From the NCBI RefSeq assembly GCF_001425745.1, contig NZ_LMDF01000006.1, positions 994,035 through 1,058,034 of the forward strand: a stretch of DNA of 64,000 nt, given 5' to 3'. Positions 1-64,000 of the stretch are shown here, piece by piece. Positions within the stretch are counted from its first letter, which is position 1. Each line of letters opens with the position of its first letter. Below the pieces are notes generated by a model, which was not told where the DNA came from, made no database searches, and was given only the letters and a program-made list of their open reading frames with translations. The DNA comes from Caulobacter sp. Root343. Its GTDB lineage: Bacteria > Pseudomonadota > Alphaproteobacteria > Caulobacterales > Caulobacteraceae. The position numbers and the translations under genes are program-made.

Positions 1-1
1 G

Positions 2-712
2 GCCATCCTGGCGGTGTTCCGGGCCGAGGAGCTGGACAACTACGGCCTGCTGACGGTCGACTCGAACCTGATCTACTCGATCGTCGACGTGCTGCTGGGC
101 GGCCGTCGCGGCACGGCCGCGATGCGCATCGAAGGCCGTCCCTACACCACGATCGAACGCGTGCTGGTGCAGCGGATGATCGAGGTGGTGTTGCACGACC
201 TGAAGAGCGCCTTCGAGCCGCTGCATCCGGTCGGCTTCTCGCTGGACCGCCTGGAGACCAACCCGCGCTTCGCCGCCATCGCCCGGCCGGCCAACGCCGC
301 GATCCTGGTCAAGCTGCGCATCGACATGGAAGACCGTGGCGGCCGCATCGAGCTGCTGCTGCCCTACGCCACGCTGGAACCCATTCGGAAGATGCTGCTG
401 CAGCAGTTCATGGGTGAGAAGTTCGGCCGCGACAACATCTGGGAAGGCCACTTGGCCACCGAGCTCTGGACCACCCAGATGGAGGTCCGCGCCGTTCTCG
501 ACGAGCAGCAGGTGCCGCTGTCGCGGGTGCTGAACATGCAGATCGGCGACACCCTGATGCTGAACGCCACGCCCGATAGCCTGGTCGAGCTGCGCGCCGG
601 GGCCATCCCGCTGACGCGCGGCCGCATGGGCCGCCGCAACCATTCGATCGCCGTGCGCGCCGAGGCGCCGCTGACGCCCGCCGCCAAGAAGGCCGTGCAG
701 AAGCTGAAATGA
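2..712 (+). CDS. fliM: Flagellar motor switch protein FliM (C-terminal part, 5' truncated by window)
   Basis: FliM is the C-ring protein that binds CheY-P and, with FliG and FliN, sets the direction of flagellar rotation. The reading frame is open from the first full codon at base 2, so the true start lies before the window. What remains is about 236 residues. The CheC-like middle domain is seen in the segment ending in DSNLIYSIVDVLLGGRRG and its continuation. It is followed by a FliN/SpoA-like C-terminal domain (roughly the last 90 residues, with the VPLSRVLNMQIGDTLML pattern typical of FliM/FliN). The stop overlaps the start of the next gene by 4 bases (ATGA), so the genes are translationally coupled. 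Confidence 0.93.
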   Translation, partial: AILAVFRAEELDNYGLLTVDSNLIYSIVDVLLGGRRGTAAMRIEGRPYTTIERVLVQRMIEVVLHDLKSAFEPLHPVGFSLDRLETNPRFAAIARPANAAILVKLRIDMEDRGGRIELLLPYATLEPIRKMLLQQFMGEKFGRDNIWEGHLATELWTTQMEVRAVLDEQQVPLSRVLNMQIGDTLMLNATPDSLVELRAGAIPLTRGRMGRRNHSIAVRAEAPLTPAAKKAVQKLK

Positions 713-1296
713 GCCTCGTCGCCTTCGCCATGAACGGGTTCCTCGCGGTGCTGCTGATCGCGGCGCTGGTCTTCGGTTGGCGTCTCGAGCGCCGCCTGAA
801 GGCGCTGCGCGACAGCCACGAGGGCTTCGCCAAGGCCGTCACCGAACTGGACCAGGCCGCGGCCCGCGCCGAGCAGGGCCTCGCGGATCTGCGCGCCGCC
901 ACCGACGAGGCGGCCGAGACCCTGGCTCTGCGCATCGAACGCGCCCAGGCCCTGGCGGCTCAGCTGGATGACCGGGTCAACCGCCCGCTGCCATCGCCGA
1001 CCCAGACTTCGGCGCCCCGCGCTGTCGAAAGGCTCGAACGCGAGATCCCGCCGCTGGCGCGTCCGGCGCGCGCGGCCGAGCCGACCACGCCGGCGGAGCG
1101 CCGCCTGAAGGCCGAGGATTTCGAGCGCCTGTTGGAGCGGGAAGACCGCATCCCGCCGACCGCCCGTACGCCCCTCGACGCGCCCGGCGCCCCTCGTGAC
1201 CCTCCGCGCTCCCGGGCGCGGATCGATGATGACCTCTTCGACGGACCGGCCGACGGCTCGCGTCCCGGAAGCAACCCCAGAGCGCCCCGCCGATGA
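709..1296 (+). CDS. DUF6468-like membrane-anchored coiled-coil protein in flagellar operon
   Basis: A 195-residue protein with one N-terminal transmembrane helix (about residues 9-24). A heptad-rich helical stretch follows (residues 28-90, RLERRLKALRDSHEGFAKAV and onward). The tail is low-complexity and rich in Pro, Arg and Asp. The layout fits the DUF6468 family commonly encoded next to fliM in alphaproteobacteria; I assign it from memory of the family and from context. Its start overlaps the fliM stop and its stop overlaps the next start, so it is an internal member of a coupled operon. A role in the flagellar basal body or motor is inferred from position only. Confidence 0.72.
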   Translation: MSLVAFAMNGFLAVLLIAALVFGWRLERRLKALRDSHEGFAKAVTELDQAAARAEQGLADLRAATDEAAETLALRIERAQALAAQLDDRVNRPLPSPTQTSAPRAVERLEREIPPLARPARAAEPTTPAERRLKAEDFERLLEREDRIPPTARTPLDAPGAPRDPPRSRARIDDDLFDGPADGSRPGSNPRAPRR

Positions 1297-2117
1297 AGAA
1301 CGTTCCGCGTATTCTGCCCCTGGTCGGCGTCGCCGTCGGCGGCGTGCTGGCGATCAACGCCATGGCCGGCGCCAAGTCGCTGCCGGACCTGCTGGGCGGG
1401 GCCAAGGCCTTCGCCGAAGGCGTCGTCAAGCCGGACGGCAAGAAGGGCGAGCAAGCCGCTTCGGCCGATGACGCGGGCCAACCGGCCGCCGCCAACGCCC
1501 CGCCGCCGCGGGTCTGCGCCCCATCCGCCGACGCCCTGGCCAAGGAAGCCGGCCTCTCGCCCGCCGAACTGCGCGTGCTGCAAAGCCTGGGCGCGCGCCG
1601 CGGTCAGCTGGACCAGCGCGAGCAGGATATCGACGTGCAGCTGCAGCTGCTGGCCGCCGCCGAAGCCAAGCTCGACGCCAAGATGCGGTCCCTGACCGGC
1701 CTGAAGGGCGACATCCAGGGCCTGCTGGGCCAGGTCGACAGCCAGAAGCAGGCCGAGGTCGACCGCCTGGTCACCGTTTATTCGGGCATGAAGCCCAAGG
1801 ACGCCGCCGCCCGTATGAGCCTGCTGTCGGACGAAGTCCGCCTGCCGATCGCCGCCAAGATGAAAGAGCGCACCCTGGCCATGGTGCTCGCCAACATGTC
1901 ACCGGGCGACGCCAAGGTGCTGACCGAGCGCCTGGCCTCGCGCATGGCCAATCCGGTGGTGGAGAAGGGCAAGGCCGCGATCGCCGACAACGCCGCCACG
2001 GCCCAGGGGGGCGCTTCGGGCGCCGCGCCGAACCAGCAGGCCGACGCCGCGCTGGCCGGCGGCTCGCCGACCGCTGCGCCCAAGGCCGCGAAGTCCGCTC
2101 CCAAAAAGGCCGGTTGA
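1293..2117 (+). CDS. MotE-like exported coiled-coil flagellar protein
   Basis: A 274-residue protein with an N-terminal hydrophobic segment (residues 6-25, signal anchor or signal peptide). A long helical coiled coil spans roughly residues 90-155. An MgtE-N-like helical segment follows (VDRLVTVYSGMKPKDAAARM and the SPGDAKVLTERLASRM part). The C-terminal tail is rich in Ala, Lys and Pro. This arrangement matches MotE-family proteins, which in rhizobia act as periplasmic chaperones of the motor protein MotC. The gene overlaps its upstream neighbour by 4 bases. The family call is moderately secure; the exact function in this organism is inferred. Confidence 0.7.
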   Translation: MKNVPRILPLVGVAVGGVLAINAMAGAKSLPDLLGGAKAFAEGVVKPDGKKGEQAASADDAGQPAAANAPPPRVCAPSADALAKEAGLSPAELRVLQSLGARRGQLDQREQDIDVQLQLLAAAEAKLDAKMRSLTGLKGDIQGLLGQVDSQKQAEVDRLVTVYSGMKPKDAAARMSLLSDEVRLPIAAKMKERTLAMVLANMSPGDAKVLTERLASRMANPVVEKGKAAIADNAATAQGGASGAAPNQQADAALAGGSPTAAPKAAKSAPKKAG

Positions 2118-2126
2118 GGGAGGCCC

Positions 2127-5000
2127 ATGACCCTTCGCCAGCTCCTGCGCGCCAGCGTCGCCGCCGCGTGCATCGCGGGGACGCTGGCGCCGTCCACGTA
2201 CGCCGCGCCGCCGCCCGTCGCGGCGCGCGGTGCGTTGGACGTGCGCGTGGCGCAGGCGGCGGATTTCTCGCGCATCGAGTTCCACTGGGCCGGCGGCGCG
2301 AAGATGGTCTCGCACCGCGACGGCCAGACCCTGGTGATGCGGTTCAGCCGCGACGCCAATCCCGACCTTTCCAGCCTGAAGATCGCTCCGCCGCGCTGGG
2401 TGAAGGCCTCCGAGGCCCGCCACATCAACGGCGTGCTCGAGATCGTCGTCACCCTGACCGACGACGCCGACGCGCGGCTGGGCAACGCCGATGGCGTTGA
2501 TTTCGTCAACATCTTCGCTCGTCCGGGCGCGCCGCCGACCAGCCAGGCTACGACCCCCGCCGCGCCCGTTGGCCGTCCCAATCCCATGCCCGCCGGCGGT
2601 GTGGTCAAGGTCGAGCTCGAGCGCCAGGACCAACAGGTCACTCTGGTCTTCAACTGGGCCGCGCCCGCCGGCGCCGCCGTCTTCCGGCGCGGCGAGGCGA
2701 TCTGGATCGTGTTCGACACGCCCGCTCGCCTCGACATCGGCAAGCTGCCGACGTCTGGCGCGCGCTATTCGAAGATCCAGGCCTTCAAGGGCGCCGACTA
2801 CAGCGCCCTGCGGCTGGTCGCCCAGGCCGGCACGCCCTACGTCGCCGAAGGGCAGGGCGCACTGTGGAAGATCAGCCTGGGTCCGGGGAACCAGGAGACG
2901 CCGGACGTCATCAAGGTGGCGCGCGACGAGAGCGTGCACCCGGCCACCTTGTCGGCCACCGTCTCTGGCGTGACCAAGGCCGTCTGGGTCGACGACCCGG
3001 CCGTCGGCGACAAGATGGTCGTCGCTCCCGCCCTGGCCCCCTCCAAGGGCCTGCCGTCACGCCGCGAATATGTCGAGATGGCGCTGCTGCAGTCCGTGCA
3101 GGGCCTGGCCGTCGAGACCTACGCCACCGACCTGCTGGTCCAGGCGGACGGCGATCTGTTGCGCATCGGCCGGCCCAAGGGTCTCGTCCTGTCGCCGATC
3201 TCCGCCTCGACCCCGCCGGAGGAGGCCGCCGCCGGCGCCCCCCAGCCGATGTCGATGCCGGCCCTGATAGACTTGGACAACTGGCCCAAGACCGGATCGG
3301 GCGGCTTCCTGACCCGCTACAACGCGCTACAGGGCGCGATACCCGCCGCGCCGGAAGGCGACGGCAAGGATAGCGACACCGGCGCGCGCATGGCCTTGGC
3401 CCGCTTCCTGGTCGGCTCGCAGATGTCGTTCGAGGCCATCGGCGTCCTCAACGCCGCGGGCCGCAAGCACCAGACCCTGCTGGGCGACGCCGAGTTTCGC
3501 GGCCTGCGCGGCATGGCCAAGGTGATGGCTGGACGCCTCACCGAGGCCGACGCCGACTTCTCTTCGCCGGTCTTGTCGGACGACCCATCCAGCGCCCTTT
3601 GGCGGGGCTATATCTCCGCCAAGCAAGGCCAATGGGCCGACGCACGGGCCAAGTTCGTCGGCGGCGCCCGGGCGCTCGACCTGTTTCCGCCGCTCTGGCG
3701 CGCCCGTTTCCTGCATGCCGAGGCTCAGGCGGCGCTCGGCGTCGGCGACCTGACGGGCGCCATGCAGTTCGTGACCAAGGCCTTGGCCCAGCCCAAGATC
3801 CCGATCGAGGACCAGCTCGATATCCGCCTGACCCAGGCGCGCATCTTCGAGGCCAAGGGCGAGAAGGTCCGCGCCCAGCGCATGTTCCAGGCCATCGCCC
3901 GCGCTCCGATCGACCGCCTCGCGACACCGGCCCTGCTGCACGCCACCCAGATCGGCTACGCCAAGGGCAAGATCAGCGCCGCCCAGGCCGCCACCACCCT
4001 GAACCAGCTGCGCTATCGCTGGCGCGGCGACGGGGTGGAGCTGGAAGTCATCGGGGCGCTGGGCAAGCTGTTCATCGACCAAGGTCGCTATCGCGAAGCG
4101 CTGGAGGTGCTGCGCTCGGCCGGTCGCCAACTGCCTGATCGCCCCGAAGCGGTGGCGCTGCAGAACGATCTCTCCAACACCTTCCGCCAGCTGTTCCTGC
4201 AAGGCTTGGCCGACGGCATGCAGCCAGTCCAGGCCGTGGGTCTGTTCTATGACTTCCAGGACCTGACGCCGATCGGCGCCGATGGCGACCAGATGGTCCG
4301 CAATCTGGTGCGCCGCCTGGTCGATGTCGACCTGCTGGACGACGCGGCCAAGCTCTTGAAATACCAGGTCGACAATCGCCTGAACGGCGTGCCCAAGGCC
4401 CAGGTCGCGACCGACCTGGCCTGGATCTACCTGATGAACAAGAAGCCGGAGGACGCGTTGGACACGATCAACGCGACCCGTTCGACGATCCTGCCGCCGG
4501 CCCTGAACGCCGAGCGCCGGCTGGCCACGGCCCGCGCCCTGATGAGCCTGGGCCGCTATGACGATGCTCTCGAGCTGATCGAGAAGGACAACAGCCGCGA
4601 CGGCCAGGAAATCCGCGCCGAGATCGCCTGGAAGCAGCACACCTGGCCGGCGGCCGGGGCGCTGTACGAGCGTTCGCTGGGCGATCGGTTCAAGACGCCC
4701 GGCGCGCTGAGCCCCGGCGACGAGGCCCGCCTGCTGCGCGCCGCTGTGGCCTACAGCCTGGCCGACGACGACGCCGCGCTGGGCCGCCTGCGTCAGCGCT
4801 GGAGCGGCTTCATCGACCTGGCGGGCAATCCCGACGGCTTGCGCGTGGCCCTGCAGGGCTTGAACGCCGAATCGCTGTCGGCCTCGGACTTCGGCCGCGT
4901 CACCGCCGACAATGAGGCCTTCAACGGCTGGATCGGGCGGATGAAGGACAAGTTCCGCACCGGCCAGCCCGCCGGTTCGCCAGTTCGCGCGGGCAAATAA
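2127..5000 (+). CDS. Large exported tetratricopeptide-repeat protein of the fliM operon
   Basis: A 957-residue protein. A Sec-type signal peptide covers about residues 1-26, ending in STYA. A beta-rich N-terminal region lies at about 30-270, with repeated short patterns (FSRIEFHWAGGAKMV and VTLVFNWAAPAGAAVF) that look like two copies of an AMIN-like or wall/envelope-binding fold. Many TPR-like helical hairpins follow from about residue 390 to the end. It starts 9 bases after the preceding stop, so it belongs to the same transcript as fliM. Periplasmic location is predicted. I know no experimental function; position suggests a scaffold for flagellar or motor proteins. No frame disruption was seen. 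Confidence 0.75.
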   Translation: MTLRQLLRASVAAACIAGTLAPSTYAAPPPVAARGALDVRVAQAADFSRIEFHWAGGAKMVSHRDGQTLVMRFSRDANPDLSSLKIAPPRWVKASEARHINGVLEIVVTLTDDADARLGNADGVDFVNIFARPGAPPTSQATTPAAPVGRPNPMPAGGVVKVELERQDQQVTLVFNWAAPAGAAVFRRGEAIWIVFDTPARLDIGKLPTSGARYSKIQAFKGADYSALRLVAQAGTPYVAEGQGALWKISLGPGNQETPDVIKVARDESVHPATLSATVSGVTKAVWVDDPAVGDKMVVAPALAPSKGLPSRREYVEMALLQSVQGLAVETYATDLLVQADGDLLRIGRPKGLVLSPISASTPPEEAAAGAPQPMSMPALIDLDNWPKTGSGGFLTRYNALQGAIPAAPEGDGKDSDTGARMALARFLVGSQMSFEAIGVLNAAGRKHQTLLGDAEFRGLRGMAKVMAGRLTEADADFSSPVLSDDPSSALWRGYISAKQGQWADARAKFVGGARALDLFPPLWRARFLHAEAQAALGVGDLTGAMQFVTKALAQPKIPIEDQLDIRLTQARIFEAKGEKVRAQRMFQAIARAPIDRLATPALLHATQIGYAKGKISAAQAATTLNQLRYRWRGDGVELEVIGALGKLFIDQGRYREALEVLRSAGRQLPDRPEAVALQNDLSNTFRQLFLQGLADGMQPVQAVGLFYDFQDLTPIGADGDQMVRNLVRRLVDVDLLDDAAKLLKYQVDNRLNGVPKAQVATDLAWIYLMNKKPEDALDTINATRSTILPPALNAERRLATARALMSLGRYDDALELIEKDNSRDGQEIRAEIAWKQHTWPAAGALYERSLGDRFKTPGALSPGDEARLLRAAVAYSLADDDAALGRLRQRWSGFIDLAGNPDGLRVALQGLNAESLSASDFGRVTADNEAFNGWIGRMKDKFRTGQPAGSPVRAGK

Positions 5001-5042
5001 GGCAGAGAATTTCCGTACGTGCGGTCATCGGCTGTCGTTCGA

Positions 5043-5071
5043 GGCATGAGCGCCCTCGAAGCGCTTTCATG
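5043..5071 (+). terminator. Imperfect hairpin after the fliM operon
   Basis: GCATGAGCGC pairs with GCGC-TT-TCATGC (2-base bulge) 43 bases after the stop of the TPR gene, followed by GCCTGAAAAATAC. There is no T-run, so it is a weak terminator candidate. The 5001-5233 gap otherwise holds the zwf promoter region, in which TATGGCGGG occurs twice (about 5107 and 5157). Confidence 0.35.
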
Positions 5072-5204
5072 CGCCTGAAAAATACCCGCTTAAACCGGAA
5101 TGGTCTTATGGCGGGCTCCAGACGTTTAGCCTAGTTAGGGCCCGCCGAACGTCCCATATGGCGGGAGGCGCCGGGACCGCTTGCCATTTTGTCGCAGGCA
5201 TGTC

Positions 5205-5220
5205 ATGACAACGTTGTCAT
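5205..5220. promoter_or_regulatory. LacI-type operator upstream of zwf
   Basis: ATGACAACGTTGTCAT is a perfect 16-bp palindrome with a central CG, the form expected for LacI-family repressors. It ends 13 bases before the proposed TTG start of zwf, a position where a bound repressor would block transcription. The same half-sites occur at 11105-11120 in front of the LacI-family gene. Confidence 0.85.
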
Positions 5221-5233
5221 AGGGTGGACGACC

Positions 5234-6697
5234 TTGGTTAAGAAAAACGACGACGGCGAAAATGGCCGCGAAGTTCTGGTGCTGCTGGGCGGCGCGGGCG
5301 ATCTGGCCCTGCGGATGCTGCTGCCCTCGCTCTATTTCCTGGAAGTCGACCGCCTGCTGCCGCACGACCTGCGGATCGTCGGGGTCGCCCGCGCGGAACA
5401 TGACGCCGCCAGCTACAAGGCGCTGGTCCGCGAGCAGCTGGCCAAGCGCGCGACGGTGGAGGAGGCGGCCTGGAACCGTCTCGCGGCCCGCCTCGACTAC
5501 GTGCCGGCCAACATCACCAGCGAAGACGACACCAAGAGACTGGCCGAGCGGATCGGCGAGCACGGCGACCTGGTCATCTTCTTCTCGCTGTCGCCCAGCC
5601 TGTATGGCCCGGCCTGCCAAGCCCTGCAGGCCGCGGGCCTGACCGGTCCCGAGACGCGCCTGATCCTGGAAAAGCCGTTGGGCCGTGACTTGGAAAGCTC
5701 CAAGGCCACCAACGCCGCCGTCGCCGCCGTGGTCGACGAAAGCCAGGTCTTCCGCATCGACCACTACCTGGGCAAGGAAACGGTCCAGAACCTGACCGCC
5801 CTGCGTTTCGGCAACGTGCTGTTCGAGCCCCTGTGGGACCGCAACACGATCGACCACGTGCAGATCACCATCGCCGAGACCGAGAAGGTCGGCGACCGCT
5901 GGCCCTATTACGACGAGTACGGCGCGCTGCGGGACATGGTGCAGAACCACATGCTGCAGCTGCTGTGCCTGGTCGCCATGGAGGCCCCGTCGGGCTTCGA
6001 CCCCGACGCGGTCCGCGATGAGAAGGTCAAGGTTCTGCGCAGCCTGCGCCCCTTCACCAAGGAGACGGTGGCCCACGACACCGTGCGAGGCCAGTACGTG
6101 GCCGGCGTGGTCGAGGGCGGCGCGCGCGCCGGTTATGTCGAGGAAGTCGGCAAGCCCACCAAGACCGAGACCTTCGTGGCCATGAAGGTGGCGATCGACA
6201 ACTGGCGTTGGGACGGCGTGCCGTTTTTCCTGCGCACGGGCAAGAACCTGCCTGACCGCCGCACCCAGATCGTCGTCCAGTTCAAGCCGCTGCCGCACAA
6301 CATCTTCGGCCCGGCCACCAACGGCGAGCTGTGCGCCAACCGGCTGGTCATCGACCTGCAGCCGGACGAAGACATCTCGCTGACGATCATGAACAAGCGG
6401 CCTGGCCTGTCGGAAGAGGGCATGCGCCTGCAGTCGCTGCCGCTGTCGCTGTCGTTCGGCCAGAGCGGCGGCCGTCGTCGGATCGCCTACGAGAAGCTGT
6501 TCCTGGACGCGTTCCGAGGCGATCGCACCTTGTTCGTGCGCCGCGACGAGGTCGAGCAGGCCTGGAAGTTCATCGACGCCGTCTCGGCCGCTTGGGCGGA
6601 GGCCGGCATCGAGCCCGCGCCCTATGCGGCGGGCACCTGGGGACCGCAGTCGGCGCAGGGCCTGATCTCGCCCGGCGGCCGGGCCTGGAAGGCCTGA
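5234..6697 (+). CDS. zwf: Glucose-6-phosphate 1-dehydrogenase
   Basis: Oxidises glucose-6-phosphate to 6-phosphogluconolactone with NAD(P)+, the first step of the Entner-Doudoroff route. The N-terminus carries the Rossmann motif GGAGDLALRMLLPSL. The catalytic RIDHYLGKE signature and the C-terminal FRTGKNLPDR-type region are present, and the length of 487 residues is normal. Upstream in-frame codons run to a TTG at 5189, but that start would place the 16-bp operator inside the coding region. The TTG at 5234 has AGGG about 10 bases upstream and gives the conserved length, so I chose it. It is the first gene of zwf-pgl-edd-glk; pgl starts 2 bases after its stop. Confidence 0.93.
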   Translation: MVKKNDDGENGREVLVLLGGAGDLALRMLLPSLYFLEVDRLLPHDLRIVGVARAEHDAASYKALVREQLAKRATVEEAAWNRLAARLDYVPANITSEDDTKRLAERIGEHGDLVIFFSLSPSLYGPACQALQAAGLTGPETRLILEKPLGRDLESSKATNAAVAAVVDESQVFRIDHYLGKETVQNLTALRFGNVLFEPLWDRNTIDHVQITIAETEKVGDRWPYYDEYGALRDMVQNHMLQLLCLVAMEAPSGFDPDAVRDEKVKVLRSLRPFTKETVAHDTVRGQYVAGVVEGGARAGYVEEVGKPTKTETFVAMKVAIDNWRWDGVPFFLRTGKNLPDRRTQIVVQFKPLPHNIFGPATNGELCANRLVIDLQPDEDISLTIMNKRPGLSEEGMRLQSLPLSLSFGQSGGRRRIAYEKLFLDAFRGDRTLFVRRDEVEQAWKFIDAVSAAWAEAGIEPAPYAAGTWGPQSAQGLISPGGRAWKA

Positions 6698-6699
6698 CG

Positions 6700-7386
6700 A
6701 TGGCCAAGCTGGAAGCCTTCGGCTCGCGCGAAGCCCTCTATGACGCCGCCGCCTCGATCCTGGTCGGGGCGCTGACGACGGCCGTGGCGACCCACGGCCG
6801 CGCGGGCTTCGCCGCGACCGGCGGCACGACGCCGGCTCCGGTCTATGACCGCCTGGCCACGCTGACCGCGCCTTGGGACAAGATCACCGTCACCCTGACC
6901 GACGAGCGCTTCGTCCCGCCGACCGATCCCGGCAGCAACGAGGGCCTGGTCCGTCGTCACCTGCTGGTGGGCGAGGCGGCCAAGGCTCAGTTCGCGCCGT
7001 TGTTCTTCGAGGGCGTCAGCCACGAGGACAGCGCACTGAAGGCGCAAGCCGGCGTCGACGCCGCTGCGCCGTTTGGCGTGGTCCTGCTGGGTGTCGGCCC
7101 CGACGGCCACTTCGCCTCGCTGTTCCCGGGCAATCCGGTGCTGGCCCGTGGCCTGGACCTGGCGTCCGAGCGCTCGGTGCTGGCCGTGCCGCCGGGCGAT
7201 CCGGCGCCGGACATTCCGCGTCTCAGCTTGACCCTGGCCGCCCTGACCCGCACCGACCTGATCGTGCTGCTGGTCACCGGCGCGGCCAAGAAAACGTTGT
7301 TGGAAGGCGACGTCGATCCGGCCCTGCCGGTCGCCGCCATCCTGAAGCAGGACCGCGCCAAGGTCCGCATCCTCTGGGCGGAGTAG
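6700..7386 (+). CDS. pgl: 6-phosphogluconolactonase
   Basis: Hydrolyses 6-phosphogluconolactone to 6-phosphogluconate. The 228-residue protein has the family signatures: GGTTPAPVYDRLA near residue 35, TLTDERFVPPTDPGSNEGLVRRHLL, and GVGPDGHFASLFPG, which resembles the lactonase/glucosamine-6-P isomerase active-site loop. The start at ATG 6700 is 2 bases after zwf. An in-frame reading open further upstream lies inside zwf and is not coding. It is the second gene of the Entner-Doudoroff operon. Confidence 0.93.
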   Translation: MAKLEAFGSREALYDAAASILVGALTTAVATHGRAGFAATGGTTPAPVYDRLATLTAPWDKITVTLTDERFVPPTDPGSNEGLVRRHLLVGEAAKAQFAPLFFEGVSHEDSALKAQAGVDAAAPFGVVLLGVGPDGHFASLFPGNPVLARGLDLASERSVLAVPPGDPAPDIPRLSLTLAALTRTDLIVLLVTGAAKKTLLEGDVDPALPVAAILKQDRAKVRILWAE

Positions 7387-7392
7387 ATCGCC

Positions 7393-9201
<1,809 letters not shown>

Positions 9202-9215
9202 GGAAGCGCTAGGTC

Positions 9216-10211
9216 ATGGACGGCAATCACACCGGGGGGCTCGGCCTCGTCGGCGACATCGGCGGCACCAACGCCCGCTTCGCCCTGGTCGAATTCGACG
9301 GTCAGGACCCGCGCCTGATCGAGCCGACCGCCTATAAGGGCGAGGACTACGGCACGGCCGAGGACGCGATCGCGCACTACCTGCAGAAGGTCGGGGTCAG
9401 ACACCCGGACCAGGCGGTGGTCGCCGTGGCGGGGCCGATCGAGCACGGCTCGGTCCACATGACCAACCTTGACTGGCGGATTTCGGAGGACAGCCTGCGT
9501 CGCGCGGGTGGCTTTCGCACCGCCAAGCTGATCAACGACTTCACCGCCCAGGCCCTGGCCGCGCCGCGCCTGAGCCCCAAGGACCTGCGCCAGATCGGTC
9601 ATCTGCCGACCTCGGGCGAGGGGGACCTGGCCATCCTTGGCCCGGGCACCGGCTTCGGCGTCGCCGGCCTGGTGCGTCGCCACGGTCAGGAGATCCCGCT
9701 GGCCACCGAGGGCGGCCACGTCGCCTTCGCGCCGCTCGACGAGGTCGAGATCGAGGTGCTGCGCGCCCTGACCAAGCAGCTGGACGGCGGCCGCGTCTCG
9801 GTCGAACGCATCCTGTCGGGACCGGGCATGGAGGATCTGCACCTGGCCCTGGCTCAGGCCGAAGGCCGCAAGGTCGACGCCCTGGCCGCCAAGCAGATCA
9901 CCGAACGCGCCGTCGAGGGCTGCGCCGACTGCCTGGCTACCGTGAACCGGTTTTGCGCGGTGCTCGGCTCGACAGCCGGCGACATCGCCCTGACCCTGGG
10001 CGCGCGCGGCGGCGTGTTCATCGCCGGCGGCATCGCGCCCCGGATCATCGACATCCTGGAAAAGAGCCCGTTCCGTGAACGCTTCGACGCCAAGGGCCGC
10101 CTGTCGGGCTTCACCCAGGCGATCCCGACCCACGTCATCCTGCATCCGCATACGGCGCTGATCGGCGCGGCGGTGGCTCTGACGCCGGAGGGCAGGGCGG
10201 CGGTCTCGTAG
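9216..10211 (+). CDS. glk: Glucokinase
   Basis: Phosphorylates glucose to glucose-6-phosphate, feeding Zwf. The 331-residue protein belongs to the bacterial hexokinase/ROK-like glucokinase family (Glk type). It has the phosphate-1 motif GLVGDIGGTNARFALVEF at the N-terminus, LINDFTAQA, LGPGTGFGVAGL, and a C-terminal GGVFIAGGIAPR adenosine motif. It is the last gene of the ED operon, 14 bases after edd, with a GAGG Shine-Dalgarno about 12 bases before the ATG. It is followed by a convergent gene with only 19 bases between. Confidence 0.93.
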   Translation: MDGNHTGGLGLVGDIGGTNARFALVEFDGQDPRLIEPTAYKGEDYGTAEDAIAHYLQKVGVRHPDQAVVAVAGPIEHGSVHMTNLDWRISEDSLRRAGGFRTAKLINDFTAQALAAPRLSPKDLRQIGHLPTSGEGDLAILGPGTGFGVAGLVRRHGQEIPLATEGGHVAFAPLDEVEIEVLRALTKQLDGGRVSVERILSGPGMEDLHLALAQAEGRKVDALAAKQITERAVEGCADCLATVNRFCAVLGSTAGDIALTLGARGGVFIAGGIAPRIIDILEKSPFRERFDAKGRLSGFTQAIPTHVILHPHTALIGAAVALTPEGRAAVS

Positions 10212-10230
10212 AGAGCCACGCCAAGCCGGG

Positions 10231-10992
10231 TTAGCGCGCCGCCTTGAGCACGGCGGCGCGGCCGGTCAGCAGTCTGGCGCACTGAGTGGCGTCGAGGTCC
10301 ATATCGGACAACTTGTCCTGCTCCTTCCAGAAGTCGAAATAGGCATGAGCCTTGTCTTCGACCTTCAGAGGGAAGCGGTTGGGAGCATAGAGTTCTGCGA
10401 GATAGGCGTCCGCCTGGGCGCGTGTGAGGTGCGCCGAACAGACGGTGACCGCCTGAACCATGTCGGCCCCTGCGCGCATGTATGGAGTCTGCCAGCTTGC
10501 GTAACCTGTCGGCATAAGGATGGCGTCGGTGGCGTTGCGCACCAGGATGTCGTCGCTCAGCGGAGAGTCGGAGACGATGTCGCGAGCCGCCGGATCGTGA
10601 GCGATTTCACGGCAGGTGGCGATGATCTTCCGGGCCTGGTTGCGGACGTTTTCGGCGAGGCTGGCTTCGTCTTCGTGACCGCCTTGAGACATCGCCTTGA
10701 TGTTCTCCTGGGCTTGCTGCATCGCATGGTCCATGGCGTTCTTGATGTAGGTGTAGGACAGGGTCTCCGAGAAGCCGGCGCGAGCGCCCAACGCGATGGC
10801 GTCATTCGCATAGGCCTCGATCCTGTCCTGATGGACCTCGAAACCGAATTCCTGACAGACCGTCGCTTGCCCCGCGTAGCGGCCCAGTTGGTTCAGTCTC
10901 GCGACCGGGTCCTGCTCGACCTGAGCGGTGGCCGAGGTGACGCTCAACGCGCCGAGCGCGGCCGCCATGGCCAGCGTCTTCCAATTCAACAT
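10231..10992 (-). CDS. Exported hypothetical protein with four cysteines
   Basis: A 253-residue protein with a clear Sec signal peptide (about residues 1-24, ending TSATAQ). Four cysteines in the mature part are spaced as would suit two disulfides (VCQEF, ATCRE, TVCSA, TQCAR). The body is mostly helical with no recognised domain. The open frame extends to 11106. Two ATGs at 10998 and 10992 begin the hydrophobic signal; GGGGG directly before 10998 gives correct spacing for 10992, so I chose that one. It is transcribed divergently from the LacI-family gene, whose operator lies between. Function unknown. Confidence 0.72.
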   Translation of the reverse strand: MLNWKTLAMAAALGALSVTSATAQVEQDPVARLNQLGRYAGQATVCQEFGFEVHQDRIEAYANDAIALGARAGFSETLSYTYIKNAMDHAMQQAQENIKAMSQGGHEDEASLAENVRNQARKIIATCREIAHDPAARDIVSDSPLSDDILVRNATDAILMPTGYASWQTPYMRAGADMVQAVTVCSAHLTRAQADAYLAELYAPNRFPLKVEDKAHAYFDFWKEQDKLSDMDLDATQCARLLTGRAAVLKAAR

Positions 10993-11101
10993 CCGCATCC
11001 CCCAAGGCGCCCTAGACGCCGCAACTCTCGGATAGCGCGCTCCATCTGAGGATGTAAAGTCTGACCACCCTTCGTTTCGAGGGAGGGACCTCTTGGGGCT
11101 C

Positions 11102-11123
11102 GCCATGACAAGGTTGTCATGGC
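11102..11123. promoter_or_regulatory. LacI-type operator upstream of the LacI-family regulator
   Basis: ATGACAAGGTTGTCAT (11105-11120) is flanked by GCC and GGC, giving 10-bp arms around a GG centre. It shares both 7-bp half-sites with the zwf operator at 5205-5220. It lies 46 bases before the regulator start and could also touch the divergent promoter at 10992. Autoregulation is the simplest reading. Confidence 0.82.
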
Positions 11124-11168
11124 TTAGTATTCGCCAAACCGAACGAATCGGGACGGCGAGGAACGGAA

Positions 11169-12188
11169 TTGAGCGCCAAGATCACGATCCACGACGTCGC
11201 CCGCGAGAGCGGGGTCTCGATCAAGACCGTCTCGCGGGTGCTCAACCGTGAGCCCAACGTCAAGGCCGACACCCGCGATCGGGTGCAGGCGGCCGTGGCG
11301 GCGCTGAAGTATCGGCCCAACATCTCGGCTCGCAGCCTGGCGGGCTCGAAGGCCTATCTGATCGGCGTCTTCTTCGACAACCCCAGCCCCGGCTACGTCA
11401 CCGACGTGCAGCTGGGCGCGATCGCGCGGTGTCGGCAGGAGGGCTACCACCTGATCGTCGAGCCGATCGACTCGACCGGCGACGTCGAGGACCAGGTCGC
11501 GCCGATGCTGGCGACGCTGCGCATGGACGGGGTGATCCTGACCCCGCCGCTCAGTGACCATCCGCTGGTTCTGGCCGCGCTGGAGCAGGAGGGCGTGCCT
11601 TACGTCCGCATCGCGCCGGGTGGCGACATCGATCGCGCGCCGTGGGTCAGCATGGACGATCGCTTGGCTGCCTTCGAGATGACCAAGCACCTGATCGGCC
11701 TGGGCCACAAGGACATCGGCTTCATCATCGGCCATCCTGATCACGGCGCGTCGCATCGCCGCCACCAGGGCTTCATCGACGCGATGCGCGACGCGGGCCT
11801 GCCCATTCGCGACGACCGGATGGAGCAGGGCTGGTTCTCGTTCCGCTCGGGCTTCGAGGCGGCCGAGCGGCTGCTGGGCGGCGCCGATCGGCCGACCGCG
11901 ATCTTCGCCTCGAACGACGACATGGCGCTGGGTGTGATGGCCGTGGCCAACCGGATGCGCCTGGACGTGCCCCAGACCCTAGCCGTCGCCGGCTTCGACG
12001 ACACGCCCGGCGCCAAGATCACCTGGCCGCAGCTGACCACCGTGCGCCAGCCCATTTTCGCCATGGCCGGCGCCGCCGCCGACATGCTGATGCATGGCGT
12101 CGAGCAGGAAGAGGGGGCGCCGCCGCCGTCCCGCCTGCTGGATTTCGAGCTGGTGGTTCGAGAATCCACCGCGCAGCCGGCCGATTAG
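11169..12188 (+). CDS. LacI-family transcriptional regulator, probable repressor of the Entner-Doudoroff operon
   Basis: A 339-residue repressor. The N-terminal LacI helix-turn-helix and hinge are at residues 1-60 (ITIHDVARESGVSIKTVSRV, then RPNISARSLAGSKAYLIGV). A periplasmic-binding-protein-like sugar domain follows to the end (TAIFASNDDMALGVMAVANR, VAGFDDTPGAKITWPQLTTV). The start is TTG at 11169, preceded by GGCGAGGAACGGAA; the reading gives the complete DNA-binding domain. Sharing of the operator between its own promoter and zwf, less than 6 kb away, points to local control of zwf-pgl-edd-glk. The effector is unknown; an ED intermediate such as KDPG or 6-phosphogluconate, or glucose, is possible. 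Confidence 0.9.
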   Translation: MSAKITIHDVARESGVSIKTVSRVLNREPNVKADTRDRVQAAVAALKYRPNISARSLAGSKAYLIGVFFDNPSPGYVTDVQLGAIARCRQEGYHLIVEPIDSTGDVEDQVAPMLATLRMDGVILTPPLSDHPLVLAALEQEGVPYVRIAPGGDIDRAPWVSMDDRLAAFEMTKHLIGLGHKDIGFIIGHPDHGASHRRHQGFIDAMRDAGLPIRDDRMEQGWFSFRSGFEAAERLLGGADRPTAIFASNDDMALGVMAVANRMRLDVPQTLAVAGFDDTPGAKITWPQLTTVRQPIFAMAGAAADMLMHGVEQEEGAPPPSRLLDFELVVRESTAQPAD

Positions 12189-12234
12189 ACGCTTTTCGGG
12201 TCGCCGGGACGTGTTACCGCAATCATAATGTTCT

Positions 12235-12248
12235 TGACAGCGCTGTCC
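12235..12248. promoter_or_regulatory. Second LacI-type operator class upstream of the GH3 gene
   Basis: TGACAGCGCTGTCC contains the perfect palindrome GACAGCGCTGTC (12236-12247) with a central CG. It shares TGACA with the ED operators but differs inside (GCGC core rather than ACGT). It is likely bound by a different LacI-family protein that responds to beta-glucosides. It lies about 245 bases before the GH3 start. Confidence 0.6.
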
Positions 12249-12492
12249 GATCTACGTGACATCAAGGCGATCAAGACGGTCGCCCACGGAAAGGCGGCGT
12301 CAGGAGGAAACGCCATGACCTCGCCTGGCCTGACCAGCGCCCGTCGCACCTTGTGTGCACGATCACTCCCCTCCAAGCGGACCTGACCGCTTTTCTTTCG
12401 CTCGGCGCGGTAACCCCGCAAGCGCCGCGCCGAGCGCCTTTCTCGACATTTCGCGAGGTCCGCCGGGGGGCGGGCGTATCCTGGGAAACATC

Positions 12493-14964
12493 ATGTCCGT
12501 ATCTGGTCGTCTCGTCCGCGCCTCCGCGGTGGCCCTTATCCTTGCCGGCGGCCTGGCGGGGACCGCTTCGGCCCAAACCAATCCGGCCGCCGTCGCGCAT
12601 CCCGAGATCTGGCCCAAGGCCGCCAGCCCGGCGGCGATCACCGACGCCAAGACCGAGGCCTTCATCACCCAGCTGATGAGCAAGATGAGTGTCGAGGAGA
12701 AGGTCGCCCAGACCATCCAGGCCGACGGCGCCTCGATCACCCCGGAGGAGCTGAAAAAGTACCGCCTGGGCTCGGTGCTGGTGGGCGGCAACAGCGCGCC
12801 CGACGGCAACGACCGCGCCACGCCGCAGCGCTGGGTCGAGTGGATCCGCGCCTTCCGCGCCGCGGCGCTGGAAAAGCGCGGCGGTCACCAAGAGATCCCG
12901 ATCATCTTCGGCGTCGACGCCGTACACGGGCACAACAACGTCGTCGGCTCGACGATCTTCCCGCACAATATCGGCCTGGGCGCGGCGCGCGATCCCGACC
13001 TGATCCGCCGGATCGGCGAGGCGACCGCCCAGGAAATGGCCGCCTCGGGCGCCGACTGGACCTTCGGCCCCACCGTGGCCGTGCCGCGCGACGAGCGCTG
13101 GGGCCGCGCCTACGAGGGCTATGCCGAGGACCCGGAGGTCGTGAAGACCTACTCCGGCCCGATGACCCTGGGCCTGCAAGGCGCGCTGGTCGCCGGCAAG
13201 CCGCTGGCGGCGGGCCACGTGGCCGGGTCGGCCAAGCACTTCCTGGCCGACGGCGGCACCGAGAACGGCAAGGATCAGGGCGACGCCAAGATCTCCGAGG
13301 CTGATCTGGTCCGGCTGCATGCCGCGGGGTATCCGCCGGCCATCGACGCCGGCATTCTGTCGGTGATGGTCTCGTTCTCCAGCTGGAACGGGGTCAAGCA
13401 CACCGGCAACAAGAGCCTGGTGACCGACGTGCTGAAGGGGCGGCTGGGCTTTCAGGGCTTCGTGGTCGGCGACTGGAACGCCCATGGCCAGGTCGAGGGC
13501 TGCACCAACACCAACTGCGCCCAGGCCTACAACGCCGGCATGGACATGATGATGGCCCCCGACAGCTGGAAGGGGCTCTATGACAACACCCTGGCCCAGG
13601 TGAAGGCCGGCCAGATCTCGATGGCGCGGATCGACGACGCGGTGCGCCGCATCCTGCGCGTGAAGGTCAAGGCGGGGCTGTTTGAGGACAAGCGCCCGCT
13701 GGAAGGCAAGTACGAACTGCTGGGCGCGCCCGCGCACCGCGCCGTGGCCCGCGAGGCCGTCCGCAAGTCGCTGGTCTTGCTGAAGAACCAAGGCGTGCTG
13801 CCGCTGAAGAGCTCGGCCCACGTGCTGGTGGCCGGCGACGGCGCCGACGACATCGGCAAGGCCGCTGGCGGCTGGACCCTGACCTGGCAAGGCACGGGCA
13901 ACAAGAACAGCGACTTCCCGCACAGCCAATCGATCTATGGCGGCGTCGCCGAAGCCGTGAAGGCCGGCGGCGGCAGCGCCGAGCTGTCGGTCTCGGGCGA
14001 CTTCAAGACCAAGCCCGACGTGGCCATCGTGGTGTTCGGCGAGAACCCCTACGCCGAGTTCCAGGGCGACATCGCAACGGCCGAGTACCAGCCTGGCGAC
14101 AAGACCGATCTGGCCTTGCTGAAGAAGCTGAAGGCCGCCGGAATCCCGGTGGTTTCGGTGTTCCTCAGCGGCCGCCCGTTGTGGACAAATCCCGAGATCA
14201 ACGCCTCCGACGCCTTCGTCGCGGCCTGGCTGCCGGGCTCGGAAGGCGGCGGCGTCGCCGACGTGCTGGTGGGCGACAAGGCCGGCAAGCCGCGCCACGA
14301 CTTCCAGGGCAAGCTGTCGTTCAGCTGGCCCAAGCGCGCCGACCAGGAGCCGATCAATGTCGGCGACAAGAACTATGACCCGCTGTTCGCCTACGGCTAC
14401 GGCCTCAGCTACGCCAAGCCAGGCAAGGTTGCGGCGCTGTCGGAAGATCCGGGAACGGCCTCGGCGGCGGTCAATGTCGACCGTTACTTCGTCGCCGGCC
14501 GGGCGCCCGCGCCGTGGACGATGAACGCCGCCGGGACCGTCTCGCTGAAGACGGTGGACGCCGGCGCGCAGGAGAACGCCCGCCAGGCGACGTGGAGCGG
14601 GGAGGGCTCGGGCGCCTTGACCGTCATGGGTCAGCCCGTCGATCTTTCGCGCCAAACGACCGGCGACATGGCCGTGATGATCCGCTACCGCGTCGACGCA
14701 CTCCCAGAGAAACCCGTTTCCCTTGGGATAGTCTGTGGCGAATCCTGCGGGGCGGCTGTAGACCTGACGTCCACGTTATCAGGTGCGAAAATCGGCGAAT
14801 GGCGTACGGCCAAGATCAAACTTTCCTGCTTCATGGCCAAGGGCGCCAGGATGGAGCATGTTTCATCCCCGTTCGCCTTGTCGACCATGGGGCGCCTGAC
14901 GCTGTCGTTCACGGAAATCAGGCTGGCGTCCAACGAGGGCGACGCCTTCTGTCCGCCAAGCTAA
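12493..14964 (+). CDS. Exported GH3 family beta-glucosidase (exo-glucan hydrolase type)
   Basis: An 823-residue secreted enzyme that removes glucose from beta-linked glucosides. The signal peptide is about residues 1-27, ending TASA. The GH3 N-terminal barrel has IPIIFGVDAVHGHNNV, the AKHFLADGGT motif and the nucleophile loop GFVVGDWNAHGQVEG (Asp of GDW). The GH3 C-terminal alpha/beta domain has LVLLKNQGVLPL. A beta-sandwich-like tail fills the last 130 residues. The frame is open up to 12355, but ATG 12493 begins a clean signal sequence, so I chose it. A LacI-type operator lies upstream. The glucose produced would be used by Glk/Zwf encoded just upstream. Confidence 0.88.
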   Translation: MSVSGRLVRASAVALILAGGLAGTASAQTNPAAVAHPEIWPKAASPAAITDAKTEAFITQLMSKMSVEEKVAQTIQADGASITPEELKKYRLGSVLVGGNSAPDGNDRATPQRWVEWIRAFRAAALEKRGGHQEIPIIFGVDAVHGHNNVVGSTIFPHNIGLGAARDPDLIRRIGEATAQEMAASGADWTFGPTVAVPRDERWGRAYEGYAEDPEVVKTYSGPMTLGLQGALVAGKPLAAGHVAGSAKHFLADGGTENGKDQGDAKISEADLVRLHAAGYPPAIDAGILSVMVSFSSWNGVKHTGNKSLVTDVLKGRLGFQGFVVGDWNAHGQVEGCTNTNCAQAYNAGMDMMMAPDSWKGLYDNTLAQVKAGQISMARIDDAVRRILRVKVKAGLFEDKRPLEGKYELLGAPAHRAVAREAVRKSLVLLKNQGVLPLKSSAHVLVAGDGADDIGKAAGGWTLTWQGTGNKNSDFPHSQSIYGGVAEAVKAGGGSAELSVSGDFKTKPDVAIVVFGENPYAEFQGDIATAEYQPGDKTDLALLKKLKAAGIPVVSVFLSGRPLWTNPEINASDAFVAAWLPGSEGGGVADVLVGDKAGKPRHDFQGKLSFSWPKRADQEPINVGDKNYDPLFAYGYGLSYAKPGKVAALSEDPGTASAAVNVDRYFVAGRAPAPWTMNAAGTVSLKTVDAGAQENARQATWSGEGSGALTVMGQPVDLSRQTTGDMAVMIRYRVDALPEKPVSLGIVCGESCGAAVDLTSTLSGAKIGEWRTAKIKLSCFMAKGARMEHVSSPFALSTMGRLTLSFTEIRLASNEGDAFCPPS

Positions 14965-14986
14965 ATCATCAAGAAGGAGCGACGGC

Positions 14987-16417
14987 ATGATCCGCGCCCG
15001 TCGCTCCCGCATCGTCGCCACGCTCGGCCCCGCCTCCAGCTCGCGCGACATGATCGTCACCCTGGCCAAGGCCGGGGCGGACGTGTTTCGCTTGAACTTC
15101 AGCCACGGGGCCCACGAGACCCACGCGGCCGTCTATGCGGCGATCCGCGAGGCCGAGGCGATCGTCGACCGCCCGCTGGGCATCCTGGCCGACCTGCAGG
15201 GCCCCAAGCTGCGCGTCGGCAAGTTCGCCAACGGCCCCGTCATTCTGAAGGCCGGCCAGGCGTTCCGCTTCGACAGCGATGCGACCCCCGGCGACGAGAC
15301 GCGCGTGCACCTGCCGCATCCGGAAATCCTGACCGCCATGCGGCCCGGCGCGACCCTGCTGCTGGATGACGGCAAGCTGCGCATGACGGTGACCGACGCC
15401 GGTCCCGGCTACGCCAACACCACGGTCGTCAACGGCGGCAAGCTGTCCGAGCGCAAGGGCGTGGCGGTGCCGGACGTCGTCATCCCGATGTCGCCCCTGA
15501 CCGCCAAGGACCGCGAGGACCTGGCCTTCGCCCTGCGCCTGGGCGTCGACTGGATCGCCCTGTCGTTCGTGCAGGCCCCGGAAGACATGGCCGAGCTGCG
15601 CCGCATCGTCGAAGGCCGCGCCGCCGTGCTGGCCAAGATCGAAAAGCCCCAAGCCCTGAAAGTGCTGGGTCCGATCCTCGACCTCTGCGACGGCGTCATG
15701 GTGGCCCGTGGCGACCTCGGCGTCGAAATGGCCCCGGAAGAGGTGCCGGTGGCGCAGAAGGTCATCCTGCGGGCGGCGCGCGAACGCGGCATCCCGGTGA
15801 TCGTCGCCACCCAGATGCTGGAATCGATGATCAGCTCGCCCACGCCAACCCGCGCCGAGGCTTCGGACGTGGCCAACGCGGTCTACGAGGGCGCGGACGC
15901 GGTGATGCTGTCGGCGGAATCGGCGGCCGGCGAATATCCGGAAGAATCCGTTTCGATGATGAACCGCATCATCGAACGCGTCGAACGCGACCCGCGCTGG
16001 CCCGAGCTGATGCAGGCCGAGCAGCGGCACGACGACGACGACGCCGACGTGCTGGTGGTCGCCGCCGCCGGCGCGGCCAAGGCCGGCTCGACCAAGTGCC
16101 TGGTGGCCTTCACCACCACGGGGGCGACCGCGCGCCGCCTGGCTCGCGAACGGCCGCTGCAGCCGGTGCTGGCGCTGTCGCCCGACATCAACGCCGTGCG
16201 TCGCATGGCCCTGGTCTGGGGTGTCGAGCCGCGGGTCAGCGCCCAGCCCGACAGCCTGGAGGTCGTCACCACCGACGCCTCGAGCAAGGCCCTGGAACTG
16301 GGTCTGGTCGCGCCGGGCGAACGCCTGCTGGTCGTGGCCGGGACGCCGTTCGGGGCTCCGGGCGCCGCCAACCTGCTACGCCTGGCCCATGCGCCCGCGC
16401 CGGCTCGCCGGCGCTAG
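14987..16417 (+). CDS. pyk: Pyruvate kinase
   Basis: Converts phosphoenolpyruvate and ADP to pyruvate and ATP. The 476-residue protein shows the N-terminal RSRIVATLGPASSS and FRLNFSHG motifs. The active-site segment AVLAKIEKPQAL is followed by DGVMVARGDLGVEM. ATQMLESMI and the DVANAVYEGADAVMLSAESA signature follow. The ATG at 14987 has AAGGAG 8 bases upstream. The gene lies 22 bases after the GH3 gene, so the two may be cotranscribed. It converges with a Crp/Fnr gene after 21 bases. Confidence 0.95.
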   Translation: MIRARRSRIVATLGPASSSRDMIVTLAKAGADVFRLNFSHGAHETHAAVYAAIREAEAIVDRPLGILADLQGPKLRVGKFANGPVILKAGQAFRFDSDATPGDETRVHLPHPEILTAMRPGATLLLDDGKLRMTVTDAGPGYANTTVVNGGKLSERKGVAVPDVVIPMSPLTAKDREDLAFALRLGVDWIALSFVQAPEDMAELRRIVEGRAAVLAKIEKPQALKVLGPILDLCDGVMVARGDLGVEMAPEEVPVAQKVILRAARERGIPVIVATQMLESMISSPTPTRAEASDVANAVYEGADAVMLSAESAAGEYPEESVSMMNRIIERVERDPRWPELMQAEQRHDDDDADVLVVAAAGAAKAGSTKCLVAFTTTGATARRLARERPLQPVLALSPDINAVRRMALVWGVEPRVSAQPDSLEVVTTDASSKALELGLVAPGERLLVVAGTPFGAPGAANLLRLAHAPAPARRR

Positions 16418-16438
16418 CTTAGGGAAAAAGGAGGCCGG

Positions 16439-17158
16439 CTAGTCGATGAACGAGGCCGGCAGCAGCCGCTCGTAGCCGCGCCGCACCGCGCCGTAACACT
16501 CGCAGGCCACGGTCTCGAGGCCGGCGCGGTCCATGATGTCGACCACGCCGCGCCGATAGCGGATCAGGCCCTTGGCCTGCAGCGAGCCGGCGACGGCGGT
16601 GACGGTCGTGCGCTGGACGCCCAGCATGTCGGCCAGGAATTCCTGCGTCAGGTTGACGGTGTGAGTGTCGATGCGATCGTGGCACGACAGCAGCCAGCGG
16701 CAGAACCGAGCCTCGACGGCGTGCAAGGCGTTGCAGGCCACCGATTGGATGGCGTGACCGAACAGGGCCTCGTTGTGGCGATCGACGAGATCGCGAAGCG
16801 GCGCGCTGCGCGTCCAGACATCGTGCAGAGGGCCGGCGGCGATCCGCAGCGCCGAGCCTGGCGCCTGAACGATGGCGCGCGACAGCGACTGGCGCGGGGC
16901 CACGGCGGCCATCAGACCCAATGCTCCTTCGCGACCGATGGCGGCGGACTCGATCGCCGCGCCGCTCTCCATCAGGGTCATCAGCGAGATGACACAGTCG
17001 TTCGGAAAATAGATCTGATCGATCAAATCTCCCGGATCGTAGAGCAGGCGGCCCTTATCGAGGTCCACCGCGGCCAGATGAGGCGTGAGTAAGGCCCTGT
17101 CTTCGGGCGGCAAAGCGGAGAGCAGGCGGTTCTTCAAGGTCGCTAACGGCCCAGTCAT
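16439..17158 (-). CDS. Crp/Fnr-family transcriptional regulator
   Basis: A 239-residue regulator. The N-terminal cyclic-nucleotide-binding-like beta-barrel (about residues 15-135) includes VDLDKGRLLYDPGDLIDQIYFP. The C-terminal winged helix-turn-helix is LTQEFLADMLGVQRTTVTAV and GLIRYRRGVVDI. No cysteine set for an FNR-type cluster is visible at the N-terminus, and the usual cAMP phosphate-binding RxS signature is not evident, so it belongs to the large group of divergent Crp-like proteins. The ATG at 17158 (MTGPLATLKN) is preferred over the longer reading. The effector is unknown. Confidence 0.85.
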   Translation of the reverse strand: MTGPLATLKNRLLSALPPEDRALLTPHLAAVDLDKGRLLYDPGDLIDQIYFPNDCVISLMTLMESGAAIESAAIGREGALGLMAAVAPRQSLSRAIVQAPGSALRIAAGPLHDVWTRSAPLRDLVDRHNEALFGHAIQSVACNALHAVEARFCRWLLSCHDRIDTHTVNLTQEFLADMLGVQRTTVTAVAGSLQAKGLIRYRRGVVDIMDRAGLETVACECYGAVRRGYERLLPASFID

Positions 17159-17319
17159 GCGGAATCGAACGCCGTCTCGCGGCAAGGGTTGCAAGCTATA
17201 GGTGGGTCAGCTGGGCCGCGCCGTCGCTTAGCCGACACAATCCAGTCAGGGACGTCGCGAAAATATAAGAGTCCGCGAAACCTTCTATTTTCCACCATCA
17301 TTTGACAGAATGCCGCTTA

Positions 17320-17333
17320 GTCGGGTTCCCGAC
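17320..17333. promoter_or_regulatory. Palindrome in the Crp/Fnr gene upstream region
   Basis: GTCGGGTTCCCGAC is a 6+2+6 perfect inverted repeat. It lies 162 bases upstream of the Crp/Fnr start, just after TTGACA (17302-17307, plus strand). It may be an operator. The rest of the 17159-17462 gap is AT-richer than its surroundings and holds no gene that I can support. Confidence 0.35.
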
Positions 17334-17380
17334 ATAACTACTCAATGAAGATCGCCTGCAACCTACGATAATCTGTATGG

Positions 17381-17410
17381 GCAAAAGAAAAGCCGCCAGA
17401 ACGGCGGCTT
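17381..17410 (-). terminator. Rho-independent terminator of the acyl-CoA dehydrogenase operon
   Basis: Read on the minus strand, AAGCCGCC-GTTCT-GGCGGCTT forms an 8-bp stem with a 5-base loop and is followed by TTCTTTTGC. It begins about 50 bases after the stop of the last gene of the operon (17463). Confidence 0.8.
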
Positions 17411-17462
17411 ATAAGGTCGACCAGTTTGTCCGCGAGAAGCTGACGGGGTTTTCCGCTTGGCG

Positions 17463-18611
17463 TCAGAACCCCATCAGCCTTGCGTAGCGGTCCCGGTGGA
17501 AGCTGGCGCCGCCGAACAGGGTCTCGGTGACGCGCGCGCGCTTCATGTAGAGGCCGGCGTCGTGAGCGTCGGTCATGCCGATGCCGCCATGCATCTGGAC
17601 CATCTCGTTGCTGGCCAGGTGGACCAGATCGCTGGCCTTGGCCTTGGCCAGGGAGGCGAGGGCCCGGGTGTCTCCGCCCCCTGTCGCGTTTTGGGCGTCA
17701 ATGGCCTCCAGCGCGGCCTCGACACAGGAGCGGGTGGTTTCCAGGTCGGTGAACCACTTGGCGGCGCGGTGCTGCAGGGCCTGGAACGTGCCGATCACCT
17801 GGCCGAACTGGGTGCGGGTCTTCAGATAGTCCAGGGTGATGTCGAAGGCGGCGCTGGCGCTGCCCAGCATCTCGGCGGCCAGGCCCGCATAGGCGCGGTC
17901 GAGGGTCGGCTCCAGCACGGTCCAGCCCTTGTCGACCTCGCCCAGCACGGCGTCCGCGCCGACCTCGACGCCGTCGAAGGTGATCCGCGCCGCGCCGCGC
18001 GAGTCCACCAGCATCAGGTGCGTGCGGGTGACGCCGGGAGCGTCGCCGGCCACCAGGAACAGGGTCAGGCCCTCGGTTTCGCCCGCCTTGCCGCCGGTGC
18101 GGGCGGCGACGATCAGCAGATCGGCGGCCTCGCCATCCAACACGAAGGTCTTGGTTCCGTTCAGGACATAGCCAGCGCCGCTCTTGGTGGCGGTAAGGGC
18201 CGTACGCGCCGGGGCGTGGTGCGAGCCCTCGTCGACCGCCAGGGTGACGACGGCCTCACCGGCGGCGATCCTCGGCAGCCAAGCCTGCTTTTGCGCGTCC
18301 GAACCGCCCAGTTGCAGGGCCGAGGCGGCGATCAGGGCGGTGGAGAGCAGGGGGGAGGCGGCCAGGGTCCGGCCGGTCTCCTCCAGGATCAGGCCCAGGC
18401 CCAGATAGCCAAACGCCGAGCCGTCATAGGCCTCGGGCACGACCACCCCGGCCCAGCCCATCTCGCCCATGTCCTTCCAGGCGGCGGGATCGAAGCTCTG
18501 GCCGGTCTTGCCGTCGCGCAGCTTGCGCAGGGCGGCGACGGGCGCGCTGTCGGCGACCCAGCCCTTGGCGGCGTCGCGCAGCATCGTCTGTTCTTCGGTC
18601 AGGACGGCCAT
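17463..18611 (-). CDS. Acyl-CoA dehydrogenase family protein (second subunit of pair)
   Basis: A 382-residue flavin-dependent acyl-CoA dehydrogenase. The N-terminal helical domain is at about 1-115 (EEQTMLRDAAKGWVADSAPV). The middle beta domain has SGAGYVLNGTKTFVLDGEAA. The C-terminal helical domain has YLKTRTQFGQVIGTFQALQH and EMVQMHGGIGMTDAHDAGLY. The consensus FAD-binding QGYSEPGAGSDLA segment, clear in the other dehydrogenase of this operon, is replaced by VTLAVDEGSHHAPA, so it may be a divergent partner subunit. Its ATG overlaps the stop of the DsbA-family gene. It is the last gene before the terminator. Confidence 0.87.
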   Translation of the reverse strand: MAVLTEEQTMLRDAAKGWVADSAPVAALRKLRDGKTGQSFDPAAWKDMGEMGWAGVVVPEAYDGSAFGYLGLGLILEETGRTLAASPLLSTALIAASALQLGGSDAQKQAWLPRIAAGEAVVTLAVDEGSHHAPARTALTATKSGAGYVLNGTKTFVLDGEAADLLIVAARTGGKAGETEGLTLFLVAGDAPGVTRTHLMLVDSRGAARITFDGVEVGADAVLGEVDKGWTVLEPTLDRAYAGLAAEMLGSASAAFDITLDYLKTRTQFGQVIGTFQALQHRAAKWFTDLETTRSCVEAALEAIDAQNATGGGDTRALASLAKAKASDLVHLASNEMVQMHGGIGMTDAHDAGLYMKRARVTETLFGGASFHRDRYARLMGF

Positions 18612-19222
18612 CAGGCGTGCTCCCTGGATTGATGACGGGCGGCCCAGTCGAGGGCCTGTTCCAGACGGTCGTTGCCCCAGAAGAGCTCGCCGTCGGCGGT
18701 GAGAAAGCTGGGCGCGCCGAATAGGCCGCGTTCCTTGGCTTGGCGAACGTGGTCCTTCAGCCGGGCCTTCACCGGATCGGATTGGGCGGCGGCCAGCACG
18801 TGCTCCGGCCCCGCGCCGACTCCGGCGATAAGGGGCGCGAGAACCTCGGGGCTGCCGATGTCCTGGTCGTCGACGAAATTGGCCTGGTAGACCGCGCGAC
18901 TAAAGGCCGGGGTCCAGCCGTCCTCCAGGCCCACGATCGCCACACGGGCCGCCAGCAGGCTGTTGCGCGGGAACTGGCTGGGATGACGAAGCGGCAGGCC
19001 CGAGTCCTCGCAGACCCGCTCCAGGTCGCGCCACATGTAGTCGCCTTTCACGGGGAAGGCGTTGAAAGGACTGTCGTTCAGCCCCTGCTGTTCATGGAAC
19101 AGCGGACCCAGCAGGAAGGGCCGCCAAGCCACCGCCACACCCTTGTCCGCCGCCAGGCGTTCAACGCGCATGGCCGCCGGATAGGAGTAGCTCGAAGCGA
19201 ACTCGTACCAGAACTCGATCAT
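18611..19222 (-). CDS. DsbA-family / 2-hydroxychromene-2-carboxylate isomerase-like protein
   Basis: A 203-residue thioredoxin-fold protein. The N-terminal FWYEFASSYSYPAAMRVERL replaces the CxxC of true DsbA by a serine-containing SSYSYP. That is the pattern of glutathione-dependent hydroxychromene carboxylate isomerases and kappa-class GSTs. GLFGAPSFLTADGELFWGND with the cis-Pro loop is typical of this group. There is no signal peptide, so it is cytoplasmic. It sits between two acyl-CoA dehydrogenase genes with a 4-base gap upstream and a 1-base overlap downstream. A role in degrading an aromatic, steroid or branched acyl-CoA substrate is inferred from context. Confidence 0.82.
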   Translation of the reverse strand: MIEFWYEFASSYSYPAAMRVERLAADKGVAVAWRPFLLGPLFHEQQGLNDSPFNAFPVKGDYMWRDLERVCEDSGLPLRHPSQFPRNSLLAARVAIVGLEDGWTPAFSRAVYQANFVDDQDIGSPEVLAPLIAGVGAGPEHVLAAAQSDPVKARLKDHVRQAKERGLFGAPSFLTADGELFWGNDRLEQALDWAARHQSREHA

Positions 19223-19226
19223 CGGG

Positions 19227-20432
19227 CTACTGGTGGTCCAGGAGGCCGAGGACGCGCTTGGCCACGACGTTGAGGTTCACCTCGCTGGTGCCGCCCTCGA
19301 TCGAGTTGCCCTTGGCGCGCAGCATGGCGCGCGGCGCGGCCAGTTCCTCGGCGCTGAAGCCTTCGCCCTGCCAGCCCAGGCCTTGCAGGCCCAGGGCCTC
19401 GACCAGCAGTTCGGTGCGATCCTGGTTCATCTTGGCGGCCGCGTACTTGATGATCGAGACGGCGGCGCTGGGTCCCGAGCCCTGCTTGGACTCCGCCTCG
19501 GCCCGGCGCACGGTCAGCATGAAGGCGTGGGCGTCCATCGAATGGGCGGCGAGGCGCGCCCGGAAGTCGCCGTCGGCGATCCGGCCTTCGCTGTCGACGC
19601 CGATCTCCGTCTTGGCCGCCTCGACCGGGCTGAGGCCGCCCCCGCCGCCGAAGCCCGAAGCGCTGATGTTCTGGCGTTCGTACTGGAGCAGGCGCTTGGC
19701 GATGTCCCAGCCGCCGTTCAGCTTGCCGACCAGCTGGTCCTTGGGAACCTTCACATTGTCGAAGAAGGTCTCGCAGAAGGGCGACGAGCCGCTGATCAGC
19801 TTGATCGGCCGCGCCTCGACGCCGGGCGAGGTCATGTCGAACAGCACGAACGAGATGCCTTCGTGCTTCTTCGCGGTATCGGTGCGCACCAGGCAGAAGA
19901 TCCAGTCGGCTTGGTCGGCGTAGCTGGTCCAGACCTTCTGGCCGTTGATCAGGTAGTGGTCGCCCTTATCCTCACACTTGGTCTGCAAGGCGGCGAGGTC
20001 GGAGCCCGCGCCCGGTTCGCTGTAGCCCTGGCACCAGCGGGTCTCGCCGCGCACGATGGCGGGCAGGAAGCGCTGCTTCTGTTCCTCGGTGGCGTATTCC
20101 AGCAGCACGGGACCCAGCATCCAGATCCCGAAGCTCATCAGGGCCGGGCGAGCCTTCAGCCGGCGCAGCTCTTGCTCCAGCACCTTGTTCTGGGCCTTGG
20201 AAAGGCCGCCGCCGCCGTATTCCGCGGGCCACATCGGCGCGGTCCAGCCCTTCTGCGCCATCCGGTCCAGCCACAGCTTGGCGTCGGGGTTCTTCCAGAC
20301 CATCTTGCGGCCGCCCCACGGCGCCTCGTCCTCGCCCATGGGCGCGTTCAGAGATGGCGGATAGTTGGCCTCGAGCCAGGCGCGGGTCTCGGCGCGAAAG
20401 GCGTCGAGTTCGGAAGCCCCGAAGTCGGCCAT
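19227..20432 (-). CDS. Acyl-CoA dehydrogenase (first gene of operon)
   Basis: A 401-residue acyl-CoA dehydrogenase with the FAD/substrate segment RWCQGYSEPGAGSDLAALQT. The HYLINGQKVWTSYADQADWI middle-domain motif follows, and the C-terminus has GGTSEVNLNVVAKRVLGL. It probably oxidises an acyl-CoA to the enoyl-CoA using electron-transfer flavoprotein. It is the first gene of a three-gene minus-strand operon. A TetR-type operator-like palindrome is about 70 bases upstream. Adjacent paired dehydrogenases of unequal conservation recall the heteromeric enzymes known from sterol side-chain degradation; the substrate here is unknown. Confidence 0.9.
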   Translation of the reverse strand: MADFGASELDAFRAETRAWLEANYPPSLNAPMGEDEAPWGGRKMVWKNPDAKLWLDRMAQKGWTAPMWPAEYGGGGLSKAQNKVLEQELRRLKARPALMSFGIWMLGPVLLEYATEEQKQRFLPAIVRGETRWCQGYSEPGAGSDLAALQTKCEDKGDHYLINGQKVWTSYADQADWIFCLVRTDTAKKHEGISFVLFDMTSPGVEARPIKLISGSSPFCETFFDNVKVPKDQLVGKLNGGWDIAKRLLQYERQNISASGFGGGGGLSPVEAAKTEIGVDSEGRIADGDFRARLAAHSMDAHAFMLTVRRAEAESKQGSGPSAAVSIIKYAAAKMNQDRTELLVEALGLQGLGWQGEGFSAEELAAPRAMLRAKGNSIEGGTSEVNLNVVAKRVLGLLDHQ

Positions 20433-20501
20433 CGTCTCATCTCCCTAACGGACGGTCTTTCAGGGCACAGTACGCCAGGCGGCGGCGTCGGCAAGTCGAT
20501 T

Positions 20502-20515
20502 CAAACGGACGTTCG
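20502..20515. promoter_or_regulatory. TetR-type operator-like palindrome upstream of the dehydrogenase operon
   Basis: CAAACGGACGTTCG (6+2+6; core AAACG-NN-CGTT) lies in the divergent region between the acyl-CoA dehydrogenase operon (minus) and the MprF-like gene (plus). The same core is found at 62976-62989 upstream of the CurA-type reductase. AAACG-NN-CGTTT palindromes are of the kind bound by TetR-family fatty-acid regulators. Confidence 0.55.
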
Positions 20516-20603
20516 CTTCTTGGCCCGCGACCACTTGGGGGTTTGCGCGGTATAGGGGGACCGCTGCTGGATCCCGCGAGGGATTCGTCCTTTCGGGATC
20601 TGG

Positions 20604-22256
20604 ATGTCCTCGACAGTTTTCAGGCCCGCGGCCCTGGCCATCGCCCCGACCTTGGCGGCGATCCTGGCCGCTTCGGCCGGAGTGATGCTGCTGGCCTCGG
20701 GCGCGACTCCCTCCGAGCCGACCCGCTTCCTGCTGTTGCTGGCCTTCGCGCCGGACCTGCTGATCGAGATCAGCCACTTCTTCTCGTCAATCCTGGGCCT
20801 GGTTCTGCTGCTGCTGGCCTTTGGTCTGCGCGCGCGGCTGGGCGCGGCCTGGTGGGCGGCGCTGATCGTGCTGGCCGCCTCGGCCGTGCTGGCGATCTTC
20901 AAGGGCCTGAACTGGGAGGAGACGGCGATGCTGTCGGTCTGCTTCCTGGGCATCGTTCCGTTCCACGAGGCGTTCCCGCGCAAGGCGGCCCTGACCAAGA
21001 TGGAGATCACGCCCGGCTGGCTGCTGTCGGCGGGAGCGGCGGTGGCCGGAGCGGGCCTGCTGGGCTGGTGGTCGTTCAACCACACCGAATTCGCCGACAA
21101 GTCCTGGATCCGGGTGCTGCAGGACCATGACGAGGCCGCCCGCGCCATCCGCTCGTCGGTGGCCGCGGCCATCGTCCTGCTGGCCGTCGGCGTCTGGCGC
21201 CTGGTCGCCACCGCGGCGACCCCGCCCGTGGTCGACGACACCGATCCGGACTTCGACCGCGTCCGGGCCATCCTGGCCAAGGCCGAGGACGCCGAGCCCA
21301 GCGCCAACCTGGCCCTGCTGGGCGACAAGCGCTTCCTGTTCTCGGCCTCGGGCGAGAGCTTTCTGATGTTCGGCGTGCGCGGTCGCTCGTGGATCGCGCT
21401 CGGGCCGCCGGTCGGTCGGCACGACGAGCGGATGGAGCTGTTCTGGCGCTTCCGCGAGCTGGCTGACGCCCACGCGGCCCGCGCGGCCTTCTACGGCCTG
21501 GGTCCCGAGGATCTGCCCGATACGGTCGACCTGGGTCTGGCCATCCAGAAGACCGGCGAGAGCGCCGCCGTGCCGCTGGAGGCCTTCAGCCTGGTCGGCC
21601 GCCGTCGCGAGGTCCTGCGTCGCAACTGGCGCAAGGCCGGGGAGGGCGGGGCGGCTTTCGAGGTCCTGCCCGTCGGGGCGGCCGTGGCGATCATGAACGA
21701 GTTGAAGGCGATCTCCGACTCCTGGCTGGGCCACCACGCCGGCGGCGAGAAGAGCTTCTCGATGGGCGGCTTCGACCCGCGCTATGTGGCGGAGTTCCCG
21801 GTCGCGGTGGTGCGGGGCGACGAAGGCAAGATCGTCGCCTTCGCCACGCTGTGGACCACGTCCTCGAAGACGGCGTTCTCGATGGACCTGATGCGCTATT
21901 CCGACGAGGCCCCCAAGAACGTCATGGACTACCTGTTCGTCGAACTCCTGCAGTGGGGCAAGGACGAGGGTTATCAGGCGTTCGAGTTCGGCGTCGCGCC
22001 GCTGGCCGGCCTGCAGGACCGTCCCCTGGCTCCCATCATGTCGCGGGTGGGCCGGCTGCTCTACGAGCGCGGCGAGGAAATCTACAATTTCCAGGGCGTG
22101 AGGCGGTACAAGGACAAGTACGACCCCGTTTGGCAGCCGCGCTACATTGCCGCGCCCCAGAAGTGGGCCATCCCTTTTCTGCTCGCCGACATCGGTCTGC
22201 TGTCCTCCGGCGGGGTCTCGGGGCTCGCGAAACGGCCGAAGAAGGCCTCCAGCTAG
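20604..22256 (+). CDS. MprF C-terminal-like (DUF2156) membrane protein lacking the full flippase domain
   Basis: A 550-residue protein. About five or six transmembrane helices lie in residues 5-205. A cytoplasmic GNAT-like DUF2156 domain (about 225-535) includes KRFLFSASGESFLMFGVRGR, the WIALGPPVG segment, SLVGRRREVLRRNWRKA and the FEFGVAPLAGLQDRPLAP ending. In MprF/LpiA this domain transfers lysine or alanine from aminoacyl-tRNA to phosphatidylglycerol. Full MprF proteins are about 850 residues with 14 helices; here the first eight or so helices of the lipid flippase are missing. An exact lipid product cannot be given. Transcribed divergently from the dehydrogenase operon. Confidence 0.82.
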   Translation: MSSTVFRPAALAIAPTLAAILAASAGVMLLASGATPSEPTRFLLLLAFAPDLLIEISHFFSSILGLVLLLLAFGLRARLGAAWWAALIVLAASAVLAIFKGLNWEETAMLSVCFLGIVPFHEAFPRKAALTKMEITPGWLLSAGAAVAGAGLLGWWSFNHTEFADKSWIRVLQDHDEAARAIRSSVAAAIVLLAVGVWRLVATAATPPVVDDTDPDFDRVRAILAKAEDAEPSANLALLGDKRFLFSASGESFLMFGVRGRSWIALGPPVGRHDERMELFWRFRELADAHAARAAFYGLGPEDLPDTVDLGLAIQKTGESAAVPLEAFSLVGRRREVLRRNWRKAGEGGAAFEVLPVGAAVAIMNELKAISDSWLGHHAGGEKSFSMGGFDPRYVAEFPVAVVRGDEGKIVAFATLWTTSSKTAFSMDLMRYSDEAPKNVMDYLFVELLQWGKDEGYQAFEFGVAPLAGLQDRPLAPIMSRVGRLLYERGEEIYNFQGVRRYKDKYDPVWQPRYIAAPQKWAIPFLLADIGLLSSGGVSGLAKRPKKASS

Positions 22257-22263
22257 CCGCGAC

Positions 22264-22479
22264 CTAGTAGCGCGGCTGACCGCCGGTCTCGACACCCAGG
22301 AGGTTGATCAGGTGCACGATCATCAGCATCAGTCCGACCACGCAGACCATCATCAGCGGGCGCCACGGAACCATGCGCGGGCCCTTTAAGACATTGATCG
22401 GGCGCGCGCCGAACCAGCCGCAGACGACGGCGAGGATTAGAAACGTGACCGTCAGGGCGATGGTGAAGGCAAGGTCCAT
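22264..22479 (-). CDS. Small two-helix membrane protein
   Basis: A 71-residue protein with two hydrophobic helices (about residues 4-23 and 42-62) joined by a basic loop containing GARPINVLKGPRMVPWRPLM. Amphipathic spacing and regular codon bias suggest a real gene. It converges with the MprF-like gene with 7 bases between the stops. Function unknown; no family recognised with confidence. Confidence 0.6.
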   Translation of the reverse strand: MDLAFTIALTVTFLILAVVCGWFGARPINVLKGPRMVPWRPLMMVCVVGLMLMIVHLINLLGVETGGQPRY

Positions 22480-22516
22480 GCCGGCTTCTAGGCCTGCGAC
22501 AATCCGCCTGGCAAAT

Positions 22517-22534
22517 GGTTAACCCGCGTTAACC
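22517..22534. promoter_or_regulatory. CtrA-box-like inverted repeat upstream of podJ
   Basis: GGTTAACCCGCGTTAACC holds two TTAA half-sites separated by 6 bases. The CtrA consensus is TTAA-N7-TTAA(C), so the spacing is one base short; the second half-site continues with the preferred C (TTAACC). It lies about 155 bases before the podJ start and also close to the small divergent gene. Confidence 0.5.
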
Positions 22535-22558
22535 CTCTTGCTTTTGAAGCGCGCTACA

Positions 22559-22685
22559 GAATCTTGGGACTCCGTTCCGATTCCTCCACAGTGAATCGTA
22601 CAGGCGCTACATCTAGCGTTTTGGTCGCGTTTACACCCCAGGAATCGGTGACTAGCGTTTTCCTCAGATGCGAGGAGATCGATTC
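22559..22685. promoter_or_regulatory. podJ promoter region with six GANTC methylation sites
   Basis: GANTC occurs at 22559, 22568, 22579, 22593, 22642 and 22681, six sites in 127 bp. GCTACATC at 22606-22613 matches the Caulobacter sigma-73 -10 consensus GCTANAWC. CTAGCGTTTT is repeated at 22613-22622 and 22652-22661. TCCTCCACA at 22582-22590 is a weak (7/9) match to a DnaA box. GANTC is the CcrM target, and hemimethylation after replication is known to recruit GcrA. Confidence 0.75.
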
Positions 22686-22688
22686 GCA

Positions 22689-25619
22689 ATGACTGCGGCG
22701 TCGCCATGGAGCGTAAAGGGGATCGACCCCAAGGCACGGGAGGTCGCCAAGGACCTCGCGCGTCGCTCCGGCATGACTCTGGGCGAATGGCTCAATCGAA
22801 TGATCATCGAAGGCGATGGTCTGGGTTCGGACCAGCAAACTGGCTCCGAGGGCGCGCCGAACCGCGCCTATCTCGAGATCGTCAAGGACGATGCTCCCCC
22901 GCGTATAGAAATCGCCGAACATCCGGCGGACGAGGTTGGCCGCGTGGCCGTGGCCCTGGACCGCCTGACCCAACGCATCGAGGCCGCCGAGGGCCGCAGC
23001 GCCGCCGCCATTTCGGGCATCGACCACTCGGTCCGCGACGCGCTCACGCGATTGGGACAATCGGAGCGTGAACAGATCGCCGTCGCCGCTCGTTTCGAAG
23101 GCGCTGTGGACGAGCTTAAGACTGAGCAGGCCCGCGCCATCGAGCGTGTGCGCCGCATCGAGACCGAAGCGGCTGGGCCGCGTTCGGCGGAAGCTCTGCG
23201 CGCCCTGGAAGGCGCCTTGGGCAAGGTCGCCAGCCACCTCTATGACGGCGAGGCCCGCACCCGCGAGGCGATCGCCGCGCTGGAAGCCCGCATCAACGAA
23301 CAATCGGCGACCCCGGCGGCCGCCCCGCAGGATCCCGCCGCCCTGGTCGACGCCGTCGTGGCGCGGCTAGGCGAACGCCTCGAAGCCGCCGAGACCCGCA
23401 CCAGCGAGGCCCTGCGCGAGCTCGGCTCGTCGTTCTCGGCCCTGGACCAGCGCCTGGGCGCCGTCGAAGGCGCCAATCCCGCCGCCGGCGTGCAGGAACG
23501 CCTGGACAGCCTGGCCGCCGACCTGGCCCAGCGCATGGAAGCCGCGCGCGTCGAGATGGCCGCCAAACTGCGCGAAAGCGCCGATGGCCGCTTCGACCGC
23601 ATGGAGCGCAAGCTCGGCGAAATGGCCGCCCACGTTCAGGCCGCCGAGCAACGCTCGGCCCAGGCCATCGAGCGCATGGGCCGCGAGGTCGTCGGCGTCG
23701 CCGACGCCTTCAATCGTCGAGTCCACGCCGCCGAGAGCCGCAACGCCGCCGCCATCGAGCAGGTCGGGGGAGAGGTCGCCCGCATCGCCGCCACCGTCGA
23801 GCACAAGCTGAACCGCGCCGACAGCGTCCAGGCTCAGGCTCTGGAAAAACTGGGCGGCGAGATCGCCCGCATCACCGAGAAGCTGGCCGAACGCATCGGC
23901 AGCGCCGAGCGCCGCAACGCCCTGGCCATCGATGATGTCGGCGAGCAGGTGGCTCGCGTCACCGAACGCCTGAACCAGCGCCACGAACGCTCCAGCCAGG
24001 AGCTGGTCGACCGCATCCGCCAAAGTGAGGAGCGCACGCTCCGCATGCTGGAGGAAGCGCGCGAGAAGATCGACACCCGCCTGCACGACGCCCAGCGCAA
24101 GCTGGAGACGCCGCCGGCGGCTGCTCCGGCTCCCGCGCCGGTCCGCGCCGCGCCGCCGCCCGTTTCGCCGTTCGAAGACAGCTATTTCGGCCAATCCGCA
24201 TCGTTCAGCGGTCACGACGCGCACGACGAGGACGATGTCTTCGACGCGCCGCCGCCGGCGCCGTCGCGCGCCCCGGCCTTCGAGGTCGCCGAGTTCCCGG
24301 CCGAAGAGCCGGAAGAGCCTGGCTTCGCCCATGACGACTACGCGATCGCCGACGGCTTCGAGCCGGAAGCGCCGCGCTACGAGGTCGAGCCCGAGGTTTC
24401 CGACTTCGCCCCGGCCGAACCGCCGCGCCCGCTGTCGACCCGCGACATCATCGAACAGGCCCGCGCCGCCGCGCGCGCCGCCGCCGCCGCCGACGCCAAG
24501 GGCGTTGGCAAGGCCAAGCCGGAAAAGAAGGCCAAGGGCGAGAAGTCCGGTTCGCTGTTCAGCGGCTTCGGCGGTTTCTCCGCCAAGAAGCAAAAGCGCC
24601 GTCTAGGCGCGACCGTGGCCACCGCCATCACCGTGTTCGGCGCCGCCGGTGCCCTGGGCGCGGGCGTGGGCGGCCTGCTGCTGCTCAACACCGATGGTTC
24701 GGGCGCCGCGCCCAGCCGCGTGGCCGCCGCCATCGCCGGTCGCAAGGCCGACGTCGAGGTCTCCCGTCCCGAAGCCGACACCACCCCGGGCTTGCCGCGC
24801 GCCGCCGTCGCCCTGACGGCCGGCCAGGCGACGCCAGTCGATGCCGTGACCCCGGCCCAGCCCGCCGACAACGCCAAGGCGCTGTTCGAGGACGGCGTCC
24901 GCAAGATCGAGACCGGCGACCGCTCGGGCCTCGACGCTTTGAAACAAGCCGCCAACGGGGGCTATCCCGCCGCTCAATTCTATCTCTCGAAGATGTACGA
25001 GAGCGGCAAGGGCGTGAAGCAGGACATGCCCGAGGCCCGCCGCTGGAGTGAGCGCGCGGCCAATGGCGGCGACGCCCGCGCCATGCACAACCTGGCGCTC
25101 TACTATTTCAAGGGCGAGGGCGGTCCGCGCAACGTGACCACCGCCGCCACCTGGTTCCGCAAGGCCGCCGACCTCGGCCTGGTCGACAGTCAGTTCAACC
25201 TGGCCCAGCTCTATGAAGGCGGCTTCGGCGTCAGCCAGAACCCGGCCGAGGCCTACAAGTGGTACGTGATCGCCGGCCGGGCCGGTGACGCCACCGCGCG
25301 CGGTCGCGCCCAGGCCCTGCGCGCCCAACTGACCGCCGAGGCCCAGCAGACCGCCGACCGCTCGGCCCTGGCCTTCCGTCCGCAGACCCAGGTCCAGACG
25401 GCCAGCCTGTCGACCTCGGCCGCCCCGGCCGTCAACGCCAATCTGGGCCTGGCCCAAAAGGTGCTGTCGCAACTGGGCTATTACCAAGGTCCGCGCGACG
25501 GCGTCGCTTCGCCGGCCCTGCGGATGGCCATCGCCGCCTACCAACGCGACCAGGGCCTGCCGGCCTCGGGCGCCATGGACGGCGAGACTCTGAACAAGCT
25601 TTCGGTCTACGCGCGGTAA
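22689..25619 (+). CDS. podJ: Polar organelle development protein PodJ
   Basis: PodJ is the polar scaffold needed for pili, holdfast and the flagellar-pole PleC signalling in Caulobacter. The 976-residue protein has the expected order. A conserved N-terminus (MTAASPWSVKGIDPKAREVA) is followed by long coiled coil at about 60-480 and a Pro/acidic linker at about 480-590. One transmembrane helix lies near 640-662. The periplasmic part has three Sel1 repeats (about 740-860, AAQFYLSKMYESGKGVKQD and kin) and a C-terminal peptidoglycan-binding domain (last 60 residues, LSQLGYYQGPRDGVASPALR). The open frame starts at 22668; ATG 22689 with GAGGAG upstream matches the known protein start. Confidence 0.93.
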   Translation: MTAASPWSVKGIDPKAREVAKDLARRSGMTLGEWLNRMIIEGDGLGSDQQTGSEGAPNRAYLEIVKDDAPPRIEIAEHPADEVGRVAVALDRLTQRIEAAEGRSAAAISGIDHSVRDALTRLGQSEREQIAVAARFEGAVDELKTEQARAIERVRRIETEAAGPRSAEALRALEGALGKVASHLYDGEARTREAIAALEARINEQSATPAAAPQDPAALVDAVVARLGERLEAAETRTSEALRELGSSFSALDQRLGAVEGANPAAGVQERLDSLAADLAQRMEAARVEMAAKLRESADGRFDRMERKLGEMAAHVQAAEQRSAQAIERMGREVVGVADAFNRRVHAAESRNAAAIEQVGGEVARIAATVEHKLNRADSVQAQALEKLGGEIARITEKLAERIGSAERRNALAIDDVGEQVARVTERLNQRHERSSQELVDRIRQSEERTLRMLEEAREKIDTRLHDAQRKLETPPAAAPAPAPVRAAPPPVSPFEDSYFGQSASFSGHDAHDEDDVFDAPPPAPSRAPAFEVAEFPAEEPEEPGFAHDDYAIADGFEPEAPRYEVEPEVSDFAPAEPPRPLSTRDIIEQARAAARAAAAADAKGVGKAKPEKKAKGEKSGSLFSGFGGFSAKKQKRRLGATVATAITVFGAAGALGAGVGGLLLLNTDGSGAAPSRVAAAIAGRKADVEVSRPEADTTPGLPRAAVALTAGQATPVDAVTPAQPADNAKALFEDGVRKIETGDRSGLDALKQAANGGYPAAQFYLSKMYESGKGVKQDMPEARRWSERAANGGDARAMHNLALYYFKGEGGPRNVTTAATWFRKAADLGLVDSQFNLAQLYEGGFGVSQNPAEAYKWYVIAGRAGDATARGRAQALRAQLTAEAQQTADRSALAFRPQTQVQTASLSTSAAPAVNANLGLAQKVLSQLGYYQGPRDGVASPALRMAIAAYQRDQGLPASGAMDGETLNKLSVYAR

Positions 25620-25623
25620 ACTT

Positions 25624-25735
25624 TCTCCTCCCCTTCGGGGGGAGGTGGCCCAGAGGGCCGGGAGGGGGTAGCACGGCGCTGGCCGAGAAACCCCCTCAGT
25701 CGCTCCGCGACAGCTCCCCCGCGACGCGGTGGAGC
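25624..25735. repeat. GC-rich palindromic intergenic repeat after podJ
   Basis: CCTCCCC-TTC-GGGGGGAGG forms a hairpin at 25627-25645. It is followed by GGAGGGGGT (25661-25669), which can pair with ACCCCCTC (25690-25697), then CAGTCGCTCCGCGACAG. This compound palindrome resembles dispersed intergenic elements common in Caulobacterales and may also end the podJ transcript. Confidence 0.65.
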
Positions 25736-25809
25736 ATCTACCGCGTTGACCCCCGGGGTCTCACCCGGCAATCAGGGATATCCCTGACGCCGCGAAGGCC
25801 GCGCGAGCT

Positions 25810-26733
25810 TTGCACTTCTACCTTCCCATCGCCGAGGTGTCGGTGAACGCGCTGGTGCTGGTCGCGCTGGGCGGGCTCGTGGGCTTTATTTCGGGGCTGT
25901 TCGGCATCGGCGGAGGCTTCCTGATGACGCCGGTGCTGGTGTTCATGGGCATCCCGCCGGTCGTGGCCGTGGCCAGCGAGGCCAATCACGTCGCCGCGTC
26001 GTCGGTCTCCAGCGTCATCGCCTATAGCAAGAAGCGCGTGGTCGACTTCCGCATGGGCGCGGTCCTGGCCAGCGGCGGGGCGATCGGCTCGTTCGCCGGC
26101 GTCGAGGTGTTCCGCTGGCTGCGCCTGATCGGCCAGGCCGATTTCGCCGTCTCGGTCTCGTACCTGGTGTTCCTGGGCGTGATCGGCGGGTTGATGCTGA
26201 CGGAATCGGTCGGAGCGATCCTGCGCCGTCGCAGCGGTCAGCCGCCCAAGCCCCGCCGCGACCGCCGGCCGCTGCTGCTGTACGCCCTGCCGCTCAAGGT
26301 GCGGTTTCCGCGTTCACGCCTCTATATCAGCGTCATTCCCCCGATCCTGCTGGGCGTTTTCGTCGGGATCCTGTCGGCGGTGATGGGCGTAGGCGGCGGC
26401 TTCATCCTGGTGCCGGCCATGATCTATCTGCTGCGGATGCCCGCGCCGGTGGTGGTGGGCACCAGCCTGTTCCAGATCGTCATCACCACCTCGCTGACCA
26501 GCGTGCTGCAGGCCGGCCGCAACCAGACGGTCGACATCGTGCTGGCGACCCTGCTGCTGATCGGCGGCGTGATCGGGGCCCAGCTGGGCGCGCGCGCCTC
26601 GGGCCGCTTCCGCGCCGAGGAGCTGCGGGCGCTGCTGGCCCTGCTGGTGCTGCTCGTCGGTCTGCGCATGGGCGCGGGCCTGTTCCTGAAACCCGAGGAA
26701 GCGTTCGTGCTGATGACGGGGACGGTGCGATGA
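25810..26733 (+). CDS. Sulfite exporter TauE/SafE family membrane protein
   Basis: A 307-residue multi-pass membrane protein with the duplicated TauE/DUF81 motif. The first copy is GGLVGFISGLFGIGGGFLMT near residue 20; the second is GILSAVMGVGGGFILVPAMI near residue 185. It has about eight helices in two halves joined by a basic loop (RRRSGQPPKPRRDRR). The start is TTG at 25810; no ATG gives the full first helix. It probably moves an organic or inorganic sulfur anion across the inner membrane. Its stop overlaps the start of the TIGR02186 gene, a common partner. Confidence 0.85.
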   Translation: MHFYLPIAEVSVNALVLVALGGLVGFISGLFGIGGGFLMTPVLVFMGIPPVVAVASEANHVAASSVSSVIAYSKKRVVDFRMGAVLASGGAIGSFAGVEVFRWLRLIGQADFAVSVSYLVFLGVIGGLMLTESVGAILRRRSGQPPKPRRDRRPLLLYALPLKVRFPRSRLYISVIPPILLGVFVGILSAVMGVGGGFILVPAMIYLLRMPAPVVVGTSLFQIVITTSLTSVLQAGRNQTVDIVLATLLLIGGVIGAQLGARASGRFRAEELRALLALLVLLVGLRMGAGLFLKPEEAFVLMTGTVR

Positions 26734-27506
26734 CCCCGCCCGAGCAAATCCCCGTGGTCCAGGCCCCGCCCGCGCCGGCGATCTCGGCCGCCCTGACCGA
26801 CACCGAGATCCGGGTCAGCTCCGGCTTCCGAGGCGCGCGGATCGTGCTGTACGGCGCGGTCTTCGATCCCAAGGACCGGCCCAGTGACATCGTCGTCATC
26901 GTACGAGGCCCCGAGACCCCGATCCGCATCGCCCGCAAGACCCAGGTCGCGGGCCTGTGGCTGAACAGCCGGCCGGTGGTGTTCCGGGGCGCGCCAGGCT
27001 TCTACCGCGTGGCCTCGACTCGGCCGCTGACCGACATCGCCGGCTTCGCCCCGCTGCGCCACCTGGGCGCGGGCCTGGAGCACCTGGCCATCGCCGCGCC
27101 GCTGGAGCAACGGGTCGAGACGACCTATGGCGTGCGCGATGTCGTGGTCAGCCGCCTGGGCGCCGATTACCTCGACTGGCGGCGCGCCGTGCTGCGCCTG
27201 AAGGAGAGGGCGGGTCTCTACGCGTCCGATCCGCGCGGCGTCCGCTTCGTCGACAAAGGCCTGTTCCGCGCCCAGCTGGACCTGCCCGCCGAGGCCCCGA
27301 TCGGCCATTACACCGCTCGCATCGTGCTGTTCCAGGATGGTAAGCCGGTGTCGATCCGCGACCGCGCCTTGGTGGTCGAGAAGGCGGGCGCCGAGCGGGC
27401 GCTCTACCTGTTCGCGAAAGATCGTCCGTGGACCTATGGGCTCGTGTCGGTAATAGTCGCGCTCGGGGCAGGGTGGGCGGCTTCGGTCGCCTTCCGAAGG
27501 AGTTGA
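26730..27506 (+). CDS. TIGR02186-like membrane-anchored protein
   Basis: A 258-residue protein with a beta-rich domain facing the periplasm (ISAALTDTEIRVSSGFRGAR, then IVLYGAVFDP). One C-terminal transmembrane helix lies at about 236-254 (YGLVSVIVALGAGWAASVAF). The TIGR02186 family is usually encoded beside TauE-type permeases in alphaproteobacteria, as here, where the two genes overlap by 4 bases. It probably works with the permease, but its biochemical role is not known. Confidence 0.78.
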   Translation: MTPPEQIPVVQAPPAPAISAALTDTEIRVSSGFRGARIVLYGAVFDPKDRPSDIVVIVRGPETPIRIARKTQVAGLWLNSRPVVFRGAPGFYRVASTRPLTDIAGFAPLRHLGAGLEHLAIAAPLEQRVETTYGVRDVVVSRLGADYLDWRRAVLRLKERAGLYASDPRGVRFVDKGLFRAQLDLPAEAPIGHYTARIVLFQDGKPVSIRDRALVVEKAGAERALYLFAKDRPWTYGLVSVIVALGAGWAASVAFRRS

Positions 27507-27509
27507 GTC

Positions 27510-27971
27510 ATGAACGAGTCCGCGGCGGGGCGGACGCCGGTGCCACCGGCGGTATGGGTCTTTGGTCTATCGACCCTCATTCCCTTTTTCATCGCATCGG
27601 GGCTGTTCTGCTACGGCCCGGTCGCCATCCAGAAGTCGTCGCTGCTGGGCCTGCTGGCCTATTCGGCCGCGATGGTCTCGTATTTCGGCGGCGTGCGCAC
27701 CGGGTTGGAGATCGAGCATCCCAGCCCGCGCTGGTCGGTGCTGGGCATATCGCTGCTATTCCCGCTGGCTGGATTCGGCCTGCTGCTGGGCGAGCTGAAG
27801 TTCGAACCGGCCTGGCAGCTGTCGGGCTTCCTGCTGGTCTTCCTGCTGCAGTGGGTCTGGGACGTGACCGACCACGACGGCCCGACCTGGCGTCCGCGCA
27901 TGCGCACCCTGATGACGGCCGGCGCGGCCATCTCCCTGGCGTTCTCGCTGGAACAAGCGCTGCACATGTGA
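27510..27971 (+). CDS. DUF3429 family membrane protein
   Basis: A 153-residue protein with about five transmembrane helices. The pattern LLGLLAYSAAMVSYFGGVRT followed by a second half with WVWDVTDHDGPTW matches DUF3429. Starts 3 bases after the previous stop with AAGGAG upstream, so it is third in the operon. Function unknown. Confidence 0.8.
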   Translation: MNESAAGRTPVPPAVWVFGLSTLIPFFIASGLFCYGPVAIQKSSLLGLLAYSAAMVSYFGGVRTGLEIEHPSPRWSVLGISLLFPLAGFGLLLGELKFEPAWQLSGFLLVFLLQWVWDVTDHDGPTWRPRMRTLMTAGAAISLAFSLEQALHM

Positions 27972-28043
27972 CCGGCCCGTCGGGCTTGTTAAAATAAATG
28001 CGACCCGCTCTGTGAGGTCCAGGCACCCCTTATCGGAGCGGAC

Positions 28044-28385
28044 ATGGACCTCATTCTCAAGCGCATCACCCTCTTTTCCGCCGACGTGACTCGGTTGGCG
28101 GCCTTCTATCGCGACGTGATCGGCTTGCCGGTCGTGGGAACGGAGGAGGGCTGGGTCGAGCTGAACGCGGGAGGCTGCAACATCGCCATCCACGCCGGCG
28201 CGTCCAAGGTCGGCAACCGGCCACCGAAGATCGTCTTCCAGGCGGCCGATGTCGGGACGGCGCGGGTCAATCTGATCCTGCGCGGCTTCAAGGGTCTTGG
28301 TCCGGTCAAGTCCACGCCGGTCTTCGACATGTGCGACGGCCGCGATCCCGACGGCAACGCCATCCAGATCTCCAGCCGACCCTAG
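28044..28385 (+). CDS. VOC (glyoxalase/bleomycin resistance) family protein
   Basis: A 113-residue single-domain vicinal oxygen chelate protein. ITLFSADVTRLAAFYRDVIG and GLPVVGTEEGWVELNAGGCN form the first beta-alpha-beta unit. FDMCDGRDPDGNAIQISSR is the typical second-half ending. It probably dimerises to form a metal site. The substrate cannot be deduced. The stop overlaps the stop of the convergent pdeM gene (28382-28385). Confidence 0.8.
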   Translation: MDLILKRITLFSADVTRLAAFYRDVIGLPVVGTEEGWVELNAGGCNIAIHAGASKVGNRPPKIVFQAADVGTARVNLILRGFKGLGPVKSTPVFDMCDGRDPDGNAIQISSRP

Positions 28386-29089
28386 TCCGGCCGCAGCGAC
28401 TTCCGACCCACCGCGTGCACCCGCTTGGGGCCTAAGGCGCCCGCTAGCAGCGGCCCGGCGAACAGGTTCGAGAACGCCTCGTCCAGGACGTTCAACCCGC
28501 CCGTGAAGGCGCCGAATGCCGGCAGCACCAGCCGCTGGCCATCGGTGACGAAGCAGCGGCGGCGGATGGTGGCGCGGCCGCTGGTGACCTTGGCGGCCGG
28601 GTGCAGGTGACCCGCGACCTCGCCGAACTGGACGCCGGGCAGGGGCTCGTGGCGCAGGGTCAGGCCGGCGATCACGGCCTCGTCGATGATCTCGCCGGGC
28701 AGAACCTTCGGGCCGTCGGCGTCGTGGTTGCCGACCGCCCAGACTAGCTCGCGGCCCAGGGCTAGGCCCTCCAGCCGCCTCGCGTCGTCATGCGCCAGCC
28801 GCGCCTCGCCGTCGCCGTCGTGGAAGCTGTCGCCCAGGAAGATCAGGCGATCGGGCGTGAGCAGGGCGATTTCGCGGTCCAGCCGGTCCAGGGTCTCGCG
28901 GGTGTCGTAGGGCGGCAGCATCTGGCCGAAGCGCGCGGCGTAGCTGCTACCCTTCTCGAAGTGCAGGTCGGCGACCACCAGGGTGCGCTCGGCCTCCAGC
29001 CACATCGCGCCGGACCAGCGCAGCATGACCTCGACGTTGGACAGGGCGATCCGCAGACCGCCGCAGGATGAAGGGGAGAAACGCGTCAC
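28382..29089 (-). CDS. pdeM: Ligase-associated DNA damage response endonuclease PdeM
   Basis: A 235-residue calcineurin-like metallophosphoesterase. It has VVADLHFEKGSS (metal ligands Asp, His), LIFLGDSFHDGDGE, WAVGNHDAD (GNHD motif) and GHLHPAAKV. These are the marks of PdeM, an endonuclease of a bacterial repair set that also includes an Lhr-type helicase. The GTG start at 29089 overlaps the helicase stop by 4 bases, so the two are coupled. The frame is open further upstream but inside the helicase gene. The ligase and exonuclease of the classic four-gene set are not in this window. Confidence 0.85.
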   Translation of the reverse strand: MTRFSPSSCGGLRIALSNVEVMLRWSGAMWLEAERTLVVADLHFEKGSSYAARFGQMLPPYDTRETLDRLDREIALLTPDRLIFLGDSFHDGDGEARLAHDDARRLEGLALGRELVWAVGNHDADGPKVLPGEIIDEAVIAGLTLRHEPLPGVQFGEVAGHLHPAAKVTSGRATIRRRCFVTDGQRLVLPAFGAFTGGLNVLDEAFSNLFAGPLLAGALGPKRVHAVGRKSLRPD

Positions 29090-31641
29090 GACATGGCCTC
29101 GGCGATCAGGTCTTCCTCGGCCTCGGCCAGGATCATCTCGCCGGCGGCGTCGCCCGGCGCGCGCTCGCGGCCGATCTCCAGCATGATCGGCACGGCGAGC
29201 GGCGAGACGCGGTCCAGCGGCATGTGGCGAATGTTCCCGTGCACGCGGGTCAGCATGTCGCCCAGCCGGGCGATGTCGAGCATGCCGGTGGCCGCGTCGT
29301 GGCGGGCGCAGCGCAGCATCAGGTGGTCGGGTTGGTGTTTGCGCAGCACGTCGTAGATCAGGTCGGTCGAGAAGGTCACCTGCCGCCCGGACTTCTCGGC
29401 GCCGGGGTGGCGACGCTCGATCAGGCCGGCGATCAGGGCGCAATGCTTGAAGGCCCGCTTCATCATGAAGCTCTCGTCGAGCCAAGCCTCCAAGTCATCG
29501 CCGAGCATGTCCTGGGCGAACAGTTCGTCCAGATCCAGGCCGTCCATCGGCCGCAGCGACCACAGGTTCAGGGCGTAGTCGTTGCAGACGAACCCCAGCG
29601 GCCCGACACCAAGCCGGTCAAGCCGCCGAGTCAGCAGCATGGCCAGGGTGGTGTGGGCCAGGCGGCCCTCGAACGGATAGCAGACCATGTGGAAGCGCTT
29701 TCCGTTCGGAAAGGTCTCCAGCAGCATTTCGCCATCGCCCGGAATGGCCGAGCGGATCTTCTGCCAGGCCAGCCATTCCTGGACGTCCGGGGGCAGGGCG
29801 GTCCATTCACGCTCGTCGTGCATCATCTGGCGCACGCGGCTGGCCAGATAGGTCGACAGCGGGAACTTCGAGCCGCCCCAACTGGGCATCTTGGGATCGT
29901 CGTTCGGCGCGGGGGACACGAAGGCGTCAGCGCCGACCATGCTGTTGTAGCGCCAGACCTGGCCGGCGAAGATGAAGGTGTCGCCCGGCGTCAGCTGCTC
30001 GAAATAGCCTTCCTCGGCCTCGCCGATCTTGCGACCGCCCATGGGGCGACGGCCGCCGCCGATACGGATGTTGATCATGCCTGGCGAGACGATGGCTCCG
30101 ACGTTCATCCGGTGCTGCAGGCGCGCCTGGGCGTTGCGGGCGGTCCACAGGCCTTCGGGCGTCTGCACGATGCGGCGGAACTTGTCGTAGGTGCGCAGCG
30201 CGTAGCCGCCGGTCGAGACGAAGTCGACGACGGTCTCGAAGTCCTCCCACGAGAGCTCGGCATAGGGACCGGCCGAACGGACCTCCTCAAAGAGGGCCAT
30301 CAGGTCGAACGGCTCGGAGCAGGCGCAGCCCATCACGTGCTGGGCCAGGGTGTCCAGCGTGCCGATGCGCGGCGGGTCGCCGTCGAGGTGGTTCTCCAGG
30401 ATGGCGTCGGCGGCGGCCCGGCACTCCAGCATCTCGAAGCGGCTGGCCGGCACGAACAGGGCGCGGCTGGGCTCGTCCAGCCGGTGGTTGGCGCGGCCGA
30501 TCCGCTGGACCATCCGCGAGGCCCCCTTGGGCGCGGCCAGCTGGATGACCAGGTCGACGTCGCCCCAGTCGATGCCCATGTCTAGGGTCGAGGTGCAGAC
30601 CACGGCTCGCAGCGCGCCCTTGGCCATGGCCGCCTCGACCTTGCGGCGCTGCTCGGCCGACAGGCTGCCGTGGTGCAGGGCGATCGGCAGGCCCTCGTCG
30701 TTCAGCTCCCACAGGCGCTGGAACGCGAACTCGGCCTGGAAGCGGGTGTTGACGAAGATCAGCGCGGTCTGGGACGACTTGATGATCTCGTAGACCTCGG
30801 CCATGGCGTGCTCGGCCGTATGGCCGGCCCACGGCACGCGGCCGCCGGAGACGAGGACTTCCACCACGGGCTGGGCGCCGCCGGAGCCGAGGACGAGGTC
30901 GATGTTATGCGAAGTCGGGCCCCTCCCCCCTGCGGGGAGGGGTTGGGGTGGGGGAGTTAGCTCTGATAGGGCCGCACTGACACCCCCACCCCCTACCCCC
31001 TCCCCGCAAGGGGGAGGGGAGTTCACCCCCAGCCATTTCCGCACCAGGTCGGGGTCATCCACCGTCGCCGACAGACCCACCCGCCGCAGCGTTGGCGCGA
31101 ACCGCTGCAGTCTCGCCAGGCCCAGCGCCAGCAGGTCGCCCCGCTTGCTCGGCCAGATCGCGTGGGCCTCGTCGATGATCACGCAGCGCAGGTCGGCGAA
31201 ATACTCGCGCGCGCCTTCCCAGGCGCAGAACAGGGCCAACTGCTCGGGGGTCGTCAGCAGGATGTCCGGCGGGCGGATGCGCTGGCGGGCCTTGCGGGCT
31301 TCGCCGGTGTCGCCGGTTCGGCTCTCGGCCACGATCGGCAGGCCCATCTCGCGGATGGGGGTCAGCAGGTTGCGCTCGACGTCGACGGCCAGGGCCTTCA
31401 GCGGCGAGATGTAGAGGGTGTGGACGCCCGCCGGCGTGTTGCGCGGCGGCCGCTCGGTCAGTTCGATCAGGCTGGGCAGGAAGCCGGCCAGGGTCTTGCC
31501 ACCGCCGGTCGGGGCGATCAGCAGCGCGCCGCGCCCTTGGCGGGCCTTCTCCAGCATGGCCAGCTGATGTTCGCGCGGGCTCCAGCCGCGGGCGGCGAAC
31601 CAGTTTCGGAACTTGGGGGGGAGGGCGTCAGCCGCGAGCAT
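29086..31641 (-). CDS. Ligase-associated DEXH-box helicase (Lhr-like), with internal repeat
   Basis: An 851-residue SF2 helicase of the ligase-associated Lhr group. Walker A is APTGGGKT (residues 43-50) and the DEAH box is IIDEAHAIW (157-160). SAT motif III is at 191-193. The second RecA domain includes LIFVNTRFQAEF, CTSTLDMGIDWGDVDLVIQL and the QRIGRANHR motif VI. Lhr-type C-terminal domains follow. Residues about 207-242 (SPPPCGEGVGGGGVSAALSE, then PPPQPLPAGGRGP) are absent from family logic and are encoded by a palindromic repeat that keeps the frame. The insertion lies just after the first RecA domain. Transcribed with pdeM; an SOS-box-like motif lies 18 bases upstream. Confidence 0.88.
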   Translation of the reverse strand: MLAADALPPKFRNWFAARGWSPREHQLAMLEKARQGRGALLIAPTGGGKTLAGFLPSLIELTERPPRNTPAGVHTLYISPLKALAVDVERNLLTPIREMGLPIVAESRTGDTGEARKARQRIRPPDILLTTPEQLALFCAWEGAREYFADLRCVIIDEAHAIWPSKRGDLLALGLARLQRFAPTLRRVGLSATVDDPDLVRKWLGVNSPPPCGEGVGGGGVSAALSELTPPPQPLPAGGRGPTSHNIDLVLGSGGAQPVVEVLVSGGRVPWAGHTAEHAMAEVYEIIKSSQTALIFVNTRFQAEFAFQRLWELNDEGLPIALHHGSLSAEQRRKVEAAMAKGALRAVVCTSTLDMGIDWGDVDLVIQLAAPKGASRMVQRIGRANHRLDEPSRALFVPASRFEMLECRAAADAILENHLDGDPPRIGTLDTLAQHVMGCACSEPFDLMALFEEVRSAGPYAELSWEDFETVVDFVSTGGYALRTYDKFRRIVQTPEGLWTARNAQARLQHRMNVGAIVSPGMINIRIGGGRRPMGGRKIGEAEEGYFEQLTPGDTFIFAGQVWRYNSMVGADAFVSPAPNDDPKMPSWGGSKFPLSTYLASRVRQMMHDEREWTALPPDVQEWLAWQKIRSAIPGDGEMLLETFPNGKRFHMVCYPFEGRLAHTTLAMLLTRRLDRLGVGPLGFVCNDYALNLWSLRPMDGLDLDELFAQDMLGDDLEAWLDESFMMKRAFKHCALIAGLIERRHPGAEKSGRQVTFSTDLIYDVLRKHQPDHLMLRCARHDAATGMLDIARLGDMLTRVHGNIRHMPLDRVSPLAVPIMLEIGRERAPGDAAGEMILAEAEEDLIAEAMS
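30916..31023. repeat. Palindromic repeat element inserted in frame in the Lhr-like helicase
   Basis: The 108 bases contain two strong hairpins, CCCCTCCCC...GGGGAGGGG at each end (about 30921-30943 and 30998-31019). The inner arms GGGGTGGGGG and CCCCCACCCC also pair. It encodes about 36 residues rich in Pro and Gly without a stop. It resembles GC-rich intergenic palindromes of Caulobacterales. Confidence 0.8.
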
Positions 31642-31658
31642 TGTTCGCGATATAGCAT

Positions 31659-31674
31659 GTTCCCCTTCTGTTTC
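31659..31674. promoter_or_regulatory. SOS-box-like motif upstream of the Lhr-like helicase
   Basis: GTTCCCCTTCTGTTTC is GTTC-N7-GTTT, one base from the alphaproteobacterial LexA box GTTC-N7-GTTC. It lies 18 bases before the helicase start, between the divergent helicase and Sel1 genes. A copy differing at one base lies at 32798-32813 before the second helicase. Confidence 0.55.
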
Positions 31675-31803
31675 ACCTGTCTTTTGCGCGCTGGTCCCTT
31701 TCGCTAGCGCCTGCGGGGCGAGTTCGGTTGCGCGTGGTCAGGCTTGAGGTTGTCTGCCTTGACGCCCCGCCCGTCGAGCCGACGATCGAGGGGCGGTGGG
31801 GAC

Positions 31804-32781
31804 ATGATGAGAAGCAGGGTGCTGCCTGTGCTGGTGGGCTTGGCGCTGTCGATGGGCGGCGCGGCTGGCGCGTGGGAGGACACCGGCGCCGGTGAGGCGC
31901 GGGCGGCCTTTGAGGTCGCGCTCAGCCAGGCCAGGCGCGGCGACGCCACCCGCTATGTCGACCTCGCCATGCTGTACCTGGAGGGCGACGGCGTCGGCCG
32001 CGACGTGCCCCAGGCGCTGTTCTGGCTGCGCAAGGGGGTGGCCGGCGGCGACACCGACGCCATGGTCGAGCTGGGCAACGTCTACTTCGACGGTACGGAC
32101 GGCGTGAAGGCCGACCACCGCGCGGCGTTGAAGCTCTATGCCAGGGCGGCCCAGCTGGGCGATCCGAATGGCATGTACAATGTCGGCGTGACCCACGAAG
32201 GCGGCGGGGGGATCCGCGAGACCCCGAGCTTGGCGCTGGCCTGGTATCTGAAGGCCGCCGCCGCGGGTTCGGCCCGGGGCGCCTATAGCGCGGGCGAAGC
32301 CTATCTCGACGGCTACGGGACCAAGGTTGATACGGCCAAGGGCGTCCTGATGCTGGGCCGGGCGATCGAGATGGGTTCGGCCGAGGCCATGAACGCCATG
32401 GGCCGCCTGCGCTCGGAAGGCCGCGCCGTGCGGGGCGATGACGCCGAGGCGCTGCGCCTGTACGCCGCCGCCGCCAGCAACGACCTGCCCGCCGGCATGT
32501 CGAACCTGGGCGTCGTGCACCACAATGGCGAGGGCGTGCCGGTCAACTATGTCGAGGCGATGCGCTGGTTCCAGATGGCGGCCGACCGGGGCTATCTCGA
32601 GGCTTGGTACGACCTTGGCGTCATGTGCGAGCGTGGCCAGGGCATCAAGGCCGACGACGATCTCGCCTTGCTGATGTATCGCCGGGCCGCCGAGAGCGAG
32701 GACGCCGACCTGCGCCAGAAGGCCCAGAAGGCGATCAACCGGCTGGAAGGCTTCGACGACGACGAAAGCCCGATCGGCTGA
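31804..32781 (+). CDS. Exported Sel1-repeat protein
   Basis: A 325-residue protein with a Sec signal peptide (about residues 1-23, ending GGAAGA). At least six Sel1-like repeats follow, each with an AMxxLGxxYxxG-type pattern (YVDLAMLYLEGDGVGRDVPQ, AMVELGNVYFDGTDGVKADH, GMSNLGVVHHNGEGVPVNYV, AWYDLGVMCERGQGIKADDD). Such proteins are usually periplasmic adaptors for protein-protein contacts. The frame is open from 31744; the ATG at 31804 with GGTGGGG upstream starts the signal peptide. No partner is evident. Confidence 0.8.
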   Translation: MMRSRVLPVLVGLALSMGGAAGAWEDTGAGEARAAFEVALSQARRGDATRYVDLAMLYLEGDGVGRDVPQALFWLRKGVAGGDTDAMVELGNVYFDGTDGVKADHRAALKLYARAAQLGDPNGMYNVGVTHEGGGGIRETPSLALAWYLKAAAAGSARGAYSAGEAYLDGYGTKVDTAKGVLMLGRAIEMGSAEAMNAMGRLRSEGRAVRGDDAEALRLYAAAASNDLPAGMSNLGVVHHNGEGVPVNYVEAMRWFQMAADRGYLEAWYDLGVMCERGQGIKADDDLALLMYRRAAESEDADLRQKAQKAINRLEGFDDDESPIG

Positions 32782-32797
32782 TCTTGGAAAGCTGGTT

Positions 32798-32813
32798 GTT
32801 CCCATTCTGTTTC
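32798..32813. promoter_or_regulatory. SOS-box-like motif upstream of the DinG-like helicase
   Basis: GTTCCCATTCTGTTTC (GTTC-N7-GTTT) lies 26 bases before the GTG start of the helicase. It matches the 31659-31674 motif at 15 of 16 positions and is one base from the LexA consensus GTTC-N7-GTTC. Confidence 0.55.
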
Positions 32814-32839
32814 GCTGCGGTTTTTGCTAACAGACTCGC

Positions 32840-35665
32840 GTGACCGCTTTCCCGCCGACTCTGGACCTAGCTCCCGCCCTGGTCGTCCTGCCCGGGCCGC
32901 GCGCCGGCATGGCCGACGGCGGCGGCGAAGGCCGGATGCTGCGGGCGCCCGACGCCCGCGACCTGTTCGAACACGGCCCGGTGCTGGTGGCCCACGCGGC
33001 CATGACCGCCCGGCGGCTGAACCTGTCGCCGCCCTCACGCGGCCCGCGCCTGTTCGACGTGCTGGAACTGCACGCCTTTGTCCGTCCGGCCGCCTTCTGC
33101 GCGCCGTCGGCGGTGGGCCTGGCCATGGCGTTGGGCCTGGCCGAGCCGCACGGGGCGGCGGAGCAGGCTCAGAGCTTGCGCGAGAGCGCCGACGCCCTGC
33201 TGCGCGAACTCGCCCTGACGCCGGTCCCGTCGCGCGAGGAGGCCTTGGCCGTCGCCGAAACCTTGGCCAAGGCCGGCTGGTCGTGGGGGCCGGCCGTGAT
33301 CGGCGCTCTACGCTCGGTCCAGGCCGGCAACCAGTTCCGGGGCTCGGGGCTCGACGTCTGGGCCCGACTGCCGGAGTGGGAGGACCAGGCGCCGCCCGGC
33401 GAGGCCGGCTCGCGACCGATCGATCCGGAACGGGTCGGCGAGCGCCTGGCCGAGCTGCTGCAGCGCTCGGGCCTGGAAGAGGTGCGCGAGGCGCAGATGA
33501 CCTTCGCCAAGGAGGCCGCCTACGCCTTCCAGCCGCGCGAGCGGGAGGGCGAGCCGCGCATGATGCTGGCCGAGGCGGGAACCGGCGTCGGCAAGACCCT
33601 GGGATACCTCGCGCCAGCCTCGCTGTGGGCCGAGGCCAATGGGCCCGCGGTCTGGGTCAGCACCTATACCCGCGCCCTGCAGCGCCAGATCGAACGCGAG
33701 AGCCGTTCGATCTATCCGGACCTCAAGGAGCGGGCCCGCAAGGCGGTCGTGCGCAAGGGCCGCGAAAACTATCTGTGCCTGCTGAACTTCCAGGAGCAGA
33801 TCAACGGCGCCCAGCTGGGCAATGGCGACCTGATCGGCCTGGCCCTGACCGCTCGCTGGGCCCGGGCCACGCGTGACGGCGACATGACCGGCGGCGATTT
33901 CCCGGCCTGGTTGCCGACCTTGTCCGCCGTGCCGCCTTCGGCCCAGGCCAGTCCTTCGAACTTGGTCGACCGGCGGGGCGAGTGCATCCACGCCGGCTGC
34001 CAGCATTATCGCATCTGCTACATCGAGAAGGCGGTGCGGGCGTCCAAGCGCGCCGACATCGTCATCGCCAACCACGCCCTCGTCCTGACCCAGGCCGCCT
34101 TCGACGGCGCGCGGACGGCGCGGGGGTTAAAGGGCGACAACGAGACCACCAGCCTCAAGCGCATCGTCTTCGACGAAGGCCACCACCTTTTCGAGGCGGC
34201 CGACAGCGCCTTCTCGGCGGCTCTGTCAGGCGCGGAGGCCGCCGAATTGCGCCGCTGGATCCGGGGACCCGAAGGCCGTGGCCGGCGGGGGCGCGGCCTG
34301 GAGGCGCGCCTGCTCGACATCCTGGGCGACCGCGAAGGCGCGCGGGGGGCCATGACCCAGGCCATCCACGCTGCCGCCGCCCTGCCAGGCGAGGGCTGGT
34401 CGGGCCGTGTCGCGCCGCCCGACGGCCAGATCAATCCGATCGGTCCGATCGAGAACTTCCTGGTCGCGGTCATCGAGCAACTGCGGGCTCGCACCAGCGA
34501 TCGCGGCGGGGCGGACCTGGGCCTGCAATGCGACGCCCGGCCGGCCACCGACCTGGTTCGCGAACGCGCGCCCGAGGCCGCCAAGGCCCTGGCCGCCATC
34601 GAGGCGCCGCTGCTGGCCCTGGCCCGCGCTCTCGAGGATACTCTGGACGAGGAGGCCGAGCACCTGGCCCCGTCCGAACGCGCCCGGATCGAAGGCGCGC
34701 TGCGCGGCCTGGACCGCCGCGCCCGCATGACCTTGCCGGCCTGGCGCTCGATCCTGAAGGCCGTCGAGGATGACGACGTCGATCCGACCGCCACCGATCC
34801 GGACTTCGTCGACTGGTTCGAGGCGACCTTCCTCTATGGCCGGGTCGTCGACGCCGCTTGCCGTCGCCACTGGGTGGATCCGACCGAGCCGTTGCGCGCG
34901 GCGGTGCTGTCGCCGGCCCACGGAGTGCTGGTGACCAGCGCCACTCTGGTCGATCCCGCCCTGGAGGACCCCTTCGCCCTGGCCGAGATGCGTACGGGCG
35001 CCGCGCGCCTGCCGACCGCGCCCAAGGTGCTGCGGCTGGTGTCGCCGTTCGACTACGCGAACCACGCCAAGGCCTATGTCGTCACCGACGTGAACAAGGA
35101 AGACCCTCGCCAGGTGTCAGCCGCCATGCGCGAGCTGTTCCTGGCCGCCGGCGGCGGGGGGCTAGGCCTGTTCACCGCCATCCGCCGGCTGAAGGCGGTG
35201 CACGAGCGGATCGCCGCGCCGCTGGCCGACCAGGGCCTGGCGCTCTACGCCCAGCATGTCGATCCGCTGGAGGTCGGCGCGCTGGTCGACATCTTCCGAG
35301 CCGAGGAAGACGCCTGCCTGCTGGGCACCGACGCCATCCGTGACGGCGTGGACGTGCCGGGCCGCAGCTTGCGCCTGCTGGTCTTCGACCGCGTGCCGTG
35401 GCCGCGGCCGGACGTGCTGCACAAGGCCCGGCGCCTGCGCTTCGGCGGCAAGGGCTATGACGACGCCGTGGCCCGCGCCCGTATCAGCCAGGCCTTCGGT
35501 CGCCTGATCCGCCGCGCGGACGACCAGGGCGTCTTTGTCATGCTGGACGCGGCCGCCCCGACGCGGCTGTTCTCCAGTCTGCCCGAAGGCGTGACCATCG
35601 AGCGGGTGGGGCTTGTCGACGCCATCGAGGCCACCGCCGCATTTTTGTCGAAGACGCGGACTTAA
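32840..35665 (+). CDS. Fe-S cluster DinG/XPD-family ATP-dependent DNA helicase
   Basis: A 941-residue SF2 helicase. Walker A is EAGTGVGKTLGYLAP (about residue 245). A four-cysteine Fe-S domain follows (NYLCLL, then GECIHAGCQHYRICY). The DEAH-type box reads FDEGHHLFEAADSAF. The C-terminal RecA domain has GLFTAIRRLKAVHER, LLGTDAIRDGVDVPG and the motif VI QAFGRLIRRADDQG. An N-terminal extension of about 200 residues precedes the helicase core and has no recognised domain. The start is GTG at 32840. DinG/XPD helicases unwind R-loops and other blocked structures with 5'-3' polarity. An SOS-box-like motif lies upstream. Confidence 0.9.
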   Translation: MTAFPPTLDLAPALVVLPGPRAGMADGGGEGRMLRAPDARDLFEHGPVLVAHAAMTARRLNLSPPSRGPRLFDVLELHAFVRPAAFCAPSAVGLAMALGLAEPHGAAEQAQSLRESADALLRELALTPVPSREEALAVAETLAKAGWSWGPAVIGALRSVQAGNQFRGSGLDVWARLPEWEDQAPPGEAGSRPIDPERVGERLAELLQRSGLEEVREAQMTFAKEAAYAFQPREREGEPRMMLAEAGTGVGKTLGYLAPASLWAEANGPAVWVSTYTRALQRQIERESRSIYPDLKERARKAVVRKGRENYLCLLNFQEQINGAQLGNGDLIGLALTARWARATRDGDMTGGDFPAWLPTLSAVPPSAQASPSNLVDRRGECIHAGCQHYRICYIEKAVRASKRADIVIANHALVLTQAAFDGARTARGLKGDNETTSLKRIVFDEGHHLFEAADSAFSAALSGAEAAELRRWIRGPEGRGRRGRGLEARLLDILGDREGARGAMTQAIHAAAALPGEGWSGRVAPPDGQINPIGPIENFLVAVIEQLRARTSDRGGADLGLQCDARPATDLVRERAPEAAKALAAIEAPLLALARALEDTLDEEAEHLAPSERARIEGALRGLDRRARMTLPAWRSILKAVEDDDVDPTATDPDFVDWFEATFLYGRVVDAACRRHWVDPTEPLRAAVLSPAHGVLVTSATLVDPALEDPFALAEMRTGAARLPTAPKVLRLVSPFDYANHAKAYVVTDVNKEDPRQVSAAMRELFLAAGGGGLGLFTAIRRLKAVHERIAAPLADQGLALYAQHVDPLEVGALVDIFRAEEDACLLGTDAIRDGVDVPGRSLRLLVFDRVPWPRPDVLHKARRLRFGGKGYDDAVARARISQAFGRLIRRADDQGVFVMLDAAAPTRLFSSLPEGVTIERVGLVDAIEATAAFLSKTRT

Positions 35666-35692
35666 CAACGCTTCCGTTCGTCTGGAGAAGCC

Positions 35693-36163
35693 TTGTTGGT
35701 TCGTCTCGCCAAATCCGTTCCTATGGCGCCAATCCTCGCTGCGACCTTGCTGGTCGCCGGCGCCGCCAACGCCCGGGAGTTTGTCCGTGACGACTGCCGG
35801 GCGTTTGTCATGCCGAGCGAGGGCATGACCTATGACACGCCCCTCCATGCTCGCTGGTACAGGCGCTTCTGGACCGGAACCTGCGACCACCTGCCGTTCT
35901 GTTTCGCGGGATCGCCGAACTGGAACGACATCGTCGGCAAGCTGCTGATCAAGGGCGGCGCCAAGGAGCAGCCGGCCCTGCTGCCCAAGGCGTGCCGGCT
36001 GGGCCAGCTGATCGGCCTGGAATGGTCGCGCGACAAGAAGATCCGCCACATCACGACCAACGACCTTCGGACCTTCAACCGCATGCTGGAGGCGTCGGGT
36101 GATCCGTTGCGGGGTGTCGAGGAGGTCGAGGCCAAGGCGCGGGCGATGACGACGCAACGCTGA
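35693..36163 (+). CDS. Exported hypothetical protein with cysteine-rich short domain
   Basis: A 156-residue protein with a signal peptide (about residues 1-27, ending AANA). The mature part has cysteines in DDCRAF, GTCDHLPFCF and KACRLG. The TTG start at 35693 has GGAG 9 bases upstream; an ATG at 35723 would shorten the signal. It follows the helicase by 27 bases and may be cotranscribed. No family recognised. Confidence 0.65.
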   Translation: MLVRLAKSVPMAPILAATLLVAGAANAREFVRDDCRAFVMPSEGMTYDTPLHARWYRRFWTGTCDHLPFCFAGSPNWNDIVGKLLIKGGAKEQPALLPKACRLGQLIGLEWSRDKKIRHITTNDLRTFNRMLEASGDPLRGVEEVEAKARAMTTQR

Positions 36164-36242
36164 CTCAAAGCCGTCGAATTTCTGCAATCGAGGCGCTCTA
36201 GAAGACCCTCCAGGGGAGGCCCCAGTGCCCAGGAGCGTACCG

Positions 36243-36506
36243 ATGATGACCCGACCCGCCGACCCCGCGATCGATGAGGCCGCCACGCCCGCTCGCTCGC
36301 GATCCGCTCGCGCCCTGGTCCAGGCGGTCCGCTGGCGCACCGGCCTTTCCCAGGCCGAGTTCGCCGACGCTTTCCGCATCGACCTGACGCTGCTGGAGGA
36401 CCTGGAGCACGGCGACGCCCGACCGGACGCCGCCCTGACCGCCTATCTGCGGGTCATCGATCATGCGCCCGAAGTGGTGCGCGCGGCGCTGGGGCGGGCG
36501 TCCTAG
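36243..36506 (+). CDS. Small XRE-like helix-turn-helix protein
   Basis: An 87-residue protein. The central region ALVQAVRWRTGLSQAEFADA, then FRIDLTLLEDLEHGDARPD, is a Cro/C1-type helix-turn-helix of the NadS/HigA-like type. ATG 36243 is preceded by AGGAG at 7 bases, which decides the start over the GTG at 36225. No toxin gene is adjacent, so an antitoxin role is not supported. It converges with the pectate lyase gene (19 bases between). Confidence 0.75.
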   Translation: MMTRPADPAIDEAATPARSRSARALVQAVRWRTGLSQAEFADAFRIDLTLLEDLEHGDARPDAALTAYLRVIDHAPEVVRAALGRAS

Positions 36507-36525
36507 AAGGCGGTCGCCGGATCTC

Positions 36526-38154
36526 CTACGCCGTCACGTACTTGATCAACGCCGACATGTTCTCGACGAAGGCGCCGGTCGAGATGCCGATCTTGGGCGT
36601 GTCGGTGATGTAGGGCGAGGTGTCGGTCGCATCGCCGACCCGGGTCTGGCTGAAGTCTCCCGGCGCGGGCGTGGGCGAACCGTCACCGATATAGGGGTTG
36701 CTGGTCGCCTTCAGCTCGGTCGGCCACCAGCCTTCGGCGTTCAGGGCCGCGATCAGGCCGGCGGCCTTGTCGGGCGCGGCCTGGCCGGCGTCGGCCTTCA
36801 GCACGCCGACGTTCAGGTCCGAGACCGAGATGTCGCCGGTGGTGAAGTACTTGGGCAGCGCCTTGCGGCCGCCCTTCAGCGGCGAGTCCTTGCTGGCGAC
36901 CTCGGGCGGCGTGGCCTTCAGCTTGGCCAGGCGCTTGCGCAGGCCTTCGACGTTCACCGCGCGGAACGACGAGTAGTGGATGACCGTCTTCTCGGGGTTC
37001 TGGTCGTTGTAGTACGCGCCGTTGACGACGTTGCTGCCGCGGCGGTGGATATAGAGCGGCTTGCCCGTGCCGATCTCGATGAAGGTCGGGTAGGGGCGGC
37101 CCTTCTGGATCTCGGGCGTCACCTTGATGCTGTCCAGCCAGTCGAGGGCCTCGCCCAGGCGCGCCAGGTACTTCAGGTCGCCGGTCAGCTCGTAGAAGTC
37201 CATGCAGGCGGCGATGTTGGCGCCGGTGGTGTGCGAGGCGAAGGCTTCCGGTTCGTAGGTGCGGGCGCCGGCCGGCTTCAGGGTGTCGACATGGTGCTGC
37301 AGGCCCCAGGCCGGTTGCGGCTGGGGCTGCTGACAAACCACGAAACAGTCCATGGCCTTCCTGATCGCGGGCAGGGCGCGCGGATCGCCCAGGGCCTGCC
37401 AGACCATGATCAGGAACTTGACGTTCTCACCGGCCACGTCGTCGTTGAAGGTGATGAAGCCGGTGTAGTCCTCGTGACCGTGGTGGTGGAACTCGTTCTT
37501 CAGCGGGAAGCGCTGCGGCCAGCCACCGACCGGATACTGGCTGTCGAGGACGAACTGCAGGGCCTTATCCAGGGCCGGCTTGAAGCGCTTGTCCTTCTTC
37601 TCGACGTATAGGCGCAGCAGGAACTGCGAGCTCTCGGCCGTGCCGGCGTCGTCGAAGGTGGCGTTGCCGTAGTAGTGCTGGAATTCCTCGAGCCGCCAGC
37701 CGTTCTTGCCGATGGTGTCGTACCACTTGCGGATCGAGGCCTCGCCGGCCAGGTCGCCCAGATAGTTCCAGCCGCCGGCCGGGTGCTGGATGGCGATCAA
37801 GGCCTCGGCGGCCTTGCAGGCGGCGTCGTAATAATAGTCGTCGCCGGTGGCGTGATAGGCGTCCAGGAACAGGTGGCCCATGGTGCCGGTGCCGGGCGGC
37901 TGCACCCAGATCATGGTCGGATAGGCTTCCATCTCACCCCAGCGGCGCGAGAAGTCGGGCAGGTAGCTCCAGACATAGCCACCCTTATAGGCCGCCTTTT
38001 CCACCATGAAGCGGGCGGCTTTCTTCATCGTGTCCAGCGCCTGCGCCTTGCTGGGGGCGGCTAGGGCCTGCAGCGGGGTCAAGGCGCCGGCAGCGGCGAA
38101 AGCGGCGGCCGAGGTGGCCATCAGACGGCGGCGGGAGATCGGGCTGAGCGGCAT
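36526..38154 (-). CDS. Pectate lyase (PL10-like), exported
   Basis: A 542-residue enzyme predicted to cleave polygalacturonate by beta-elimination. The N-terminus SRRRLMATSAAAFAAAGALT has an RR motif and hydrophobic core, suggesting Tat export. The mature part is an alpha/alpha-barrel type with QHPAGGWNYLGDL, SQYPVGGWPQRFPLK and a catalytic-type HHGHEDYTGFITFNDD segment, as in PL10 pectate lyases. The ATG at 38154 is chosen because GGAG lies at good spacing; the frame is open to 38184. LacI-operator-like GCAAACGTTTTC sites lie upstream. It is the only pectin gene in the window. Confidence 0.85.
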   Translation of the reverse strand: MPLSPISRRRLMATSAAAFAAAGALTPLQALAAPSKAQALDTMKKAARFMVEKAAYKGGYVWSYLPDFSRRWGEMEAYPTMIWVQPPGTGTMGHLFLDAYHATGDDYYYDAACKAAEALIAIQHPAGGWNYLGDLAGEASIRKWYDTIGKNGWRLEEFQHYYGNATFDDAGTAESSQFLLRLYVEKKDKRFKPALDKALQFVLDSQYPVGGWPQRFPLKNEFHHHGHEDYTGFITFNDDVAGENVKFLIMVWQALGDPRALPAIRKAMDCFVVCQQPQPQPAWGLQHHVDTLKPAGARTYEPEAFASHTTGANIAACMDFYELTGDLKYLARLGEALDWLDSIKVTPEIQKGRPYPTFIEIGTGKPLYIHRRGSNVVNGAYYNDQNPEKTVIHYSSFRAVNVEGLRKRLAKLKATPPEVASKDSPLKGGRKALPKYFTTGDISVSDLNVGVLKADAGQAAPDKAAGLIAALNAEGWWPTELKATSNPYIGDGSPTPAPGDFSQTRVGDATDTSPYITDTPKIGISTGAFVENMSALIKYVTA

Positions 38155-38379
38155 GGAGGACTCCGGGCGACGCGAGGCCGTCATCGAGCCGGAAGGGGCG
38201 TATCTTGGTTCCTCCCGAGCTTGTGAGAGCCCCGTCGTCTTGCAGTGACGATTTCGTCCAGCTTGCTACCGGTGTCATCGTTTTGGCCATCCATTTTTGC
38301 GACCGGTCCCATTCCCGGGCCGACCGCCTGCGGCCGCTCGTCGCGGGTCGTGCGGTCTCTCGGCGTGAGTTCCTTGATC

Positions 38380-38391
38380 GCAAACGTTTTC
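38380..38391. promoter_or_regulatory. LacI-type operator-like site, pectate lyase side
   Basis: GCAAACGTTTTC is an 11/12 palindrome centred on ACGT, of the shape bound by PurR/LacI-type repressors. It lies 226 bases before the pectate lyase start. A second copy in the opposite orientation (GCAAACGTTTAC on the minus strand) is at 38689-38700. Confidence 0.5.
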
Positions 38392-38399
38392 TAGCTTGG

Positions 38400-38577
38400 C
38401 CTTGTCCCCGAAATGGGGCCTGCGACAGGCGGACGCGTTGCTTGTCGATCTCCGTTCGGCGAAAGGAGGTTCATAAGTTTTGAGGCGACGCCGCCGCGCT
38501 CGAGTTTCAGCGCCGCCGACGCCGTCCTGTTGGGGAACAGGACGACACCCCCGGGCCATCAGGTCTGGGGGTGTTTT
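38400..38577 (+). ncRNA. Candidate structured leader or small RNA with Arg-rich mini-ORF
   Basis: This part of the 519-base gap 38185-38703 contains successive hairpins: CCCC-GAAAT-GGGG, GCCTG-CGA-CAGGC, and two strong ones at the 3' end. AAAGGAGG (38462-38469) is followed 10 bases later by TTG at 38480, opening a frame with five consecutive Arg codons. That frame runs through the terminator-like hairpins. The arrangement recalls a leader-peptide attenuator, but no known family was recognised. A promoter candidate is TTGATCG...TCTAGCTT (38374-38397), overlapping the operator-like site. Confidence 0.35.
38523..38577 (+). terminator. Double hairpin terminator
   Basis: CGTCCTGTT-GGGG-AACAGGACG (38523-38544, 9-bp stem) is immediately followed by ACACCCCC-N14-GGGGGTGT (38545-38574) and TTTC. 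The second hairpin with its T-run is a plausible rho-independent terminator on the plus strand. Confidence 0.6.
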
Positions 38578-38609
38578 CATTTGTCGCTATACTCAGACTT
38601 TAACAATCC

Positions 38610-38634
38610 GTGACAATCGGGCGCACGCTATTCC
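38610..38634 (+). promoter_or_regulatory. Sigma-73-like promoter for the small gene at 38704
   Basis: GTGACAA and GCTATTCC with a 10-base spacer approximate the Caulobacter housekeeping consensus TTGACGS-N10-14-GCTANAWC. The start of transcription would fall near 38642, about 60 bases before the ATG at 38704. Confidence 0.45.
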
Positions 38635-38688
38635 TCGAACAACGTGCGTGTGCGTCCAGCGGTCACATGGCGGGCCCGTTCATCTCCT

Positions 38689-38700
38689 GTAAACGTTTGC
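38689..38700. promoter_or_regulatory. LacI-type operator-like site before the small gene
   Basis: GTAAACGTTTGC lies 3 bases before the ATG at 38704, well placed to block transcription elongation or initiation. It is the reverse-oriented partner of 38380-38391; the shared consensus is GCAAACGTTTWC. Confidence 0.45.
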
Positions 38701-38703
38701 GCC

Positions 38704-38886
38704 ATGGGCAGCCGCAACGACCATATTTATGAAGCGGAGCATCTCGAGCGCCAGGCCGAGATCGCTGACAACGCGCATGCGCGCGCGGCGCTATTGCGCA
38801 TGGCCCAGGCGTCACGGAGCGCGGCGGCCCTGATGGGCATGTTCGACGCCTGCCACGACGAAGCGCGGCCGACGCTGAGCCGTTAG
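38704..38886 (+). CDS. Small hypothetical helical protein
   Basis: A 60-residue soluble helical protein rich in Ala, Glu and Arg (HIYEAEHLERQAEIADNAHA and LLRMAQASRSAAALMGMF). Codon bias is normal for this genome. No strong Shine-Dalgarno is seen, but a sigma-73-like promoter is. The stop overlaps the stop of the convergent racemase gene. Function unknown. Confidence 0.55.
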   Translation: MGSRNDHIYEAEHLERQAEIADNAHARAALLRMAQASRSAAALMGMFDACHDEARPTLSR

Positions 38887-39548
38887 GCTAGGCAGACGGC
38901 TACGCAACGCCGGGCCAGCTCTTCCGTCGCGTCCAGGAACGGAACCGACAGGTCCATCGCGTCCAGCACTAGCGGCACTTCCGTACAGCCCGCCACCACG
39001 CTCTGCGCGCCCTTGCCGACCAGGCGATGGGCCAGGGCGGCCATGACCTCGCGCGAGGCCTCGCCGACCTCGCCCTGCTTGATGCGATAGAGCAGGGCCA
39101 TGAACTCGACCTGCTCATGGTCGTCCAGCGTCACCACCTCCAGCCTCATGGACGAGAAGCGGTCGCGATAGAGGCCCAGAGCCAGGCTGGTGCCCAGCAC
39201 GCCGACGACCGTCGCGCCCTTGGCCCGGGCGGCCAGGCCCGCCGTCTCCAGCATGTCGACCAGGGGCAGGCCGCTAGCCCGAACGTCCTCCGCATAGGCA
39301 TGGGCGGTGTTGCAGGCGATGGCCAGAACCTGCGCCCCGCCGTCGCGCAGGCCGGCCGCCATGGCCGCCAGCACGGGGCCGGGATCCGAGTCGTCGAGGT
39401 TCCGGTCGGGAACCTTGGGATTGATGTCGACCAGCACCCGCAGGTGGTCCTGCTCGCGCTTGACCGGCGTCGCCGCCTGCAGCTTGGCCAGGAAGTCGAG
39501 AGTGGCGGCAGGGCCCATGCCGCCGAGGACGCCGAGAACCTTGCTCAT
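38883..39548 (-). CDS. Aspartate/glutamate racemase family protein
   Basis: A 221-residue cofactor-independent racemase. GVLGGMGPAATLDFLAKLQ is at the N-terminus. The two catalytic cysteines are in AIACNTAHAY (about residue 79) and VVAGCTEVPLVL. Length and the GGMGP start are those of the broad-specificity YgeA/aspartate racemase group rather than MurI. ATG 39548 has AAGGAG 5 bases upstream; the GTG at 39551 is too close. It is the second gene after a D-cysteine desulfhydrase-like gene (10-base gap), which suggests D-amino acid metabolism. Confidence 0.87.
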   Translation of the reverse strand: MSKVLGVLGGMGPAATLDFLAKLQAATPVKREQDHLRVLVDINPKVPDRNLDDSDPGPVLAAMAAGLRDGGAQVLAIACNTAHAYAEDVRASGLPLVDMLETAGLAARAKGATVVGVLGTSLALGLYRDRFSSMRLEVVTLDDHEQVEFMALLYRIKQGEVGEASREVMAALAHRLVGKGAQSVVAGCTEVPLVLDAMDLSVPFLDATEELARRCVAVCLA

Positions 39549-39558
39549 CACCGCTCCT

Positions 39559-40560
39559 TCAGGCCAGGGCCGGTTCCAGCACGCTCTGATAGCCGAACAG
39601 GCCCTGGGCGCCGCCGGTGTGCAGGAAGACGACCCGCTGACCCTTGAAGGCGCCTTTGCGCGCTTGGTCGATCAGACCCTTCATCGCCTTGCCCGAATAG
39701 ACCGGGTCCAGCAGCAGGCCTTCGGTGCGGGCGGCCAGGGCCAGGGCGTCGATGACGCCCTGATCGACCAGGCCATAGCCCTCGCCGACATAGTCGCAGT
39801 CGGCCACGACCATCTCGCGCTTCACGCGGCCGGCCGCGCCGATCGTCTCGGCGGTGGCGACGGCCAGGTTGAAGACGTTCTCTTCCTGCTTGGCCTTGGG
39901 CGCGCGCACCCCGAAGCCGAGGATGGGAACATCCACGGAAAGAGCCGCGAAGCCGGCGACCAGGCCGGCGTGGGTGCCGGCGCTGCCGGTGGTGGTCACC
40001 AGGCGGTCGATCTTCAGGTCCATCTGATCGACCTGGACCATCAGCTCGCGGGCGCAGTCGACATAGCCAAGCGCCCCGACCGTGTTCGAGCCGCCGCCGG
40101 GAATGACATAGGGCTTGCCGCCGCGCTGGCGGACGCTTTCGGCCGTGGCCTCCAGCTCGGCGACCATGTCGCTGCCGCCGGGCGCGAAGCGGATCGCCGC
40201 GCCCATCAGCTTGTCGAGCAGCACATTGCCGTTGCCCATGTAGTCGGAGGCTTTCGAGCCGGTGCGCTCCTCCAGGACCACCTCGGTCTTCAGGCCGAAG
40301 CGGGCGCCGGCGGCGATGGTCTGGCGTACGTGATTGGACTGCACCGCGCCTTGGGTCACCAGGGTGTCCGCGCCCTGCGCCAGAGCCTCGCCGAGCAGGA
40401 ATTCCAGTTTGCGCGTCTTGTTGCCGCCGCCGGCCAGGCCGGTGCAGTCGTCACGCTTGACCCAGAGGTCGATGCCCAGCTCGGCGCCCAGGCGGGGCAA
40501 GGGCTCCAGCGGCGTCGGCAGGTGGGCGAAGCGGGCGCGGGGAAAGCGGGCGAGGTGCAT
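39559..40560 (-). CDS. D-cysteine desulfhydrase / ACC deaminase-family PLP enzyme
   Basis: A 333-residue fold-type II PLP enzyme. The Schiff-base lysine is in [39 protein letters not shown] is the nucleophile-side segment, [20 protein letters not shown] binds phosphate, and [14 protein letters not shown] is near the end. The set matches DcyD-like enzymes, which convert D-cysteine to pyruvate, sulfide and ammonia. True ACC deaminases are closely related and cannot be fully excluded by eye. First gene of a two-gene operon with the racemase. Confidence 0.85.
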
Positions 40561-40634
40561 TGGCGACGGTCCCTGACAGAGTCGCCGCCTCTGTTAGCAC
40601 GGTCAGCGTCCGTCGCGATCGGGAAGGCGTGTGT

Positions 40635-41126
40635 CTACGGGTTCGAGGTAAGCGGGTCCGCTGGCGAGCGCGCGGGGGCAAGGCGTGTCTTGGCTCGCTG
40701 AGCGGCTTGGGCGCGGGCTGCGGGGCTGCGATAACGGTCCTTGATCATCTCGATCAGTTCGTAGGGCGCGGCCCTGACCCTGGCGCCGACCTCGTCGCCG
40801 CCGCGCGGATTGTGCTTCAGCGCGGCGATGACGTCACGGACCTGGCCCTCCTTGCCTCGGCCGGTTTCGAAATCGTACCAGCCGCGCAAGGTCTTGCAGG
40901 CCTCATGCGGCAGCCGCGAGCCCTCTCGGACAAGGCGGACGCAGATCACCTTCTCCGGCTGGTCCTTCAGCATAAGGTCAAGCTGCCGTTCGATCTCCAG
41001 GTCCGAGGGAACGACGCCGCCCCGGCCCTTGCGCGGCTGGATGATCGCCGGGGCAACCTCGTTGGTCTGGGAGGTCTCCTGCGGCGTCGCCGCGACGGCC
41101 AGAGCAAATACGGCGAACAGGATCAT
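40635..41126 (-). CDS. Exported hypothetical protein
   Basis: A 163-residue protein with a short signal peptide (about residues 1-13, ending AVAA). The mature part is hydrophilic with two cysteines (VICVRL, EACKTL) and basic segments near the C-terminus. No domain recognised. It lies 74 bases upstream of the desulfhydrase operon on the same strand, possibly with its own promoter. Confidence 0.6.
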   Translation of the reverse strand: MILFAVFALAVAATPQETSQTNEVAPAIIQPRKGRGGVVPSDLEIERQLDLMLKDQPEKVICVRLVREGSRLPHEACKTLRGWYDFETGRGKEGQVRDVIAALKHNPRGGDEVGARVRAAPYELIEMIKDRYRSPAARAQAAQRAKTRLAPARSPADPLTSNP

Positions 41127-41304
41127 GGGTCACATCCAAAATGTGAAGCTGTCGGAATGTTGAGGGTGGTCGCCTTGCTCTGCAACCTTGAATTTCGCGA
41201 CTAGGTGATCGCGCGCCGGCCGTCTGCGCGCGTGAGCATTGGAGGCGGTGGTGGTATGATGGCCGCAGAGGGCCGGCGGATATGATCGGTCCAGGGAGGA
41301 AGAC

Positions 41305-41865
41305 ATGACCCGAACCATCCCGCTCGCCGCCCTTTGCGCGGCGGCTCTCCTCGGCGCCGCCGGAACGGCCGGCGCCTCGACCCTGGTGATTGGCAGCGGC
41401 TCGGCCCAGGAATGCTCCGACGCCGCCTTGAAGGGCCGCACCGACGATCGCGCCGTGCTGGCCTGCACGACGGCGCTGGAGGTCGAGAACCTGAACTTCC
41501 GCGACCGCGCCCGCACCTATGTGAACCGCGGCGTCCTGCAGCTTCGGCAGCGACAATTCTCGGCCGCGCGCGCCGATTTCGACCAGGCCGCCAATATCGA
41601 CCCGAACCTGGGCGAAGCCTATGTGAACCGCGGCGCGACCCTGGTCGGCGAGGAGCGCTACCAGGAAGGCGTCGAGCAGATCGACAAGGGCTTGTCCCTG
41701 GGGGTCAAGGACCCGGAAAAGGCCTGGTTCAACCGAGGCCTGGCCAATGAAGGCCTGGGGGACGTGAAGTCGGCCTACAAGGACTATTCGAAGGCCGCCG
41801 AGCTGAAGCCCGACTGGCCGGCGCCGAAGACCGAGCTCGCGCGTTTCACGATCAAGCGGCCCTAG
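41305..41865 (+). CDS. Exported TPR protein
   Basis: A 186-residue protein with a signal peptide (about residues 1-24, ending AGAS). About three TPR motifs follow (RTYVNRGVLQLRQRQFSAAR, AYVNRGATLVGEERYQEGVE, KAWFNRGLANEGLGDVKSAY). Two cysteines near the mature N-terminus (QECSDAA, LACTTAL) could form a disulfide. AGGGAGGAAGAC precedes the ATG. It is followed at 43 bases by another small exported gene. Confidence 0.8.
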   Translation: MTRTIPLAALCAAALLGAAGTAGASTLVIGSGSAQECSDAALKGRTDDRAVLACTTALEVENLNFRDRARTYVNRGVLQLRQRQFSAARADFDQAANIDPNLGEAYVNRGATLVGEERYQEGVEQIDKGLSLGVKDPEKAWFNRGLANEGLGDVKSAYKDYSKAAELKPDWPAPKTELARFTIKRP

Positions 41866-41907
41866 GCGCCTTGCGCGTCATCGGTCGTTCCTGCTGAGGA
41901 GTTTCCG

Positions 41908-42321
41908 ATGACGCGCGCGGTTCTTCTGCTGTCGGTCAGCCTGGCGGCGCTGGGCGTCGCCGGCGCGCGCGCCCAGGATCTGCGCGACATCCAGGCCCGC
42001 AACGCGGCCGCCCACGCCCTGGAGGACGCCCGGCGCGACCTGCTGTCCAGCCAGATCGAGGCCTCCAACGCCAATGAGCGGGCGCGGACCCAGACGGCCT
42101 TGCGCGATCTCGACGCCCAGCGCGCCGGGGCGCCGAATTTGCGGCCGCTGACCGCGCCGCCAGCCCGGCCACTCGACGAGCCGGCCCGGCGAGAGGCCGA
42201 GCTCTCGAGGTCCATGGACCGGATGGAGCGCTTGACGCAGGATGCGCTGGCGCAAAGCAACGCCCGCATGCTGGCCATCAGGCCCGCTAGCGAACCCAAA
42301 CAGGTCGGCAAGAAGGATTGA
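41908..42321 (+). CDS. Exported hypothetical helical protein
   Basis: A 137-residue protein with a signal peptide (about residues 1-22, ending ARAQ). A helical coiled-coil-like segment lies at 25-70 and a Pro-rich middle follows. GAGGAG precedes the ATG closely. It is 7 bases upstream of the metallopeptidase gene and probably cotranscribed. No family recognised. Confidence 0.68.
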   Translation: MTRAVLLLSVSLAALGVAGARAQDLRDIQARNAAAHALEDARRDLLSSQIEASNANERARTQTALRDLDAQRAGAPNLRPLTAPPARPLDEPARREAELSRSMDRMERLTQDALAQSNARMLAIRPASEPKQVGKKD

Positions 42322-42328
42322 GGATCTC

Positions 42329-43177
42329 ATGGAGTGGGAAGGCGGTCGCCGGTCCGGCAACATCGAGGATCGGCGCGGTCTGGGACCGGTCGGCATCGCC
42401 GGCGGCGGCGTCGGCGCGGTGGTGCTGGCCGCCATCGGCTATTTCGTGTTCGGCATCGATCCGCGCACCACGATGGAGGCGACTCAAGGGTTGCAGCAGC
42501 CGGCCCAGCAGGAGGGCGCGCGCGGCGAGGTCTCCGACAAGGAAGGCCAGTTCGTCGACGTGATCGAAACCTCCAACCGCGAGGTCTGGGGGCCGATCTT
42601 CCAGCGCGAAGGCGTCGACTACCGTCCGCCCCAGGCGATCGTGCTGTACAAGCAGGCCACCGGCACGGGCTGCGGCACGGGCCAATCGGCGATGGGGCCG
42701 TTCTATTGTCCGGCCGACCAGAAGGTCTATCTGGACCTGTCCTTCTGGAGCGAGCTGGAAGGCCGCTTCGGGGCTCAGGGCGAGTTCGCCCGCGCCTATG
42801 TGATCAGCCACGAGATCGGCCACCACGTGCAGCACCTGCTGAGCGCCGACCAGCAAGCTCGCCGTCTGGGTGCGCGGGGTGAGGAGAGCGGTTCGGTGCG
42901 GCTGGAGCTGCAGGCCGACTGCTACGCCGGCGTCTGGGCCTCGCACGCCAACGAGGCCTCGGGCGGCCGGATCGTCATCAACCGTGATGACATCAAGGAC
43001 GGGCTGGGCGCGGCAGCGGCGGTCGGCGACGACACCATCCAGAAGCAGACGCAAGGGCAGGTGGTGCCCGACAGCTTCACCCATGGCAGCAGCGCCCAGC
43101 GCATGCGCTGGTTTACGCGCGGCTACGACCAGGGCAATCCGTCGGCCTGCGACACCTTCTCGGCGGGGCGGCTTTAA
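42329..43177 (+). CDS. YpfJ-type neutral zinc metallopeptidase
   Basis: A 282-residue membrane-anchored peptidase. One transmembrane helix lies at about 22-42. The zinc motif HEIGHHVQH is near residue 155 and the third ligand region is RLELQADCYAGVWA. GTGCGTGQSAMGPFYCPADQ is conserved in the YpfJ/KPN_02809 family. The ATG at 42329 (MEWEGGRRSGNIEDRRG) is the family start, while the frame is open from 42242. Substrates are unknown. It converges with the orphan membrane gene after 10 bases. Confidence 0.9.
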   Translation: MEWEGGRRSGNIEDRRGLGPVGIAGGGVGAVVLAAIGYFVFGIDPRTTMEATQGLQQPAQQEGARGEVSDKEGQFVDVIETSNREVWGPIFQREGVDYRPPQAIVLYKQATGTGCGTGQSAMGPFYCPADQKVYLDLSFWSELEGRFGAQGEFARAYVISHEIGHHVQHLLSADQQARRLGARGEESGSVRLELQADCYAGVWASHANEASGGRIVINRDDIKDGLGAAAAVGDDTIQKQTQGQVVPDSFTHGSSAQRMRWFTRGYDQGNPSACDTFSAGRL

Positions 43178-43187
43178 ATGCGGCGCG

Positions 43188-45431
43188 TTAAGGCGGCGAG
43201 GCTGGCGTCGTGCGTTTGACCACCGCGTCGCTGACAGCGCGCCATATATTCTCGGCAAAGACCGCGCCCACGAAGCAGGCTAGCAACAAGCCTGTCGGAC
43301 TGGTGCGGCCGCCCTCGGTGAAGATCTGCACGCCGGCCTTGCCCGCCAGGAAAACCGTGAAGGCCGCGCCGAGACCCGAAACGAATACCTTTGCCGGTGC
43401 GCCTGAAATAACATACTCCCGCTTGCCGTCCTCGATCCGCTCGACGACGAAGTTGCTGTGGCCCTCTGCGGCGCGACGATCCAGGGTAGCGAGCGCGATG
43501 TCGGCCTTCGACGCGACGGCTCTCGCGTCGTTCTCTTCATTCTGAGCGGCCTCCACCTCGACCTGGGCCGCATCGCGTTTCTTCGCGAGCGCTTCGAGTA
43601 CTGCCGCGGTCTTCGCATCGCTAGAATCTAGCGTTTTGGAATCCTCATCGTACTTGGCCTTCGATGCCTCGTACTTGGCCGTTGCGTCCAGCTTGGCTTG
43701 ACCTTTTTCCTTCAGCCGTACGTGTTCGGCATCTCTTTGCATACGCGCCAGGGTGAAGTCGGCCTCGGTAACCAAGGTTTCGTCCGGCCTGCCCAGCATG
43801 CGTATTGACGCGCCGAATAGGCCAAAGCCGATCAACCCGACGATCAGCACCGCGGAATCGGAGATATCCGCCATCCAGCCGTAGAGGACATTATTCATCG
43901 CGCCGCCCTGGCACGCCAGGCAACCGGCGTCGGTCTTAAGACCGGCTGACTTGGCGGTGATCGAGCAAGTCTCGCTGCAAATCACTGGCACCGGTGGCCA
44001 TGGGGCTTTCTCGACACTTGCCCTCGCCTTCTCGCACCTGCCCATGACGTCGGTCGCAAGGTCTGGCTGGATGACGCCCAGCGTCTTGTCGCCGAAACCG
44101 GCTTCGAGATCTGACAAGCCGATCATGCAGGCGCGGATGTCCGAGCGCGTCCTAAGAATGTCCGAGCGATACTGCGCCGAGACGGCGCTGACGTGATCTG
44201 AGAACTGATCGGCGGTCGCGACGCGTTTGAAACTCGTGGCCTGCCGCAGGGCGGCCGCTTCGTATCCCGCTCGCCAAGCTTCGAGGCCCGTGGTCAGCGC
44301 TCTCGCGTCGGTTACCGCGGCGTCTGCGTTCCTTAGCGTGTCGGCATAGTGATCGGGGACCGATGGCGCAGTTGGCGTCGCCTTATCTTTTTCCAAGGGC
44401 GGGGAGGCTGCGGCGAGGCTGTACCGCTTGAGTTTTCCAGCAACCTTGTCCAGGTCGACCTGCGAGCCCGGCGAGGCTTCCATGGCCGCCGCGCCGGCTT
44501 CCCGCAACTGCGTCTGGACGGCTGAGACTTCTGTGCCCTTCGAATCTAAGCCCAGCTTGAGCAGGGCGCCGAGCGAGAAGTAAGTCGCCGGAACCAGGAT
44601 TGACGCATAGAGGCACAGCGCAAGCCACTTGGGATAGTTCATCAAGGGGGGGCGGTTGGACGGTTTCGGCGCGCTTTTCGCGGGGGCATCGGGCTTCGCG
44701 TCCGGAACGGAGGCGGAGGGAGTGTCCTCCTTCACCTCCTTGGGCTCTCCGGGCGACATGGCGTCGTAGGATTGGACCAGTGCGCGCGCCAAGAACAGGA
44801 TCGCCGCGAACACGAAGAAGAACCAGATCCATGCGGCGCTGTCGGCTTTGCTGTCTTTGGTCGCGTCATAGATGAGCAGCGAAAGATTGGCGAACAGCTC
44901 GGCATTGGCCTGGTTTCCGTAGATGTCGACGGCGACGCTTCTGGATTTAGCAGCAACGCGCGTGATGATTTCCTCGCCAGCCTTCTTCCCCTTAGTCCGC
45001 ATCAGGCCCACGACGGCGTCTTCGGCCAAGGCGTTCTTCGCCGCCGCCAACTGGGGCGTGTAGACCGTGGCGGTGTAGACGGACGTCACCAACGTCTTTG
45101 CCGTCGAGGACACCACCTCGGGCGAGGCCAGCGCTGCCAGCAGTAGGGCCAAGACAACAGAAGCGGATCGCGCGCCGGCTTTATTGCCGTCTGGTTGCCC
45201 GATCAGGTTCTTGGCGAAGTCGAACAGCACCAGGACGACGACCGAGACGCCGGATAGCAGCATCATCCAGACGCCCAGCAGGCGCGCGCCCACGTCCCAT
45301 CCAAAGAAGGCCAGCAAGGCGCCCAGGAAGAACAGGATGCCAAGCAGGACGAGCCGCCATCGCTCGGACGCGCCGTTAGCAATAGCTTCCGAAAGGCTCT
45401 TGGCCGTCTTCCGTAGATTGTCGCCGCTCAT
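43188..45431 (-). CDS. Orphan 747-residue multi-pass membrane protein
   Basis: The protein has about eight hydrophobic helices: near residues 24-46, 50-72, 90-106, 198-218, 266-290, 530-552, 680-700 and 708-727. A helical soluble region of about 240 residues follows the fifth helix. It ends in a four-cysteine cluster (VICSETCSI, then GCLACQGG). A charged coiled coil of about 120 residues lies between helices six and seven (KLDATAKYEASKAKYDEDSK). Codon use is less GC-biased than in neighbours and the upstream region is AT-rich, suggesting relatively recent acquisition. No family recognised. It ends beside a metallopeptidase gene and diverges from the thiC leader. Confidence 0.75.
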   Translation of the reverse strand: MSGDNLRKTAKSLSEAIANGASERWRLVLLGILFFLGALLAFFGWDVGARLLGVWMMLLSGVSVVVLVLFDFAKNLIGQPDGNKAGARSASVVLALLLAALASPEVVSSTAKTLVTSVYTATVYTPQLAAAKNALAEDAVVGLMRTKGKKAGEEIITRVAAKSRSVAVDIYGNQANAELFANLSLLIYDATKDSKADSAAWIWFFFVFAAILFLARALVQSYDAMSPGEPKEVKEDTPSASVPDAKPDAPAKSAPKPSNRPPLMNYPKWLALCLYASILVPATYFSLGALLKLGLDSKGTEVSAVQTQLREAGAAAMEASPGSQVDLDKVAGKLKRYSLAAASPPLEKDKATPTAPSVPDHYADTLRNADAAVTDARALTTGLEAWRAGYEAAALRQATSFKRVATADQFSDHVSAVSAQYRSDILRTRSDIRACMIGLSDLEAGFGDKTLGVIQPDLATDVMGRCEKARASVEKAPWPPVPVICSETCSITAKSAGLKTDAGCLACQGGAMNNVLYGWMADISDSAVLIVGLIGFGLFGASIRMLGRPDETLVTEADFTLARMQRDAEHVRLKEKGQAKLDATAKYEASKAKYDEDSKTLDSSDAKTAAVLEALAKKRDAAQVEVEAAQNEENDARAVASKADIALATLDRRAAEGHSNFVVERIEDGKREYVISGAPAKVFVSGLGAAFTVFLAGKAGVQIFTEGGRTSPTGLLLACFVGAVFAENIWRAVSDAVVKRTTPASPP

Positions 45432-45574
45432 TTCAGCCCCCCGACTGAATTCGCATATCGTCGTTATATCTATAGTAACTTTCGCCTGTGGTCCATAGAA
45501 TTAACCGCGATGGTTGTTTTTCATGCGTGCCCTTGACCTGTCCGTCAACCGGCCTAGTGTCCGCCTTCTGTTCA

Positions 45575-45663
45575 CCGGGGGGTCGCTCGCGCGGCTGAGA
45601 TTGGGCTTTCGCCCTGACCCGTAGAACCTGATCCGGGTCATGCCGGCGAAGGGAGGGAACGCG
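45575..45663 (+). promoter_or_regulatory. TPP riboswitch (THI element) upstream of thiC
   Basis: The conserved segments are GGCTGAGA (45593-45600), CCCGTAGAACCTGATCCGGG (45618-45637) and TCATGCCGGCGAAGGGA. Together these are the thi-box with helices P1-P5. A following hairpin GGACGGA...TCCGTCC (45663-45686) and the GAGGAG site 12 bases before thiC allow control of translation by thiamine pyrophosphate. Confidence 0.95.
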
Positions 45664-45732
45664 GACGGAGCCTGGTTTTCCGTCCGTCAGACCGATCCAA
45701 GCACGACACGTCCGGGTCTCCTTATCGCTTGA

Positions 45733-47583
<1,851 letters not shown>

Positions 47584-47630
47584 CGGTGATTTCACTGGCG
47601 CGGCGGTGGGGAGCGCTTCACCGTCGCGCC

Positions 47631-49028
47631 ATGAAACGCTTGAGTCTCCTGGCGGCGGTCGCCGTTCTCGCCGTCGCCACGCCGGTCCTGGCCGAAAGTC
47701 CGTTCTGGCCTGTCCAGGCCAAGGGCGGCGCGGTGGCGACGGAGTTGCGCGGCGCCTGGAAGTCGCGCGGCTACGGCTGGATCGTGCAGTTCGGTTCGGA
47801 CGGCTCGCAGCTGTTCCACACCGCTGGCGAGGCCTGCTATCCAGACCCGCGGCAGCAGTCCGATCCCGACGAGATCCTGAAGGTCTGGCGCTCCGAGGGG
47901 CAGGGGACGATCACCCTGGCTGGCGATGCATCGGGCGCCCGCTACCTGTTCGACCGCCTGCCCAACCTCCCCACCGCCTGTATCGGCGCGGCCGCCTGGA
48001 CGCCCGACCGCATCGTCGCGTTCGCCGCCGACACCTTCGCCGAGCTCTACCCGCGTTCGGCCGAGCGTGGCCTGGACTGGAAGGCGCGAAAGACCGCGGC
48101 CCTGGCCCAGGTTGGGCCAACCGCAACCGACTTCCAGCTGTGGTCGGCGCTGTCGGGCCTGATCGCCGGCCTGGATGATCCCCACGTCGAGCTGCATGGC
48201 ATGGTCGATGGCGCGCAGCGCGACCTCGAGCCTGGCGCTTCGCCCACCCTGACCCGCGTCACCGCCGCCGATCCGACCGGCGGCGAAAAGGTCTGGTTAC
48301 AGGCCTATCGCGAGGGGATCCTGACCCAGATCCTGGCGGGGCGAGGTCGCCAGGCGGCCAACAACCGGGTCTTCTGGGGCCGGGCCGAGGACATCGGCTA
48401 CCTGAACTTCATGACCATGGGCGGCTTCGCTCGCAACGCCGCGCCGGACGATCCCCGGCCGCTCGACGCGGTGCTGGACGAGGCGATGGCGGCCTTCGCC
48501 GGCGCGCGGGCGGTGATCGTCGACGTCAGCAACAACCGCGGCGGTTACGACACCATCAGCCAGGCCGTCGCCAGCCGCTTCGCCGACCAGTCGGTCCTGG
48601 CCTATTCGAAGATCGGCGTCGGGGCCAAGGCGCCGCTTCAACCGGTTCGGGTCGAGCCGGCCAGCGGGGAGCGCTTCACCGGCCCGGTCTATCTGGTCAC
48701 CAGCGACGTGACCGTCAGCGCCGGCGAGACCTTCACCCTGATGATGAAGGCCCTGCCGAATGTGAAGCAAGTGGGCGGGACCACCCATGGGGCGTTCTCG
48801 GACCAGCTGCCCAAGCCCCTGCCGAACGGCTGGGCCTTGGCCTTGCCCGCCGAACTCTACAAGGGGCCGAAGGGCGAGGACCTGGAGGGCCGGGGTCTCG
48901 CGCCCGACGTCCCTCTGGCGGTCTTTCCGGACGGCGACCTGGCCGGCGGCCACGCCAAGGCCATTCTGGAGCTGATGAAAGAAATTCGCGCCGGCGCGGT
49001 CCCGGCTGTCGGAACAGCGGGCCGCTGA
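47631..49028 (+). CDS. S41 family peptidase-like exported protein
   Basis: A 465-residue protein with a signal peptide (about residues 1-21, ending PVLA). The C-terminal half is an S41 (tail-specific protease/IRBP-type) domain. IGYLNFMTMGGFARN, AVIVDVSNNRGGYDTISQAV and the nucleophile loop VYLVTSDVTVSAGETFTLM (Ser of SAGE) are visible, then THGAFSDQLPKPLPNGW. The N-terminal 170 residues contain RGAWKSRGYGWIVQFGSDGS and no PDZ domain is evident. The frame is open from 47586; the ATG at 47631 begins the signal. Its substrate is unknown. Confidence 0.82.
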   Translation: MKRLSLLAAVAVLAVATPVLAESPFWPVQAKGGAVATELRGAWKSRGYGWIVQFGSDGSQLFHTAGEACYPDPRQQSDPDEILKVWRSEGQGTITLAGDASGARYLFDRLPNLPTACIGAAAWTPDRIVAFAADTFAELYPRSAERGLDWKARKTAALAQVGPTATDFQLWSALSGLIAGLDDPHVELHGMVDGAQRDLEPGASPTLTRVTAADPTGGEKVWLQAYREGILTQILAGRGRQAANNRVFWGRAEDIGYLNFMTMGGFARNAAPDDPRPLDAVLDEAMAAFAGARAVIVDVSNNRGGYDTISQAVASRFADQSVLAYSKIGVGAKAPLQPVRVEPASGERFTGPVYLVTSDVTVSAGETFTLMMKALPNVKQVGGTTHGAFSDQLPKPLPNGWALALPAELYKGPKGEDLEGRGLAPDVPLAVFPDGDLAGGHAKAILELMKEIRAGAVPAVGTAGR

Positions 49029-49066
49029 GCGTCCTTGTGTCGTCAACGACGAACAAGGAGGACGTC

Positions 49067-49420
49067 ATGGCCTATGTCGATGGTTTCGTGGTTCCCGTGC
49101 CCAAGGACAAGCTGGAGGCCTACAAGGCCCTGGCCCAGAAGGGCTGCGACATCTGGTTGGAGCACGGGGCGCTGTCCTATGTGGAGTGCGTCGCCGACGA
49201 CGTGCCCTACGGTGAGCTGACCTCATTCCCCCGCGCGGTGCAGGCGACCGACGACGAGATCGTGATCTTCTCGTGGATCACCTATGCCGACCGCGCCAGC
49301 CGCGACGCGGTGATGGCCAAGGTGATGGCCGACGAGCGCCTGAAGGCCGACACGGCCAGCATGCCGTTCGACGGTAAGCGGATGATCTTCGGCGGCTTCC
49401 AGGCCTTCATCGAGCGCTGA
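49067..49420 (+). CDS. DUF1428 family protein
   Basis: A 117-residue YbaA-type dimeric alpha/beta-barrel-like protein starting AYVDGFVVPVPKDKLEAYKA. It contains GALSYVECVADDVPYGELTS, IVIFSWITYADRASRDAV and MPFDGKRMIFGGFQ, which are hallmark DUF1428 patterns. AAGGAGG lies 6 bases before the ATG at 49067, which decides the start. Function unknown. Confidence 0.87.
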   Translation: MAYVDGFVVPVPKDKLEAYKALAQKGCDIWLEHGALSYVECVADDVPYGELTSFPRAVQATDDEIVIFSWITYADRASRDAVMAKVMADERLKADTASMPFDGKRMIFGGFQAFIER

Positions 49421-49536
49421 CGCGCTAAGGTTGCGCCGCTCGCGCGGGCGACCGCCGAGCGGCGCGTAATCCCGTCATCTGGGATGAGCGGCGGAACGCT
49501 CGCGGGCTTTGTTTCTTGCTTGCAACATCGTTTCCG

Positions 49537-49634
49537 GCGTCACACGTCCACGTCGAAAATGTGACGTTATTTCAACGCTTGAGCGGCTGAAAGGCGCTCA
49601 AGCGCACACCCGTGTGCGGTTTATGCCGCATTGC
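49537..49634. promoter_or_regulatory. Hairpin-rich region upstream of the TonB-dependent receptor
   Basis: The 329-base gap 49421-49749 holds in order CGTCACA-N15-TGTGACG (49538-49566), the perfect 10-bp inverted repeat CGCTTGAGCG/CGCTCAAGCG (49576-49604), CGCACAC-CC-GTGTGCG (49602-49618 region) and GCGG-N6-CCGC. It may be a structured mRNA leader or a set of operators. I assign no known element. Confidence 0.45.
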
Positions 49635-49699
49635 CTTTTCTTAATTCCGGGGAGCGTTGCGGTGAAGCTCGCGGGCCCGTAAGGAGGATCAACCCAGCG

Positions 49700-49753
49700 T
49701 TGGCGCCGCGAAGCGTCGGCGTCCTCGCCACCCGCTTCCGTGGGCCTGTATGA
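49700..49753 (+). other. Possible 17-codon leader ORF coupled to the TonB-dependent receptor
   Basis: AAGGAGG at 49681-49687 is followed by TTG at 49700. The frame encodes MAPRSVGVLATRFRGPV and stops at TGA 49751-49753, overlapping the receptor ATG (ATGA). The receptor ATG itself lacks a Shine-Dalgarno, so coupling is plausible. A frameshift from the true start is an alternative. Confidence 0.35.
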
Positions 49754-52524
49754 CCCTTTCGACCCTGCTTTTTTACGGTCTGGCCGCCGTCGCGTTCGAT
49801 CCGGTGACGGGGGGCGCGAACGCGCTGCTCGCGGCGCCGACCGAGGCGTTCGCCGAGGACGACCAGAAGAAGCCCCAGGTCAAGGACGACGGTCCGACCG
49901 AGGTCGATGGCCTCACCATCGAGGCTCAGAAGCGCGGCAAGGTCGACAGCGACATCCCGCCGGATCTGGAACTGAACGCCGAGGAGATCCAGAGCCTCGG
50001 CGCGGCGAATATCGTCGAGCTGCTGACCATCCTGGCTCCCCAGACCACCAGCACGCGCGGCCGCGACGGCGGCGGCGGGCCGGTGATGCTGATCAACGGT
50101 CGCCGCATCTCGGGCTTCCAGGAAATGCAGGGCATCCCGCCCGAGGCGATCGAGAGGTGGCAGGTGTTCCCTGAGGAGGTCGCGCTCAGCTACGGCTACA
50201 AGGCCGACCAGCGGGTCGTGAACATCATCCTCAAGAAGAACTACAACGCCCTGATGGCCCAGGCGGCGGCCACGGTCGCCACCGACGGCGGCCGGGTGGT
50301 GCCCAACCTCAACGGCAATCGCCTGAACATCAACGGCGACAAGCGCTGGAACGTCGACGTCTCGCTGCAGCATGACCCCTACCTGCTGGAGACCGATCGC
50401 GACATTATCCGTACGCCCAACGGCCAGCCGTTCGACCGGGTCGGCAATATCAGCGGCGTGGCTGGCGCGGAAATCGACCCGGCGCTGTCCGCCTTGGCGG
50501 GGAGCACGGTCACCTTCGCTGGCGCGCCGAGCTCCGCCCTGGTCGGACGGGCCAGCCTGGCCGACTTCGCGTCCGGCGCGGGACGCTACAACACCGGCGA
50601 CCTGACCGCGTCGCGCACGCTGATGAACAAGGTCGACCGCGGCACGCTGCGCGGCTCGGTGACCCGCGACATCAACAAGAAGATCCAGCTGACCCTGACC
50701 GGCAATCTCGAGGACACCAGCAGCCGCGCGCTGCTGGGGTTGCCGGGCGTGACCTTCACCCTGCCGGCGGGCAGTCCGTTTTCACCGTTCTCGAGGGCCG
50801 TGACCGGCTATCGCTACATCGACGCGCCGGGCGCCATGGTGCGCGACGTCGACACCCTGCGCACCCAGGCCAGCATGGCGGCCAATGGCCGGATCAGCGA
50901 CTGGCGCTGGAACTTCACGGGCGACGTCGACCGAATCAAGACCGACACGACGACGGGGCGCGGCCTGGACGCCTCGGCCTTCCAAGCGGCGGTGGCGGCC
51001 GGCGATCCGGCCGTCAATCCGTTCGGGGTGATCCCGGCCAACCTCTACAAGTACGCCGCGGCCGACACGGCCCATTCGGTCTCGACCTCGGCCAGCGCCG
51101 AGGTCGTCCTGAGCGGCAACCTGTTCCAGCTGCCCGCCGGCGGCCTGCAGACGACGCTGAAGGTTGGGGCCGATACCCGCGCGCTCGACTCCAGGACCGT
51201 CCGCTCGGGCGTGACCACGACGCGCGACATAACCCGCAACCGCGAAAGCGTTCAGACCAGCTTCAACCTGCCGATCACCAGCACGCGGCAGAACTTCCTG
51301 GCCAAGGCGGGCGACCTCTCGGCCAACGTCAATCTCGGCTACGAGGACCTGTCCGACCTGGGCGGGCTGACCACCGTGGGCGGCGGGCTCAACTGGTCGC
51401 CGTTCAAGCCGATCAGCTTCGTCGCCAGCTACACCGAGGAAGAGGGCGCGCCCTCGACCAACCAGATCAACGATCCGGTGGTGGTGACCCCGAACGTCTC
51501 GGTGTTCGACTTCACGACCGGCCAGACGGTGATCATCTCCCGCACCGACGGCGGCAACGCCGCCCTTCGCAACGACAACCGCCAGGTCCAGAAGCTGGGC
51601 GTGAACTACAAGCCGTTCGAGAAGGTCGAGCTGACGTTCAACGCCACCTACACGCGGGCCCAGACCAAGAACATGATCGCCTCGTTCCCGTCGATCACGC
51701 CGGACCTGGAGGCCGCGTTCCCGGATCGCTTCACGCGCGACGCCACCGGACGCCTGCTGTCGATCGACGCGCGGCCGGTCAATTTCGCCAGCGCGGAGTC
51801 CGAGAACATTCGCTGGGGCTTTAACCTGTTCAAGCCGGTCGGTCAGCCGACCCCCGGCGCGGCGGGCGGTCCCGGCGGCGGTCCCGGCGGCGGTCGCGTC
51901 GGCGGCGGCCCGGGTGGGGGTGGTCCGGGCGGCGGCGGCGGGATGATGCGCTTCGGCGGACCGGGCGGCGGCCCAGGTGGCGGCGGGCCCGGCGGGTCCG
52001 GCGGCGGAGCTCCGTCCTTCAGGGTCCAGCCCGGTCAGGGCATATTGCAGCTGTCGGTCTATCACACCTGGCGCCTGACCGACGAGATCACCGTCCGCAA
52101 GGGCCTGCCGGTCCTCGACCAGCTGGACGGCTCGGCGATCGGCGCGCGCGGCGGCCAGGCGCGCCACGAGGTGCAGGTCAACGGCAGCTACTTCAAGAAC
52201 GGCCTCGGGGCCCGCTTCAACGCCGCCTGGAAGGCCTCGACCTGGGTCAACGGCGGGGCGACCGGTGGTCAGACCCTCTACTTCTCGGACCTGGCCGTCG
52301 TCGGCGTGAACGTCTTCGCCAATTTCGGCGTCCCGGCTCGCAAGAAGGCGGTCGAGCGGTTCCCGATCCTGAAGGGCGCGCAGGTGTCGCTGAACTTCGA
52401 CAACCTGCTCGACGCCAAGCAGACGGTCCGCGACCAGAACGGCGCGACGCCCCAGGCCTATCAGCGCGACTACCTCGACCCGCTGGGCCGCACGGTGCGC
52501 TTCAGCTTCCGCAAGCTGATGTAG
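49750..52524 (+). CDS. TonB-dependent outer-membrane receptor
   Basis: A 924-residue receptor. An N-terminal hydrophobic export segment covers about residues 3-36, ending EAFA. The plug domain is at about 60-180 (ELNAEEIQSLGAANIVELLT, GGPVMLINGRRISGF, GYKADQRVVNIILKK). A beta-barrel domain ends with the terminal phenylalanine-rich strand TVRFSFRKLM. Residues about 702-757 are an unusual Gly/Pro-rich stretch (PGGGPGGGRVGGGPGGGGPG) within the barrel, likely a flexible surface loop. No TonB box was identified with certainty. The transported substrate cannot be deduced; no sugar or siderophore genes adjoin it. Confidence 0.88.
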   Translation: MTLSTLLFYGLAAVAFDPVTGGANALLAAPTEAFAEDDQKKPQVKDDGPTEVDGLTIEAQKRGKVDSDIPPDLELNAEEIQSLGAANIVELLTILAPQTTSTRGRDGGGGPVMLINGRRISGFQEMQGIPPEAIERWQVFPEEVALSYGYKADQRVVNIILKKNYNALMAQAAATVATDGGRVVPNLNGNRLNINGDKRWNVDVSLQHDPYLLETDRDIIRTPNGQPFDRVGNISGVAGAEIDPALSALAGSTVTFAGAPSSALVGRASLADFASGAGRYNTGDLTASRTLMNKVDRGTLRGSVTRDINKKIQLTLTGNLEDTSSRALLGLPGVTFTLPAGSPFSPFSRAVTGYRYIDAPGAMVRDVDTLRTQASMAANGRISDWRWNFTGDVDRIKTDTTTGRGLDASAFQAAVAAGDPAVNPFGVIPANLYKYAAADTAHSVSTSASAEVVLSGNLFQLPAGGLQTTLKVGADTRALDSRTVRSGVTTTRDITRNRESVQTSFNLPITSTRQNFLAKAGDLSANVNLGYEDLSDLGGLTTVGGGLNWSPFKPISFVASYTEEEGAPSTNQINDPVVVTPNVSVFDFTTGQTVIISRTDGGNAALRNDNRQVQKLGVNYKPFEKVELTFNATYTRAQTKNMIASFPSITPDLEAAFPDRFTRDATGRLLSIDARPVNFASAESENIRWGFNLFKPVGQPTPGAAGGPGGGPGGGRVGGGPGGGGPGGGGGMMRFGGPGGGPGGGGPGGSGGGAPSFRVQPGQGILQLSVYHTWRLTDEITVRKGLPVLDQLDGSAIGARGGQARHEVQVNGSYFKNGLGARFNAAWKASTWVNGGATGGQTLYFSDLAVVGVNVFANFGVPARKKAVERFPILKGAQVSLNFDNLLDAKQTVRDQNGATPQAYQRDYLDPLGRTVRFSFRKLM

Positions 52525-52620
52525 GGCTCAGCTTCTCGCTGCATCGTCCTAAACCCGCCCTTAAGCTGTGAGGCGCACGCTCCTTCTCGAACGGCGCTAT
52601 CGGCCGGATCGGAGGCCGTC

Positions 52621-53007
52621 ATGGCGATCATGACTTCCAGCACCCGCCGCACCGGCGACCATTTCGAGCCCAACGACGGTGATCCCCAGGTTCAGCGCCG
52701 GTTGCGCGGCTATCTGGAGCAGATCGACTACACCGCCTTCGCCTCGAACAAGGCGGTGCTGGGCGCGACCGCGCCCTACGTCGATGGTGAGCGGTTCCAG
52801 CGCCTGGCCGTCGCGGTCGCCACCGCGCGCGCCAAGTGGGTGGCCGAGGCGGCATCGATCGCCGATGCGGGCGCCAGCCTCTCCGAGGCCCAGGTCGCGC
52901 AGTTGACCCATCTGCGTTCGGCCTTCGAGGAGCTGTCGGCGGCCTATGAGGCCACGCGGCGGATGGTCGAGCGCGGCTACGTCGCCTACCGACCCAGTCA
53001 AGGGTAA
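52621..53007 (+). CDS. Hypothetical helical protein
   Basis: A 128-residue soluble helical protein (YVDGERFQRLAVAVATARAK and QLTHLRSAFEELSAAYEATR). GGAGG lies 6 bases before the ATG at 52621. Its stop TAA is inside the palindromic operator that precedes the GIY-YIG gene. No family recognised. Confidence 0.65.
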   Translation: MAIMTSSTRRTGDHFEPNDGDPQVQRRLRGYLEQIDYTAFASNKAVLGATAPYVDGERFQRLAVAVATARAKWVAEAASIADAGASLSEAQVAQLTHLRSAFEELSAAYEATRRMVERGYVAYRPSQG

Positions 53008-53048
53008 TTTACCCGGATATTATTGACTTCAGATTTCGTCCGGGTAAA
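53002..53048. promoter_or_regulatory. TTACCC-type multi-half-site operator upstream of GIY-YIG and DUF2239 genes
   Basis: GGGTAA-T-TTACCC (53002-53014) is a perfect inverted repeat. A second 10-bp inverted repeat TTTACCCGGA (53008-53017) pairs with TCCGGGTAAA (53039-53048). Between them TTGACT (53023-53028) is a -35 candidate. Three TTACCC half-sites around a promoter suggest repressor binding, for example by a TetR- or MarR-type protein. Confidence 0.65.
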
Positions 53049-53085
53049 AGGCGCGCCACGAGGTTCGCTTCCCGAGGAGATTTGC

Positions 53086-53421
53086 ATGTCCGAACGCAAG
53101 GCGCTGCTGCGCGCCTACAAGGAACGCAAGGTCGAGGCCGGGATCTACGCCGTGCGTTGCGTCGCGACGGGCGAGGTGTGGATCGGCGCGACGCCGGACC
53201 TCTCCACCCGTCAGAACGGCGTCTGGTTCTCGTTGCGCCGGGACTCGCACCGGGAGCCGACGCTGCAGGCCGCCTGGAATGCGCACGGGCCCGACGCCTT
53301 CGCCTTCGAGCCGGTCGAGACGATCGACGCCGAGGGGCTGGACCGCTTCGGCCGCGCCGCGCGGTTGAAGGATCGCCGTGACCACTGGATCGAGACCCTG
53401 AACGCCAAGGGGCTGAACTGA
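53086..53421 (+). CDS. GIY-YIG nuclease family protein
   Basis: A 111-residue protein. AGIYAVRCVATGEVWIGATP carries the GIY...(Y/W)IG strand pair. A following STRQNG has the conserved Arg. It is a small stand-alone nuclease-like domain similar to those found near DUF2239 genes. The ATG at 53086 has GAGGAG upstream. Its stop overlaps the DUF2239 start by 1 base, so it is cotranscribed. It is expressed from the TTACCC-type promoter. Activity not tested by sequence alone. Confidence 0.82.
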   Translation: MSERKALLRAYKERKVEAGIYAVRCVATGEVWIGATPDLSTRQNGVWFSLRRDSHREPTLQAAWNAHGPDAFAFEPVETIDAEGLDRFGRAARLKDRRDHWIETLNAKGLN

Positions 53422-54026
53422 TGGCGGGCGACGAAGGCGAGGGGCGCTACGTGGTCTTCCACGGTACCACGCGCGTGGCGGCGGGATCGCGGCTCGACGC
53501 GGCCTTGGCGGCTCAAGCGCTGACAGGCGAGGGCGGGGTGCTGATCTTCGGTCCCGACGGTCGCTCGGTCGATTTCGACCTCAGCGGCGGACCCGACGCG
53601 CTGGCCAGGCGCCTGTCGCCGCCGACCGAGGCCCCGCGCGGTCGCGGCCGGCCCAAGCTGGGCGTGGTGGCGCGCGAGGTCACCCTGCTGCCGCGCCACT
53701 GGGACTGGCTGGCCAGCCAGCCGGGCGGCGCGTCGGTGGCGCTGCGCAAGCTGGTCGAGGCCGCCCGCCGGGCCAGCGAAGGGCCGGACCGCATCCGCGC
53801 GGCCCGCGAGGCGGCCTACCGGTTCGCCTCGGCGATCGGCGGTGATCTGCCGGGCTTCGAGGAGGCCATGCGAGCCCTGTTCGCCGGCGACGACGCCGGC
53901 TTCGAGACGCGGATCCAGGCTTGGCCGGACGACATCGCCGCCCAGTTGCGGACCTACGCGGCCGAGGCCTTCGGTCCGGATCAGCCGTCGGATTTGGCTA
54001 CGACGTCGGCCAGCACCGCCTTGTAG
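53421..54026 (+). CDS. DUF2239 family protein
   Basis: A 201-residue protein. GEGGVLIFGPDGRSVDFDLS, GRGRPKLGVVAREVTLLPRH and WDWLASQPGGASVALRKLVE match DUF2239, whose second part has a ribbon/arc-like appearance with an HTH-like helix. It overlaps the GIY-YIG gene upstream. Its 3' end overlaps the convergent ThuA gene by 46 bases. Function unknown; a DNA-binding or nuclease-partner role is an inference from context. Confidence 0.8.
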   Translation: MAGDEGEGRYVVFHGTTRVAAGSRLDAALAAQALTGEGGVLIFGPDGRSVDFDLSGGPDALARRLSPPTEAPRGRGRPKLGVVAREVTLLPRHWDWLASQPGGASVALRKLVEAARRASEGPDRIRAAREAAYRFASAIGGDLPGFEEAMRALFAGDDAGFETRIQAWPDDIAAQLRTYAAEAFGPDQPSDLATTSASTAL

Positions 54027-55030
54027 GCCGCCTCGAACGGCGCCTTGTCGCTGTCGGGCTTGGCGGGCCACAGCGGACGCAGGGCGGCGGTGCGGGCGGC
54101 GGCGTCGCGTAGCCACGCGGAGTCGGCCTTGGCCAGCTTGGCGAGGCGAGCCTCGACCTCGGCCTTGGGGCGACCGTCATAGGCCAGCAGCGAGCGCAGC
54201 GCCCACAAGGCCTGCTCGTCCGGATTGGGCTTGGCCGCGCCCGGCGCGCGATGGGCGGTCCAGCGCACCGCCTCGACGATCTGGGCGCGATAGCGCGGGT
54301 CGTCCCAGGTGCTGGGCGTGTGGCCCAGATTGGTGAAGAACACCCGGCCCCGGCCGATCTGCCGCGTCCAGGTGATCGGCACGAACCACGGGCGCTTCAA
54401 GGCCATGTCGGTGAAGTCCAGGGCCTGGAGCACGCGGACCTTGGTCGGATCGTAGTCCGAATACTGATAGATCTCCTCGGCATAGGCGAACCGGGCGGGC
54501 CAGGCCGTATTCACAGGGTCCTTGCCGCCCAGCGCCTGCACCGTGATCGGCGTGCCCTGGGTCCACGGATGGCCGGCGAACTTGCCGTTGATGAAGGCGG
54601 TGTAGGTCTGGCCGGGGCCTGTATAGTCCCAGTGGGTGTCGGTGGCGCTGTGCAGGCCGACGAAGCCGCCCTTGCCGCTTTCGATCCATTTCTGGATCGC
54701 CGCCCAGGTCTCGGCCGGGATCGGCAGCTCGCCGGTCGTGTAGAAGGCCAGGACGTCGATGTCCTTCAGCTTTTCGGGCGTGATCGTACGGGCGTCCTGA
54801 GTGGACTCGACGGTGAAGCCGGACTTCGCGCCGATCTCGGCCAGGGCGAGCTCGGATTGCGTCGGACCGTTGCTGTTCTTGGGCCGGGTGACCGGCGCGT
54901 GCCGCCAGCCGACCGACTGATCCAGATAGAGCACCCGGATCCTGGCCGGCGCCGCCTCCGCGGCAGGCGGGGCCAGGGTGGCGAGGCAGAGCGCGGTCAC
55001 GGCCGCGATGAAGGTCAGCAGGCGGGCCAT
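53981..55030 (-). CDS. Exported ThuA-domain protein
   Basis: A 349-residue protein with a signal peptide (about residues 1-25, ending AEAA). A ThuA/glutamine-amidotransferase-like domain follows: RVLYLDQSVGWRHAPVTRPK, DVLAFYTTGELP, the GGFVGLHSATDTHWDY nucleophile-region pattern, and GRGRVFFTNLGHTPSTWDDP. ThuA proteins are linked to trehalose/sucrose-derived oxidised sugars. The last 100 residues are helical and Ala-rich. No sugar operon adjoins it, and the substrate is unknown. It is followed upstream on the same strand by a VOC protein. Confidence 0.85.
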   Translation of the reverse strand: MARLLTFIAAVTALCLATLAPPAAEAAPARIRVLYLDQSVGWRHAPVTRPKNSNGPTQSELALAEIGAKSGFTVESTQDARTITPEKLKDIDVLAFYTTGELPIPAETWAAIQKWIESGKGGFVGLHSATDTHWDYTGPGQTYTAFINGKFAGHPWTQGTPITVQALGGKDPVNTAWPARFAYAEEIYQYSDYDPTKVRVLQALDFTDMALKRPWFVPITWTRQIGRGRVFFTNLGHTPSTWDDPRYRAQIVEAVRWTAHRAPGAAKPNPDEQALWALRSLLAYDGRPKAEVEARLAKLAKADSAWLRDAAARTAALRPLWPAKPDSDKAPFEAAYKAVLADVVAKSDG

Positions 55031-55037
55031 GTCGGTC

Positions 55038-55424
55038 TCAGCTCTTGGGTTGCAGCAGGTCCCAGCGATTGCCGGAGAGATCCTCGAACACCGCCACGGT
55101 TCCGTAGGCTTCGTGGCGCGGCGCTTCCAGGAAGGTCACCCCGGCGGCGGTCATGCGCGCGTGGTCGCCCTCGAAGTCGTCCGTGTACAGAAACAGCCAG
55201 ACGCGACCGCCGCCCTGGCGGCCGATGGCTTCGGCCTGGTCGCCCGTCGCGCGGGCCAGCAGGAAGTTGGTCCCCTCGGTCCCTGGCGAGACCACGACCC
55301 AGCGCTTGCCGCCGCCCATGTCGGTGTCCTCGACCAGGGCGAAGCCCAGCTTGCCGACATAGAAGGTGATCGCCTCGTCATAGTCGGCGACCAGCAGGGA
55401 GACGAGCGCGACGCGGCGGGCCAT
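55038..55424 (-). CDS. VOC family protein (glyoxalase-like)
   Basis: A 128-residue protein. VALVSLLVADYDEAITFYVG, DTDMGGGKRWVVVSPGTEGT and TVAVFEDLSGNRWDLLQPK give the two betaalphabetabetabeta units typical of VOC proteins. The ATG at 55424 with AAGGAG 8 bases before it is chosen over the upstream start at 55454. It lies 7 bases before the ThuA gene and is probably cotranscribed with it. Confidence 0.87.
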   Translation of the reverse strand: MARRVALVSLLVADYDEAITFYVGKLGFALVEDTDMGGGKRWVVVSPGTEGTNFLLARATGDQAEAIGRQGGGRVWLFLYTDDFEGDHARMTAAGVTFLEAPRHEAYGTVAVFEDLSGNRWDLLQPKS

Positions 55425-55558
55425 GGGCGACTCCTTTGGCGGAGGCGATTGCATAGCACGCGTCAGGCCGTTGTCAGCGTCGGGGTTCTAGAACCTGGCT
55501 CGCGATCCGCCGCTTCAGGAGCTGGCCGAGGTGTGGCCGCTCCAGGTCCAGAAAAAGT

Positions 55559-55603
55559 TTGTCATCCCGGACAAGCGCGCAGCGCGCCGATCCGGGATGA
55601 CAA
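55559..55603. repeat. Dispersed palindromic repeat / terminator after the SDR gene
   Basis: TTGTCATCCCGGA and TCCGGGATGACAA form a 13-bp perfect stem with a GC-rich loop containing GCGCGCAGCGCGC. Read on the minus strand it is followed by ACTTTTTC, so it can end the SDR transcript. The same 36-base core occurs at the right end of 58190-58298. Confidence 0.85.
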
Positions 55604-55621
55604 GAAAAAGCGAAGAGGCGT

Positions 55622-56644
55622 TCACCCCCCGCTATAACCCCCGATAATCGGCAGGATCTCGCCGGTGATGTAGCTGGACGTCTGCGGCGAGGCCAAGAAC
55701 ACATAGGCGGGCGCGATCTCCTCGGGTTGGGCCGCCCGCTTCATCGGGGTCTTGGCGCCGAACTCGGCGACCTGCGGCCCGAGCTTGTCGGCCGGGTTCA
55801 GGGGCGTCCAGACCGGGCCCGGCGCGACGGCGTTCACCCGGATGCCTTTCTCGACCAGATGGGTGGCCAGCGAGCGGGTGAAGGCGTGGATGCCGCCCTT
55901 GGTCATCGAATAGTCCAGCAGGTCCTTGTTGCCGAGCATGCCGGTGACCGAGCCGGTATTGATGATCGCGCCGCCGTTCGGCAGGTGCTTCACCGCCGCC
56001 TTGGCCATGTGGAAATAGCCATAGAGATTGGTCCGCAGCGTCCGGTCGAAATGCTCCTCGGTCAGGTCCTCGAAGTCGGTGACGTGCTCCTGGAAGGCGG
56101 CGTTGTTGACCAGGATGTCGAGCCGACCCAGCTCGGCGACGGTCTTTTCGACCGCCGCCTTGGCGTAGGCGGGATCGGCGACGTCGCCGGGCAGCAGGAT
56201 GGCCCGGCGGCCTTCCAGCTCGACGGCCAGCCGCGTCTCCTCGGCGTCTCGGTCTTCCGACAGATAGCCGATGGCCACGTCCGCGCCTTCGCGGGCGAAC
56301 AGCACGGCCACGGCCCGGCCGATGCCGCTGTCGGCGCCGGTGATCAGGGCCACCTTGTGCTCAAGCTTGCCCGAGCCCTTGTAGAACGGTGCGTCGTACA
56401 TCGGGGCGGGGTCGAGTTTGTATTCTTCACCGGGCTTGGCCTGGTGCTGCTCGGGGAAGGGCGGGGCCGGGTAGGGGCGGGCGCCGGCCTGCATGGCCTG
56501 GCTCTTCTTCTCGTCCTTCGGCGGGCCCTCCTGGGACTTGAATGATCGCTCCTCCTTGGCGTCTAGCGGCGCCTGGATATCGCGTTCGGCGTCGGCCGCG
56601 CGGTCGCCGCCCTTCTCGAATTGCGGGGTCTGGGTCTCGGCCAT
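55622..56644 (-). CDS. Short-chain dehydrogenase/reductase with N-terminal extension (stress type)
   Basis: A 340-residue SDR. The NAD(P) motif is LITGADSGIGRAVAVLFARE (about residue 100). DILVNNAAFQEH, the catalytic Ser in IINTGSVTGML and YSMTKGGIHAFTRS (Tyr-x3-Lys) follow. An unusual hydrophilic N-terminal extension of about 90 residues is rich in Lys, Glu, Gln and Pro, as in YhdF/YhxC-type general-stress dehydrogenases. The ATG at 56644 has AGGAG upstream. An EcfG-like promoter lies directly before it. Substrate unknown. Confidence 0.88.
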   Translation of the reverse strand: MAETQTPQFEKGGDRAADAERDIQAPLDAKEERSFKSQEGPPKDEKKSQAMQAGARPYPAPPFPEQHQAKPGEEYKLDPAPMYDAPFYKGSGKLEHKVALITGADSGIGRAVAVLFAREGADVAIGYLSEDRDAEETRLAVELEGRRAILLPGDVADPAYAKAAVEKTVAELGRLDILVNNAAFQEHVTDFEDLTEEHFDRTLRTNLYGYFHMAKAAVKHLPNGGAIINTGSVTGMLGNKDLLDYSMTKGGIHAFTRSLATHLVEKGIRVNAVAPGPVWTPLNPADKLGPQVAEFGAKTPMKRAAQPEEIAPAYVFLASPQTSSYITGEILPIIGGYSGG

Positions 56645-56671
56645 GGGCTTGCTCCTGGGCTGAGCCCCCAA

Positions 56672-56696
56672 AACCGCTGGGGCGGAGCGATGTTCC
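56672..56696 (-). promoter_or_regulatory. EcfG (SigT)-like stress promoter of the SDR gene
   Basis: On the minus strand GGAAC (56696-56692) and GGTT (56675-56672) are separated by 16 bases, close to the alphaproteobacterial general-stress consensus GGAAC-N16-17-CGTT. The leader would be about 20 bases, which fits the ATG at 56644. Confidence 0.55.
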
Positions 56697-56794
56697 AACC
56701 GTGACTGAATGCGGGTTGCCGGAAAAACCGGCATGGGCCACCTTGCCGGCCTTCTTTGACCCCCCTTCTTTTTAAGTCTTTTGAGGTGACGACC

Positions 56795-58207
56795 ATGCCG
56801 CGCGACGCGGCCGGAACGGCGCTTCCTCCGAAGCGGCCGCGCGGCCCCATCATGACCGATCTGATCGAGCTGCTCCGCCTGTCGGGGCCGGTCGTGCTGT
56901 CGCGCCTAGGCATCATGGTCATGGGCCTGACCGACGCCATCGTCGTCGGCCACTTCTCGGCCCGCCAGCTGGGCTTCCACGCCATGGCCTGGGCGCCGTC
57001 GTCGGTGTTCGTGACCATGACGGTGGGCCTGCTGGTCGGAGTGCAGGTCATGACGGCCCGCGCCATGGGCGGCGGGCGACCGCACGAGACCGGCGCGGTC
57101 CTGCGGCGCGGGCTGGTCTATGCCAGCTGGATCGGCGTGACGACGGCCGTGCTCCTGGCCGCGCTCGGGCCGTTGTTCCTGCACAGCCTGGGCTTGAAGG
57201 ACGGCCTGGCCGACGGCGCGACCGCGCCGCTGATCGTCTTCTCGCTGTCGCTGCCGCTGTACGCGGTCTCGGTGGCCCTGACCTTCTGGCTCGAGGGCTT
57301 GTCGCGGCCCGGCCCGGTGACGATCATCATGTGGCTGGCCAATCTGGTGAACCTGCTGGCCAACCTGGTGCTGGTGCCGGGGACCTTCGGCCTGCCGGCC
57401 CTCGGCGCGGTGGGCGGGGCCTGGTCGACCTTCATCGCCCGCAGCTTCATGACCGTGGCGATGGCGGTCTTCGTGCTGCGCATGAAGGAGGCCCGTACGC
57501 TCGGCGTGTTCGACAAACCCGCGCCGGACAAGGCGGCCGAGATCGAGCAGCGCCGCATCGGTTACGGCGCCGGCGCGTCCAACTTCTTCGAGGTCTCGGC
57601 CTTCGCCGGCATGAACCTGGTGGCCGGCTGGATCGGCGGCCTGGCGGTCGCCGCCTGGGCCGTGGTGCTGAACGTGGCCGCGGTGATCTTCATGATCCCG
57701 CTGGGCGTCGCCTCGGCCACGGCCGTCCAGGTCGGGCGAGCCTATGGCGCGCGCGACCCGGCGGGCATGACCCGCGCGGGTTGGATCGCCTTCGCGGTGA
57801 TCGGTGTCGTGGGGCTCCTGGCCGCCCTGCTGCTCTATCCGACCCGGCACTGGGTCGCCCTGGCCTACACCACCGACCCGGCAGCGCTGAGCCTGATCCT
57901 GCCGGCCCTGGTGCTGACCTGCTTCTTTCTGGCCCCCGACGCGGTGCAGGTGGTGACGGCCCAAGCTTTGCGTGCACGGGGGGAGGTGTGGGTGCCGACC
58001 ATCACCCACCTGATCAGCTACGCCCTGGTCATGGGACCGCTGGCCTGGTGGCTGGCCATCCCGCGCGGCATGGGCCTGAACGGGGTGGTGACGTCGGTGA
58101 TCGTCACCAGCTTCCTGGCGGCGGGCTTCCTGCTGGCGCGGTTCCGGATCTTGGATCGGCGGGATCGGAAGCTGGCGGAAGACCAACACCTGTCATCCCG
58201 GGCGTAG
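56795..58207 (+). CDS. MATE family efflux transporter
   Basis: A 470-residue membrane protein of about 12 helices in two similar halves. LLRLSGPVVLSRLGIMVMGL then TDAIVVGHFSARQLGFHAMA opens the first half; ASNFFEVSAFAGMNLVAGWI opens the second. Proteins of this family export drugs or metabolites in exchange for H+ or Na+. The ATG at 56795 has GAGG upstream, while the open frame begins at 56756. The last codons (LSSRA, then TAG) are encoded by the start of a dispersed repeat, so the C-terminus may have been replaced by the repeat. Confidence 0.9.
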   Translation: MPRDAAGTALPPKRPRGPIMTDLIELLRLSGPVVLSRLGIMVMGLTDAIVVGHFSARQLGFHAMAWAPSSVFVTMTVGLLVGVQVMTARAMGGGRPHETGAVLRRGLVYASWIGVTTAVLLAALGPLFLHSLGLKDGLADGATAPLIVFSLSLPLYAVSVALTFWLEGLSRPGPVTIIMWLANLVNLLANLVLVPGTFGLPALGAVGGAWSTFIARSFMTVAMAVFVLRMKEARTLGVFDKPAPDKAAEIEQRRIGYGAGASNFFEVSAFAGMNLVAGWIGGLAVAAWAVVLNVAAVIFMIPLGVASATAVQVGRAYGARDPAGMTRAGWIAFAVIGVVGLLAALLLYPTRHWVALAYTTDPAALSLILPALVLTCFFLAPDAVQVVTAQALRARGEVWVPTITHLISYALVMGPLAWWLAIPRGMGLNGVVTSVIVTSFLAAGFLLARFRILDRRDRKLAEDQHLSSRA

Positions 58208-58298
58208 CGCAGCGAAGACCCGGGACCGCAAAAGGCTCAGCGCTTGCGGCGGTCCCGGATCGGCGCGCTGCGCGCTTGTCCGGGATGACAGCTTTTTT
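58190..58298. repeat. Compound dispersed repeat / bidirectional terminator after the MATE gene
   Basis: Outer arms CTGTCATCCCGG (58190-58201) and CCGGGATGACAG (58280-58291) enclose inner inverted repeats with GACCCGGGACCGC and GCGGTCCCGGATCGG. The element is followed by CTTTTTT on the plus strand. It overlaps the end of the MATE gene. Its right half is the reverse complement of the 55559-55603 element over about 36 bases. Confidence 0.85.
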
Positions 58299-58300
58299 GG

Positions 58301-59203
58301 CTAGGCCCCCAGGATCCAGCCTTCCTCAGTCGCTGCCGCCTCCAGCACCTCCTCCGGCACGCCCTTCGGCGCGGCGAAGGCGGCGGCCAGCTTGCCGGTT
58401 TCGTCCAGCTTGGCGAAGTGCTCGGCCAGGTTCCGCACCTGGGCCAGGTCCTTGATCTCGCCGGCGGCCGGCGCGGTTTTGAGCATCGAGGGATAGACCT
58501 CGGCCACCACCACCGCGACGCCGTCCAGGTCGGCCTCGGTCAGGGCCTTGAAGCCAGTCTCGAACGGCCAGACCCGCACGGCCTCGCCGCGTGCGTCCTT
58601 CAGGCGGCGCACGGCCGGAATGCCGACGATCGCCTGACCGCCGACCGAGCCGTTGTAATAGAGCTTCCAGATCGAGTGCGCGCCCTTGGCGTTGGCGGCC
58701 TCGTCGGCGTGGCGGTACTCGGGCAGGTCGTCCGGACCATGCTCGCGCGGCCGCTTGGGCTGCAGGGTGGTCAGGGCGTCCTTGGGCGGGCAGCCCCAGA
58801 AGGGGAACGGACCGCCGGTCAGGCGCCGGTTGATCTCCGAGCCGACGCCGAAGCGGTTGTTGGTGTTGTCGGCCTTGTCCTTGACCATCTTGGCCAACTG
58901 GTCCCAGACCGCGCGCCAGGGCGTCTCGCCGGGCAGGGACAGGGCCTTGGCCAGGCCGCGCGGAAAGCCCAGCGGGAAGTCGAAGCCGACCAGGGCCCGC
59001 TCGCCGCGCTTCTTCAGGTCGTCGAGCACGGCCGCCAGCTTCGCCTCGGCCTCGCCTCGGGTCGCGGGGTTGTAGCTCTCGAAGGTCAGCCGGAAGCGCA
59101 CGTCGCGCTTCAGCACGCCGATCCAGATGGAATCCGCGCCCGTGGTCGGCTTGGCCGCGGCGCTCCAGTCGACGATCACATAGGCGCTGAACAGACGCGA
59201 CAC
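58301..59203 (-). CDS. Hypothetical protein, RNase H-like (DUF429-like) fold suspected
   Basis: A 300-residue cytoplasmic protein. The N-terminal YVIVDWSAAAKPTTGADSIW is followed by GFDFPLGFPRGLA, and VVAEVYPSMLKTA follows later. The spacing of acidic residues (Asp in VDWS, Asp in GFDFP, Glu in AEVYP) recalls the DUF429 nuclease-like fold. I have seen this protein called cobalamin-biosynthesis-related in some annotations without support in its neighbours. Function unknown. It is followed on the plus strand side by the dispersed repeat. Confidence 0.6.
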   Translation of the reverse strand: MSRLFSAYVIVDWSAAAKPTTGADSIWIGVLKRDVRFRLTFESYNPATRGEAEAKLAAVLDDLKKRGERALVGFDFPLGFPRGLAKALSLPGETPWRAVWDQLAKMVKDKADNTNNRFGVGSEINRRLTGGPFPFWGCPPKDALTTLQPKRPREHGPDDLPEYRHADEAANAKGAHSIWKLYYNGSVGGQAIVGIPAVRRLKDARGEAVRVWPFETGFKALTEADLDGVAVVVAEVYPSMLKTAPAAGEIKDLAQVRNLAEHFAKLDETGKLAAAFAAPKGVPEEVLEAAATEEGWILGA

Positions 59204-59284
59204 GGCACGCGGCTCCTTGGCGGATAAGGAAGCCGCGCTTCTACTCCCGTCCGGCGCGAGGGGCCAGACGGTAGCGGGAAGATA

Positions 59285-61276
59285 TCAGGCCGCGTCGCGG
59301 ATCTTGGTCGTCGGGCCGATCGGGCGGCCGTTGCGGGCGAACCAGCGGATCGGCGGTTCGCACGATTGGCCGAGCGCGGCGCGGACGATGGCCGGCGGAC
59401 GGCGCTCTTCCGGGGTCATGAACAGGCCGTTGGTCTTCAGCTTCAGGCCGGCGACCTTGTGCGCGCCCAGCATGGTCAGCGGCACGGCCAGGATCAGGCC
59501 CAGCAGGATCGGAGCGGTCGAGGTGAACAGGTCCGGCGTGAACCAGAAGGTCGCGCCCAGGACCAGGCCGGTGGCGCTGATCCAGCCCATGGCGGCCGAG
59601 GCCTCCTTGAAGTCGACCTTGTCGGCGTCGCGGCGCTGGGTGGCCCAGCCGCCGACCTTGCCGGCCAGGATCTCGACGATGGCCCGGGTCTGGGTGAACA
59701 TCAGCATCGGGGCGACCAGGGCCGAGAGCAGCATCTCGACGGCCAGGCCGGCGGCGACGCGGCGCTTGCCGCCAAAGCCCTTGATCTCGCTCTTGCGCGA
59801 GAAGACCAGGATCGAGCCCAGGATCTTGGGGCCGAAAAGCAGGACGAAGGTGATGATCATGGCCCAGGCGGTGGCCTGGATCTCGCGCCAGTCGATCAGG
59901 GCGTGAGCGGCGGCCTGCAGGTCGGCCATGGTGAAGGCGGCCTTCTTCAGCTCGGGCATCAGGGCGCGCGAGGTGATGCCGGCCGACAGGGCGATGAACC
60001 ACAGCGGCGACAGGGCGTAGCTCAGCACGCCGATCACCAGGTGCAGGCGGCTCATCCAGTGCAGGCCGGGCAGGGCGATCAGCGGCACGTGCTGGACGTT
60101 GCCCCGGCACCAGCGGCGGTCACGGGTGGCGAAGTCCAGCAGGTTCGAGGGGCTCTCTTCGTACGAGCCTTCCAGATAGGGGGCCAGGTGGACGCTCCAG
60201 CCGCCGCGGCGCAGCAGGGCGCTTTCCAGGGCGTCGTGGCTCATCACCTCGCCGCCGAACGGCTTGGGGCCGGCCAGGTGCGGCAGGCCGCAGGTCTCGG
60301 CGAAGGCGCGGGTGCGGACGATGGCGTTGTGACCCCAGAACGAGCTCTCCGAGCCCGACCACCAGGCCAGGCCCGTCCAGGCGACGCGGCCGTACAGGCG
60401 CGTGGCGAACTGCAGGGTGCGGGCGAAGATCGTCTGGCCGTTGATGATCGTCGGCATGGTCTGGATCAGACCCGCGCCGGGGTGACGCTCCATGGCGTCG
60501 GCCAGGCGGACCATGGCCTCGCCGGTCATCAGGCTGTCGGCGTCCAGGATCAGCATGTGCTCGTAGGCGCTGCCCCAGCGGCTGACCCAGTCGGCGACGT
60601 TGCCGGCCTTGCGGCCGGTGTTTTCCTTGCGGACCCGGTAGTAGACGTTGCTGTGGGCTTCGCGGCGGAAGCGGGCGAAGCAGGCCTGCTCGGCCAGGGC
60701 CACCTGGGCGTCGCGGGTGTCGCTGAGCACGAAGATGTCGAAGTGGCGGCTCATGCCGGTCTCGGCGATCGAGGCGTCCATGGCGCGCAGGCGGGCGAAG
60801 ACGGCGGCGGCGTCCTCGTTGTGCACCGGCATCAGGATGGCGGTGCGGGTGTGCAGCTTGGGCATCGGGGCCTCGCCGTCGATGCCGAGCGGATCCTTGG
60901 GCTTGCCCAGCAGGATCACGAAGCCGGCCACGGCGGTGCAGAACCATAGCGACAGGGCCAGGAACAGCGGGGCCAGCAGGACGAGCACCACCGCTTCCAG
61001 GCGGGTCACGCCGCCGAGCGCGACGGTGTCGAAGGTGGCCTTCCAGCCGGCGAAACCCATGACGATGGTCGACAGGGCCACCAGCCAGCGGCGCATGGTC
61101 ATGTTGGCCACCAGAGCGGTGGCGCGGCGCGGGCCGCCTTGCCAGAAGCCCAGCGGCTGGACCGGCATGGCCAGCGGAACCTCGGCCGGGATCTCGACCG
61201 TGTCACGCCGAACGACCTGATCGAGGGCCACGCTCGTGGAAGAGCGCACGTCGAAGAGGGCGGAGCGATCGCTCAT
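59285..61276 (-). CDS. mdoH: Glucans biosynthesis glucosyltransferase MdoH/OpgH
   Basis: Inner-membrane GT2 glucosyltransferase that makes the osmoregulated periplasmic glucan backbone from UDP-glucose. The protein is 663 residues. Two N-terminal helices (about 60-115) precede a GT2 domain with ILMPVHNEDAAAVFARLRAM, the metal-binding LILDADSLM and the acceptor-side RDRRWCRGNVQH. About five C-terminal helices follow. It is shorter than the E. coli protein, mainly at the N-terminus. The ATG at 61276 is preferred over the open frame at 61324. No mdoG lies in the window. Confidence 0.9.
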   Translation of the reverse strand: MSDRSALFDVRSSTSVALDQVVRRDTVEIPAEVPLAMPVQPLGFWQGGPRRATALVANMTMRRWLVALSTIVMGFAGWKATFDTVALGGVTRLEAVVLVLLAPLFLALSLWFCTAVAGFVILLGKPKDPLGIDGEAPMPKLHTRTAILMPVHNEDAAAVFARLRAMDASIAETGMSRHFDIFVLSDTRDAQVALAEQACFARFRREAHSNVYYRVRKENTGRKAGNVADWVSRWGSAYEHMLILDADSLMTGEAMVRLADAMERHPGAGLIQTMPTIINGQTIFARTLQFATRLYGRVAWTGLAWWSGSESSFWGHNAIVRTRAFAETCGLPHLAGPKPFGGEVMSHDALESALLRRGGWSVHLAPYLEGSYEESPSNLLDFATRDRRWCRGNVQHVPLIALPGLHWMSRLHLVIGVLSYALSPLWFIALSAGITSRALMPELKKAAFTMADLQAAAHALIDWREIQATAWAMIITFVLLFGPKILGSILVFSRKSEIKGFGGKRRVAAGLAVEMLLSALVAPMLMFTQTRAIVEILAGKVGGWATQRRDADKVDFKEASAAMGWISATGLVLGATFWFTPDLFTSTAPILLGLILAVPLTMLGAHKVAGLKLKTNGLFMTPEERRPPAIVRAALGQSCEPPIRWFARNGRPIGPTTKIRDAA

Positions 61277-61561
61277 ATCGTCAGATCTCGGACTTTTCCG
61301 GCGGGCCGGGCTCTCTCCGCGCATTTCGACCCCGGAGCCTCTTTCCGCCCCGCCGTGCGTCCGCTAGGGAACGGCCTCGGGGAAGTGTGACGGCGTCATG
61401 ACGGTCGAAACCGGCGTGGAGAGCCGCCGGTAGAGCCTACAGTAAAACTTCGATCACAAATTCGCTACCGGAAATCACGCGGATTTCGCAGTTGCGAGAA
61501 AAAACTTGAAGAACGTGTGAGGCGAGCGGTGCTCGCCGATCCGGGGAATTTCGGTAAGATC

Positions 61562-61909
61562 ATGAAATTACGTAACTTTGCCGCGATTGTCGCCGTGCTG
61601 AGCTTGGCCGCTTGCGGAAAAGCTTCACAGGAAGGACGTTCAATTCCGGGTGTCGTGGAGGCTGTTCCATCGACGGAATCGCTGCCGACCTATGACGCGC
61701 AGGGCGTGATTTCGAGCCTGGACGGCCAGATTCTCACGCTCGATCACGACGGCGCGAGCGCGGCGGGCCTGAAGCCCGGCCGCGACAAGTTCAAGGTCTA
61801 TGCGGACGTGATCGCCGAGGCCCCGATCGCGCCGGGCTCGCGGGTCAAGTTCCAGTTCAAGAAGACGCCCGCGGGACTCGAAGTGTCTAAGCTCGAGCCC
61901 CGCGAGTAG
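61562..61909 (+). CDS. Lipoprotein with CusF-like domain lacking metal ligands
   Basis: A 115-residue lipoprotein. The lipobox LSLAAC gives the lipid-modified Cys at residue 19. The C-terminal 70 residues (AQGVISSLDGQILTLDHDGA, DKFKVYADVIAEAPIAPGSR, VKFQFKKTPAGLEVSKLEP) resemble a CusF/OB-fold copper chaperone domain. The usual Met/Trp/His metal ligands are missing, so metal binding is doubtful. The ATG at 61562 starts a clean signal peptide. It converges with the reductase gene after 3 bases. Confidence 0.72.
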   Translation: MKLRNFAAIVAVLSLAACGKASQEGRSIPGVVEAVPSTESLPTYDAQGVISSLDGQILTLDHDGASAAGLKPGRDKFKVYADVIAEAPIAPGSRVKFQFKKTPAGLEVSKLEPRE

Positions 61910-61912
61910 GGC

Positions 61913-62938
61913 CTACCCCAGCTTCACCAGCATCTTCCCGAGGTTCTCGCCCGAGAACAGCTTCAGGAACGCGTCCGGCGCGCGCTCGACGCCGTCCTCG
62001 ACCGTCTCCTTCCAGGTGATCTGGCCGGCCTTGATCCACGCGCTCATGTCCTTGGCGAACTGCGGATAGAGGTCGTAGTGGTTGGAGACGATGAAGCCCT
62101 CCAGCCGCAGGCTCTTGCCGACCGCCAGGATGATGTTGGACGGGCCTTCGGGTTTACCGGTCTCGTTATACTGCGAGATCATCCCGCACAGGGCGAAGCG
62201 GGCGAACGGGCGGGCCGAGTTCAGGGCCGCCTCCAGGTGCACGCCGCCGACGTTCTCGAAATAGACGTCGATGCCCTTGGGCGCGACCTTGGCCAGTTCG
62301 GCGACCACGTCGGGCGTGGCCTTGTAATCGATGACGTGATCGACGCCGATCGACTTCAGGAACGCGACCTTCTCGGGTCCGCCGGCTGAGCCGATCACGG
62401 TGTGGCCCTTCAGCTTGGCGATCTGGCAGACGATCGAGCCCACCGCACCGGCGGCGGCCGAGACGAAGACCACGTCGCCGTCCTTCAGCGCGGCCACCCG
62501 CAGCAGACCCGCATAGGCGGTCATGCCGGGCATGCCCACGACGCTCAGGAAGGCCTGGGGCGGGACGCCCTGGGTGTCGATCTTGGTGATCGCGCCCATG
62601 CCGGCGGCGGCCAGGGACTTGGGATGGGCGTTGAACGCCTCGCGCCAGCCGAACATCGAGTTGACGACGTCGCCCGGCTTGAAGTCCGGATCGTTGGAGG
62701 CGACGACCTCGCCGATCGCGCCGCCCTGCAGGGCCTGGCCGATCTGGAACGGCGGCACGTAGCTGGGCCGGTCATACATGCGGCCGCGCATATAGGGATC
62801 GACCGACATCCACAGGTTCTTGACCTGGACCTCGCCGTCGCCCGGCGCGGGCAGGTCGACCGTGGCCAGCTCGAAGTCCGAGGCCTTGGGCAGGCCCACG
62901 GGACGGCTCTTCAGGCGGATCTCGCGCGAGGTGGTCAT
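61913..62938 (-). CDS. NADP-dependent MDR-family oxidoreductase (CurA-like)
   Basis: A 341-residue medium-chain reductase without catalytic zinc. It has VKNLWMSVDPYMRGRMYDR, VGMPGMTAYAGLL, VFVSAAAGAVGSIVCQIAKL and the NADP-binding GSAGGPEKVAFLKSIGVDHV. ENVGGVHLEAAL is typical of the curcumin reductase/leukotriene B4 dehydrogenase group. It probably reduces activated double bonds with NADPH. A TetR-type palindrome 38 bases upstream suggests an inducible role with fatty or aromatic substrates. Confidence 0.9.
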   Translation of the reverse strand: MTTSREIRLKSRPVGLPKASDFELATVDLPAPGDGEVQVKNLWMSVDPYMRGRMYDRPSYVPPFQIGQALQGGAIGEVVASNDPDFKPGDVVNSMFGWREAFNAHPKSLAAAGMGAITKIDTQGVPPQAFLSVVGMPGMTAYAGLLRVAALKDGDVVFVSAAAGAVGSIVCQIAKLKGHTVIGSAGGPEKVAFLKSIGVDHVIDYKATPDVVAELAKVAPKGIDVYFENVGGVHLEAALNSARPFARFALCGMISQYNETGKPEGPSNIILAVGKSLRLEGFIVSNHYDLYPQFAKDMSAWIKAGQITWKETVEDGVERAPDAFLKLFSGENLGKMLVKLG

Positions 62939-62975
62939 GGTGTTCCTCCCAAGCTCTTATCGAGCGTTGCTAATT

Positions 62976-62989
62976 TAAACGAACGTTTA
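62976..62989. promoter_or_regulatory. TetR-type operator upstream of the CurA-like reductase
   Basis: TAAACGAACGTTTA is a perfect 6+2+6 inverted repeat 38 bases before the reductase start. It shares AAACG-NN-CGTT with 20502-20515 before the acyl-CoA dehydrogenase operon. No regulator gene is adjacent. Confidence 0.7.
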
Positions 62990-63052
62990 GCGCGTCCGGG
63001 GCGAAGGCTCCAGTGCTTCTAAGCGGCGGCGAAGCGGGGTAGACAGCCCGCC

Positions 63053-63970
63053 ATGACCCAAGTGCTCAAAGCGGGCGTCGTCGGCGCCGGAGTGTTCGGC
63101 GGCTATCACGCCAAGAAGTACGCCGAGCTGGACGGCGTGACCCTGGTCGGGGTGTTCGACATCGATCTAGCGCGCGCCCAGGCCCTGGCCGAGCCGCTGG
63201 GCGCGACGGCCTTCGACGACATGGCCGCCTTCCTGGCCGCCGTCGACGTGGTCACGGTCGCCACGCCCGCCGTCCACCACGCCGGCGCGGCCCTGGCGGC
63301 GCTGAAGGCGGGCAAGCCGGTCTATTCGGAAAAGCCGCTGGCCGTGGCGCCCGAGGACGCCGACCGGATGGTCGCCGTCGCCGCCTGGGCGGGCCTGCCC
63401 CTGGCCTGCGGCCATCAGGAGCGGGTCGTGTTCCAGGCCATGGGCCTGCTCGACATCCCCGAGCAGCCGCTGCGCCTGGAAGCGGTGCGACGCGGCACGC
63501 CTTCGGACCGCAATCTCGACGTCTCGGTGGTGCTGGACCTGATGATCCACGACATCGACCTGGCCCTGGCGCTCTGCGACGGCGCGCCGTTGGCGGTGGA
63601 AGGCGAGGGGGCGATCACCCGCTCGACGTCGCTGGACTGGGTCAAGGCCGAAGCCACCTTCGACAACGGCTTCGTCGCCGTGTTCGACAGCTCGCGCGTC
63701 GCCGAGGCCCGCGAGCGGACCATGAAGGTCGTCTATCCCTCGGGCGAGGTCGAGATCGACTTCCTGACCCGCGCCTTCCGCAACACCACGCCCTATCCGC
63801 TGATCGAGAACTTCACCGAGACCCCCGCCGGCAAGGACCCGCTGGGCCTGTCGGTCGCCGGCTTCCTGGCCGCCGTGCGCGGCGAGACGCCCCGGCCGGT
63901 GGTGACGGGGGAGGAGGCGGCTCGGGCTCTGGACCTGGCGCTGGCGGTGGAGCAGGCGGCGGAGAGCTGA
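63053..63970 (+). CDS. Gfo/Idh/MocA family oxidoreductase
   Basis: A 305-residue NAD(P)-dependent dehydrogenase. The N-terminal Rossmann motif is KAGVVGAGVFGGYHAKKYAE. KPVYSEKPLAVAPEDADRM carries the conserved Glu-Lys-Pro. MIHDIDLALALCDG is the metal/substrate-side His motif of the second domain. The ATG at 63053 fits the family start. The substrate (a sugar, inositol or related polyol) is unknown. It is transcribed divergently from the reductase, and the TetR-type palindrome lies between. Confidence 0.9.
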   Translation: MTQVLKAGVVGAGVFGGYHAKKYAELDGVTLVGVFDIDLARAQALAEPLGATAFDDMAAFLAAVDVVTVATPAVHHAGAALAALKAGKPVYSEKPLAVAPEDADRMVAVAAWAGLPLACGHQERVVFQAMGLLDIPEQPLRLEAVRRGTPSDRNLDVSVVLDLMIHDIDLALALCDGAPLAVEGEGAITRSTSLDWVKAEATFDNGFVAVFDSSRVAEARERTMKVVYPSGEVEIDFLTRAFRNTTPYPLIENFTETPAGKDPLGLSVAGFLAAVRGETPRPVVTGEEAARALDLALAVEQAAES

Positions 63971-64000
63971 ACGCCGCACGGATTATGCGCCGCGAGGGGG

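Follow-up and report, generated by a model that had tools for sequence, protein, structure and literature searches.

A palindromic element in frame in a Caulobacter repair helicase and its relation to palindromes around DUF559 nuclease genes

We analysed a stretch of 64,000 nucleotides from Caulobacter sp. Root343, in the following called the window, in which the gene of a ligase-associated helicase contains a palindromic element without loss of the reading frame. On balance, this element is probably a gene-less (MITE-like) derivative of a palindromic element encoding a DUF559 nuclease, and it resides in a tolerant loop in which families of palindromes replace one another. The features concerned are the following.

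29086..31641, minus strand: host gene encoding a ligase-associated Lhr-type DEXH helicase of 851 aa (TIGR04121), with the frame uninterrupted by the element
30920..31019, no strand: family-A palindromic element, gene-less, in frame, about residues 208-241 of the helicase
30920..30957, no strand: first arm (38 nt), composed of hairpin 30920-30942 and a G-rich tail
30958..30981, no strand: spacer of 24 nt between the arms; a DUF559 gene stands at this place in the own-genome relative (PF04480 match C1:553657-553974)
30982..31019, no strand: second arm (38 nt), composed of a C-rich tail and hairpin 30997-31019

The arms are inverted and 84% complementary, and each of them contains one CCCCTCCCC..GGGGAGGGG hairpin. 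With up to three mismatches this pattern was found six times in the window, while 0.17 matches were expected; four of the six were the helicase element itself (two hairpins, each on both strands). The DNA of the element gave a fold of -43.3 kcal/mol versus -27.7 for shuffled sequences (z -5.5). Arms, hairpins, fold and the preserved frame confirmed the in-frame palindromic repeat that had been reported by the first-pass annotation, whose coordinates (30916-31023) were correct to a few bases (core 30920-31019). Two subjects of this study, the turnover of several families at one helicase site and the DUF559 genes inside such palindromes, go beyond that annotation. An RNA family was discarded as the identity of the element, as positions 30000-32000 of the window gave no Rfam match at the gathering threshold. 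By eye, no target-site duplication was recognised at the helicase inserts, where the flanks of the loop are too variable.

The host ORF matched NCBIfam TIGR04121 (ligase-associated DEXH box helicase) with 1055 bits in two separate stretches and harbors the domains DEAD, Helicase_C, WH_Lhr and DEAD_assoc. An AlphaFold2 model (25 sequences, pTM 0.70) shows the element in a predicted unstructured, low-confidence loop after motif III. Values of pLDDT were below 50 at residues 210-244, and the loop is bordered by helix 197-204, the one following motif III, and by strand 247-251. The top fold match was the Lhr protein of M. smegmatis (5V9X), and a sequence alignment placed the element directly after the corresponding helix of that structure. 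The model thus agrees with the proposal of the first-pass annotation that a surface loop could be tolerated at this site. With the element the loop is approximately 37 aa longer than in shorter empty orthologues (57 versus 20 aa between the chosen anchors).

Four inserts whose flanks are similar showed changes evenly over the three codon positions (e.g., 5, 4 and 5 of 47 codons), compared with 31, 16 and 125 of 500 codons in the helicase flank. A useful new protein segment was therefore not supported. Hence, of the suggestion that the repeat is a Caulobacter equivalent of the Rickettsia palindromic elements (RPEs) creating new protein segments, the in-frame palindrome was retained, but no sign of its use as protein emerged. 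The family-A inserts (n = 8) had on average 4.4 of six frames open. A separate observation, which is unexplained, is that the inserts are less diverged than the third codon positions of the helicase gene.

Matches to the helicase were present in all 75 genomes of the genus, some of them being fragments only. Five such genomes (G037, G054, G060, G066, G067) were left out of the reading, which covered 72 loci from 70 genomes. Prior to counting, we dropped G027 with a run of N at the site, G028, G055, G063, G064 and G072, in which the site was split, cut or frame-broken, and G021, whose loop reads empty and whose gene is in pieces. The 63 sites counted (62 by script and G001, typed as C by eye from its peptide) comprised 18 empty loops, 34 full elements, seven short remnants and four readable inserts without a type (G040, G047, G052, G068). 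Typing by motif and eye assigned the full elements to family A, the type of the window (8 genomes), B (13), C (8) and a B-like group (4), with a single further insert in G020 resembling a CCTC/CGTC REP dimer. Thirty-three of the 34 full elements were more palindromic than all of 60 shuffles (G050 tied), as were five of the seven short remnants (not G026 and G036); among the untyped inserts, G040 and G047 exceeded their 60 shuffles narrowly. The alignment of orthologues proposed by the first-pass annotation thus revealed a segment that is not conserved at the protein level in all of them.

At the same helicase codons the three families alternate without phylogenetic signal. On a quick single-gene tree built from the helicase minus the insert (70 rows, with 17 weak branches among 67 inner ones), the types A, B and C changed 13 times in 29 rows, the mean of shuffled types being 13.3 (159 of 300 shuffles at or below). 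Sisters possessed unlike loops, namely G019 (C) and G016 (A), G010 (A) and G031 (B), and G012 (B) and G013 (empty), and empty sites were nested within the tree. Elements also collapsed: G045 has a full B element where G026 and G043, with similar flanks, have a short remnant. In the one-contig genome G072 a collapsed hairpin breaks the frame, and a full element between near-identical flanks is present in its relative G069.

The flanks of the inserts bear on how this alternation arose. At 32 occupied sites with A, B or C in crown species, whose rows were picked by hand from the tree, the third loop residue was Asn in 23 and His in four cases; Asn was absent from all seven empty crown sites. The flanking codon AAC/AAT was accordingly present in 23 of 32 occupied sites, common to the three families, and in none of the seven empty ones. 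Since A, B and C share these host flanks, replacement of a resident palindrome is favoured over fresh insertion each time. Repeated independent insertion, in which each family arrives anew at a tolerant or targeted spot and no palindrome replaces another, could draw on the nested empty sites, on the REP-like dimer in the loop of G020 and on long inserts in the same loop of some Phenylobacterium, Brevundimonas basaltis and one Mesorhizobium (judged from peptides). Hits on an empty site, however, are not expected to yield a shared flanking codon, and we regard this explanation as somewhat unlikely. The loop is short in most of 80 named relatives, which are mainly Rhizobiales, likewise judged from peptides.

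The genome of the window also contains two half-elements approximately 400 bp apart, and the gene between them belongs to PF04480 (DUF559). An arm of the family-A DUF559 unit of this genome (C1:553657-553974) shares 98% identity with the helicase insert across 44 nt; the helicase element thus shares its ends with a gene-bearing element of the same genome, as is characteristic of a MITE. Four DUF559 genes of this genome exceeded the PF04480 cut-off, and all four lie between inverted palindromic arms.

Arms were detected at 24 of 31 DUF559 loci of the genus in a first test. After the addition of 40 hand-chosen loci, whose genes were located by tblastn, 61 of 71 had an arm score above 19, and so did all of 20 further loci chosen in genomes with typed inserts. 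In total, 81 of 91 usable loci scored above 19 and 77 above 22, these loci being a non-random set taken by score or by hand, from which L124, L134 and L148 had been dropped (contig ends). For 1500 random intervals of the window, the 99th percentile was 19 and the maximum 22. The stricter threshold of 22 was added because 30 of 1500 intervals drawn from 30 helicase loci in the genus exceeded 19; three of them exceeded 22 (maximum 27). Flanks reversed without complementing never scored above 19 (0/100). At the level of the class, the DUF559 domain was found in 51 of 142 genomes, and among 29 loci from 29 alphaproteobacterial families 21 scored above 19 and 18 above 22, compared with one of 961 control intervals above 19. 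A sample of the phylum gave scores above 19 at 13 of 25 loci (6 of 14 alphaproteobacterial, 7 of 11 other) versus 8 of 533 controls. At the threshold of 19, arms were missing from 10 of 91 loci in the genus, 8 of 29 in the class and 12 of 25 in the phylum sample. The link between DUF559 genes and palindromes is thus wide, not universal. Several of the positive scores were marginal (20-22). In the open-licence PMC literature, judged by titles and abstracts, we found no paper on this association.

Nucleases and arms proved to be similar in parallel. Within the genus, the Mantel correlation of nuclease and arm similarity was 0.81 (n = 61, 0 of 2000 permutations), and it was 0.75 for pairs whose nucleases had a protein similarity below 0.8. 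Such co-variation is also expected if gene and arms are simply inherited together, or are moved as one unit. By eye, B-like arms were recognised at the DUF559 loci L384, L386, L391, L394 and L403, and C-like arms at L395, L397, L401 and L402. No common outer flank was seen in 163 of 191 pairs of DUF559 loci with similar arms.

The residues E9, D38, E49, D51, H55 and D64 (numbering of the typed query) are kept in 99-100 of 100 DUF559 loci and constitute what we take to be an EDxHD-type motif. Among the copies of the family-A nuclease, changes fell mostly on third codon positions (e.g., 5, 5 and 24), and a solved relative is the endonuclease-like protein PDB 3HRL (E 1.2e-12). Judging by these features of its sequence, the nuclease looks active. 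All of the seven family-A units reside at one orthologous locus, and the A nuclease therefore looks fixed, like RAYT, rather than mobile. This single locus and the changes at third codon positions would also suit a cellular Vsr-like repair nuclease surrounded by terminators or regulatory hairpins, without any association of a mobile element with an enzyme. A precedent is VsrA of C. crescentus, described in the available text of PMC12907096 as a Vsr-like PD-(D/E)XK protein containing a DUF559 domain. Against such a role, the two flanks of the gene are inverted halves of one palindrome family, similar halves without a gene make 100-bp elements elsewhere, and nucleases with similar arms occupy different places in the 163 of 191 pairs mentioned above. 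We hold a purely cellular nuclease to be unlikely.

We then asked how the inserts relate to the nucleases of their own genomes. The family-A nuclease (at least 71% identity, next match 50%) was detected in 10 of 75 genomes. Of the eight genomes carrying an A insert, five had it, compared with four of the 51 remaining typed genomes (Fisher p 0.001). The pattern of the A arm, which also counts the two arms of the nuclease unit itself and a sub-family A' whose second arm differs, was matched at least four times in 10 of 10 genomes with the A nuclease (two of the matches can be the unit's own arms). Of 65 genomes without this nuclease, 26 had at least one match and 39 none. In G059, G016 and G050 an A insert was present but no A nuclease was detected, and G003, G024, G025 and G028 contained 9-23 matches of the arm pattern, again without a detected A nuclease. 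When helicase inserts were compared with the DUF559 arms of their own genomes, the mean score was 27.2 versus 22.2 for permuted pairs (1/5000; 23 genomes, sampling incomplete). In 11 of these 23 genomes there was no close own match (score below 29), and the C insert of G074 matched best to a B-like arm.

This similarity to own-genome arms, exceeding that of permuted pairs, speaks against homologous recombination of helicase DNA between species as the source of the inserts, with the elements being immobile relics. The lack of phylogenetic signal of the insert type would be compatible with such an origin, if read with the weakness of 17 of 67 inner branches of a quick single-gene tree in mind. 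An exchange of whole alleles, however, would move tree and insert together, since the tree was built from the helicase; very short tracts alone would fit. We consider recombination to be quite improbable.

Returning to the gene-less derivative of a DUF559 element as the preferred reading, we infer that the DUF559 nuclease mobilises the palindromes. Polymorphic occupancy and turnover of types are only indirect signs of a possible mobility in trans; movement of the element itself was not observed. The nuclease may act in trans on palindromes with its own arms, cutting or nicking extruded hairpins, whereupon host repair would copy elements to new places or swap palindromes. The helicase loop would have been occupied once, in the ancestor of the crown Caulobacter species. 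From then on, the resident palindrome may have served as a docking site for swaps, one family replacing another through repair between palindromes with C-rich/G-rich hairpin ends in common. The insert is possibly kept because an unstructured Pro/Gly-rich segment is tolerated there, and in-frame outcomes might survive because the loop tolerates disorder; out-of-frame outcomes are presumably lost, for which G072 would be an example unless its broken frame is a sequencing error. Selection would then hold the frame open and not the amino acids. Taken together, the data point to palindromes with DUF559 genes as a little-known kind of selfish DNA.

The helicase is not the only host gene. Family-A elements also lie in frame in the gene of a putative DNA repair protein (fusion of TIGR03915 and UdgX; DUF4130), in 7 of 30 loci (G071, G028, G074, G002, G009, G064 and G022), and are read there in the same frame as in the helicase. 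Three of the 30 loci were unreadable by the script, and L222, L233, L240 and L243 were misread or cut by it, the genome of L222 being recovered later. Peptides disclosed other inserts in this gene in further species. Using a strict paired pattern, we identified 17 complete gene-less A copies in 13 of 75 genomes: three in the helicase, three in the TIGR03915-UdgX gene and 11 without a coding-like frame across them, two of the latter at contig ends. The helicase copy was the sole match of this pattern in G000, G010 and G016. The genome of the window contains approximately 330 hairpin matches per strand, and of 25 palindrome loci examined in it, several being two halves of a single element or one place counted twice, the coding-frame criterion flagged only the helicase copy. 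The tabulation of intragenic copies suggested by the first-pass annotation thus yielded two genes, but it is incomplete insofar as the criterion missed three known copies in the TIGR03915-UdgX gene. Because of these misses and the two copies at contig ends, there may be further intragenic copies; an insertion into many genes was not seen with this criterion.

A broader reading, on which we are more reserved, is that a widespread, unrecognised class of selfish palindromes in Pseudomonadota may have DUF559 Vsr-like endonucleases as its enzymes and would thereby be the PD-(D/E)XK equivalent of RAYT-REPIN. Every subfamily would drive its own family of palindromes, and single codons of repair genes would be lasting docking sites with in-frame displacement. 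In-frame repeats in repair genes are already known (RPEs, intragenic REPs), whereas the link between DUF559 and palindromes was not found in print among open-licence papers. Several classes of proteobacterial palindromic repeats have no known mobilising enzyme (e.g., the CGTC REPs, according to the available text of PMC3733652). DUF559 is a concrete and testable candidate, since it is often located inside such palindromes across many families and its sequence co-varies with them. If this proves true, DUF559 could be the missing enzyme for other palindromes without a transposase. The helicase loop, in which repeats were translated, swapped and collapsed within one genus, opens the entry of palindromes into proteins to experiment.

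Among known systems, CIR repeats are similar in that they are approximately 110 bp long, form two stem-loops and occur in Caulobacter and other alphaproteobacteria. As described in the available text of PMC2229807 and PMC10969869, they contain GANTC, are intergenic and have stops in all frames. By these descriptions the helicase element is set apart from the CIR repeats, as there is no GANTC (CcrM site) at 30914-31027 of the window and the copy is intragenic and read through.

The RPEs are palindromes of approximately 105-150 bp in several families, which are tolerated in frame within protein genes (PMC2229807, PMC10969869, as far as these texts were available); the first study described 19 reading frames (PMC2229807, likewise). 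The resemblance noticed by the first-pass annotation holds in form and placement, the helicase element being an in-frame palindrome of the class of about 100-150 bp that is absent from some orthologues. It differs in that two host genes were seen here, and the available parts of PMC2229807 and PMC10969869 name no nuclease partner of the RPEs.

Intragenic GTAG/CGTC REPs were reported in 2013 to lie in frame, many of them in genes of DNA replication and repair, and in Xanthomonas recB different REPs share approximately one position; the CGTC REPs, mostly alphaproteobacterial, are said there to be without a dedicated transposase (available text of PMC3733652, in whose main text Caulobacter does not occur). 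Compared by eye with the available description, families A, B and C lack a terminal GTAG/CGTC tag and a CCA tail. The traits of CGTC REPs (terminal CGTC/TGTC/CCTC, a stem of 8-9 bp starting with AT pairs, CCA tail) do not apply to A, B and C, and only the insert of G020 resembles them. GTAG is present in the helicase element only inside an arm and never terminally. A further difference from the intragenic REPs is that the arms flank DUF559 genes here. Ordinary REP/RAYT biology, with REPs moved by a Y1 tyrosine transposase, would account for paired palindromes and for copies inside repair genes, both known for REPs (PMC3733652, available text), but it is most improbable given the missing terminal GTAG and the absence of any PF01797 match from the genome of the window. 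A RAYT as mobiliser was accordingly rejected for this genome (0 PF01797 matches; the same search was positive in E. coli and C. vibrioides).

The DUF559/Vsr-like endonucleases (PF04480; PDB 3HRL) include the product of the gene enclosed by the arms. VsrA of C. crescentus, a DUF559 protein reported to be a Vsr-like nuclease behind an SOS response, was studied for its interplay with cytosine methylation, and the available text of PMC12907096 contains no link to repeats. The arrangement as a whole is reminiscent of REPIN-RAYT, where a single-copy nuclease-type gene is likewise accompanied by scattered gene-less palindromes (PMC3116915, available text), with the difference that the partner here is a PD-(D/E)XK Vsr-like DUF559 protein instead of an HuH Y1 transposase.

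A further in-frame insertion of about 25 amino acids was found near residue 535 of the helicase, at a single point of the winged-helix region. It was present in four Caulobacter genomes scattered over different parts of the tree, G022, G033, G061 and G027 (loci L089, L103, L105 and L107), with the peptide RPSRxG.AP..STFADRARGG. The underlying DNA (..GCAAAACCGG.TTCCACTTTTGCTGA..) belongs to none of the palindromic families A, B and C, which alternate at the loop after motif III.

At this loop, the insert coincided with contig ends or a run of N in G064 (L077/L078), G028 (L086/L087) and G027 (L107), and thus assemblies may under-report such elements. The one-contig genome G072 (L082) harbored a single collapsed hairpin at the same site with a broken reading frame, reflecting either a homopolymer sequencing error or a genuine mutation.

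The window also contains a hairpin similar in make-up to those of family A, the family of the window's helicase copy:

25625-25647, hairpin, CTCCTCCCCTTCGGGGGGAGGTG

A different palindrome family (TCCTCCCCCTCTGGGGGAGGGGGACCGCC...) is common in the Root343 genome (e.g., L022, L023, L025-L036); none of these loci was flagged as intragenic by the coding-frame criterion, which misses known intragenic copies. At C5:368170 (contig:position; L007/L008) of this genome resides a hybrid element, in which a family-A arm adjoins an arm from another family.

In Mesorhizobium sp. IRAMC:0171 (L303), a member of another order, the helicase loop after motif III also carries a long insert, which probably arose independently.
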